Source of the DNA: an uncultured Neisseriales bacterium
GTDB lineage: Bacteria; Pseudomonadota; Gammaproteobacteria; Burkholderiales; Aquaspirillaceae
Direction of reading: 5' to 3'
Length of the DNA: 40,295 nt
Assembly (NCBI GenBank): GCA_937871815.1
Contig: CALMOJ010000195.1
Span: 1 to 40,295 of the forward strand
Part shown: in pieces, positions 1-40,295 of the stretch
Layout: each line of letters opens with the position of its first letter
How positions within the stretch are numbered: the first letter of the stretch is position 1
Notes under the pieces: model-generated
What the model saw: the letters and a program-made list of their open reading frames with translations, nothing else
What the model was told of the DNA's origin: nothing
Database searches by the model: none
Position numbers and translations under genes: made by a program

Positions 1-36
1 CCCCAACAGTTTCTCCTTCTTCCTTTGTTGAAGTTC

Positions 37-69
37 CGGTCGGGCAGCGATGCACCGACCGTTTTTTTT
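37..69 (+). terminator. Rho-independent terminator or attenuator
   Basis: A 7-bp GC-rich stem (CGGTCGG at 37-43 with CCGACCG at 55-61) is followed directly by eight T residues (62-69). The Shine-Dalgarno GGAG of the next gene starts at 70, touching the U-tract. It probably ends the transcript of a gene left of the window. Because no room is left for a separate promoter, it may also act as an attenuator for the downstream gene. Confidence 0.8.
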
Positions 70-80
70 GGAGCTTGGCG

Positions 81-689
81 ATGACCACCCTACCTCTGCC
101 TACAGCAACCTGCCCGCCAGCAGCAGCGCCCCCACCCGCCAACTATCCTGGGGATTTGGCGATGTGGGTATTTATCTTGGCGGAGCTGCTGGTGTTTGGC
201 GTGTTCTTTTTAGCTTACGCCGTGGCACGACAAGCCCATTTGGCCGAATTCACCACCTATCAGCGCACGCTGGATGCGCGGTTTGGGGTGTTTAACACCG
301 TGGCCTTATTGACCGGCGGCTATGCGGCAGCGCAAGCCGTGGCGGCCATACGCCAAGACCGTCCCCGTGTGGCGACGTACTGGTTGCTGGGGGTCTGTGG
401 CGCGGGACTGGGATTTTGCGCAGTGAAATCGGTCGAGCTGTCCGCCAAGTTCGCCGAAGGGGTGAGCCTATCCACCCACCTGTTTTATATGTTTTACCTT
501 GGGCTTTCGATTTTTCATCTGATGCACGTTGTCTTGGGCATGGTCATCATGGGCTTTGTCACCGTAAAAACCGCGCGGGGCGGTTACACGGCGACGAACC
601 ATGCAGGAATGGAGACCGGTGCATCGTATTGGCACATGGTGGATTTGGTGTGGGTGGTGCTGTTTCCGCTGCTGTATTTGGTGCGCTAA
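81..689 (+). CDS. Heme-copper oxidase subunit III family protein (NorE-like)
   Basis: This is a 202-residue membrane protein of the cytochrome c oxidase subunit III family. It has about five hydrophobic segments and the family pattern PGDLAMWVFILAELLVF near the N-terminus, then an internal HLFYMFYLGLSIFHLMHV segment and a C-terminal ASYWHMVDLVWVVLF segment. The short length, lacking the first two helices of full CoxC, fits the NorE/short subunit III group that accompanies nitric oxide reductase or some terminal oxidases. I chose ATG at 81, with GGAG at 70-73, over a TTG six bases upstream. Its partner genes lie outside the window on the left, so NorE versus a true oxidase subunit III cannot be settled. 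A NorE role would agree with the nos locus at 16-25 kb. Confidence 0.8.
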   Translation: MTTLPLPTATCPPAAAPPPANYPGDLAMWVFILAELLVFGVFFLAYAVARQAHLAEFTTYQRTLDARFGVFNTVALLTGGYAAAQAVAAIRQDRPRVATYWLLGVCGAGLGFCAVKSVELSAKFAEGVSLSTHLFYMFYLGLSIFHLMHVVLGMVIMGFVTVKTARGGYTATNHAGMETGASYWHMVDLVWVVLFPLLYLVR

Positions 690-799
690 CCCCGCTCACC
701 CACCCACCAAGGGGCACGTTGCGGCACGGTCTTGGGTATCGGGCAGCAGGGCTATTGCGGCATACTTGAGGGTATGTAGTTTGCTGGCACGGCGGCGGC

Positions 800-818
800 T
801 TTGAGCAGGTTCTTAGGC
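800..818. repeat. Intergenic dispersed repeat, copy 1
   Basis: TTTGARCAGGTTCTTAGGC occurs here (R=G) and at 16286-16304 (R=A), 18/19 identical and in the same orientation. A looser match continues upstream into a TGGCA-containing GC-rich stretch in both copies. Here it lies between a GGCGGC (791-796) and a GCCGCC (817-822) that could pair. Both copies are in gaps between genes. Confidence 0.55.
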
Positions 819-863
819 CGCCTTGAGCCATTTTCACTTTGTTACCCTCGTTGAGACTCTGCT

Positions 864-2726
864 TTGAAAAAAATCGCTTTGCTTCTTTGTTTTGCAGCAC
901 TGCCCGCTTGGGCTTCTGTCGAGGCCGATTTGGCGGCAGCGCGTGCAGGCTCACCCACTGCCTTGTCGGCCGCACAAGCCTCGGCGCGGGGCTCCGTACT
1001 GGAAAGCTACCCACAGTATTGGCAGTTGGCGCGTAATTTAGATGCGGTTTCTGCGGCAGAAGTGCAGGGTTTTCTCAGCCGCAACCCCGACAGTGCGTTG
1101 GCAGAACGCTTGCGGCTGGAGTGGCTGAAAAAACTGGCCAAATATGGCTTCTGGACAGAATTTGCGACTGAATACGCCAAACTCGCCCCTGCCGCACGCG
1201 ATGAAGATGTGCAGTGCAGCGACACCTTGCGCCGCTTTAAACAAGGGGAAGGCGAAGCCCTGACCGAAGCGAGAGGCCGTTGGGCAACAGGACGAGCAAC
1301 GCCAGCCGGCTGTACCGCCCTGTTTGATGCACTCGCCAACAGCGGCAAGCTGTCTGAAGCCGAAGTCTGGCGGCGCGTGCGTCTGCAGCTCACCGCTGGC
1401 AACCTCAACACCGCCCGCGCGGTCAGCCAGTTCACCAGCAGCCCGCTATCAGCGGGACAGCTCTCCGCCCCCAATCTGAGTGATACCGCCAGCAAAGCAG
1501 GGCAGGAAGCCGCGCTCTTCGCCATTCAAAAGCAAGCCAAGGCCGAACTGGGCACGGCAGCCGCGCAACTGGCGAATGTGGCAGGACGGCTAGACGCGCA
1601 CGATGTGGGCTATGGCTGGGGGCAGCTGGCCTTGGTGGCCGCCAAAAAACAAGACATGGTGAGTGCCTTGGTGTGGTTTGATAAGGCCGACCCCGCCCAG
1701 CTTTCTGCGGAACAGTGGGACTGGTGGGGACGTGCAGCCTTGCGGCAGGGTCGGTGGGATACGGTCTTGCGCGTCACCGAGGCCATGCCCGAAGCCAGCA
1801 AAAACAACCAAAACTGGCTGTACTGGCGCGGTCGTGCGCTCAAAGCACGCGGCAAGGGCGGCGAAGCCAATCCCTTGTTTGCGCGGATTAGCCAGTTCAA
1901 TGGCTTTTACGGTCTGTTAGCGCGGGAAGAGCTGGGCACGTCGATCGGCGAATCCCCTGCCCGTTTTGTGGTAGCGGAACGCGATGTGGTGGCGATGGGG
2001 CAAACGCCTTCGGTACAGCGTGCTCTGGCCTTATTTGGTATTTCTACCCGTTTGGGACTGCCAGAGTTCCGCGAAGATGCACGGCGCGAGTGGCGTTTTG
2101 CCATGCGCGGTGCTTCGGATGAAAAGCTGCTGGCCGCCGCAGAAGTCGCACGACAAGCGGGCTTTTACGATATGGCGATTTACAGTGCCGACCGTACCGA
2201 AAGGCTGCATGACTTTAGCCTGCGTTATTTGTCGCCCTACCGCGACATTACGCACCGCTACGCCAACCAGTTGGATGTAGATGAGGCGTGGATTTACGGC
2301 TTGATTCGCCAAGAAAGCCGGTTTGTCCATATCGCCCGCTCTGGGGTAGGGGCTTCGGGGCTGATGCAGCTGATGCCCGCCACCGCCAAATGGGTTGCCG
2401 GCAAAATTGGGCTGGGCAGTTTTTCGGTTAACGAAATCGGCACCAATATTCAGCTCGGCACATGGTATTTGCGCCATGTCTTTGACCGCCTAGACGGCAA
2501 TGCGGTGATGGCGACAGCAGCGTATAACGCCGGCCCTGGTCGCGCACGGGCATGGCAGGCCAACGAGCCGCTCGAAGGGGCGATCTACGCCGAAACCATC
2601 CCCTTCACCGAAACGCGTGACTATGTGCAAAAGGTGATGGCGAATGCGGTGCATTACGCCGCCAACTTTAGCAGCGGCTACCAGCCCCGCCTAAAAGAGC
2701 GGATGGGGACGATTCCAGCACGTTAA
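864..2726 (+). CDS. slt: Soluble lytic murein transglycosylase
   Basis: This 620-residue periplasmic enzyme cleaves the MurNAc-GlcNAc bond of peptidoglycan and forms 1,6-anhydro-muropeptides. A short Sec signal peptide (MKKIALLLCFAALPAWA, cleavage before SVEAD) is followed by a long alpha-helical superhelix (about residues 20-460) like the Slt70 doughnut. The C-terminal lysozyme-like SLT domain (about 470-600) carries catalytic Glu484 in IRQESRF, the GASGLMQLMPATA motif and NAGPGRARAW. Length agrees with Slt70. The start is TTG: the signal peptide begins exactly there and no in-frame ATG or GTG gives one. The SD is weak (GAG at 853-855). A strong terminator follows at 2850. Confidence 0.95.
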   Translation: MKKIALLLCFAALPAWASVEADLAAARAGSPTALSAAQASARGSVLESYPQYWQLARNLDAVSAAEVQGFLSRNPDSALAERLRLEWLKKLAKYGFWTEFATEYAKLAPAARDEDVQCSDTLRRFKQGEGEALTEARGRWATGRATPAGCTALFDALANSGKLSEAEVWRRVRLQLTAGNLNTARAVSQFTSSPLSAGQLSAPNLSDTASKAGQEAALFAIQKQAKAELGTAAAQLANVAGRLDAHDVGYGWGQLALVAAKKQDMVSALVWFDKADPAQLSAEQWDWWGRAALRQGRWDTVLRVTEAMPEASKNNQNWLYWRGRALKARGKGGEANPLFARISQFNGFYGLLAREELGTSIGESPARFVVAERDVVAMGQTPSVQRALALFGISTRLGLPEFREDARREWRFAMRGASDEKLLAAAEVARQAGFYDMAIYSADRTERLHDFSLRYLSPYRDITHRYANQLDVDEAWIYGLIRQESRFVHIARSGVGASGLMQLMPATAKWVAGKIGLGSFSVNEIGTNIQLGTWYLRHVFDRLDGNAVMATAAYNAGPGRARAWQANEPLEGAIYAETIPFTETRDYVQKVMANAVHYAANFSSGYQPRLKERMGTIPAR

Positions 2727-2849
2727 TGGGGGGCTTCAGTTTTAGGCAAAAAAATGCGTACCAAGGTGCCTATCCCCCCAAGTTGGCGTGGAGTAGATAC
2801 GGATTTTGGTAGCGGCTAACATGTGGTTATAGTCAATTACATAGACACG

Positions 2850-2893
2850 GCGTAAATCCCCCACCCAAAGGAAGGGGATTTACGCTGCTTTTT
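2850..2893 (+). terminator. Rho-independent terminator after slt
   Basis: A perfect 12-bp stem (GCGTAAATCCCC at 2850-2861 with GGGGATTTACGC at 2874-2885) is followed by TGCTTTTT. It lies between the convergent slt and hldD genes. The T-tract is on the + side only, so it serves slt. Confidence 0.85.
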
Positions 2894-2895
2894 CG

Positions 2896-3888
2896 TTAAA
2901 GCCCAACCTGCCCCACACCATAGCAAGCCACGCCTTCCGCCACGCTCAATAGAGGAGCGGTATAGCCCGCTGCGCGGAGACGGCTAATGTCAGCCTCGGT
3001 ATAGCTTTGGTACTTACCTTTGAGCGCCTCGGGAAAAGGAATGTACTCAATCACCCCTTCTGCGACCAATACTTCTAGCGATTGCGGGGGCAGTCCGGCA
3101 GCGTATCGGCAGGCATTGACCGCCGCCACCGCCACATCGTTAAACGGCTGGGCGCGTCCGGTGCCAAGGTTAAAAATGCCTGATTTTTCGGGGCGGTCAA
3201 GGAAAAACAAATTGACCTTGACCACATCCTCAACAGACACAAAATCCCGCATTTGCCCGCCATTAGGATAGCCATCGTTGCCCGCAAAAAGCTTGACCTT
3301 GCCGGTGTCGCGATACTGGTTGAAATGGTGAAACGCCACCGAGGCCATCCGGCCTTTGTGCTGCTCGCGGGGGCCGTAAACATTGAAATAGCGGAAGCCG
3401 ACTACTTGTGCCGTGCGCTGGTCAAAACGGCGACGAACCACTTGGTCAAACAGAAATTTAGAGTAGCCATAGACGTTGAGCGGCGATTCGCAGGCACGGT
3501 CTTCTCGGAAGATTTGCCCGCCGCCATACACCGCCGCACTGGACGCATACAGCAGAGGAATCGCCTCTTGCTGGCACCAGTCAAACAGGTCTAGCGTGTA
3601 TTGGTAGTTGTTGGCCATCATGTACTGGCCATCGTGCTCCATGGTGTCGGAGCACGCCCCTTGGTGCAGGATGGCGCGGATTTTGCGGTCGTAGTGACCT
3701 GCTTTTAGGCGGGCGAGAAAGCAGGTTTTGTCTACATAGTCAGCGATGTCGCAATCGACCAAATTGCGGTATTTGGGGCCGTCGGTCAGGTCATCGACCG
3801 CGATAATATTGGTTTCGCCACGCAAATTCAGGGCTTTGACCAGATTTGAGCCAATAAAACCAGCGGCACCCGTCACAACGATAAACAT
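2896..3888 (-). CDS. hldD: ADP-L-glycero-D-manno-heptose-6-epimerase
   Basis: This 330-residue cytoplasmic enzyme converts ADP-D-glycero- to ADP-L-glycero-beta-D-manno-heptose, the activated heptose for the LPS inner core. The N-terminal Rossmann motif [11 protein letters not shown] binds NADP and the SDR catalytic pair is in YGYSK. The ENGA-type epimerase signatures [18 protein letters not shown] and [11 protein letters not shown] are present. Length is typical. I place the start at the ATG (3888-3886) before FIVVTGA, with GGAG nine bases upstream; an in-frame TTG five codons earlier overlaps that SD and is unlikely. Its presence indicates heptose-containing LPS or LOS. Confidence 0.95.
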
Positions 3889-3999
3889 AGGGGGATACTC
3901 CAAAAAAGAATAGGACAGACGACGTGCGTTCTTTAATTTTGGTCATGCAGGGCAATCTCGCCTGCCCAATTAAGCTGAACAGCCCAAAAAGGATACCCC

Positions 4000-4584
4000 A
4001 TGCACCACTTTTCTTCTCGTATTGGTCTGGTCTGCCTGACAAGCTTCGCCCTATGGCTACCTTCATGGGCAATGGCCAGAGGGCATGGCGAGGATCAGGG
4101 ACGTGACTTTCGCGCCCCCTACGCAGGGTATCAGAACGCGTGGCAAGACCGAGGACAGGGAGGACGGCATCAGGCCGAACATCGGTATCACCCCCGCCCT
4201 AACAATAACCGACCCTACAGCCCAGCCTACCGCCCAGCCCCACATCACCCCCCTGCCCCTCGGGCTTATCGCCATGCGGCACCCTATGGCCATGACCGCA
4301 CAATGAGGATGCAGGCAGGCATTGGGGCGATGGAGGCACGCATCTTGGTGCGGGAACTCGGCATGGAGAGTCACCGAGGACGCGCTCTTCCACCAGGGAT
4401 TCAACGACAGTTAATACGGGGCAGGCCGCTACCCCCAGGCTTGGCCGTGCGCTACGCCCCCGCACCACTGTATCGCCGCTTACCTTCTCGGCTGGGGCAT
4501 CACTGGGTCATGGCTGGTGCAGATTTGCTCTTGGTTGCCGTGGCGACGGGCTTGATTGTGGATATTGTGCGTGGGGTATTTTGA
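4000..4584 (+). CDS. CigR/RcnB-like secreted small protein
   Basis: This 194-residue protein has a Sec-type N-terminus (hydrophobic to about residue 25, ending SWAMA). A low-complexity His/Pro/Arg/Tyr-rich region follows (about 30-100). The C-terminal part has two LPPG motifs (RALPPGIQRQLIRGRPLPPGL), then a basic stretch and a hydrophobic tail (ADLLLVAVATGLIVDIV). That C-terminal layout matches the RcnB/CigR-like family, whose members are periplasmic or inner-membrane proteins linked to metal homeostasis or, for CigR, anti-virulence. The His-rich middle could bind metal, but this is inference. It stands alone on the + strand between two minus-strand genes. Specific function unknown. Confidence 0.65.
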   Translation: MHHFSSRIGLVCLTSFALWLPSWAMARGHGEDQGRDFRAPYAGYQNAWQDRGQGGRHQAEHRYHPRPNNNRPYSPAYRPAPHHPPAPRAYRHAAPYGHDRTMRMQAGIGAMEARILVRELGMESHRGRALPPGIQRQLIRGRPLPPGLAVRYAPAPLYRRLPSRLGHHWVMAGADLLLVAVATGLIVDIVRGVF

Positions 4585-4635
4585 CAGGGATGGGGAGGAC
4601 ATAGCTCCTGCGCTTCCTAGCGCATGAACCGCTTG

Positions 4636-5514
4636 TCAACCTTGCAACCGCTCTACTGCCGTCCGCCCTGCCCAGTCGCACGCAAATTGCCATGCCACAC
4701 GGCCACTCCGCGCCCCGCGCGTCAACGACCACAGCAAGGCCGCCCGCTGCGCTGCCTCATCCAGCGGCACCTGAAACGTCGCCAGCCACACGCCCACCGC
4801 AGCAAGGTAGGTATCTTGGTCAAATGGATAAAACGATAGCCACAACCCAAAGCGTTCAGACAAAGACACTTTTTCTTCGACCGTTTCGGCAGGGTGGATT
4901 TCGCCATCCGCCGCCCGCTGCCCCAGATTGTCGGCCATCCGCTCAGGCATTAAATGCCGCCGGTTAGACGTGGCATAGACCAACACATTGTCTGCACGGC
5001 GCGACAGCCCGCCATCCAGTGCCGATTTTAGGGCTTTGTAGGCATCGTCCCCTTCTTCAAACGACAGGTCATCGCAGAACAAAATAAACCGCTCGGGGCG
5101 CGGGGCAAGGCAGTCGAGTATCTGGGTCAGCTCGGCGAGGTGCTGCTTATCTACCTCCACCAAGCGCAGGCCTTGGGCAGCAAATTCGGGCAACAACGCT
5201 TTGACCAACGAGGATTTGCCGGTGCCGCGTGCGCCAGTTAGCAACACGTTATTGGCCGAACGCCCTTGCACAAACTGGCGGGTATTCCGCAACAACTGGG
5301 CTTTTTGCGCCTCGACCCCTGCCAGCGTATCGAGCGCCAGACAGTGCGGCGCACCGACCGCCACCAAGCCTCCACGCCCTTGGTGGCTATGCCAGCGAAA
5401 GGCGGTCGCCGTCCAGTCAACAGCAGGCAAGGCGGGAGGCAGCGTGGCTTCGAGCTGCTGCATCAGGGTATTAGCGCGACTTAAGAAGGCGAGGAGTTCG
5501 GGCGGGAGGGTCAT
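4636..5514 (-). CDS. DUF815 family AAA ATPase
   Basis: This P-loop ATPase of about 292 residues belongs to the DUF815 family, common in Gram-negative bacteria and uncharacterised biochemically. It shows Walker A GARGTGKSS, Walker B RFILFCDDLSFEE, the arginine-containing ATSNRRHLMPERM segment typical of the family, and a C-terminal lid. I prefer the ATG at 5514 (MTLPPELL), where family similarity seems to begin; an upstream in-frame ATG at 5547 would add 11 residues. Neither has a strong SD. It is divergent from ribH. Substrate and role are not known from sequence. Confidence 0.85.
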   Translation of the reverse strand: MTLPPELLAFLSRANTLMQQLEATLPPALPAVDWTATAFRWHSHQGRGGLVAVGAPHCLALDTLAGVEAQKAQLLRNTRQFVQGRSANNVLLTGARGTGKSSLVKALLPEFAAQGLRLVEVDKQHLAELTQILDCLAPRPERFILFCDDLSFEEGDDAYKALKSALDGGLSRRADNVLVYATSNRRHLMPERMADNLGQRAADGEIHPAETVEEKVSLSERFGLWLSFYPFDQDTYLAAVGVWLATFQVPLDEAAQRAALLWSLTRGARSGRVAWQFACDWAGRTAVERLQG

Positions 5515-5784
5515 GGCGGTCGTCTTGTGTGGATGCAAAGAAGCCATGATAGTTGCGGATTCGGTGGGGCGTTGTCTACTGCTGCGAGGGCAAGCCGCGA
5601 AGGTGCGGCACGGCCAGAAAACCGGTAGGTGAGCATCGCACCGTGACCCTGTGTGCGCCCCCTAGAACGGTAAGGCAGGGCAGGGCGTGCAATATGGTAA
5701 AATCGGCGGCTTCTCTTTTTACTTTCCCTCATTTATGCCTGCACCGGCGATGTCCTTATGCCGCGTTGTAGGGACGGAGTTGCC

Positions 5785-6258
5785 ATGTCTCAAGGTATTC
5801 GCCTCCTCGAACCCCAGCTTAACGGCTCTGCGTTGTTTATTGGCGTGGTGATGAGTCGCTTTAACGCCCCAGTCTGCGAAGGGCTGCGTGATGCGTGTCT
5901 CGCCGAACTCATTGCACTGGGCGTACCCGCCGGCAACATTACGCTGGCTACTGTCCCTGGTGCGCTGGAGATTCCACTGGCCTTGCAAGCTATGGCGCAA
6001 TCTGAGAGCCACGAATTCGACGCGCTGATTGCCTTGGGTGCGGTGATTCGCGGGGAAACCTACCATTTTGAGCTGGTCTCGAACGAATCTGGCGCAGGCG
6101 TAAGCCGTGTGGCACTGGACTACGGCCTGCCGATTGCCAATGCGATTCTGACCACCGAAACCGACGAACAAGCCGAAGTGCGCATGGTAGAAAAAGGCCG
6201 TGAAGCCGCCCGTGTCGCCGTTGAAATGGCTAACTTGCAACAGGAATTATTTTCATGA
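5785..6258 (+). CDS. ribH: 6,7-dimethyl-8-ribityllumazine synthase
   Basis: This 157-residue enzyme condenses 5-amino-6-ribitylaminouracil with 3,4-dihydroxy-2-butanone-4-phosphate, the penultimate step of riboflavin synthesis. Characteristic segments are [14 protein letters not shown], the [12 protein letters not shown] loop, and [19 protein letters not shown] carrying the catalytic His. The start at 5785 follows GGAG (5776-5779) at good spacing and removes nine non-homologous residues of the longer open frame. It overlaps nusB by 4 bp (ATGA), so the two are translationally coupled, a common ribH-nusB arrangement. A TAAAAT (5698-5703) in the leader could be its -10 element. Confidence 0.96.
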
Positions 6259-6707
6259 AAACCGCCCGTCGCCGCGCCCGTGAATTTGCCGTCCAAGGCG
6301 TGTATCAGTGGCAGTTGAATGCCCTGACCGCCACCAACATCGAAAACAACCTGCGCGAAAATGAACACTTCGCCAAAGCTGACGAATCCCTGCTGCGCGC
6401 TTTGTTGTTTGGTGTCATCCAAAACGCCGATATTCTCGATAAGCTCTTGGTCAACTACTATGACCGCGATGCTAAAGAAGTCAGCCCTGTTGAGCGGGCG
6501 ATTTTGCGGGTGGCGGCACTGGAGCTGACCCAACATGCCGACACCCCGTATCCGGTCATCATCAACGAAGCCATCGAAATCGCCAAAACCTTTGGCGGTA
6601 CCGATGGCCATCGCTTTGTAAACGGCGTGCTCGACAAGCTGGCCGCTGATGTCCGCGCCCCCGAAGTCGAAGCCCAAAAAAACCGCCCCCCGCGTCCCCC
6701 TCGTTAA
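6255..6707 (+). CDS. nusB: Transcription antitermination factor NusB
   Basis: This 150-residue all-helical RNA-binding protein joins NusE (ribosomal protein S10) on boxA RNA to support antitermination at rRNA operons. It has the N-terminal [17 protein letters not shown] signature, the central [16 protein letters not shown] segment and the C-terminal [31 protein letters not shown] block. Length is standard. Its ATG overlaps the ribH stop. A perfect inverted repeat follows at 6720. Confidence 0.96.
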
Positions 6708-6719
6708 AAGGCAAATGGA

Positions 6720-6758
6720 CTGCACTGCACGCTTCCCTACCCCCTGTGTGCAGTGCAG
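6720..6758. repeat. Perfect 11-bp inverted repeat after nusB
   Basis: CTGCACTGCAC (6720-6730) and GTGCAGTGCAG (6748-6758) are exact reverse complements separated by 17 bases. No T-tract follows. It could be a terminator-like or mRNA-stabilising hairpin at the end of ribH-nusB, or a protein-binding site ahead of the next gene. Confidence 0.6.
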
Positions 6759-6815
6759 AAACCAGCTCAATCTAAGTGTTGAGCGTGTATTCAAACCGAC
6801 GAATTCCCGACCCTT

Positions 6816-7226
6816 ATGATAACACTTCAGCCATTGACTACACCGCACCTCCCCGCCCCCTCGCTGACTGCAGCCACCCTGCCCCAAGCCGATTTAGCAT
6901 GGGCGGAGCAATTCTTTATCAGCTTGGGGCGTGAACTCGGACAAGTCGAACGTGACTTTTTTGCCTGCTGGCAAACCGCGCAAACCGAAGGCGCAGGGCA
7001 GGGCTTTTCGCCTGAAATGGAAGCCATGTTTAGCCGCCTCGCCGACCTCAATACTTTGGGGGGCGACGTACTACACCAGCTCCGCCCCAGCTTGCCGCTC
7101 GACGAAGCTACGGTGGCGCGGTGGATGTCTGCCGCCAGCCACGACGCGGATACGGTATCGCTGCCAGAAGTGATTTTGGCGGGGCAGCAAGGGTCGTCGG
7201 CAGCCGAATCGGATTGGGTCGGCTAA
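6816..7226 (+). CDS. Hypothetical protein
   Basis: This 136-residue soluble, acidic protein has no signal peptide or membrane segment and I recognise no family. The middle (about residues 26-110) looks helical, with LAWAEQFFISLGRELGQVERDFFACWQTAQ and EMEAMFSRLADLNTLGGDVLHQLRP. The N-terminus is Pro/Thr-rich. The ATG at 6816 has no clear SD. Third-position GC bias resembles neighbouring genes and a strong hairpin follows, supporting a real gene. It could be co-expressed with ribH-nusB or be independent. Confidence 0.55.
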   Translation: MITLQPLTTPHLPAPSLTAATLPQADLAWAEQFFISLGRELGQVERDFFACWQTAQTEGAGQGFSPEMEAMFSRLADLNTLGGDVLHQLRPSLPLDEATVARWMSAASHDADTVSLPEVILAGQQGSSAAESDWVG

Positions 7227-7258
7227 GCACAGCTTTGCCGCCTGCAAGCCTACGTCAC

Positions 7259-7293
7259 CCCCCTCTTTATCGTCTGCTGCGATAAAGAGGGGG
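7259..7293. terminator. Strong hairpin between convergent genes
   Basis: A perfect 14-bp stem (7259-7272 with 7280-7293, core CTCTTTATCG/CGATAAAGAG) encloses a 7-nt loop. The T-tract is weak (TGCTTTG). It follows the + strand hypothetical gene and faces the minus-strand pgpA, so it probably ends the former. Confidence 0.65.
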
Positions 7294-7329
7294 TGCTTTG
7301 GGCACGATACGCAGCACGTATTTAAAAAG

Positions 7330-7358
7330 TCTGCGGGACTCGGATGAGCCTGCATTCG
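7330..7358. repeat. Short direct repeat left of pgpA-thiL
   Basis: A 29-bp sequence containing GATGAGCCTGC is repeated in the same orientation at 9201-9229 with 24 of 29 bases identical. The two copies bracket the thiL-pgpA pair. The rest of the 7294-7519 gap holds only a small GGTGGC/GCCACC hairpin (7399-7413), and I see no gene in it. Confidence 0.5.
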
Positions 7359-7519
7359 CTACGCGGACTGGCTTTTATTCCCCTCCGACGGCGTAGTTGG
7401 TGGCGAGGCCACCGGTGCTAAAACCTAGACCCAAAACCAACCACCCCACCCCGCCACGCGCCACGAAAGAAGAATCACGGCCAAACCCGTCTGCCACGCA
7501 CGCCTCCGCCGACGGGGAA

Positions 7520-8026
7520 TTAAAAACCAAACACCCGCACCAGCCCCACCCACACGGCCAAAGCAAAGCCTGCCGCCAGCGCGTCATCCAGCATCACGCC
7601 AAAGCCACCCTTGACCCGTGCATCCAGCCAGCCAATCGGCCACGGCTTCACAATGTCAAACAGGCGGAACAGCCCAAAGCCAAGCCCCCACGCCATCGGG
7701 GTTTCTGGCAGACAGACCAACACCGCCCACATCGCCACGATCTCATCCCACACCATGCCGCCGTGGTCAGGCACGCCCAACGCCCGCCCCGTGACTTCGC
7801 ACGCCCACACCCCCAGCGCAAAGGCCGGCAGCAACAGGCTGGCAATCAGCAGCGGGCTGGCGCCGAGCCAGACAAACAGCGCGTAGAGCGGCAACGCGGC
7901 CAGCGTCCCAACCGTCCCTGGGGCACGCGGTGCCAAGCCACTGCCAAAGCCAAGGGCGATAAAGTGGGCAGGGTGCGCCCGCAAAAAAGCCCCATCGGGG
8001 CGGCGAGGATTAAGCGAAATGGTCAT
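7520..8026 (-). CDS. pgpA: Phosphatidylglycerophosphatase A
   Basis: This inner-membrane phosphatase of about 168 residues dephosphorylates phosphatidylglycerol-phosphate to phosphatidylglycerol. Family signs are the GFGSGLAPRAPGTVGTLAALPL motif, the acidic metal site in MVWDEIVAMW, and RLFDIVKPWPIGWLD, plus about four hydrophobic segments. I start it at the ATG at 8026, before TISLNPRRPD, because the longer frame only extends into thiL. It overlaps the 3' end of thiL by 17 bp, giving the thiL-pgpA pair widely seen in proteobacteria. Confidence 0.93.
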   Translation of the reverse strand: MTISLNPRRPDGAFLRAHPAHFIALGFGSGLAPRAPGTVGTLAALPLYALFVWLGASPLLIASLLLPAFALGVWACEVTGRALGVPDHGGMVWDEIVAMWAVLVCLPETPMAWGLGFGLFRLFDIVKPWPIGWLDARVKGGFGVMLDDALAAGFALAVWVGLVRVFGF

Positions 8027-9005
8027 AGCCGTGGTACGCCAAAGTAAGGGGGTGACCTGTGGCATCCAGCAGGGAAACGCCGTGTCCGGCCACCATGCGC
8101 CCAATGCGGGTCAGGGGCAGCCCCAGCGGGGTCATCAAGGCCAGCAGCGTGCTGCGTGCCGAAACAGGGGCGGTAAAACACAGCTCGTAGTCGTCGCCCC
8201 CAGCGGCAATGGCCGACAGCCACTGCCCCCGCTGCGCCGCCAGATAGGGGTGAGTCGGAAGGCTGGCCGCCTCGACTTCCGCCGCCAATTGGCTACGGGC
8301 CGCAATATGCCCTAGGTCGGCCAGCAACCCATCCGACACATCAATCGCCGCCGTCGCCAGTCCACGCAAGGCCACGCCCAAGCTGAGGCGGGGGGTGGGG
8401 GCTTCTAGGCGGTGCTGGCAATCGGCGAGCACCGTCGCAGGCAGCACGGCACGGTGCTGCAAATGCGCCAAAGCCGCAGCAGCCAAGCCCAATGCCCCGC
8501 TGACCCAAATATCGTCGCCCTGCTGTGCCCCGTCACGGCGCAAAGCCTGCCCCGTCGGGACTTCGCCCATGATGTGCACACACAACGTCAACGGGCCGCG
8601 TGTGGTGTCGCCACCGACAACTTGCACGGCGTATTGGTCAGCGAGGGCAAACAGCCCTTCGGCAAACGCCGCCACCCATGCCTCGTCCAGCGACGGCAGG
8701 GCAGCGGCCAACGTCACCCAACGCGGCGTGCCGCCCATGGCGGCGATGTCGGACAAATTCACCGCGAGGGTTTTGTGGCCTAAGCGGCGGGGGTCGGTAT
8801 CGGCAAAAAAGTGTCGGCCTGCCACCAGCATATCGGTGGACACCACGCAATCCTGCCCTGCGGTGGGCTGCAAAATGGCGGCATCGTCCCCCACCCCCAA
8901 GATAACGCCCTGCCGTTGCGGCTGGGTGGGGCGGGTAAAGTGGCGGCGAATCAACGCAAATTCGCTGGTTTCAGCGGCAGGAGGCGGGACGGCAGAACAA
9001 GACAT
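8010..9005 (-). CDS. thiL: Thiamine-monophosphate kinase
   Basis: This 331-residue cytoplasmic kinase phosphorylates thiamine monophosphate to the cofactor thiamine diphosphate. It has the PurM/AIR-synthase fold motifs: GVGDDAAIL near residue 40, VSTDMLVAGRHF, LAVNLSDIAAMGGTP, VVGGDTTRGPL and the C-terminal AIDVSDGLLADLGHI and GGDDYELCF. Length fits the family. ATG start at 9005. First gene of the thiL-pgpA pair. Confidence 0.95.
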   Translation of the reverse strand: MSCSAVPPPAAETSEFALIRRHFTRPTQPQRQGVILGVGDDAAILQPTAGQDCVVSTDMLVAGRHFFADTDPRRLGHKTLAVNLSDIAAMGGTPRWVTLAAALPSLDEAWVAAFAEGLFALADQYAVQVVGGDTTRGPLTLCVHIMGEVPTGQALRRDGAQQGDDIWVSGALGLAAAALAHLQHRAVLPATVLADCQHRLEAPTPRLSLGVALRGLATAAIDVSDGLLADLGHIAARSQLAAEVEAASLPTHPYLAAQRGQWLSAIAAGGDDYELCFTAPVSARSTLLALMTPLGLPLTRIGRMVAGHGVSLLDATGHPLTLAYHGYDHFA

Positions 9006-9200
9006 GGGCGGCTCAAGGGGCGAAATGGCCAGAAGTTGCCCATTATACGGACGAGAATAGCGGCTTGCCGCTGTACCTCAGTGCGCCTTTCCAAACTCGA
9101 CAACAAGCCCCTGCTCTTCGTAATTGTGCGGGGGCTCATCTTCACCGACCCATAGACTTCATTCCACTTGTCCTCGCACTCACCAAGAGGTTTAGTCGCT

Positions 9201-9229
9201 TCTGCAATACTCAGATGAGCCTGCGTTCG
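9201..9229. repeat. Short direct repeat right of thiL
   Basis: This is the second copy of the 29-bp repeat at 7330-7358 (24/29 identical). It lies in the 339-bp divergent gap between thiL and rpmE, which otherwise contains the rpmE promoter and no gene I can support. TTCGAA repeats at the right edge (9226-9241). Confidence 0.5.
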
Positions 9230-9256
9230 AATAGATTCGAAGAAGCTGTTTGCGCC

Positions 9257-9285
9257 TTGTCAGACCAGACACTATCCCGCATAAT
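9257..9285 (+). promoter_or_regulatory. Sigma-70-type promoter of rpmE
   Basis: TTGTCA (9257-9262), a 17-bp spacer and CATAAT (9280-9285) make a near-consensus promoter. It would start transcription near 9292, about 50 nt before rpmE. Confidence 0.6.
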
Positions 9286-9344
9286 CCGCGTTTTAGCCCA
9301 GCAGCGTAGGCAAAACCCCTACGCCCGTGACCAAAGGAAATGAA

Positions 9345-9557
9345 ATGAAAGACGGCATTCACCCAGAATATACCGATTTGTCGGTAACCTGCTCTTGCGG
9401 CAACACCTTTGTGACCCGCTCCACCATGAGTAAAGACCGCTTCAACGTTGAAGTGTGCTCCCAATGCCACCCGTTCTACACCGGTAAGCAAAAGGTGCTG
9501 GACACGGCAGGCCGTATCGACAAGTTCCAACAGAAGTTCGCCAAGTTCGCACGCTAA
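9345..9557 (+). CDS. rpmE: 50S ribosomal protein L31
   Basis: This 70-residue ribosomal protein is of the zinc-binding (C+) L31 type. The four metal ligands are seen as CSCG near residue 16 and CSQC near residue 38. The MKDGIHPEY start and [20 protein letters not shown] tail are diagnostic. ATG at 9345 follows AAAGGA (9333-9338). It has its own promoter and terminator and so is a single-gene unit. Keeping the Cys ligands means this form depends on zinc; no zinc-free paralogue is seen here. Confidence 0.97.
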
Positions 9558-9575
9558 TCCCATTGCGATTTGGAC

Positions 9576-9606
9576 AAAAAGAGGCAGCCTTGGCTGCCTC
9601 TTTTTT
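9576..9606 (+). terminator. Rho-independent terminator of rpmE
   Basis: GAGGCAGC and GCTGCCTC (9581-9588/9593-9600) form the stem, with A5 before and T6 after (9601-9606). Confidence 0.92.
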
Positions 9607-9657
9607 CGTGCTGCCGCCGCTGGGCGGGGCTTTTGCTGTGCCTATCAGGGCTTGCCC

Positions 9658-11313
9658 ATGTTGACCTATTCGCCCCACACCCCGCCCACCCTGCCCAAAT
9701 CCCCCGAAAAGCCTTGGCTCTTGCTGCTGCTGTGCTTTGTGTGGCTATGGCCGGGTATCTTTGGCCATGCCCCGTGGAAGCCCGATGAGCCCTATACACT
9801 CGGCGTGGTGCACTGGATGCTCCACAGTGGCGATGGGCTGGTGCCACGCATTGGTGGCGTACCTTTCTTGGATGTCCCGCCGCTGTATTACTGGGTCGCG
9901 GTGGGCTTTGCCAAGCTGCTATCGCCGTGGTTGTTGCCGCTGCACGATGCGGCACGGCTGGCCACGCCCTTGTTTATGTCGCTGACTTTTTTGCTGCTGG
10001 GGCTGGCGGGGCGCGAGTTGCTGGGACACCGGCATGGGCGCAGCACGGTCGTGATTTTGCTCGGCTCATTAGGGCTTATCGAGGTCGGGCATCAGCTCTC
10101 GACCAACGTGGCGACGCTGACAGGGTTTGCCGCTGCGTTTTACGGTCTCGCCTTGGCCTTGCGACGGGGGTTCTTGGGGGCGATTGCGCTGGCACTGGGC
10201 AGCACGGTGTTGATGCTCTCGGGCAGCTTGGTCGATGTGGCGACGGTCTGGCTGGTCGCCTTGCTGCTCCCCCTGTTTGAGGGCTGGCGCACCCGCCAAT
10301 ACATCAAGGCCATCACCATTGCACTGGCGCTGGGGATGCCGCTGATGCTGGCTTGGCCGCTGGCCTTAGCCAAACATGCCCCCAGCCTTTACGCCCAATG
10401 GTGGCACTCTCTCGCGCTGGGGTCGTTTTACGGCTTTGGGCGGTTGGGTTTGTTGCACGAGTTCGGCTATTACCTGCGTTTGCTACCGTGGTTTACATGG
10501 CCGGCATGGCCGCTGGCGGGCTGGGCCTTATGGCGAGGCCGACGGCGGCTGAATGAAGCCCGTTACCAGTTACCGCTGTTATTTGTGGGGATGTTGCTGC
10601 TGATTTTGGTGCTGTCCCCACGGCAAAATCAGCTTTACGCTCGCCCCCTGTTACTACCCTTGGCGATTTTGGCTGCAGCAGAGCTGGATAGCCTACGGCG
10701 CGGGGTGGCAGCGTTGTTTAACTGGTTTGGGGTGATGGCCTTGGGCTTGGCCAGTGGCTTGATGTGGCTGGGCTGGGTGGCGATGAACTTTGGTTGGCCT
10801 GCGGCCTTGGCGCATAAAGCAGTGAAATACAGCCCAACGTATTTACCGCAGCTCAATGGGCTGGCAATAGGGTTGGCGGTGGTCTTATCGGCAGCTTGGG
10901 TGTGGGCGGTGACACGCAAACGGCTGGTTGGGCGGCAAGCGGTGACCAACTGGGCAGTGGGGATGACCCTGCTGTGGAGCTTGGCTAGCCTGCTATGGTT
11001 GCCTTGGCTTGATGCCCAAAAAAGCTATGCCTCAGTGGTCAAGTCGATGCAAGCCACGCTGCTGACGCTCCCCACCCCCAACGCCTGCATTGCCACGGCG
11101 CACCACCACCATTTGCCCCGTGCGCTGTGGTATTACCACGGTGATATTTTACTGGCCGACTACGACACGCCCAGCGGTCGCACCTGCCCTCGCCGCCTTA
11201 TTTTGACGGCAGAAACGCCCTACCAGCCCGAAGGCGAATGGCAAGTAAAATGGCAAGGGACACGCCCTGCGGAGAAGCGCGAATACTATGTGCTAATTGA
11301 GCGACCCAGCTAA
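9658..11313 (+). CDS. GT39-type (ArnT/PMT-like) membrane glycosyltransferase
   Basis: This 551-residue polytopic membrane protein has about 11-12 hydrophobic segments. The first periplasmic loop carries KPDEPYTLGVVHWML, where the acidic pair matches the catalytic site of GT-C enzymes, and then VPPLYYW. These are hallmarks of the ArnT/PMT_2 family, which uses polyprenyl-phosphate sugars to modify lipid A, glycans or proteins. A short C-terminal soluble domain (about 480-551) includes a His-rich ATAHHHHLPRALWYYHGD segment. Start is ATG 9658; the open frame further left overlaps rpmE and is not coding. Donor and acceptor cannot be inferred, and no arn genes are adjacent. Confidence 0.8.
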   Translation: MLTYSPHTPPTLPKSPEKPWLLLLLCFVWLWPGIFGHAPWKPDEPYTLGVVHWMLHSGDGLVPRIGGVPFLDVPPLYYWVAVGFAKLLSPWLLPLHDAARLATPLFMSLTFLLLGLAGRELLGHRHGRSTVVILLGSLGLIEVGHQLSTNVATLTGFAAAFYGLALALRRGFLGAIALALGSTVLMLSGSLVDVATVWLVALLLPLFEGWRTRQYIKAITIALALGMPLMLAWPLALAKHAPSLYAQWWHSLALGSFYGFGRLGLLHEFGYYLRLLPWFTWPAWPLAGWALWRGRRRLNEARYQLPLLFVGMLLLILVLSPRQNQLYARPLLLPLAILAAAELDSLRRGVAALFNWFGVMALGLASGLMWLGWVAMNFGWPAALAHKAVKYSPTYLPQLNGLAIGLAVVLSAAWVWAVTRKRLVGRQAVTNWAVGMTLLWSLASLLWLPWLDAQKSYASVVKSMQATLLTLPTPNACIATAHHHHLPRALWYYHGDILLADYDTPSGRTCPRRLILTAETPYQPEGEWQVKWQGTRPAEKREYYVLIERPS

Positions 11314-11335
11314 AGCACAGCGGCGGCTGGCTACA

Positions 11336-11782
11336 TCAGTAGTGGCAGGTCAGCTCCAGCACATTGCACCCATCAAGGTGGGCATAGCTGAGCTTGTCCA
11401 CCATCGCACAGGCCAACAACAGGCTGTGCGCACTGTCTGGCAGCGTGGTCATGTCGGTATTGCCGCAGACATACACTTCGTTTTCTGCCAACGGCATCAT
11501 CGGCCGTCCTTGGTCGGTCATCACCACTTGGACCCCCGTAGCGGTTTCGGTCAGCGAGAGGACCAATGCCCCCTCTGGGGCTTCTTCGGAGTAGCCGTAA
11601 CGAATCAGATTGGCGACCAGCTCAATCACCGCCATATCGAGGGCGGCGGTGGCATCCACCCCTAACTTCATTTCAGCCACAATGGCACGCACAGCCACAC
11701 CCATCAAGGGCAGGTTGGCGCGGTGGGGGGTAATCGAAAACGTGACACTGCGAGGGGCAGCACTGGAAGGACGAGAAGGCAT
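11336..11782 (-). CDS. RsbW-like ATP-binding (anti-sigma/serine kinase-type) protein
   Basis: This 148-residue protein has a single HATPase_c domain like RsbW/SpoIIAB. It shows a recognisable N-box (AVIELVANLIRYGY, about residues 70-83), a G1-like box (TDQGRPMMP) and a C-terminal SAHSLLLACAMVDKLSY helix. Such proteins bind sigma factors or phosphorylate STAS-domain partners. No STAS protein, PP2C phosphatase or sigma factor lies nearby, so it is an orphan and its partner is unknown. ATG at 11782 has GGAG nine bases upstream. The gene ends 22 bp from the convergent glycosyltransferase. Confidence 0.75.
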   Translation of the reverse strand: MPSRPSSAAPRSVTFSITPHRANLPLMGVAVRAIVAEMKLGVDATAALDMAVIELVANLIRYGYSEEAPEGALVLSLTETATGVQVVMTDQGRPMMPLAENEVYVCGNTDMTTLPDSAHSLLLACAMVDKLSYAHLDGCNVLELTCHY

Positions 11783-11891
11783 GGTGCAAAGCTCCGACAA
11801 ACCCATCACAAGACCGTGGCGGGTAACACCGTTAAACACGCTTTGTTCTTCTTTTTACCTTGCACAGAAGAATTAGACGCAGCATAAATTC

Positions 11892-11919
11892 ATTGTAAGA
11901 CAAAAAATCCATTTTGCAA
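11892..11919 (-). promoter_or_regulatory. Candidate promoter of the RsbW-like gene
   Basis: Read on the minus strand, TTGCAA (11919-11914), a 16-bp spacer and TACAAT (11897-11892) form a plausible sigma-70 promoter in an AT-rich stretch about 110 bp upstream of the start. Confidence 0.45.
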
Positions 11920-11959
11920 TTGTTACGCGCAACCCTAGGCATACAGCAACCCCCTTATC

Positions 11960-12010
11960 AAAAAAATCCGCGACACAAGGATATAGAGGCCTTATGTCGC
12001 GGATTTTTTT
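11960..12010. terminator. Bidirectional terminator after the H-NS-like gene
   Basis: A perfect 16-bp stem (11960-11975 with 11995-12010, core ATCCGCGACA/TGTCGCGGAT) is flanked by A7 on one side and T7 on the other, with a 19-nt loop. It serves the minus-strand H-NS-like gene and shields the next gene from read-through. Confidence 0.92.
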
Positions 12011-12038
12011 GGAGGAGAAAGCCCCCTTCTTGCGGAAC

Positions 12039-12368
12039 TTAACCTGCCTTGTTAATCAAGCAGTCATCCAGATTGCCGCCGTTTTCTACATAGTATTTTG
12101 CCCACAGCGGGTTACGACCGCGCCCAGACCATGTTTCGCTGGGGTTATTCGGGTTGGCGTATTTGGCTGTGGCAGGGCGTGTTTGACTGGCCAAGGCTTT
12201 TTTGGCACGGAGCAAATCTTCGATATCAATATCGTGGGTATTGGCCATTTCTAGAATGGTGCGGCTGACTTCGCGTTTTGCTGCGTGTTGGCGGGCACGA
12301 ATAACCGATTGAAGGTCAATGCTCAATGCTTGTAGTTGTTCTAGCGTGTAATCGTCAAAGTTAATCAT
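12039..12368 (-). CDS. H-NS family nucleoid protein
   Basis: This 109-residue DNA-binding protein is of the H-NS/StpA type. The N-terminal half (about 1-60) is helical and would mediate oligomerisation. The C-terminal domain has the family core YANPNNPSETWSGRGRNPLW with the SGRGR loop that enters the AT-rich minor groove. It probably silences AT-rich, often foreign, DNA. ATG at 12368. Located 97 bp downstream of the MFS gene on the same strand and followed by its own strong terminator. Confidence 0.92.
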   Translation of the reverse strand: MINFDDYTLEQLQALSIDLQSVIRARQHAAKREVSRTILEMANTHDIDIEDLLRAKKALASQTRPATAKYANPNNPSETWSGRGRNPLWAKYYVENGGNLDDCLINKAG

Positions 12369-12465
12369 GGCAACCCCTGTTGTAGACGTATTTAATAATA
12401 GATGTGTCTGTAAAAATACGCAGAGTTTTAGCTATCGTCAAGTAAGCTACTTTGTTTTAAAAAAA

Positions 12466-13716
12466 TTACGCACTATTTTTAGCCAGGATAGCGGTGGAAT
12501 GTGGCATTATTTTAGCTTCTTTAATAGGCAGATTTAACAACGCTGCCGTCGCTGCCAATGCAATATCGGCGTACCACATCCAGTCGTAGTCCCCAAAATA
12601 ACTTATGGTTAATCCACCTAGCCACGCGCCTAAAAAGCCCCCTATTTGGTGGCTGAGTAACGTTAAGCCGAATAGGGTGGCCAAATAGCGGCTACCAAAG
12701 AGCTTGCCCACTAACGAGGCTGTAGGCGGCACGGTGGCCAGCCACGTTGCCCCTAAGCCCGCTGCAAAAATATAAAACATCGTGGTTGTTTTGGGCGAGG
12801 CTAAATAAATCAATAACAACACAGCACGCGAGCCATACATATAAAATAAAACCCATTTGCTGCGATAACGGGTCAGCGCCCAGCCGGCAATTAGACTGCC
12901 GAAAATATTGGATAAGCCAATAATGGCCAAAGAGACACTCGCCACCTCTGCCGGCAAACCACATAACTGCACTTGCCCAGGAAGATGGGTAATCAAAAAC
13001 GCCACATGAAAACCGCAGGTAAAAAAGCCCGCGTGTAAGAGCAAATAGCTCCGATTTGCCAAAGCCTGACGAATCGCCGCCCGCATCCCCAAATCATTTT
13101 TATCGGCAGTGGCTGCTGCCCCCCCACCCAAAGTTGAAGCCGGACGGCGCAAGCCCCACGCCATCGGTAAGGCGGTTAAGCTGATTGCCGCCAATCCCAA
13201 CATCGCGCCCATCCAGCCCAAGCTGCTAATCAATTTTTGTAATAGCGGCGCAAAAACAAACTGCCCAAAAGACCCGCCCGCATTGATGATGCCAGAAGCC
13301 ATACCGCGTTTTTCGGGGGGGAGTCGCTGTGCTGCCGCGCCAAACAGCACCGAGAAACTCCCCGCGCCAGAGCCTGCCGCTGACAGCACCCCGAGGCTGA
13401 ACATTAAGCCCGCCGCGCTGCTCATAAATGGGGTGAGCGCCGAGCCGATGGCCAAAGTTACAATCCCCACGGCCAGCACGCGGCCAGGGCCGTAGCGGTC
13501 GGCCACTGCACCTGCAATCGGCTGCACCACGCCCCAGACAAATTGGCCAATCGCCATCGCCAAGCTGATGGTGGCAATGCCTAGCCCTGTACTGGTGTTG
13601 AGTGGTGACACAAACAGCCCCAGCGACTGCCGTGCACCCATGGTAATCATCAACACAGCAGCAGCCAGCAAAGTGACCGGCCAATAGCGGGGAGGCGCAG
13701 AAGGGGAACACAGCAT
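12466..13716 (-). CDS. MFS transporter
   Basis: This inner-membrane permease of about 416 residues has 12 predicted hydrophobic segments. The loop between helices 2 and 3 shows the MFS motif as GAVADRYGPGRVL. The N-terminal half (MGARQSLGLFVSPL, NAGGSFGQFVFAPL) resembles monocarboxylate/oxalate-type and related MFS proteins. Substrate cannot be assigned. I start at the ATG at 13716 (MLCSPSAPPRYWPV), with an AAGAG upstream on the minus strand. The neighbouring H-NS-like gene is downstream on the same strand. Confidence 0.85.
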   Translation of the reverse strand: MLCSPSAPPRYWPVTLLAAAVLMITMGARQSLGLFVSPLNTSTGLGIATISLAMAIGQFVWGVVQPIAGAVADRYGPGRVLAVGIVTLAIGSALTPFMSSAAGLMFSLGVLSAAGSGAGSFSVLFGAAAQRLPPEKRGMASGIINAGGSFGQFVFAPLLQKLISSLGWMGAMLGLAAISLTALPMAWGLRRPASTLGGGAAATADKNDLGMRAAIRQALANRSYLLLHAGFFTCGFHVAFLITHLPGQVQLCGLPAEVASVSLAIIGLSNIFGSLIAGWALTRYRSKWVLFYMYGSRAVLLLIYLASPKTTTMFYIFAAGLGATWLATVPPTASLVGKLFGSRYLATLFGLTLLSHQIGGFLGAWLGGLTISYFGDYDWMWYADIALAATAALLNLPIKEAKIMPHSTAILAKNSA

Positions 13717-13761
13717 GGGTAGACTCTTCAGAAAAAAAAGGAATGGCGACCGCACAAATAA

Positions 13762-13787
13762 AAACGGACACCCGAAGGTGTCCGTTT
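13762..13787 (-). terminator. Rho-independent terminator of the porin gene
   Basis: An 11-bp perfect stem (13762-13772 with 13777-13787) encloses a 4-nt loop. On the minus strand it continues into a T-rich run. It lies 27 bp beyond the porin stop. Confidence 0.9.
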
Positions 13788-13813
13788 GCTTTAACCCACC
13801 GAAAAACGGGGAA

Positions 13814-14923
13814 TTAGAAGCTGTGCTTCAGTGCAACACCGTAAGCTTGTGGGTCAGCACCAGCGTTTACGGTCAGTGGGTTGATCACGAAGTTGGCTTG
13901 TTGAGCGGCCTTGTTAGTGATACGAGTTGCGTAAGCTTGCACTTGAGTGCGCTTGGACAGGTCGTAAGTCGCGCCCAGAACCCATTGATTCGCTTTGTAG
14001 TCGCTGGAAGTGTAAAGCAAGTCGTCGTTGCGACCGCCACCCAAGGATGCGTAGGACAATTTCAGACCCAGCGCGCCGATTTGTTGGGAAGCAGCGATGG
14101 TCCAAGCATTTTGGCTGTAGCTGTTTGTAGTTAGGTTTGCGCCGTAGCTGATGTGTTCGTAGCCAGCACCGACGGTGGTATCAGCAAACTGGTAACCCAG
14201 TGCTGCGGTCCATGCGTTGGAAGCTTCAACAGTTCCGGCGGCGCCGAAAGTTGGGCCAGTGCTGTCACCCGCGTGGGAGTAACCCAACACAGCGGTCAGG
14301 CCGTTAGCAGCGTAAGTACCGGACACAGCGTACACGGAGCGGTTAGCGCGTGAAGTGGTCCCCGGTACTGGCGAGCGAACTTCGTCAGCGGAGTAAGTCG
14401 CAACAGCGGAGAAGCCGCCGAAGTTAGGGGTCATGTACAGTGCTGTGTTGTTGCGGCGAGCAGCAGCGCGACCGAACACAGTGTTAGCACCCAAGGAATT
14501 TTCTGCCGTGGTGTTGATCATCAGGTCAAGACCTGCGTTCAACAGACCCACGTAGTAAGCATCGTCATGACGACCGAAACGCACTTCACCGAAGCCGCCG
14601 TTCAGGCCGATGAAGGAGTTACGGGAAGCCCAGCCAGTGGTGCGTGCGGTGTTGTCGGTTGCGTCAGTGGTGACGGCGGTTTCGACTTGCCACAGTGCCT
14701 TCAGGCCGTTACCCAAGTCTTCTTGACCCTTGAAGCCGATACGGGAGTTGTGGTCGGACACGCGAACGGTGCCTTTGGTGTCAGAAGCAGAACCAGCAGT
14801 TGCACCAGTAGCGGATGCGTATTCAACGCCAGCAGCAACAAAACCGTACAGGGTTACGTCAGCGAAAGCGGCAGGGGCAACAAAAGCAGCGGACAGAGCA
14901 ACTGCGATCAGTTTTTTGTTCAT
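13814..14923 (-). CDS. General porin, betaproteobacterial trimeric type
   Basis: This outer-membrane beta-barrel of 369 residues belongs to the Gram-negative porin family (PorA/PorB, Omp32-like). It has a signal peptide (MNKKLIAVALSAAFVAPAAFA, cleavage before DVTLYGFV), the VTLYG first strand, the conserved RIGFKGQEDLGNGLKALWQVE segment, GFGEVRFGRHDD and the terminal strand ending in Phe (YGVALKHSF), the BAM recognition signal. ATG at 14923 has GGAG upstream. It has its own promoter and terminator and a codon bias suggesting high expression. Confidence 0.95.
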   Translation of the reverse strand: MNKKLIAVALSAAFVAPAAFADVTLYGFVAAGVEYASATGATAGSASDTKGTVRVSDHNSRIGFKGQEDLGNGLKALWQVETAVTTDATDNTARTTGWASRNSFIGLNGGFGEVRFGRHDDAYYVGLLNAGLDLMINTTAENSLGANTVFGRAAARRNNTALYMTPNFGGFSAVATYSADEVRSPVPGTTSRANRSVYAVSGTYAANGLTAVLGYSHAGDSTGPTFGAAGTVEASNAWTAALGYQFADTTVGAGYEHISYGANLTTNSYSQNAWTIAASQQIGALGLKLSYASLGGGRNDDLLYTSSDYKANQWVLGATYDLSKRTQVQAYATRITNKAAQQANFVINPLTVNAGADPQAYGVALKHSF

Positions 14924-15010
14924 GGGGTTCAGCTCCAAGAGGACAATAAGAGTAAGAGGGGGGATTTCGCCGCACGGTGTTCCGCAGCTGTAGTTCAAAT
15001 CCTGCACGGG

Positions 15011-15038
15011 ATACTAGCAGAGCGCGGCAATGCGACAA
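15011..15038 (-). promoter_or_regulatory. Sigma-70-type promoter of the porin
   Basis: Minus strand: TTGTCG (15038-15033), a 16-bp spacer and TAGTAT (15016-15011). The transcript would begin near 15004, giving a leader of about 80 nt. Confidence 0.6.
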
Positions 15039-15167
15039 GGGGGGACTGTGGCTTTTTTGTCTCTTTTTGGCGCGAGTGTTGTATTTTTGATGCACTCTTG
15101 CGGTGCATTTCGGTTCAATACGCGTCCCTACTGGCTTTGTAGGGCACTGCGTGCTGAATGCGAAGGC

Positions 15168-16208
15168 TCAATACACCAGCGGTTCAATCTCCAAACTCAC
15201 GCCGTACCGAGCCAACACATCCGCCTGAATGTGTTGCGCCAAGGCCAATACGGCCTCCCCACTGGCCGCCCCCAGATTCACCAACACCAAGGCCTGACGC
15301 GCGTGTACCCCAGCCCCATCAAGGGTTTTACCCTTCCAGCCCGCATGGTCAATTAACCAGCCCGCTGCGCATTTCACTTGGCCATCGGCTTGGGGATAGC
15401 AGGGCAAGTCAGGGTAATGCGCCGATAAAGCAGTGGCTTGGGTGGCGGGCAGTACGGGGTTTTTAAAGAAGCTGCCGACGTTGCCCAGTACGGCAGGGTT
15501 GGGCAGTTTGTCGGCGCGAATGCGTATCACGGCATCCGAAACCGCCAAGGGTGTCGGCGCGATCACGCCTGCTTGCGCCAAAGCGGTGCAAATATCGCCA
15601 TAGCCGGTCATCAGCACGGGGACGCGCGACAGCCGAAAGGTGACGGCGGTAATCAGCCACTTCCCCGCCTCTTCTTGCTTAAAAATACTGTCACGGTAGG
15701 CAAAGCGGCATTCCGCCGCCGTAAAGCAGCGCGTCGCCCCTGTGGTCAACGAAACGGCTTCTACCGTGTGGATGCGGTCTTTGACCTCGACCCCATACGC
15801 ACCGATGTTTTGAATGGGGCTTGCACCCACCGACCCAGGAATCAGCGATAGGTTTTCCAGCCCGTACCACCCCTGCGCCAAGGTATGGCGGACAAAATCA
15901 TGCCAAGACTCGCCAGCGGCAGCCCGAACCAGCACCGCATCGCCCTCTTCGGCCACACAGCGTATGCCTCGCAAGCCGACCTTCACCACCGTACCGGTAA
16001 AAGGCTGGGTGAGGACAATATTGCTCCCGCCGCCCAGTATCAAATGGGGCTGCGCCTGAAAGTCGGCATCGGCCAGCAGCGCGGGGAGGTCAGCCAACTG
16101 GTCTAGGCATACCCACCGCGCAGCAGGTACGTCAATGCCCAAGGTGTTGTAGGGCTTGAGCGAAACATCGGAGGTAAAAACAAGTGGCACGGCAGGGCTT
16201 TCAGTCAA
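15168..16208 (-). CDS. murB: UDP-N-acetylenolpyruvoylglucosamine reductase
   Basis: This 346-residue FAD enzyme reduces UDP-GlcNAc-enolpyruvate to UDP-MurNAc in peptidoglycan synthesis. It has the FAD-binding LILGGGSNIVL, the PIQNIGAYGVEV loop, AYRDSIFK, the catalytic-Ser segment GNVGSFFKNPV and the C-terminal catalytic-Glu region VSLEIEPLVY. Length fits type I MurB. The start is uncertain: there is no in-frame ATG ahead of the conserved NTLGI; a TTG (16208) or a GTG six codons later are the options and neither has a clear SD. Confidence 0.94.
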   Translation of the reverse strand: MTESPAVPLVFTSDVSLKPYNTLGIDVPAARWVCLDQLADLPALLADADFQAQPHLILGGGSNIVLTQPFTGTVVKVGLRGIRCVAEEGDAVLVRAAAGESWHDFVRHTLAQGWYGLENLSLIPGSVGASPIQNIGAYGVEVKDRIHTVEAVSLTTGATRCFTAAECRFAYRDSIFKQEEAGKWLITAVTFRLSRVPVLMTGYGDICTALAQAGVIAPTPLAVSDAVIRIRADKLPNPAVLGNVGSFFKNPVLPATQATALSAHYPDLPCYPQADGQVKCAAGWLIDHAGWKGKTLDGAGVHARQALVLVNLGAASGEAVLALAQHIQADVLARYGVSLEIEPLVY

Positions 16209-16285
16209 AGTCAGGGGAGGGTGGAATGCTACCCGACTTGCTGCGCCCAGCCTATGCAGGGTGGCACAGTGTGGCAGCGCGGTAC

Positions 16286-16304
16286 TTTGAACAGGTTCTT
16301 AGGC
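16286..16304. repeat. Intergenic dispersed repeat, copy 2
   Basis: This is the second copy of the motif at 800-818 (18/19 identical). It lies between murB and nosL, immediately beyond the nosL stop, and could mark the end of the nos transcript, although no T-tract is present. Confidence 0.55.
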
Positions 16305-16315
16305 GGGGGAGGATG

Positions 16316-16828
16316 TCACATCTTCTCGTCTTTCAACACCCCCCCATCCAGCCGCACGGTATCGGGGGTAATGTCCTTAAAGGCAAACACCTTGCCGCCA
16401 AAATCTTGGGCAAAACGTGCTGCATCTGCCGCCAAGGCAAAACTACCCAAGGTCGGTCCCATGCTGCCTTCGCGCTTGCTGCCCACCACATAAAACGCTT
16501 GGCGGGCATCCACCCAATAATCTTTGGGATGCGCCCAGTCGGCTTTGGCCATGTCCTGCACAAACACCCCACGCACCCGCCGCTGTTGCTCCGGCTGCAA
16601 ATAGAGCGACAGCAGCTCGACCGTATCGCAAAAATAGTCGGTCTCGCCGTTATCGTACTGAATCTGCCCCTTAGGGCCAGGGTAGTCCGCCAGCACCATG
16701 CCATCGAGGGAACACACCGTGTCGTTGTGGGGGGCTTTGGCGGTCACCACGGTGTCTTGTTTGCCGCCACAGGCCAGCAACACACTCAACAAGCCAAGGG
16801 TGATTACCCGAGCAGGCCATTTACGCAT
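16316..16828 (-). CDS. nosL: Copper lipoprotein NosL
   Basis: This 170-residue lipoprotein binds Cu(I) and helps deliver copper for the CuZ cluster of nitrous-oxide reductase. A signal sequence ends in lipobox LLAC (Cys20). The metal motif CSLDGM and following DYPGPKGQI are the form common in clade I nos operons, and DYWVDARQAFYVVGSKREGSMGP is a family signature. Its ATG overlaps the nosY stop by one base (TAATG), so it is translationally coupled. It is the last gene of the nosRDFYL run. Confidence 0.94.
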   Translation of the reverse strand: MRKWPARVITLGLLSVLLACGGKQDTVVTAKAPHNDTVCSLDGMVLADYPGPKGQIQYDNGETDYFCDTVELLSLYLQPEQQRRVRGVFVQDMAKADWAHPKDYWVDARQAFYVVGSKREGSMGPTLGSFALAADAARFAQDFGGKVFAFKDITPDTVRLDGGVLKDEKM

Positions 16829-17646
16829 TATTTAAATCTCCAAATTGCCAAGGCAAGAGGGCCGACAATCCATGCCACCATCACCCCGCCCAAAAGCAGG
16901 GGATTGGCTAAGGACTCGGGAAAAACCGTCGCCAGCCCATACAGGCTTTGCACTTCGGCCATGCTAAAAATATTCAGGATGCGGAATACATCGGCAGGGT
17001 TAAACAGCAGCGCGTAGGCCGCAAACTGGCTATTGACCTCGCCCGCCGAGGCCACCAACAGCCCCAGCAGCAGCAAATCAAACACCAGCACAAAGGCAAA
17101 CCACGCGCCAATCGCCAAACCGGAGGCACGGGTGCGGTCGCTGGCCAGCACCGAAATCAACAGCGCGATGCTTAAAAAGCTCAAGCCCAGCAGCAAGGCA
17201 GACAGCACAAACCCTGCGTAGTGATAGAGCGCGTTGGCATCGAGCTGCCAGCCCAACACCCCGCCCGCCAGCCCAAATCCACCTAAGGTCGCCACCGCCA
17301 ACGCCCCTGCCAGCCCCAGATATTTGCCCAGCAACAGCTCTAGCCGCGTAATCGGCATAGACAACAGCAGGTCGAGCGAGCCGCGTTCTTTCTCGCCGAC
17401 AATGGCATCAAACCCCAAAATCAGGGCAATCAGCGGCAGCAGGTAAATCACCAAGCTGGTCAGGCTGGCAATGGTCAGCTCAATGCCTTTAAAGCCCACC
17501 GCGCCTTGCTGTGCGCCGCCAAAATAAGCAATCAGCAAGGCAAAGGCGGCAAACACCACGCCTATCACCAGCACCCAACGGTTACGCAGGCGGTCTTGGA
17601 ACTCTTTGGCGGCAATCACCCGCAGCGGGGTCAGTTCAAAGCGCAT
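16828..17646 (-). CDS. nosY: ABC transporter permease NosY
   Basis: This 272-residue membrane protein with six hydrophobic segments is the permease partner of NosF in the NosDFY complex, which acts with NosL in maturing the CuZ site of NosZ. The start (MRFELTPLRVIAAKEFQDRLRNRW) and the KERGSLDLLLSMPITR coupling region are typical. ATG at 17646 follows AGGAGG at 5-nt spacing, inside the end of nosF (16-bp overlap). Confidence 0.94.
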   Translation of the reverse strand: MRFELTPLRVIAAKEFQDRLRNRWVLVIGVVFAAFALLIAYFGGAQQGAVGFKGIELTIASLTSLVIYLLPLIALILGFDAIVGEKERGSLDLLLSMPITRLELLLGKYLGLAGALAVATLGGFGLAGGVLGWQLDANALYHYAGFVLSALLLGLSFLSIALLISVLASDRTRASGLAIGAWFAFVLVFDLLLLGLLVASAGEVNSQFAAYALLFNPADVFRILNIFSMAEVQSLYGLATVFPESLANPLLLGGVMVAWIVGPLALAIWRFK

Positions 17647-18593
17647 ACAGCCTCCTGATGAGTAGCAAGCAGCGGCGAGGCGGTGCGGATATGGGACAAA
17701 AACACGTCCTCTAAACTGGGTTCGCGGAAGGCGATGTCTTGCACCGCCTCACCGAGTTGGGTTAATACCGCCAGTGCGGCGCGTTTTTTGTCGCTGGGGC
17801 ACAGCACAATCAGGGCGGCAGGCGTTTCGCGCAGGTCGTCAAACCCCGCCAAAGCCAGCTGCGCACGCAACGCGGGGCGGGCACTGGCCGCCGCCGTCAG
17901 GTGGATTTCGAGCGGCAATTGAATCGCGCTGGACAAGGCGGCCACCGTGCCAGTGGCTTGCAGCCGCCCCGACTGCATCAAGGCGAGGGCATCGACCCGC
18001 TGTTGAATCTCCGCCAAAATATGCGAGGTCAAAATCACCGTGCTGCCAGCGGCTTTAAGCTCGGCAACCAAGGCGTAAAAATGGTGTATCGCTTCGGGGT
18101 CGAGTCCGTTGGTCGGCTCGTCCAAAAACAGCAAGCGCGGATTCCCCAGCAGGGCTTGGGCAAACCCCAGCCGCTGACGCATCCCTTTGGAGTAGTCCCG
18201 CACCCGCCGCTTGCCAGCATGGATCAAGCCGACTTTATCCAGCAGCGCGGGGCAGCTTGTAGGGTTTGCGCCTTTGAGTCGGGCAAAAAATTGCAGCGTT
18301 TCTAGCCCGCTCAAATTATCGTAGAGCACGATGTTTTCGGGCAGGTAGCCAATCATCCGGCGCACTTCTCTAAACCGCGCCCCACTAACCCGCTCGCCCT
18401 CAATCAAAATTTCGCCGCTACTGCTGGGAATCAGCCCCAGCATCATCTTAAACAGCGTGCTTTTCCCTGCGCCGTTGTGCCCAATCAGCCCAAATACTTG
18501 TCCCGAGGCGATGCTCAGGGTCAGGTTATCGACCGCCGTAAAATCGCCGTAATGCTTGCTGACCTGTCGCAGTTCAATGACGTTGCTTGTCAA
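17631..18593 (-). CDS. nosF: ABC transporter ATP-binding protein NosF
   Basis: This 320-residue ATPase has Walker A GHNGAGKST, signature YSKGMRQRL, Walker B LLFLDEPTNGLDP and the H-loop TSHIL, followed by a C-terminal extension of about 100 residues usual in NosF. It powers NosDFY. The start codon is TTG (18593), with GGAG eight bases upstream; no in-frame ATG precedes the conserved N-terminus. It overlaps the nosD 3' end by 20 bp. Confidence 0.94.
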   Translation of the reverse strand: MTSNVIELRQVSKHYGDFTAVDNLTLSIASGQVFGLIGHNGAGKSTLFKMMLGLIPSSSGEILIEGERVSGARFREVRRMIGYLPENIVLYDNLSGLETLQFFARLKGANPTSCPALLDKVGLIHAGKRRVRDYSKGMRQRLGFAQALLGNPRLLFLDEPTNGLDPEAIHHFYALVAELKAAGSTVILTSHILAEIQQRVDALALMQSGRLQATGTVAALSSAIQLPLEIHLTAAASARPALRAQLALAGFDDLRETPAALIVLCPSDKKRAALAVLTQLGEAVQDIAFREPSLEDVFLSHIRTASPLLATHQEAVCALN

Positions 18594-19836
18594 TCCAGTT
18601 TCTCCAATCGGGGTGGTGAGGGGTCATGGCGGGGTGTCTATCCACCACGCTGGGGACGCGCAACAGCGGAAACTGCCGTGCCACCATGCGCAGGGTTTGC
18701 ACCGCTGGACTATTCAGCAGCAGCTTCATAAACGGATGCTGCCACGTCAGCCGGTCCACCACATCCGAGGCTTCGTAAGGCACATCGCCAAAGCCGTCGC
18801 CATCGCGGTCCCAGCCCACATAGTTGCTCCAGTAGTTGCCCTGCTGTGCGCCCCAGATTTGGTCACGGCTGGCGACGTAGCGGACTTGGTCGCGGTTCTG
18901 GATAAAGTCATTCCCATCCACTTGGTTGCGAAAAGACCCCGCCCACAGGTGAACGCCAACACGGTTGCCCATCACCAAATTATTTTTGAGGGTGTTGTAT
19001 TCGGCATCGTAGATAAAGAAGCCTCGGTTATTGCCCACTACGATATTGCCTTCGACGACGGCATCTTGAATCGTCCGCAGCATAATGCCGTGGTCGGTAT
19101 TGCCCCACGCGATGTTGTGCCGCACCACTTGGTTACGCACCTCCATCAAGGCCAAGCCCCCTCGGTTGAGATAGCTCTCGTTGTATTCCCAGACGTTGTA
19201 ATACGAGTTCATGTAGTGCGTGCCGTAGCGCACATGGTGCATTTTGTTGTGGCTAAACAAGGCCTTGTGCGACACATCGACATAAATCCCATCCCGCGCA
19301 AAGCTGATGCGGTTGCCGACAATCTGTGCGCCGGTGGTGTTGTAAAGCTGAATGCCGTTGCCCCGCTGCGAAGACTGGTAATCTCGCTTGCCGGTAATCA
19401 GGTTGCCCTCAATCCGCACATCGTTGACCTTCTCAATCCACAGTCCAAATAGCACATTGGCGAAGTCACAGTGCAAAACGCGGGCGCGGTGTGCCCCAGG
19501 AAACAGGTAAACCCCCGCTTGCTGCAGCCCTAAATCACCGCCACTGTCGCGGATAATCCAGCCCTCAACGGTCACGTCCGGTGCTGTCACCCGAATTACA
19601 TCGCCTTGGTTGCCGCCAGAGAGGGTGGGGCGGTGCTCGCCAATCAGCGTCAGGGGCTTATCTATCAGCAGATTTTCGGTATACACCCCCTTTGCCACCC
19701 GAATGGTGTCGCCTGCAGCGGCTTTGGCGATGGTTTCGCCGATACGTTGCCCCGCCTCCACCCGCCATGTGGCAGCCACGCTAGGTAGGGCGGTGCAAAG
19801 GAGGGTGGCAAGAAGGGCAAGAGGGGCGAACGTCAT
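18574..19836 (-). CDS. nosD: Periplasmic NosD, beta-helix copper-site maturation protein
   Basis: This 420-residue protein has a Sec signal (MTFAPLALLATLLCTALPSVAA) and a right-handed parallel beta-helix made of repeated segments such as GNRISFARDGIYVDVS, MHHVRYGTHYMNS and GNIVVGNNRGFFIYDAEYNTL (CASH/PbH1 repeats). NosD receives copper from NosL and acts with NosFY in CuZ assembly. The C-terminus has DQIWGAQQGNYWSNYVGWD, a family signature. The ATG at 19836 begins one base after the nosR stop; the same frame stays open into nosR but that part is not coding. Confidence 0.95.
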   Translation of the reverse strand: MTFAPLALLATLLCTALPSVAATWRVEAGQRIGETIAKAAAGDTIRVAKGVYTENLLIDKPLTLIGEHRPTLSGGNQGDVIRVTAPDVTVEGWIIRDSGGDLGLQQAGVYLFPGAHRARVLHCDFANVLFGLWIEKVNDVRIEGNLITGKRDYQSSQRGNGIQLYNTTGAQIVGNRISFARDGIYVDVSHKALFSHNKMHHVRYGTHYMNSYYNVWEYNESYLNRGGLALMEVRNQVVRHNIAWGNTDHGIMLRTIQDAVVEGNIVVGNNRGFFIYDAEYNTLKNNLVMGNRVGVHLWAGSFRNQVDGNDFIQNRDQVRYVASRDQIWGAQQGNYWSNYVGWDRDGDGFGDVPYEASDVVDRLTWQHPFMKLLLNSPAVQTLRMVARQFPLLRVPSVVDRHPAMTPHHPDWRNWIDKQRH

Positions 19837-19837
19837 C

Positions 19838-22006
19838 TTATTCCTTCGCGGTCTGCGGGTTAAATTCCCCCGTCTCGCTTTTGATTTCCTTGATGGGGAT
19901 AAAGTAGCCATCCGCGCCAATCGGGGTAAGCGGCTCGCCAGCTTTTTGCCGACGTTTGCGTTCTTGCGCCAGCGGCGGGCAGGCGTGGTCGTCGTAATAC
20001 AGCACCATGCAGTCAAGGCACAGCATACATTCTTGCGGGTCAATCCGGCCTTGGGGGTCAATGGCGTGTGCGCCGCAGCCCACCGCGCAGGCTTTGCAGT
20101 GATTGCATTCCGCTTTGCGCTTGAGCCCAAACCGCCGCAGCTTGGCGGGTATCGCCAGCCCTGCACCCAAGGGACACAGGTATTTGCAGAACGGGCGGTC
20201 GGACAGCAGGCTCCACACCGCCAGCACGCCCCAAAACAGCACAAACGGCCAAGACCGATTCCACACCCCGACGAGGAACGTGGTCTTAAATGGCTCGACT
20301 TCGGCAAGCTGCTCGGCCAAGCCCATCGAATAAAACGACACCCCAACCAAGCCGACAAAAATAGCGTATTTCAGCCATTTCAGCCGGTGATGCCACACCA
20401 TCGGCAGGGAGAATTGGAACCGCTTCAGCCCGATTTTGCCGCCCAGATTAAACAGCAGTTCCGACAGCGAGCCGTAAGGGCACAGCCAGCCACAAAACAG
20501 CCCCCGCCCCCATAGCACCAAGGTTACGGCGATAAACACCCAGAACAGGAAAATCAGCGGGTCGGAGAGAAACAAGCTCCATCGCCATTCGCCAAACACG
20601 CCATGAATCAAAGTTAGCAACTGGGTGACCGAAGGCTGGGCCAGCTGCCAAAATCCGACAAAGCCGACGCTAAACAGCCAAAACACCGTACGCGGCCACT
20701 TGATAATCCGCTTGTCGCCCCGCTTGGCGCGACGTTCCCAGCGGTCACGCAGGGCGTAAAACCCCGCCACCAGCAGCAAAAAGCCGACAAACACGGCAAT
20801 TTCAATCTTCTTACCTTTCCACGCCTTGAGCCATGCAGGGTCGGCATGGGTCACAGAAGGCCGCCCGCCCTCTAGCCACGCGGCAGGCAGCCAGTATTCC
20901 TGTTCAAAGTTGGCAAAGGTGCGCTGGCCGGTATCTTTGTCTAGCGTATTACCCAAAAAGGCGAGGCTCCACGGGTAGGCGGCAGAAAAGCCTTGCTTGC
21001 TGCGAACGATGAAAATAGCGGACTCGGTATAGCGCGGCGCACCGGCGGCATTCACAGCGTAAAGGTTGAGGTAATCGGTATCGCGGAAGGTAAAGGTGTC
21101 ACGGTCTTGTTTAAGCTGCACGCGGTCATACATACCACCGCGCACAAAGCCCGACCCCTTAAACGAGGCTTCGCCATTAGCAATGATAAAAATAGCGTGT
21201 TCGTCAGGGCCTAGCCGCTGCATCAGCTGGGCATAGGCGGATTCGCCCAGCACGCTTTTACCAGCAGTAGGGTGGTTGAGATAGCCAAAATACAGGTCGA
21301 TATACGGCTTGCCGGTATCAGGCTCACCCACTTGGCTGGGCTTGACCGTCAGCCGCTGCACAATGCCTTGCTGCAGCAGCGCGTCCCAATCCAAGGGCTT
21401 GCCGAGGTCGATAAAGCGGGCGGGGGGCTTGGGCACGGCTTTGACAATGCCCGCTTGCTTGGCGATTTCGTAGCTGGTGCGGGAAATAAGCTGGTTTTGG
21501 GCGATTAGGGTGACGGTCGCCCCAGAGATTGCCGTCATCGGTACATAGTCGCCTTCGGCTTTGCCCAGCTCAAACCGCGTACCGGCGGGGTGGTGCAAAT
21601 ACTGTCCAACGTAATCCAGCAGTTTTTGTTCGGGGATGCCGACCAGCAAAATTGGCTCACTGTGCTTCAGAATCCGTATTCCACTAATGACACCGGTTTC
21701 GTCCATCCCGACGAGAGTCACAATTGGCTTACCCGAATAGGCGGGAATGTCAGATACGTCGGTGGATAAATACACATAGCCCACCAGCACTTTTTCGCCG
21801 TTAACGGTTTTGTAGCCTTCAACGTAAGGCGGTCGCCCTTTGCGGGGGGAGAAGGTCTCGGCGGCGGGCAACACGTCTCGGCAGTCTACGTGTTGGCACA
21901 TTTGGGGGTCAGAAAACAGCTTAGGCGGCAAAGGGGCTTCGTAAGACAAGGCCCAAGCCGCCCCCGCCCAAAACCACAGCACTATTAGATAGATAAACCG
22001 AAACAT
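19838..22006 (-). CDS. nosR: Nitrous-oxide reduction regulator/electron donor NosR
   Basis: This 722-residue inner-membrane flavo-iron-sulfur protein is required for nosZ expression and activity and is thought to pass electrons from quinol to NosZ. Sequence order: a signal-like first helix; a periplasmic FMN-binding domain (about 60-200) with SGATVT, whose Thr would carry covalent FMN; about five membrane helices; two cysteine motifs (CGWLCP and CKYLCP); and a C-terminal ferredoxin domain with CNHCKACAVGC and CMLCLDC. Length matches clade I NosR. It is first in the tightly packed nosRDFYL series and lies about 100 bp after the cytochrome gene. No apbE/nosX flavin transferase is in the window. 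Confidence 0.95.
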   Translation of the reverse strand: MFRFIYLIVLWFWAGAAWALSYEAPLPPKLFSDPQMCQHVDCRDVLPAAETFSPRKGRPPYVEGYKTVNGEKVLVGYVYLSTDVSDIPAYSGKPIVTLVGMDETGVISGIRILKHSEPILLVGIPEQKLLDYVGQYLHHPAGTRFELGKAEGDYVPMTAISGATVTLIAQNQLISRTSYEIAKQAGIVKAVPKPPARFIDLGKPLDWDALLQQGIVQRLTVKPSQVGEPDTGKPYIDLYFGYLNHPTAGKSVLGESAYAQLMQRLGPDEHAIFIIANGEASFKGSGFVRGGMYDRVQLKQDRDTFTFRDTDYLNLYAVNAAGAPRYTESAIFIVRSKQGFSAAYPWSLAFLGNTLDKDTGQRTFANFEQEYWLPAAWLEGGRPSVTHADPAWLKAWKGKKIEIAVFVGFLLLVAGFYALRDRWERRAKRGDKRIIKWPRTVFWLFSVGFVGFWQLAQPSVTQLLTLIHGVFGEWRWSLFLSDPLIFLFWVFIAVTLVLWGRGLFCGWLCPYGSLSELLFNLGGKIGLKRFQFSLPMVWHHRLKWLKYAIFVGLVGVSFYSMGLAEQLAEVEPFKTTFLVGVWNRSWPFVLFWGVLAVWSLLSDRPFCKYLCPLGAGLAIPAKLRRFGLKRKAECNHCKACAVGCGAHAIDPQGRIDPQECMLCLDCMVLYYDDHACPPLAQERKRRQKAGEPLTPIGADGYFIPIKEIKSETGEFNPQTAKE

Positions 22007-22109
22007 ACCGACTCCCTAGGACGTACTTCACGCGCGGGAGGGGTTTAGTCTCAAACCCACTTTGGGCGAGTTTACTTTGGCTACCCCTTCCGCACACTGC
22101 TACTAAAAC

Positions 22110-22511
22110 TTACTTAACCTTGCTGACCATAAACTCAACCGTTGCCTTGATTTCAGCATCGGTGAGGGCAGGATTGCCACCCTTGGGCGGCATCATGCCT
22201 TTTTGGCCGGTGTAGCCTTCGGTGGCGTGTTTCAGCAACAAGTCCATGCCTTGCTCAACCCGCCCAACCCAGTCGTCTTTCTTGCCCAAAATCGGGGCTC
22301 CCCCCATGCCCGATTGATGGCACATCGCACAGGTTTTTTTGAATACCGCTTCGCCTGGACTGATTTCGGCATTGGCCACCGGTGCAGCAGGGGCGGGGGT
22401 GGTCACAGCAACTGGGGCGGCGGGCGCTTCGGTTTTGGGGGCTTCTTTGCCGCACGCAGACAACAACACAGCCAGCGCAAAAGCAGACAGAACAAGGGGA
22501 GAGGGCTTCAT
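22110..22511 (-). CDS. Lipoprotein cytochrome c (c5-like), nos-associated
   Basis: This 133-residue protein has a lipoprotein signal with lipobox LLSAC (Cys20), an Ala/Pro-rich linker (about 22-48) and one mono-heme domain with CAMCH at 61-65 and a likely Met ligand in GMMPPKGG (about 106-107). That pattern fits class I c5-type cytochromes. Its position between divergent nosZ and nosR, sharing the FNR-type site, suggests it is the electron donor to NosZ CuA (inference). ATG at 22511 has GGAG upstream. The longer open frame to the left of the ATG crosses the promoter and is not coding. Confidence 0.88.
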   Translation of the reverse strand: MKPSPLVLSAFALAVLLSACGKEAPKTEAPAAPVAVTTPAPAAPVANAEISPGEAVFKKTCAMCHQSGMGGAPILGKKDDWVGRVEQGMDLLLKHATEGYTGQKGMMPPKGGNPALTDAEIKATVEFMVSKVK

Positions 22512-22589
22512 GGGGGGGCTCCAGGCGGCAACGGCTGAACCGTTATTTTTTAAGGGCTTCCAGCCTAGTCGGACTGGGGTTTGGCTTAC

Positions 22590-22603
22590 TTGACCGTCAT
22601 CAA
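22590..22603. promoter_or_regulatory. FNR/DNR-type operator between nosZ and the cytochrome-nosR genes
   Basis: TTGACCGTCATCAA matches the FNR/DNR/NnrR consensus TTGATnnnnATCAA at 9 of 10 defined bases. Its centre is about 32 bp from a TAGCTT on the nosZ side (22626-22631) and from a TAGGCT on the cytochrome side (22567-22562, minus strand). This is the spacing of a class II (-41.5) site for either promoter. It implies low-oxygen or NO-responsive control. Confidence 0.75.
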
Positions 22604-22711
22604 GGATAAAAAGCAAGGCGAGATTTAGCTTTGCGGCATAGTAGGAGGTGCGGCAAATTGTCGCACGCCTTCCGACACCTAATCAGACTTGTCACCCCAA
22701 AGGGAAGCACC

Positions 22712-24649
22712 ATGGATACCAAGCACACCCCCGCGACACTCGAACCGCTTGACCCTAGCCGCCGCCACTTCCTCAATACCAGTGCCCTTGCTGGTCTGGC
22801 AGGCGCGGGCGTGTCGCTCGGCCTTGTTGGCTGCAACAAAGAAACCCCTGCTGCCGCGCCCGCTGCAGCAGCTGCTAAACCTACCGAAGCCGCCCACGGC
22901 AAGTTTGAAGTCGCCCCAGGCCAGCTAGACGAGTACTACATCTTGTCCAGCGCGGGCCACAACGGCGAAGTGCGGATTTATGGTTGCCCATCGGGTCGCA
23001 CCCTGAAGCGGATTCCAGTATTTAATACCGATTGCCTCGTCGGCTGGGGCATCACCAACGAATCCAAAAAAATCATGGGCACCAAAGCCGATGGCAGCCT
23101 GAAGTTCACCACCGGTGACACCCACCACGTCCACGGCTCTTATGTTGATGGGACTTACGATGGCAAATACTTTTGGGTGAATGACAAGCTCAATAGCCGT
23201 GTGGCGCGTATCCGTGGTGACACCATGGAAACCGACAAAATCACCGACATTCCGAATGTGATGGGTCAGCATGGCTTGTTCCCTGACAAGCGCGACCCCG
23301 TAGACGAAAAAATCAACCACACGACCCGCGTGTTTGCCGGTGGCGAATTTGCTATTCCGCTGCCTAACGATGGGCACGATACGGAAGACGGCAGCAAGTA
23401 CGGCTGTCTGTTTACCTGCCTTGATGCCGAGACCATGGAAGTCAAATGGCAGTGCCGTGTCGATGGCAACATGGACTTGGTGGCCACTAGCTACGACGGC
23501 AAGCTGGCCGCCGCCAACCAATACAATACCGAAGGCGGGCTGAAGTACGAAGACATGATGTCGGCAGAGCGCGATGCGTGCGTGTTCTTCAATGTGGCGC
23601 GTATCGAAGAAGCCATCAAGGCCGGTAAAGTCACCACACTGGGCACGTCCAAAGTGCCGGTGGTAGATGGTCGCGCCGCAGCCAACAAAGACCCCAAAAC
23701 CGCGCTAACCTGCTATGTGCCGGTACCTAAAAACCCGCACGGCGTGAACGCCAGCCCTAACGGTAAGTATTTTGTCTGCTCTGGCAAGCTCTCGCCGACC
23801 GCGACCGTGATTTCGATTGAACTGGTGACCAAGTGGTTTGCCGGTGAAGTGACGACCCCCCGCGATGCCGTGATTGCCGAGCCAGAAATTGGCCTAGGCC
23901 CCTTGCACACCGCGTTTGATAACAAGGGCAATGCGTACACCACCTTGTTCTTGGATAGCCAGATTGTGAAGTGGGATGTCGAAGCCGCCATCAAGCAGTT
24001 CAAGGGCGACAAGGCCGTCAAAGTGGTCATCGACCGTATTGATGTGCATTACCAGCCAGGCCACGGCTACACCTCGATGGGCGAAACCAAAGAAGCCGAT
24101 GGCAAGTTCTTTAACTCCGGCAACAAATTCTCCAAAGACCGCTTCTTGCCGGTCGGGCCGCTGCATGTGGAAACCGAACAGCTGATCGACATCTCTGGCG
24201 ACAAGATGAAGCTGATTCACGACCACACCGCCTACCCCGAGCCGCACGATGCCATTATCGTCCGCCGCGACCGCATCAAGACGCGGCAGGTCTACAACAT
24301 GGACGAGTTCCCCAATGCCGTGACCGACCCCAAGAGCCAAAAGGTCGAACGCAACGGCAAAAAAGTGACTGTGTTCATGGCCAGCCAAGCACCGGCCTTC
24401 TCGATGCGGGAATTCCGCGTCAAGCTGGGTGATGAAGTCACCATTATCTTGACCAACCACGACAAGGTAGAAGACTTGACCCACGGCTTTGGTATTCCGC
24501 TCTATAACGTCAACTTTATTGTGAACCCACAAGAAACCAAGTCAGTGACGTTTAAAGCGGACAAGCTGGGCGTGTACTGGTGTTATTGCACCCACTTCTG
24601 CCACGCGCTCCACTTGGAAATGCGGAGCCGGATGATTGTTGAGAAATAA
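22712..24649 (+). CDS. nosZ: Nitrous-oxide reductase (clade I type)
   Basis: This 645-residue periplasmic enzyme reduces N2O to N2, the last step of denitrification. The N-terminus has a twin-arginine motif (SRRHFL, residues 16-21), a hydrophobic stretch, then LVGC, a lipobox-like site, and an Ala/Pro linker. The beta-propeller supplies candidate CuZ histidines in DTHHVHG, GQHGLFP, KNPHGVN, GPLHTAF, QPGHGYT and PEPHDA. The C-terminal cupredoxin domain has the CuA ligands Cys626, Cys630, His634 and Met637 in CTHFCHALHLEM. ATG at 22712 follows AAAGGGA. It is transcribed away from the other nos genes and ends at a strong terminator. Confidence 0.97.
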   Translation: MDTKHTPATLEPLDPSRRHFLNTSALAGLAGAGVSLGLVGCNKETPAAAPAAAAAKPTEAAHGKFEVAPGQLDEYYILSSAGHNGEVRIYGCPSGRTLKRIPVFNTDCLVGWGITNESKKIMGTKADGSLKFTTGDTHHVHGSYVDGTYDGKYFWVNDKLNSRVARIRGDTMETDKITDIPNVMGQHGLFPDKRDPVDEKINHTTRVFAGGEFAIPLPNDGHDTEDGSKYGCLFTCLDAETMEVKWQCRVDGNMDLVATSYDGKLAAANQYNTEGGLKYEDMMSAERDACVFFNVARIEEAIKAGKVTTLGTSKVPVVDGRAAANKDPKTALTCYVPVPKNPHGVNASPNGKYFVCSGKLSPTATVISIELVTKWFAGEVTTPRDAVIAEPEIGLGPLHTAFDNKGNAYTTLFLDSQIVKWDVEAAIKQFKGDKAVKVVIDRIDVHYQPGHGYTSMGETKEADGKFFNSGNKFSKDRFLPVGPLHVETEQLIDISGDKMKLIHDHTAYPEPHDAIIVRRDRIKTRQVYNMDEFPNAVTDPKSQKVERNGKKVTVFMASQAPAFSMREFRVKLGDEVTIILTNHDKVEDLTHGFGIPLYNVNFIVNPQETKSVTFKADKLGVYWCYCTHFCHALHLEMRSRMIVEK

Positions 24650-24677
24650 ATCACCCACACAGGGCTGATATAAGCTA

Positions 24678-24720
24678 AAGCAAAGAAGGGGGAGCGTATC
24701 GCGCGCCCCCTTCTTTGCTT
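24678..24720 (+). terminator. Hairpin terminator after nosZ
   Basis: A perfect 15-bp stem (24678-24692 with 24706-24720) with a 13-nt loop lies 30 bp after the nosZ stop. The 3' arm is T-rich but the following T-tract is poor. Confidence 0.75.
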
Positions 24721-24756
24721 GGCGGCAGGTAAATCAATGAAGGCGGAGGAAGGACC

Positions 24757-25197
24757 ATGCAGCGAAATTTTTGGCAGCGATGGGCAGGGCTGGGGCTGGT
24801 ATACCTCGTCAGCCAAGCCGCGTGGGCATTAGACGTGACGGTCAGTGAGGCGTGGGCTTACCGTACCCTGCCCAACTACAAAGCCACCATCGCCTGCCTA
24901 TCGTTCACCCCCCGCCAAAGCGGTACGCTGACTGGGGTACGCACCTCGGCGGCACGGTTGGTCGAACTACACCACACCCAACGTACCGAAACCAGCCTGA
25001 CCATGCGCCGCCTGCCTAACCTTGCCTTGGTGGCTCATCAAGCCGTCACCATGCGGCCAGATGGGCTGCATATGATGCTGATTGGGCTGCCCACCCCGCT
25101 GGCAAGCGATAGCACCTTCACCCTGACCCTCGATTTTGTCGATAGCAAAGGCCAAGTATCCCAGCAACAGGTGCAAGCACAGGTCAAAGCCCCCTAA
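24757..25197 (+). CDS. PCu(A)C-family periplasmic copper chaperone
   Basis: This 146-residue protein has a signal peptide ending QAAWA and then a single PCu(A)C domain. The Cu(I) motif H-x(n)-M-x(n)-H-x-M is visible: the His pair in ELHHTQ, Met in SLTMRRL, His in VAHQAV and Met in the GLHMML region. Family members insert copper into CuA sites of oxidases. Placed just after nosZ, it probably supplies the NosZ CuA centre (inference). A strong SD (GGAGGAAGG, 24745-24753) precedes the ATG. Confidence 0.85.
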   Translation: MQRNFWQRWAGLGLVYLVSQAAWALDVTVSEAWAYRTLPNYKATIACLSFTPRQSGTLTGVRTSAARLVELHHTQRTETSLTMRRLPNLALVAHQAVTMRPDGLHMMLIGLPTPLASDSTFTLTLDFVDSKGQVSQQQVQAQVKAP

Positions 25198-25275
25198 ATG
25201 GACTTGCCAAGCGGGTTTCTTGCATGGTGCAGCGCAATAATCTTACGGTAATGTTCCGCAATCACGGTTGATTCG

Positions 25276-25281
25276 TATAAA
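25276..25281 (+). promoter_or_regulatory. Candidate -10 element of ppsA
   Basis: TATAAA lies 46 bp before the ppsA start in an otherwise gene-free gap. A -35 is weak (TTCCGC at 25254-25259, 16-bp spacing). Confidence 0.4.
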
Positions 25282-25326
25282 ATCCGGCTTTTATCCCGGC
25301 CACTTCTTGCACAGGAACTTTGTTAA

Positions 25327-27714
25327 ATGGCAGAGAATTACGTTATCTGGTTCGACGAACTGCGAATGACAGACGTTGAGCGCGTTGGCGGTAAAAACGC
25401 CTCGCTTGGTGAAATGATTAGCCAGCTCGCCAGCTCCGGCGTGCGCGTGCCGGGCGGCTTTGCGACAACCGCACAAGCCTACCGCGACTTCCTCGCCCAC
25501 AACGGTCTAGCTGACAATATCAGCGCCATGCTGAAAAAGTTAGATGTTGACAATGTCAGCGAACTGATGCGCGTCGGCAAAGAAATTCGCCAGCTTATCG
25601 TCGAAACCCCTTTCCCTGAAAAACTGCAAACAGAAATCAAAACCGCCTACGACCACATGGTTGCAGACTCCGGTGCTGACATCTCGGTTGCGGTTCGCTC
25701 CTCGGCCACCGCAGAAGACTTGCCTGATGCCTCTTTTGCCGGTCAGCAAGAAACCTTCCTGAATATCTTGGGCTTTGAAAACGTGATGGCTGCCATCAAA
25801 CACGTTTTCGCGTCCCTGTATAACGACCGCGCCATCTCCTACCGCGTCCACAAAGACTTCGCCCATGATGTCGTCGCCCTGTCTGCCGGTGTGCAGCGCA
25901 TGGTGCGTTCCGACTGCGGGTCTGCCGGTGTGATGTTCACCATGGATACCGAATCCGGCTTTAACGATGTGGTGTTTGTCACCTCGTCTTATGGTCTGGG
26001 CGAAACCGTGGTGCAAGGTGCCGTGAACCCCGACGAATTCTACGTTCACAAGCCAACGCTGGCGGCCAGTCGGCCTGCCATCCTGCGTAAAAACATGGGC
26101 TCCAAGCAAATCAAGATGGAGTTCACCGAGACCCGCGAAGCAGGGCGTTCGGTTCGCACCTTGGACGTAGCCAAAGAACTACAAACCCAGTTCTCCCTGA
26201 CCGATGTCGATGTCGAAGAACTCGCTCGCTTTGCCCTGATTATCGAAAAGCACTACGCGCGTCCTATGGATATCGAGTGGGGCAAAGACGGTATCGACGG
26301 CAAGCTCTACATTCTGCAAGCCCGTCCTGAAACCGTGAAATCGCAAGAATCCCGCGTGGACACCCTGCGCCGCTACCGCCTGAAGAACCACAGCACCGTC
26401 TTGGTCACAGGCCGTGCCATTGGCCAAAAAGTCGGTCAAGGCGTGGTGCGGATGATTAAAGATGCGTCCGAAATGGACCGCGTCAAAGCCGGCGACGTGC
26501 TGGTCACCGACATGACCGACCCCGATTGGGAACCGGTTATGAAGCGTGCAGCTGCTATCGTCACCAACCGTGGTGGTCGTACCTGCCACGCAGCGATTAT
26601 TGCCCGTGAACTTGGCATTCCCGCTGTTGTGGGCTGTGGCGATGCGACCGCCTTGCTGAAAGATGGCATGGCTGTGACGGTGTCGTGCTCCGAAGGCGAT
26701 ACCGGCAACATCTACGACGGCCTGCTCGAAGTCGAAATCATCGACCTCGCGCTGGACAAAATGCCAGACAGCCCCGTTAAGCTGATGATGAACGTGGGCA
26801 ACCCTGAGCTGGCGTTTGACTTCTGCCAACTGCCTAACGAAGGCGTAGGCTTGGCGCGGCTCGAATTTATCATCAACCGCCAAATCGGGATTCACCCCAA
26901 GGCCTTGCTGGAATTCGACCGCCTGCCTGCCGACCTCAAAGCCACCATCCAAGAGCGCATTGCCGGTTACGCCAGCCCTGTCGATTTCTACGTGGACAAG
27001 TTGGCCGAAGGGATTGCCACCATCGGGGCGGCATTCTCGCCGAAAAAGGTCATTGTGCGGATGTCCGACTTTAAGTCGAACGAGTACAGCAACCTCATCG
27101 GTGGTCAGCGTTACGAGCCGCACGAAGAAAATCCGATGATTGGTTTCCGGGGTGCAGCGCGTTACATCGCGCCAGAATTCCGCGAATGCTTCGAGTTGGA
27201 ATGCCGTGCCATGCGCAAAGTGCGCGACGACATGGGTCTGACCAATATCGAAGTCATGATTCCTTTCGTGCGGACACTGACAGAAGCGGCTGCGGTTATC
27301 GACATCCTGAAGAGCTTTGGGCTGGAACGCGGCAAAAACGGCTTGCGCCTCATCATGATGTGCGAACTGCCAACCAATGCCGTGCTGGCTGAACAGTTCT
27401 TGGAATATTTCGATGGCTTCTCCATCGGCTCCAACGACATGACCCAGCTGACGCTAGGCGTTGACCGTGACTCCGGCGGTCCTATCGCCCCGACCTTTGA
27501 CGAGCGCGACCCTGCCGTGAAAGCCATGCTGCATATGGCCATCACCGCCTGCCGCAAGCTCAACAAATACGTCGGTATTTGCGGCCAAGGCCCTTCCGAC
27601 CACCCCGACTTCGCCAAGTGGCTGGTCGAAGAAGGCATCGAGACCATCTCGTTGAACCCTGACACGGTGGTGGAAACATGGCTGTATCTGGCCAAAGAAG
27701 CCAAGGCAAAGTAA
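25327..27714 (+). CDS. ppsA: Phosphoenolpyruvate synthase
   Basis: This 795-residue cytoplasmic enzyme makes PEP from pyruvate and ATP (giving AMP and Pi), the entry to gluconeogenesis. Domain order: the N-terminal ATP-grasp domain ([38 protein letters not shown]), the swivelling phospho-His domain with [15 protein letters not shown] (His421), and the C-terminal PEP-binding TIM barrel with [10 protein letters not shown] and Cys752 in GICGQGPSD. Length is that of E. coli PpsA. It stands alone with its own terminator; the PEP synthetase regulatory protein often found next to it is not here. Confidence 0.97.
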
Positions 27715-27738
27715 GTCTGCCTTCGTTTCTCGCCTGAC

Positions 27739-27774
27739 AAAAAACGCGTCTCCTTCGGGGGACGCGTTTTTTTT
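27739..27774 (+). terminator. Rho-independent terminator of ppsA
   Basis: CGCGTCTCC and GGGGACGCG pair (one G-U) around a TTCG tetraloop, with A-rich 5' and T8 3' flanks. Confidence 0.93.
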
Positions 27775-27911
27775 GCCCTCTTTTTGGGCATGACAGGGTG
27801 TTTTGGAATTGCCACCCCTGCCCCCTTTCGTTACTCTCATGCCATTGTGCATCGCCGGTCATAACGGTGACACATATCCCTTTTTCGTCAGCCCTTCCCT
27901 AGAGCTTTATC

Positions 27912-29264
27912 ATGACTACAACTAAGTTTTTGCTGCCAGAGTCCGACATCCCGACCCATTGGTATAACGTGGTGGCTGACCTGAACAACCCGCCCGCGCC
28001 GGTGCTGACCCCCGATGGCAAGCCGGTGGGGCCCGATGCCCTGTCAGCAATTTTCCCCGACAACATCATCGAACAAGAAGTCTCGCAACAACGCTGGATT
28101 CCGATTCCAGAGCCGGTGCGTGAGCTGTACCAACTGTGGCGACCCAGTCCCTTGGTGCGGGCGCATCGCCTAGAAGCCGCACTCGGCACCCCAGCCCGCA
28201 TTTACTACAAATACGAAGGCTGCAGCCCTGCCGGTAGCCACAAGCTGAACTCGGCCATTGCCCAAGCCTATTACAACCGCGAAGCCGGTATTCGGCGCAT
28301 GGTGACTGAGACCGGCGCGGGGCAATGGGGTAGCTCGCTGGCGTTTGCAGGGCAGGCTTTTGGCATTGATGTGCGGGTCTTCATGGTCAAAGTCAGCTAC
28401 GACCAAAAGCCGTTCCGTCGCTCCATGATGCAAACATGGGGGGCGAATGTGCTGGCCAGTCCTAGCCTAGAAACCGCCACCGGTCGGGCGGCCTTGGCGG
28501 TGGATGCCAACAGCCCGGGCGCGTTGGGCTTGGCGATTGCCGAAGCGGTCGAAGAGGCCGCAGGGCGCAGCGATACCACCTACGGCCTCGGCTCGGTGCT
28601 CAACCATGTGCTGCTCCACCAAACCGTGATTGGCCTAGAAGCCAAAAAGCAATTTGAGCTGGCAGGCGATTACCCCGACATGATTTTTGCCCCATGCGGT
28701 GGCGGCTCTAACTTTGGCGGCGTGGCTTTCCCGTTCTTGGCAGACAAAGCCGCCGGTAAAAACATCCGGCTGGTGGCGGTTGAGCCATCCTCTTGCCCTA
28801 GCCTGACCCGTGGGCACTATGCGTATGACTTCGGCGATACCGCAGGGCTGACTCCGCTGATGAAGCAATACACCTTGGGGCATGACTTTATGCCGCCTTC
28901 GATTCACGCAGGGGGCTTGCGCTACCACGGGGCCAGTGCCTTGGTCAGCCAGCTCTACAACGAAGGCATTATCGAAGCCCTCGCTGTGCCGCAATTGGCC
29001 ACCTTTGAAGCCGGTGTCACCTTTGCCCGTGCCGAAGGGGTGATTCCCGCCCCCGAGTCCTGCCACGGGATTCGCGCTGTGATTGACGAAGCCCTTGCCT
29101 GCAAAGCCACGGGTGAAGCCAAAACCCTGTTCTTTAACCTGTCGGGGCATGGTCACTTTGATATGGCCAGCTACGACAAGTATTTCTCGGGCGACTTGGA
29201 AGACTACAGCTACCCCGAAGAGGCGATTCACGCGGCACTGGCGCGTTTGCCTAAGGTCGGCTAA
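27912..29264 (+). CDS. TrpB2-type tryptophan synthase beta-like PLP enzyme
   Basis: This 450-residue fold-type II PLP enzyme has the lysine motif AGSHKLNSA (Lys111) and the phosphate loop CGGGSNFGG. The N-terminal region WRPSPLVRAHRLE and the longer total length place it in the TrpB2 subgroup rather than TrpB1, which pairs with TrpA. TrpB2 proteins condense indole with L-serine or, in some archaea, O-phosphoserine, but the physiological role in bacteria is not settled. There is no trpA here, and metY follows 150 bp downstream. ATG at 27912. Confidence 0.88.
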   Translation: MTTTKFLLPESDIPTHWYNVVADLNNPPAPVLTPDGKPVGPDALSAIFPDNIIEQEVSQQRWIPIPEPVRELYQLWRPSPLVRAHRLEAALGTPARIYYKYEGCSPAGSHKLNSAIAQAYYNREAGIRRMVTETGAGQWGSSLAFAGQAFGIDVRVFMVKVSYDQKPFRRSMMQTWGANVLASPSLETATGRAALAVDANSPGALGLAIAEAVEEAAGRSDTTYGLGSVLNHVLLHQTVIGLEAKKQFELAGDYPDMIFAPCGGGSNFGGVAFPFLADKAAGKNIRLVAVEPSSCPSLTRGHYAYDFGDTAGLTPLMKQYTLGHDFMPPSIHAGGLRYHGASALVSQLYNEGIIEALAVPQLATFEAGVTFARAEGVIPAPESCHGIRAVIDEALACKATGEAKTLFFNLSGHGHFDMASYDKYFSGDLEDYSYPEEAIHAALARLPKVG

Positions 29265-29278
29265 AAAGTTTACACGGC

Positions 29279-29324
29279 AGGTCGGGATTGTTGCCGACGG
29301 CTGTGTCGGGTTGAAACCCGACCT
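29279..29324. repeat. REP-like palindromic element
   Basis: AGGTCGGG (29279-29286) is complementary to CCCGACCT (29317-29324), and the right arm also forms a local hairpin (GTCGGGT/ACCCGAC, 29305-29322). GTCGGGTT...AACCCGAC elements of this type recur between genes in many proteobacteria. It could end or stabilise the TrpB2 transcript. Confidence 0.6.
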
Positions 29325-29413
29325 ACATCCAAGCCTATGATGTGCGCCCCACCCTCGCCGCCTGTTGCCCCCGAATAACAAGCGGTTTTTTGCCCCTTTA
29401 CACCGAGACACCC

Positions 29414-30688
29414 ATGAAACTGGAAACCATTGCCGTTCACGGCGGTTACACCCCCGACCCCACCACCAAAGCCGTGGCTGTGCCGATTTACCAAACCGCC
29501 AGCTACGCCTTTGACAGCGCACAGCACGGGGCCGACCTGTTCGACCTAAAAGTAGCGGGCAACATCTACACCCGCATCATGAACCCCACCACCGACGTGC
29601 TCGAAAAACGGGTTGCCGAGCTAGAGGGCGGGATTGGTGCCTTGGCCGTGGCTTCCGGCATGGCGGCGATTTGCTACGCCATCCAAACCATCGCCGAATC
29701 AGGCGACAACATTATTGCCACCAGCACCCTGTATGGCGGCACCTATAACCTGTTTGCCCACACCTTGCCGCAATTGGGCATTGAGGTGCGCTTTGTCGAC
29801 TACCGCGACCCGCAAGCCGTGGCCGCCTTGGTTGATGCCAAAACCAAAGCCGTGTTCTGCGAATCGATCGGCAACCCACTGGGCAACGTCGTGGACTTTG
29901 CCGCCTTTGCCCAAGTCGCCCACGCCCACGGCGTGCCGCTGATTGTGGATAACACCGTCCCTTCGCCTTACCTGTGCCGCCCGTTCGAACACGGTGCCGA
30001 CATCGTTGTGCATTCCCTGACCAAGTACATGAACGGCCACGGCAACAGCATCGGCGGGATTATTGTCGATTCTGGCAAGTTCCCTTGGGGCGAGCACGCC
30101 GAGCGGTTTGTGCGCCTGAATACCCCCGATGTGAGCTACCACGGCGTGAACTATGTGGAAGTGCTGGGCGCAGCCGCCTATATTGCCCGTGCCCGCGTCG
30201 TGCCTTTGCGCAATATGGGCGCGGCGATTTCGCCGTTTAACAGCTTTATGATTTTGCAGGGGATTGAAACCCTCGCCCTGCGGATGGATCGTATTTGCGC
30301 CAATACCCAACGTGTTGCCGAATACTTGGCCGACCACGCGGCGGTAAGCTGGATTGAGTACGCCGGTCTGGCCTCCAGCCCCTCCAAGCCGCTGGTGGAC
30401 AAGTATATGGGCGGTCGGGCTTCGGGCATTTTGTCGTTTGGGGTCAAGTCAGGGCGCAGCGGCGGGGAAAAATTCCTCGACGCGCTGCAGTTGGTGACGC
30501 GCCTCGTCAACATCGGCGATGCCAAGAGCTTGGCGACCCACCCCGCCAGCACCACCCACCGCCAGCTGAACGATGCCGAGCTGTTGAGCTCCGGCGTGAA
30601 GCCCGACATGGTGCGGCTGTCGATTGGGATTGAGCACATCGACGACATCTTGGCGGATATTGAGCAGGCATTGGCGGCGGCGATGTAA
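29414..30688 (+). CDS. metY: O-acetylhomoserine aminocarboxypropyltransferase/sulfhydrylase
   Basis: This 424-residue PLP enzyme of the Cys/Met gamma family makes homocysteine from O-acetylhomoserine and sulfide. Motifs: VPIYQTASYAFDS, NIYTRIMNPTTDVLEKR, the SGMAAI segment and the PLP lysine in HSLTKYMNGHG (Lys204). The insertion around SFMILQGIETLALRMDRI and the length separate MetY from shorter MetB/MetC. ATG at 29414; the longer open frame overlaps the REP-like element region and is not homologous. A strong terminator follows. Confidence 0.94.
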   Translation: MKLETIAVHGGYTPDPTTKAVAVPIYQTASYAFDSAQHGADLFDLKVAGNIYTRIMNPTTDVLEKRVAELEGGIGALAVASGMAAICYAIQTIAESGDNIIATSTLYGGTYNLFAHTLPQLGIEVRFVDYRDPQAVAALVDAKTKAVFCESIGNPLGNVVDFAAFAQVAHAHGVPLIVDNTVPSPYLCRPFEHGADIVVHSLTKYMNGHGNSIGGIIVDSGKFPWGEHAERFVRLNTPDVSYHGVNYVEVLGAAAYIARARVVPLRNMGAAISPFNSFMILQGIETLALRMDRICANTQRVAEYLADHAAVSWIEYAGLASSPSKPLVDKYMGGRASGILSFGVKSGRSGGEKFLDALQLVTRLVNIGDAKSLATHPASTTHRQLNDAELLSSGVKPDMVRLSIGIEHIDDILADIEQALAAAM

Positions 30689-30738
30689 GGTGCGTTGTCT
30701 AGCACGGGCTGCAACACCCCGCCCATCGCGATGAAGCA

Positions 30739-30776
30739 CACAAAAAAGGGAAGGCATAGGCCTTCCCTTTTTTGTG
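30739..30776. terminator. Bidirectional terminator after metY
   Basis: A 17-bp perfect stem (30739-30755 with 30760-30776), GC core AAGGGAAGGC/GCCTTCCCTT, with A6 and T6 inside the arms and a 4-nt loop. Confidence 0.92.
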
Positions 30777-30787
30777 GCTTGTGTTTG

Positions 30788-30808
30788 GTTTAAGTCCACG
30801 CCCAGCAC
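30788..30808. repeat. Left copy of 21-bp direct repeat flanking the prophage remnant
   Basis: Starts GTTTAAGTCCACGCC and ends CAGCAC. It matches 32570-32590 at 19 of 21 positions in the same orientation. Read on the minus strand it ends with a hairpin-forming CCAGC...GCTGG followed by GCGTGGACTTAAAC, resembling the 3' part of a type I-C CRISPR repeat. Confidence 0.6.
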
Positions 30809-30890
30809 TGAGGCTGGCTGATATGCCTTAATTGCTACACAGATACGTCTTGGCACGCTAGCGCAGCACTACGGCGTTTTTTTGATTTAA

Positions 30891-31418
30891 TCAAAGTGTG
30901 CCGCGCAAGTAATTTGCCATGATGCTGACCACGGTCTTTTCGTCTGCCCCCGAAAGGCCAACAAACGGGCGGGCGGGGAGGTCACCCCATAGGTGCGGGT
31001 AGCGGCTGCGCTGTCCGCCAAAGTGCTGCATGGCGGCGTAGGCCTCGGGCGAGCCGTATACCACCCCGTCAGACACCAGCCGGTAAAACAGGCGGTGGCG
31101 TAGCAGGCCGGTGTGGCCTTGCAGTATCTTTTTCGAGCTGACAAGCAGTGCGCCCTTGCTATTGAGCTGGCCTTTTTTGTTCAGGGCTTTTGCCCCGCCC
31201 TTGGTGGCGAGGTAGCGTTCAATGGTCAATCGGCTATTGGATGCCCACCGCTGGCCGTCTGGGGTCTGCTGGCGGGCAAAGTTTTGGTCGGCGGCGCGGG
31301 TCAGGTATTCGCCGATGGCGATATAGGCGGGGCTGGGGGTGCTGGCGCGGGCTGACAGGCCATTAAAATAGCTATCGACTTGGGTGGTATCGACGGTGAT
31401 AACGAAGGGGTTTGCCAT
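30891..31418 (-). CDS. Mu gpG-like phage virion morphogenesis protein
   Basis: This 175-residue protein belongs to the phage virion morphogenesis (Mu gpG, tail completion) family. Family segments include the N-terminal ITVDTTQVDSYFNGL, the RQQTPDGQRWASNSRLTI region and the C-terminal YGSPEAYAAMQHFGGQ followed by PARPFVGLSGADE. In Mu-like phages gpG follows gpF, as here. The ATG at 31418 is intact and the frame is uninterrupted, but the next phage genes are missing, so the protein is unlikely to make particles. Codon use is slightly less GC-biased than the neighbours. Confidence 0.88.
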   Translation of the reverse strand: MANPFVITVDTTQVDSYFNGLSARASTPSPAYIAIGEYLTRAADQNFARQQTPDGQRWASNSRLTIERYLATKGGAKALNKKGQLNSKGALLVSSKKILQGHTGLLRHRLFYRLVSDGVVYGSPEAYAAMQHFGGQRSRYPHLWGDLPARPFVGLSGADEKTVVSIMANYLRGTL

Positions 31419-31481
31419 GGTAAAAGTCTCTGTCTATACTGATAAAAGATCGCCAGCGGAAAGAATCTCGACGCATTGGGA

Positions 31482-31565
31482 GTAGCCGCCGGCTTATGGC
31501 CGGTAACCAGTTCCTGACCTGGTTAGAGTTTGACTCCCGTGATTCGAGCCGGGAGGCTGCGGTAC
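31482..31565. other. Candidate structured RNA, cloverleaf-like
   Basis: Three hairpins sit in a row: 31489-31503 (5 bp), 31504-31525 (7-bp TAACCAG/CTGGTTA, 8-nt loop) and 31534-31555 (6-bp CTCCCG/CGGGAG, loop containing ATTCGAG). An outer stem of 31482-31488 with 31560-31565 (one bulged G) closes them. The size and shape recall a tRNA, but the T-arm stem does not pair canonically and no CCA follows, so I do not call a tRNA. It fills the gap between gpF and gpG; strand undecided. Confidence 0.35.
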
Positions 31566-31574
31566 ACGGGCGCG

Positions 31575-32545
31575 TCAGGCGACGCCCAACCTCTCTAGCT
31601 CTGCCTGAGTCAGTATTTTTTTAAGCGTCTTCTCGCTTTCTTGACGATAAGACACAAAAAACAACTCACCCATCTGCGTCACCTTCACCACGCAAAACCA
31701 AATATCGCCATTCTGCGCTCTCCAGTACGCTGCCTTTTTTCCGCCATCGGTGGCTTGCACTACCTGAGCCTCATCCAGCACTCTCTGTATGCCTATATAG
31801 CTCTCAGCATCAACCGCCTGATTTTCGCGCTTGATAATCTGCTTGATTGCTGTATCTGCTGACATCCTCAGCACCTGCTCCCGCGCACCAAGCATTTCGC
31901 GCACACGCATATCGACCACTGCGATACCAATTTGATCTTTTGGAATCATGCCAGATACGCGCAATTCTTCGACAAAAGTATCCCCCCGCAGCCCAGCAAA
32001 CCGCGCCTCCTGCTTCCACGCCTCCACTTGATTAGCCAGCCTGTCATGCCACCGCGTAAACACCCCATCGGCGGCATAGTCGGCAATCACCGCCCGCGCC
32101 AGCGGCTCGGGGTATTTTTCTACGGCGGGCATCCATGTTCGGCCTGGGGCATGGTCCCAGCCAAAGTCAATGCCGTTTGGCACCTGCACGCGCTGGCCAT
32201 TTGTGGGGTGGGTTACGGTGTAAAACCCATCGTCCGGCGCACTATCTAATACCGTCAGCCCGCGTGCTTTGACCTCTGCCGCGCTTATCCCAAACACTTT
32301 GCACAGGCAGCCCCAGCCATTCGGTGGGTAGTGGGTCTGCCACCACGGGTTTTCTGCCCGCAGCACCATCCCATCCCAGCTTACATGCAGCGGGCGGGGG
32401 TGCATGACGCTGTCGCTGTGGCGATAGAGCCAATACGGGGTGGCTGACAGGGCTTCGGGGCGGGTCATTTGCGCCCAGCGTCCAGCGGCGTAGCTGCTGA
32501 GCAGGTTGGTTTTGTAGATGACGTTGGTGCGCCACGCGACACCTG
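31575..32545 (-). pseudogene. 5'-truncated Mu gpF (MuF) head protein with C-terminal nuclease-like toxin domain
   Basis: About 320 residues remain. The N-terminal part is the MuF/gp7 minor head domain from RTNVIYKTNLLSSYAAGRW through HPRPLHVSWDGMVLRAENPWW to PPNGWGCLCKVFGISAAEVKARG. A linker follows, and then a separate C-terminal module (about the last 110 residues) with AESYIGIQRVLDEAQVV, KKAAYWRAQNGDIWFCVVKVT and FFVSYRQESEKTLKKIL. That module resembles the phage BECR-type (barnase/EndoU/ColicinE5-D/RelE-like) nuclease domains attached to MuF proteins. The 5' half of gpF and all upstream head genes are gone. The frame runs open to 32681 but that extension is unrelated sequence. The exact breakpoint and the nuclease assignment are uncertain. 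Confidence 0.7.
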
Positions 32546-32569
32546 CCTCACAACGGTAATGCCCGCGCC

Positions 32570-32590
32570 GTTTCAATCCACGCCCAGCAC
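32570..32590. repeat. Right copy of 21-bp direct repeat flanking the prophage remnant
   Basis: Begins GTTTCAATCCACGCC, identical over its first 14 bases to the conserved end of many type I-C CRISPR repeats (minus strand GCGTGGATTGAAAC). On the minus strand it is followed after 29 bases by GTCGCG, the usual start of such repeats, at 32540-32535. There is no array of regularly spaced repeats. Confidence 0.6.
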
Positions 32591-32672
32591 GGGGTAATCC
32601 CCCACCCCATAGGCAATCCACCCCGCCCCACCCTACAATGGCACGTTCCCCACCGCCCCCAGAAAGCCACGC

Positions 32673-33452
32673 ATGTGCCAACTCCTCGGGATGAACTGCA
32701 ACACCCCTACCGATATTTTATTTTCATTTGATGGCTTTCGCCGCCGTGGCGGGCTGACCGACCACCACGCCGATGGGTTCGGCATCGCCTTTTTTGAGCA
32801 CGCGGGCTGTCGGGTGTTTTTGGATTACGAAGCCAGTGCGCATTCTTCGGTGGCCGACTTTGTCCACCGCTACCCCATCAAATCCACCCATGTAATTGCC
32901 CATATCCGCAAAGCCACCCAAGGGCGCGTGGCCTTGGAAAATACCCACCCGTTTCAGCGCGAGATGTGGGGTCAGAACTGGATTTTTGCCCACAACGGCA
33001 ACTTGGTCGATTTTGCCCCGCCGCGTGGCCAGTTTTACCGCCCTGTCGGCGATACCGACTCCGAAGCCGCGTTTTGTATGCTGCTAGAGCGGCTGCGCCA
33101 ACAATTCGACGACGCGCCTCCCGCCCAAACCCTGCATCGGGCGGTCAGCGACATTGCGGCAGAGATTCGAGAAGCCGGTATTTTTAACTTTATGCTATCG
33201 AATGGACAGGTGCTGTTTACCCACTGCACCACCCATCTGCACTACATCGTCCGCCAAGCCCCGTTTGCGGTTGCCCATTTGGTCGATAACGATGTCAGCG
33301 TAGACTTCTCCACCGTCACCACCCCCAACGACCGCGTTGCCGTCATTGCCACCCAGCCGCTGACCGACAACGAATGCTGGACAACCCACCCCAAAGACAC
33401 CGTATTGATGTTTAGTGAAGGCTGGCCGCACCTGCTGGAAACCTGCTGCTAA
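32673..33452 (+). CDS. Class II glutamine amidotransferase (YafJ-like)
   Basis: This 259-residue Ntn-type amidohydrolase has Cys2 as the likely nucleophile once Met1 is removed (MCQLLGMN). The family pattern GLTDHHADGFGIAFF, then HIRKATQGRVALENTHPF, WIFAHNGNL and GDTDSEAAF forms the glutaminase site. YafJ-like proteins are stand-alone glutaminase-type domains with unproven partners. Start ATG 32673. It lies immediately right of the prophage remnant and appears intact. Confidence 0.9.
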   Translation: MCQLLGMNCNTPTDILFSFDGFRRRGGLTDHHADGFGIAFFEHAGCRVFLDYEASAHSSVADFVHRYPIKSTHVIAHIRKATQGRVALENTHPFQREMWGQNWIFAHNGNLVDFAPPRGQFYRPVGDTDSEAAFCMLLERLRQQFDDAPPAQTLHRAVSDIAAEIREAGIFNFMLSNGQVLFTHCTTHLHYIVRQAPFAVAHLVDNDVSVDFSTVTTPNDRVAVIATQPLTDNECWTTHPKDTVLMFSEGWPHLLETCC

Positions 33453-33557
33453 GAATGTGTTTACGGCCCCGCCAGCTACGTCGCTCTGGTCGCTATGAGG
33501 GCGGGGGGGTGGCTGAAACCGCCGCCGTACCCCGCGTTCACATAAGGGCTGCAACCG

Positions 33558-33576
33558 GCGGGAGGGCACCTCCCGC
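33558..33576. repeat. GC-rich hairpin between the amidotransferase and the radical SAM gene
   Basis: GCGGGAGG (33558-33565) pairs with CCTCCCGC (33569-33576) around a 3-nt loop, with a weaker outer GGCTG/CAGCC pairing. No T-tract. Rest of the 33453-33669 gap is GC-rich without a visible gene. Confidence 0.4.
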
Positions 33577-33669
33577 GCCCCAGCCGGTCGCCAAACCAAC
33601 ACCCCCACAGCCTTACCCGCACAATCTGGCACAATACTCGGCTTGCCCCACCCCAGAACGAGCCTTGCC

Positions 33670-35925
33670 ATGTTTGCTGCTGCCTCCCCCGCCCCGATTT
33701 TTACCCATCCCCGCCACCCCATGACCGCTGGCCGCACCGCACCCTTTTTGCCGATGAGCAAAGCAGAAATGGCCGCGCTAGGCTGGGAGGCGTGCGACAT
33801 CATATTGGTGACGGGAGATGGCTATATCGACCACCCCAGCTTTGGCATGGCCTTGATTGGGCGGCTGCTTGAGGCGCAAGGCTTTCGGGTGGGGGTGATT
33901 AGCCAACCAGACTGGCACAGTGCCGACCCCTTTCGTGGCTTGGGGCGGCCTCGGCTGTTTTTTGGGGTGACGGCGGGCAATATGGACTCGATGATTAACC
34001 GCTACACCGCCGACAAAAAACCCCGCTCCGACGATGCCTACACCCCTGCCGCCGTGGCGGGCAAACGGCCCGACCGTGCCGTGGCGGTCTATGCCCAGCG
34101 TTGCCGCGAGGCCTACCCTGGGGTGGATGTGCTGATTGGCGGCATCGAAGCCAGCCTGCGCCGCATTGCCCAGTACGACTACTGGAGCGACAAAGTCCGC
34201 CAATCGGCGTTGATGTATGCCAAGGCGGACATTTTGGTCTTTGGTAACGCCGAGCGTGCCCTGCTGGAAATCGCCCACCGTGCCGCAGCCGGCGAACGCC
34301 TTGCTGCCATGCGCGACATTCGGGGCACCGCGTTTATTGTGCCGCAAGGCTGGTTGCCCGATGCTGAGTGGCAAGTGCTGGATTCCAGCACCGTTGATAC
34401 CCCAGGCCGCGTGGATCGCCATCTCAATCCCTACGATGACACCTCTCCCGCCCAACAAGCCACCCCCGATGCCGACCCCGCCGCCCCGCAGCCGGTGCGT
34501 CTGGTCTCTGCTGCCGAGCGGGTGGCTGCCCGCCGCGCCGAGCGCAGCAAAACCGTGGTACGGATTCCGGCTTACGAGGCGGTGCTCTACGACCCCGTGT
34601 CTTACGCCCACGCCAGCCGCACCCTGCACCTAGAATCCAACCCTGGCAATGCACGGGCGATGGTGCAGCAACACGGCGAACGCGATGTATGGCTGAATCC
34701 CCCGCCCATCCCGCTCAGCACCGCAGAAATGGACTACGTCTATGACCTGCCCTATGCCCGCAACCCGCATCCCGCCTATGCTGGCGCACGGTTTCCGGCG
34801 TGGGACATGATTCGGTTTTCGGTGAATATCATGCGCGGCTGTTTTGGCGGCTGCACCTTCTGTTCGATTACCGAGCACGAGGGGCGGATTATCCAAAGCC
34901 GGTCCGAGCAGTCGATTTTGAAAGAGATAGGCGATATCCGCGACAAGACCCACGGCTTTACGGGGCAGATTTCTGACCTTGGCGGCCCCACGGCCAATAT
35001 GTATCGCTTGGCGTGCAAAGACCCCAAAATTGAATCGTCCTGCCGCCGCTTGTCCTGCGTCTATCCGGGCATCTGCGAAAACCTGAACACCGACCACGCC
35101 CCGCTGATTCAGCTCTATCGCAAAGCCCGCGCCCTGCCCGGGATTAAGCGCATCACCATTGGCTCTGGGGTGCGCTATGACTTGGCGGTGACCTCGCCGG
35201 AATACATCAAAGAACTGGTGACGCACCACGTCAGCGGCTATCTCAAAATCGCCCCCGAGCACACCGAAGACGGCCCGTTGTCCAAAATGATGAAGCCGGG
35301 GATAGGTAGCTACGAAAAATTCAAAGCCCTGTTTGAGAAATTCTCGGCACAGGCCGGCAAAAAGCAGTATTTGATTCCCTACTTTATTGCGGCACACCCA
35401 GGCACGTCCGACCTCGACATGCTGAATCTCGCGCTGTGGCTCAAAGCCAACGGGCTAAAACCCGACCAAGTGCAGGCGTTTACCCCCACACCGATGGCAC
35501 TGGCCACCACCATGTGGCACACCGGCCGCAATCCGCTGAAAAAATTGGCGCGAAGCTCAGAAAAAGTGGATGTGATTAAGGATGGCTACCGACGCAAGCT
35601 GCACAAGGCCTTTTTGCGCTACCACGACCCCGCCAATTGGCCGCTCTTGCGTGAGGCCCTCCTCAACATGGGTCGATCTGACTTAATCGGCAACAGCCCT
35701 AGCCAATTGATTCCCGCCGAAGCCGGACAAGGACAGCGGCAGGGCGCAGCATCGACGCGCCCTGCCCGCTCCGCGCATCCCGCCCACCGCCCCGCGCCCC
35801 GCTCGGCGGCCAATGCCAAGCCCTCGGGCGGCAAACCGCCGCACGGCAAGCCCGCCGCAGCCACAGACCCCCGCACCCAGCCAGCAGTAGACCGCCCTGT
35901 CAATAAGTTCAAGAAAAAGGGGTAA
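33670..35925 (+). CDS. YgiQ family radical SAM protein
   Basis: This protein of about 751 residues has an N-terminal B12-binding-like region ([49 protein letters not shown]). The radical SAM core has CFGGCTFCS (CxxxCxxC) binding the 4Fe-4S cluster, with [12 protein letters not shown] and KIAPEH motifs, and the family segment [14 protein letters not shown]. The C-terminal 70 or so residues are low-complexity, basic and Pro/Ala-rich, ending KFKKKG, which is common in this family. I prefer ATG 33670; an upstream GTG/ATG in frame is possible. The reaction catalysed is unknown. Confidence 0.93.
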
Positions 35926-36061
35926 AACCCAACACTCTAGCCCTGTAGAAATACGCCCCCGCATGGCGTTTTGCTGCGCTGCTCGTTATCATCGGGGCTA
36001 TCTGTGCGCTTACCCTTGGGTCAGTGCTGTTTACTGCTTGTTTTTCGTAAGGACAGGTTCT

Positions 36062-38992
36062 GTGGCAATCCGCTCGAAACTTACTGCCAGCGCGTTGACG
36101 CTTGCGCTTATCTCTGCGGCTCTCCCTGCTTTTGCAGGGCTGGGACGTATGCATGTGCAATCTGGGCTGGGTCAACCGTTTCGCGCTGAAATCGACCTTA
36201 ACGACTTACGCGCCCCCGACCTCGGCAAGGTTCAGGTGTCGCTGGCCTCGCGTGCGGCTTTTACCGAAATGCAGATGGATTACCCCGAATTTTTAGCGGG
36301 ACTGCAATTTAGCGTAGACAGAAAATCTAACGGCAAGACCGTGGCACGCATTACCAGCAATCAGCCAGTGAATACCCCCTTCTTGTTTATGCTGATTGAG
36401 CTTAACGATGGCGGCGGGCGCACCTTTAAAGAATTTACGGCGGTGCTTGACCCCTCGGACTACGCCTCAACCAGCACAGCCAATGGGGAACAAGCCAAAC
36501 CCGCTGCCAGCCCTGCACCCGTCTCCTCCCCTGCGGCAGCACCAGCGGCACAACCCGTACCGGCAGTCGTGGCTGCCGCCCCTGCTGCGCCTGCCACACC
36601 CGCCACACCAGTTAAGCCCGCTGCAGCGACACCGCCGGAGGCCAAGCCCGCTGCTACCCCGCCCGCTGCGGCTAAACCAGCAACCGCCAAGCCTGCGGGG
36701 GTCGCCAAGCCTAACCCCGAAACCAATCACGACACTTATACCGTCAAGCAGGGCGATAGCCTTTCTGCCGTGGCGCAGAAACTCAAGCCGACCGAAGTCT
36801 CGCTGGAACAGGCCATAGTCGGGCTGTATCGCGCCAATCCCACGGCGTTTGGCAAACGCGGGGTCAATACCCTATTGGCGGGCAGCACCCTGAGCGTGCC
36901 CGAAACCGACACGCTCAAAGCCATTACCCCCAAAGATATCGGCACAACGCTGCGCAGTCAGACCAAAGACTGGCGCAGATACGCCGATGCCATTGCGGCC
37001 GCCAGCAATGCCGCCGCCCCGCGTGACCCTGTTGCCAATGCTGCCCGCCCCGCGCCCAAATCCACCGTCACCGACACCGACCCGCCCATCAATGCGGGCG
37101 AAGGGCGCGATGTGGTCAAGCTGACCAAGGCCGATGGCAAGCCCACCACAGGGCAAGACCGTGTTTCTCAGCTTGAAGAAGAAGTCATTACCCGCGAAAA
37201 ATCACTGAAAGATGCGAGCGACCGGATTGTGACGCTCGAAAAACAAGTCGGCGAAATGAGCCGCCTGCTGACCTTGCGCTCCCAAGCGGGGGTGGCGGCA
37301 AAACCTACCAAACCTGACCCCGCCACTGAAAAGCCTTTCTCGCTGCAAGATAACTTACCGCTGGTGGCGGGCTTGGGCTCGGCACTGTTGTTGGCGGCAG
37401 GCTTTATTTGGTCACGTCGTCGCCGCAAAGACGCGCCCACCACCTTTGGCCCTACGGCAGCCGCAGCTGCTAAATCCACCGAAGACCCCTTGGTGGAAGC
37501 CGATACCCTGATTCGCTATGGCCGTCTAGATGATGCCGAAACGCTGCTGCTTGGGGCGTTGGTCGATAATATGAATCGCCAAGAGCTGCGCTTGAAGCTG
37601 CTAGAGGTGTATGCCGCCATCCCACGTGAAGACAGCTTCCACGTTGAAGCCACTACGCTTAAAACTGCTGTCGGCGAAGATTCACCTTTGTGGGAAAAAG
37701 CCCGTGCAATGGGGCTGAAGCTCAGCCGCCTCCATCCGCTCTATGGCGGTGGGGGGCGTGAAGAAGGCGTGGCCGATGATGTCAAACTCGTTGCACCCAC
37801 GCCTGTCGTGCCGGTTGCCGCTGTGGCTGCTGCCGCAACCGCTGTGGCCGCCGTTACGGCAGACCTTGACCCCTTTGGCAGCGATGATTTAATGCCAGAT
37901 CAAGTCGTTATGCAGGGCGGGGGCTTTGCTTCTCACGATAAAAATGACGTGCTAGAACAGCTGCCAGATAAACCGCTACTGAACTACGACTTCCAAGCGG
38001 AACTAGAAACCCCTCATGCCGCGCCAACGCCTGCGCCAGCCCCTGCAGAAGAGATGTCGATGGACGGGCTGTTTGATGCTGCACCGGTTGTCGCTGCGCC
38101 CCGCCCCGAACTCATACCCGAATCCGTGGCGCAAGATGACATTGATGTCCTTTTGGCCGCCAATACTGCCCCTGCCTTTACCCTACCCGATGATGTGATT
38201 GTGGCAGACGATGACATGGATGGGCTGTTCGACATGGATCCGTTTGGTGCGACACCTCTCCCTACGCCGGTGGCCGAGCCAACCCCTGCTGTTGCATCGC
38301 CGCGTTTTGAGCTGCCCGACGATGTCATCATGGCGGATGACATGGACATGCAGGATTTCTTTGACAGCGTAGCCCTCCCTGCATCCCCAGTCCCCGTTAA
38401 CCCGCCCGTGTCTGCGGTCAATCTCGACCTACCGGCTATCGAAGAGAGTGAAGCCGCCCTGCAAGCCTTGTTTGACTCGGTGGATCAAATCTCGTCGCCT
38501 GCCACCACACCGGTTGCGCTTGATGACAGCAACCCTGCTGAGGGCAATACCGACTTCGGCTTTGACTTTAACTTTGACAACCCCTTTGGTGACGAAGCCG
38601 CCCCCGCACCCAAGCCTAACCGCAATGCCTTGGCGGCTGCTTTGGCCAATGCACCCGATTTGCCCCCCACCGAAAACGAAGAAGCCTTACTGGCCGCCGC
38701 CGAAGCCCCACCGGCTGAACCAGTTGCAGAGGACGTACCCGCCGATGCCAACAACGCACAGTGGGAAAAAGAACTCCAAGCCATCTTGGCTGGCGATACT
38801 CAGCCTGCTCTTGGGGGCGATGTGGAATCCTTGCTTGAGCTGGCGACTGTTTATTCAGACATGGGGGATTTGGAAGGGGCGCAAGATGTGCTAACCGAAT
38901 ACATCAGCAAAAACCCTAACGGCTCAGGTAAGCAAGATGCCGAACGGCTGCTGGCTTCGGTGCAAACCAAGATGAGCGGTCGCGGACGTTAA
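36062..38992 (+). CDS. fimV: FimV-like polar/pilus assembly protein
   Basis: This 976-residue inner-membrane peptidoglycan-binding hub supports type IV pilus, T2SS or polar localisation functions in related bacteria. Order: signal sequence (ends ALPAFAG), the FimV N-terminal domain (LGRMHVQSGLGQPFRAEI), an Ala/Pro linker, a LysM domain (DTYTVKQGDSLSAVAQKL), a coiled coil (VSQLEEEVITREKSLKDA), one membrane helix (LVAGLGSALLLAAGFIW), a long acidic cytoplasmic region and the C-terminal FimV/TPR domain (LLELATVYSDMGDLEGAQDVL). GTG start at 36062 with AAGGA 8 nt upstream; the frame upstream is not conserved. fimV before truA is a common proteobacterial order. Confidence 0.93.
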   Translation: MAIRSKLTASALTLALISAALPAFAGLGRMHVQSGLGQPFRAEIDLNDLRAPDLGKVQVSLASRAAFTEMQMDYPEFLAGLQFSVDRKSNGKTVARITSNQPVNTPFLFMLIELNDGGGRTFKEFTAVLDPSDYASTSTANGEQAKPAASPAPVSSPAAAPAAQPVPAVVAAAPAAPATPATPVKPAAATPPEAKPAATPPAAAKPATAKPAGVAKPNPETNHDTYTVKQGDSLSAVAQKLKPTEVSLEQAIVGLYRANPTAFGKRGVNTLLAGSTLSVPETDTLKAITPKDIGTTLRSQTKDWRRYADAIAAASNAAAPRDPVANAARPAPKSTVTDTDPPINAGEGRDVVKLTKADGKPTTGQDRVSQLEEEVITREKSLKDASDRIVTLEKQVGEMSRLLTLRSQAGVAAKPTKPDPATEKPFSLQDNLPLVAGLGSALLLAAGFIWSRRRRKDAPTTFGPTAAAAAKSTEDPLVEADTLIRYGRLDDAETLLLGALVDNMNRQELRLKLLEVYAAIPREDSFHVEATTLKTAVGEDSPLWEKARAMGLKLSRLHPLYGGGGREEGVADDVKLVAPTPVVPVAAVAAAATAVAAVTADLDPFGSDDLMPDQVVMQGGGFASHDKNDVLEQLPDKPLLNYDFQAELETPHAAPTPAPAPAEEMSMDGLFDAAPVVAAPRPELIPESVAQDDIDVLLAANTAPAFTLPDDVIVADDDMDGLFDMDPFGATPLPTPVAEPTPAVASPRFELPDDVIMADDMDMQDFFDSVALPASPVPVNPPVSAVNLDLPAIEESEAALQALFDSVDQISSPATTPVALDDSNPAEGNTDFGFDFNFDNPFGDEAAPAPKPNRNALAAALANAPDLPPTENEEALLAAAEAPPAEPVAEDVPADANNAQWEKELQAILAGDTQPALGGDVESLLELATVYSDMGDLEGAQDVLTEYISKNPNGSGKQDAERLLASVQTKMSGRGR

Positions 38993-38998
38993 GCCCCT

Positions 38999-39634
38999 GT
39001 GCCCACCCATCCGGCTTTTCCGCTGGTGTGCTGGCTGGCACTGGCACTCACCCTGCCCCGACTGACTCCCCTCGCTTTGCTGCTGGTGAGTTTAGTCGGG
39101 GCAGTGTATTTGGGGCGGGCGGTGTGGGCGGCGAGTCGGCGGGTTAAATGGCTGCTGCTGACCCTTATCGCCACGTTTGCCTTTACCCTGCCTGGCGATC
39201 CCCTGTTTGCCACTGCGTGGTCACCCACCGCCGAAGGACTCCAAGCAGGCGCACTGCATGCCTTGCGCCTGCTTATTTTGGTGTGGGCGGTGCGGCTGTT
39301 GCTGGGGCGGCACCCCCCCCTCGCCCGTTTGGCGGGGCTGTGGTGGCTAGTGCAGCCCTTGGCATGGTGTGGGGTTTCGCCGAATAGGATGGTGGTACGC
39401 TTGTTTTTGACTCTCGAAGAAACCGCCAAGCTCACCGGCGACCACGCCCCCTCACTGTCTGCGCTGTGGCACGCCCTATCCACGTCCCTGCCTGTGCACC
39501 CGCCGCCTGCACCCGCCGAAACACGCCACTTAACGCTACAATGCCCCCCTTTGTCAGGGCGGGATGGGCTATGGATGTTGGCGGTGATGAGCGTGCCCGT
39601 GGGGCTGCTGGGCTGGGGGGCACTGTGGGGCTAA
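38999..39634 (+). CDS. EcfT/CbiQ-like membrane protein
   Basis: This 211-residue protein has about four hydrophobic segments. The central segment RRVKWLLLTLIATFAFTLPGDPL followed by AGALHALRLLILVWAVRLLL and a NRMVVRLFLTLEE segment resembles energy-coupling-factor transporter T-components of the CbiQ type. Betaproteobacteria often have such a gene between fimV and truA. There are no A- or S-components adjacent, so its partners are unknown. Start is GTG 38999, seven bases after fimV, indicating an operon; it overlaps truA by 10 bp. Confidence 0.6.
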   Translation: MPTHPAFPLVCWLALALTLPRLTPLALLLVSLVGAVYLGRAVWAASRRVKWLLLTLIATFAFTLPGDPLFATAWSPTAEGLQAGALHALRLLILVWAVRLLLGRHPPLARLAGLWWLVQPLAWCGVSPNRMVVRLFLTLEETAKLTGDHAPSLSALWHALSTSLPVHPPPAPAETRHLTLQCPPLSGRDGLWMLAVMSVPVGLLGWGALWG

Positions 39635-40295
39635 AGCGCATTGCATTGGGGGTGGAATACCACGGCGGGGATTTTCTCGGCTGGCAATCTCAGCCCTGCG
39701 GCAATACGGTGCAAGACACGCTAGAAGCTGCCTTGGCGCGGATTGCGGGGCATCCCGTTGGGGTGTTGGCCGCAGGGCGTACCGATGCAGGGGTGCATGC
39801 CACGGGGCAAGTGGTGCACTTTGACACCTCGGCGCAGCGTCCCCTCAGTGCATGGGTGCGCGGGGTGAATGCTTTTTTGCCACCGACCGTTGCCGTGCGC
39901 TGGGCGCATCCGGTGTCGATGGACTTTCACGCGCGGTTCTCGGCGTTTTCTCGGGCGTATTGTTACCGGCTGCTGAATCGCCCCGTGCGTCCTGCTTTGG
40001 CGGCGGGACAAGTCGGCTGGTACCACGCCCCTCTATCCCTTGCCGCCATGCAAGAAGCCGCATCGCTGCTGTTGGGCACGCATGACTTCTCTAGCTTTCG
40101 GGCCGCGGCGTGCCAAGCCAAATCGCCGGTCAAAACCCTATCCCGCTTTACCATTCACGCCCACGGCGATGAGCTGGTTTTTCAGCTCGAAGCCAATGCC
40201 TTTTTGCACCATATGGTGCGCAATTTAGTTGGGGCTTTGGTTTACATCGGCAAAGGCCATTACCCCCCGCACTGGATACTGGACTTGCTGGCGGC
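39625..40295 (+). CDS. truA: tRNA pseudouridine(38-40) synthase TruA, 3' end cut by window
   Basis: The first 223 residues are present. TruA isomerises U38-U40 in the tRNA anticodon stem-loop. Motifs: LGVEYHGGDFLGWQSQP, the catalytic Asp in AAGRTDAGVHATGQVVHF, NAFLPPTVAV, FSRAYCYRLLNR and, near the right edge, FLHHMVRNLVGAL. Start is GTG at 39625, overlapping the previous gene by 10 bp, which implies translational coupling in fimV-ecfT-like-truA. The reading frame is open to the window end. Confidence 0.95.
   Translation, partial: MGLKRIALGVEYHGGDFLGWQSQPCGNTVQDTLEAALARIAGHPVGVLAAGRTDAGVHATGQVVHFDTSAQRPLSAWVRGVNAFLPPTVAVRWAHPVSMDFHARFSAFSRAYCYRLLNRPVRPALAAGQVGWYHAPLSLAAMQEAASLLLGTHDFSSFRAAACQAKSPVKTLSRFTIHAHGDELVFQLEANAFLHHMVRNLVGALVYIGKGHYPPHWILDLLA

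Follow-up and report, generated by a model that had tools for sequence, protein, structure and literature searches.

A single FNR/DNR-type site as a candidate shared activator site for divergent nosZ and cytochrome-nosR promoters in a Neisseriales bacterium

In an uncultured Neisseriales bacterium, the nitrous-oxide reductase gene nosZ and a small cytochrome gene followed by nosR are oriented away from each other, and the 200-bp region between them carries one palindrome resembling the binding sites of FNR and DNR regulators. This arrangement raises the question of whether one activator site can serve both transcription units, and whether their expression is coupled as a result. Here we report an analysis of a 40,295-nucleotide stretch of this genome (hereafter the window), together with a comparison of nosZ loci from related bacteria. 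We examined the site, its candidate promoters and the regulators that may bind it, as well as a second palindrome found on the nosZ side only.

Gene layout of the nos locus

The following genes were assigned in the window by comparison with protein families and by conserved synteny.

16316..16828, minus strand: nosL-like lipoprotein gene, assigned by position and conserved synteny only, with tblastn homologues beside nosY in relatives and no NCBIfam match
16828..17646, minus strand: nosY-like permease gene, assigned by synteny and tblastn in relatives
17631..18593, minus strand: gene for a nosF-like ABC ATPase (ABC ATPase families), with syntenic homologues in nos clusters
18574..20358 (open reading frame as listed), minus strand: nosD (TIGR04247, 447 bits, cut-off 300)
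19838..22006, minus strand: nosR (NF046105, 622 bits, near full length but below the curated cut-off of 1000)
22110..22511, minus strand: gene for a small c-type cytochrome with a lipoprotein-like N-terminus (Cytochrome_CBB3 and Cytochrom_C Pfam families, above cut-off), the first gene of the divergent unit
22712..24649, plus strand: nosZ, Tat-dependent (clade I) nitrous-oxide reductase (TIGR04244, 998 bits, cut-off 625)
24757..25197, plus strand: gene for a PCu(A)C copper chaperone, downstream of nosZ (PF04314, 8e-21)

The NosD domain begins at about residue 207 of the listed reading frame, which places the true nosD start nearer 19740. Between the cytochrome gene and nosR lie 103 bp in which neither a terminator nor a promoter is predicted, a gap consistent with co-transcription.

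For the comparison, nosZ loci were taken from a genome collection and by searching the order and two families, which gave 122 loci after filtering, with start codons chosen by rule. The divergent position of nosZ, which the original prediction had set against the usual nosRZDFYL operon, is indeed present in this genome but is not peculiar to it, as a cytochrome gene is divergent from nosZ in 42 of the 122 loci. The genes behind this cytochrome differ among lineages. Among the loci read, nosR-nosD-nosF follows it only in this genome and in Xanthomonadaceae; nosR-D-F-Y-L forms a separate unit beyond the cytochrome in one genome of the same family, one of the same order and Pseudogulbenkiania; and most Burkholderiales have nosR downstream of nosZ. 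The varied gene order suggests that a shared box joins nosZ with the cytochrome gene in general and reaches nosR in some lineages only. The genome of the same family has two nos clusters, the same in gene order, and in both a shared box separates the cytochrome gene from nosZ.

The intergenic site, its candidate promoters and their conservation

The intergenic region contains the following elements.

22530..22544, no strand: short inverted repeat AACGGCTGAACCGTT (as read on the plus strand) followed by ATTTTTT, in the predicted cytochrome 5' leader; terminator-like for plus-strand transcripts
22562..22567, minus strand (AGCCTA on the plus strand): TAGGCT, candidate -10 hexamer of the cytochrome-nosR unit, predicted start ~22555
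22590..22603, no strand: FNR/DNR-type box TTGACCGTCATCAA (exact sequence), common to both divergent promoters
22626..22631, plus strand: TAGCTT, candidate -10 hexamer of nosZ, predicted start ~22638
22649..22665, no strand: palindrome TGCGGCAAATTGTCGCA resembling an operator, immediately downstream of the predicted nosZ start

A sequence check of the region confirmed the near-consensus FNR/DNR-type palindrome and its coordinates, with its centre at 22596.5. It reads TTGAC-N4-ATCAA, one mismatch in ten defined positions from TTGAT-N4-ATCAA; the window has no other perfect TTGA-N6-TCAA, and the intergenic region holds no further copy with one mismatch. Across the 2.34-Mb genome, about 17 of the TTGA-N6-TCAA matches listed have the better Y/R inner pair, a density at which such a box is unlikely to fall in this 200-bp region by chance (~0.0015).

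The original prediction had also placed a TAnnnT hexamer about 32 bp to either side of the box, and the centres of TAGCTT and TAGGCT each lie exactly 32 bp from the box centre. When a class II activator is centred at -41.5, the -10 hexamer (-12 to -7) is expected 32 bp away, so that both sides fit class II spacing, with starts at about 22638 (plus) and 22555 (minus). In 19 of 23 FNR-activated Escherichia coli promoters with known starts, the site is near -41.5 (PMC3688515). Both hexamers occurred at exactly 32 bp with a frequency of 0.0001 in shuffled flanks. Taken alone, the two hexamers are weak as -10 elements, each matching TATAAT at three of six positions, and a generic sigma-70 scan of the intergenic region, which is uninformative for activator-dependent promoters, returned no -35/-10 promoter, as expected if both promoters depend on an activator. 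These candidate hexamers become convincing through the comparison with relatives. The 22530-22544 hairpin was considered as a conserved leader element and rejected, as many relatives have repeats of some sort but these differ in sequence and position, and one at the corresponding place is not a consistent feature.

A perfect box was found upstream of nosZ in 67 of the 122 loci, and a non-redundant set of 63 perfect boxes (<85% identity over 114 bp) was used to measure the frequency of TAnnnT as a function of offset. The only peak is at 32-33 bp. It appears on the nosZ side whatever the layout, and on the cytochrome side where a cytochrome is divergent but not elsewhere. With the locus under study left out, TAnnnT stands at 32/33 bp on the cytochrome side of 10 of the 22 divergent boxes and 1 of the 40 others (Fisher p=5e-5, an optimistic value because the rows share ancestry). 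Local shuffles gave an expectation of 0.9 for the divergent boxes, an enrichment of about 11-fold that none of 2000 shuffles reached, and the same side of non-divergent loci is at chance (1 observed, 0.98 expected). On the nosZ side the hexamer is present in 14/40 non-divergent and 5/22 divergent boxes, against about 1.4 and 0.7 in shuffles. With a looser -10 definition, both sides are filled in 10 of 22 divergent boxes and in none of the 40 others.

Boxes with both hexamers were found in Vogesella, a Lysobacteraceae MAG, Pseudoxanthomonas, Xanthomonas sp. XNM01 and a genome of the same order, and their flanks have diverged. Pseudogulbenkiania and most divergent Burkholderiales keep the box without a clear cytochrome-side hexamer, and one Xanthomonas has two separate boxes. 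The proposed class II geometry on both sides of one box is thus conserved in relatives with the same layout, and its cytochrome-side half is absent where no cytochrome is divergent; this lends strong comparative support to the two-sided reading, which we regard as largely supported at the level of sequence.

The genome encodes both a true FNR and a DNR-like protein, the only two clear HTH_Crp_2 proteins in the 99.8% complete assembly, where a third, weak match falls below cut-off. FNR (NF008365, 252.7 bits, cut-off 228) has the cysteine cluster CSNCSLRELC (CxxC-x5-C), a further cysteine in VCELP and the recognition helix ETVSR. The best solved relative of the second Crp/Fnr protein is DNR of Pseudomonas aeruginosa (3dkw, 3e-33); this protein is without the N-terminal cysteine cluster and has an ETLSR helix. 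Similar boxes at nirS, nnrS/dnr, hemN/fnr and ccoG indicate that a regulon exists. Two of them, fnr/hemN (3346-3359 of locus L100) and dnr/nnrS (2046-2059 of locus L101), lie singly between divergent genes. As further bidirectional cases they were rejected, since neither has TAnnnT at 32-33 bp on either side; a looser CAnnnT fits the hemN and nnrS sides only. The dnr/nnrS box is about 20 bp from the start of the dnr reading frame and may be repressive for dnr. By its two-sided candidate hexamers, which have no counterpart at these two divergent pairs, the nosZ box is special within this genome.

A second palindrome on the nosZ side

The palindrome TGCGGCAAATTGTCGCA is the sole perfect match to TGCGRCA-N3-TGYCGCA in the genome. 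Its centre is 60.5 bp from the box centre, at about +19; in relatives the distance is usually 44-55 bp, near the predicted start. Palindromes of this type recur at nosZ of many Betaproteobacteria: the core GCG[AGT]C-N5-G[ACT]CGC occurs in 29 of 120 nosZ upstream regions, with 0.65 expected, and in 23 loci the cytochrome side has none within 110 bp. In Zoogloea, Rhodocyclaceae and related nosZ promoters (five loci), a second and often weaker palindrome lies 16 bp downstream of the first.

Copies of this palindrome with no more than one mismatch are located about 85-145 bp upstream of genes for TonB-dependent copper receptors (TIGR01778, oprC/nosA) in 13 of 30 loci, a count reached by 0 of 300 shuffles of the 400-bp upstream region. 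In this genome, copies with one mismatch precede oprC and a PCu(A)C gene, and a weak copy with two mismatches is upstream of the RegB-like kinase gene regB (loci L207, L220 and L221 for the three copies, the last being G000:C116:3500-9500). A regulator gene beside oprC was sought in the palindrome loci, and no neighbour family was shared among them; literature searches with the palindrome sequence returned unrelated sequence matches only.

Since the palindrome is on the nosZ side only and recurs at nosZ and oprC/nosA, nosZ is probably also regulated separately from the cytochrome side, and the palindrome, lying so near the start site, may act as a gate for nosZ only. The core GCGGC-N5-GTCGC at 22650-22664 agrees with the RegA/PrrA core GCG-N-C ... 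G-N-CGC, and a RegB/RegA-like pair is present below the curated cut-offs (169.7 against 250 for the RegA-like protein). A regulator of RegA/PrrA type and a copper regulator are equally possible. Because the palindrome also precedes oprC/nosA and a PCu(A)C chaperone gene, we consider it an even bet that TGCGRCA-N3-TGYCGCA is a second operator of the nosZ half, bound by a regulator coupling N2O reductase to the supply of copper. If so, the shared box would switch on both halves of the locus, and a copper- or redox-linked factor would gate nosZ alone.

Proposed mechanism, alternatives and known systems

We propose, with a probability of about 0.77, that 22590-22603 is a single class II FNR/DNR-type site activating two back-to-back sigma-70 promoters. 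A dimer of FNR in the absence of oxygen, or of DNR in the presence of nitric oxide, would bind the box and, positioned at -41.5, would place polymerase on either side. From the predicted starts, nosZ would be transcribed on the plus strand and cytochrome-nosR-nosD-F-Y-(L) on the minus strand, both units being induced by the same signal through one common activator. The predicted start sites are about 83 bp apart and polymerase covers roughly -55 to +20; two polymerases would therefore overlap at the box, and a single binding event probably activates only one of the two directions. At divergent promoters with a single CRP site, two polymerases reportedly cannot sit together. The two units are thus probably co-induced but in competition, rather than fired simultaneously. 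The earlier suggestion that one site synchronises both halves is retained as regards co-induction and the conserved geometry, but needs qualification: the halves probably compete, as the CRP precedents suggest, and with a palindrome on nosZ only they need not move together.

Three other readings were weighed against this one. An unlikely reading is that only nosZ depends on the box, with the cytochrome-nosR unit constitutive or under its own promoter and the minus-strand TAGGCT a coincidence: the nosZ-side arrangement is indeed frequent with or without a divergent cytochrome, and several divergent loci are without the cytochrome-side hexamer, but that hexamer is enriched at 32-33 bp in the divergent relatives alone, which argues against coincidence, and the cytochrome gene has no other predicted promoter nearby. 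That the site serves mainly another regulator of the Crp/Fnr family, and not FNR or DNR, is improbable; TTGA-N6-TCAA is recognised by several Crp/Fnr subfamilies, but the nearly complete genome yields only the two clear HTH_Crp_2 proteins described above.

The box could also be used asymmetrically, activating one side and repressing or road-blocking the other. There is an engineered precedent, in which CRP at -40.5 of an acrA promoter blocked acrR, and polymerase competition can let activation of one direction repress the RNA of the other (PMC12825309). The activator-type spacing is the same on both sides of the present box, however, and both products serve one pathway, which makes this reading doubtful, slightly more so than a nosZ-only box. 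Activation in both directions from one class II site is therefore the reading that we prefer.

In these bacteria a strong greenhouse gas has its enzymatic sink in N2O reductase, and N2O release is affected by whether synthesis of the enzyme keeps pace with that of its electron donor and of the proteins that load it with copper. With a one-site divergent promoter, the coupling of nosZ and its helper genes would be fixed in the DNA, and the nosZ-only palindrome, common to the copper receptor genes, points to a regulon that would link copper supply with N2O reduction. In the open literature searched we found no description of such a regulon, nor of a box shared between nosZ and a divergent cytochrome-nosR unit.

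The elements of the proposed arrangement do have known counterparts. DNR sites upstream of nosZ are known in betaproteobacteria (PMC1274295), and an FNR box near nosZ has been described in Pseudogulbenkiania (PMC5017806); these DNR/FNR-dependent promoters of Beta- and Gammaproteobacteria share the upstream FNR-type box and activator-type spacing, with boxes reported per gene. The bidirectional promoters of Warman et al. (2026, PMC12825309), where activation of one direction can suppress the other, likewise combine divergent transcription with possible polymerase competition, but share a single -10, whereas the present promoters share the activator site and have a -10 each. The nosZ-side palindrome carries the core of RegA/PrrA/RegR-type redox sites (GCG-N-C-spacer-G-N-CGC), whose RegA/PrrA consensus is degenerate (PMC4263372), but it is tighter than these and common to copper receptor genes. 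The closest likeness is to the single-site CRP divergent promoters, of which 11 E. coli pairs have been listed (PMC3105977, citing El-Robh and Busby 2002): one dimer of the CRP/FNR family sits between back-to-back promoters and is used both ways. The present case differs in its predicted FNR/DNR-type box, its two denitrification units and its -41.5 spacing on both sides, a geometry that appears conserved across two groups, Neisseriales-type bacteria and Xanthomonadaceae. Judged from these sequence comparisons, the nosZ/cytochrome box is a largely supported further case of single-site divergent activation, a kind of regulation already known.
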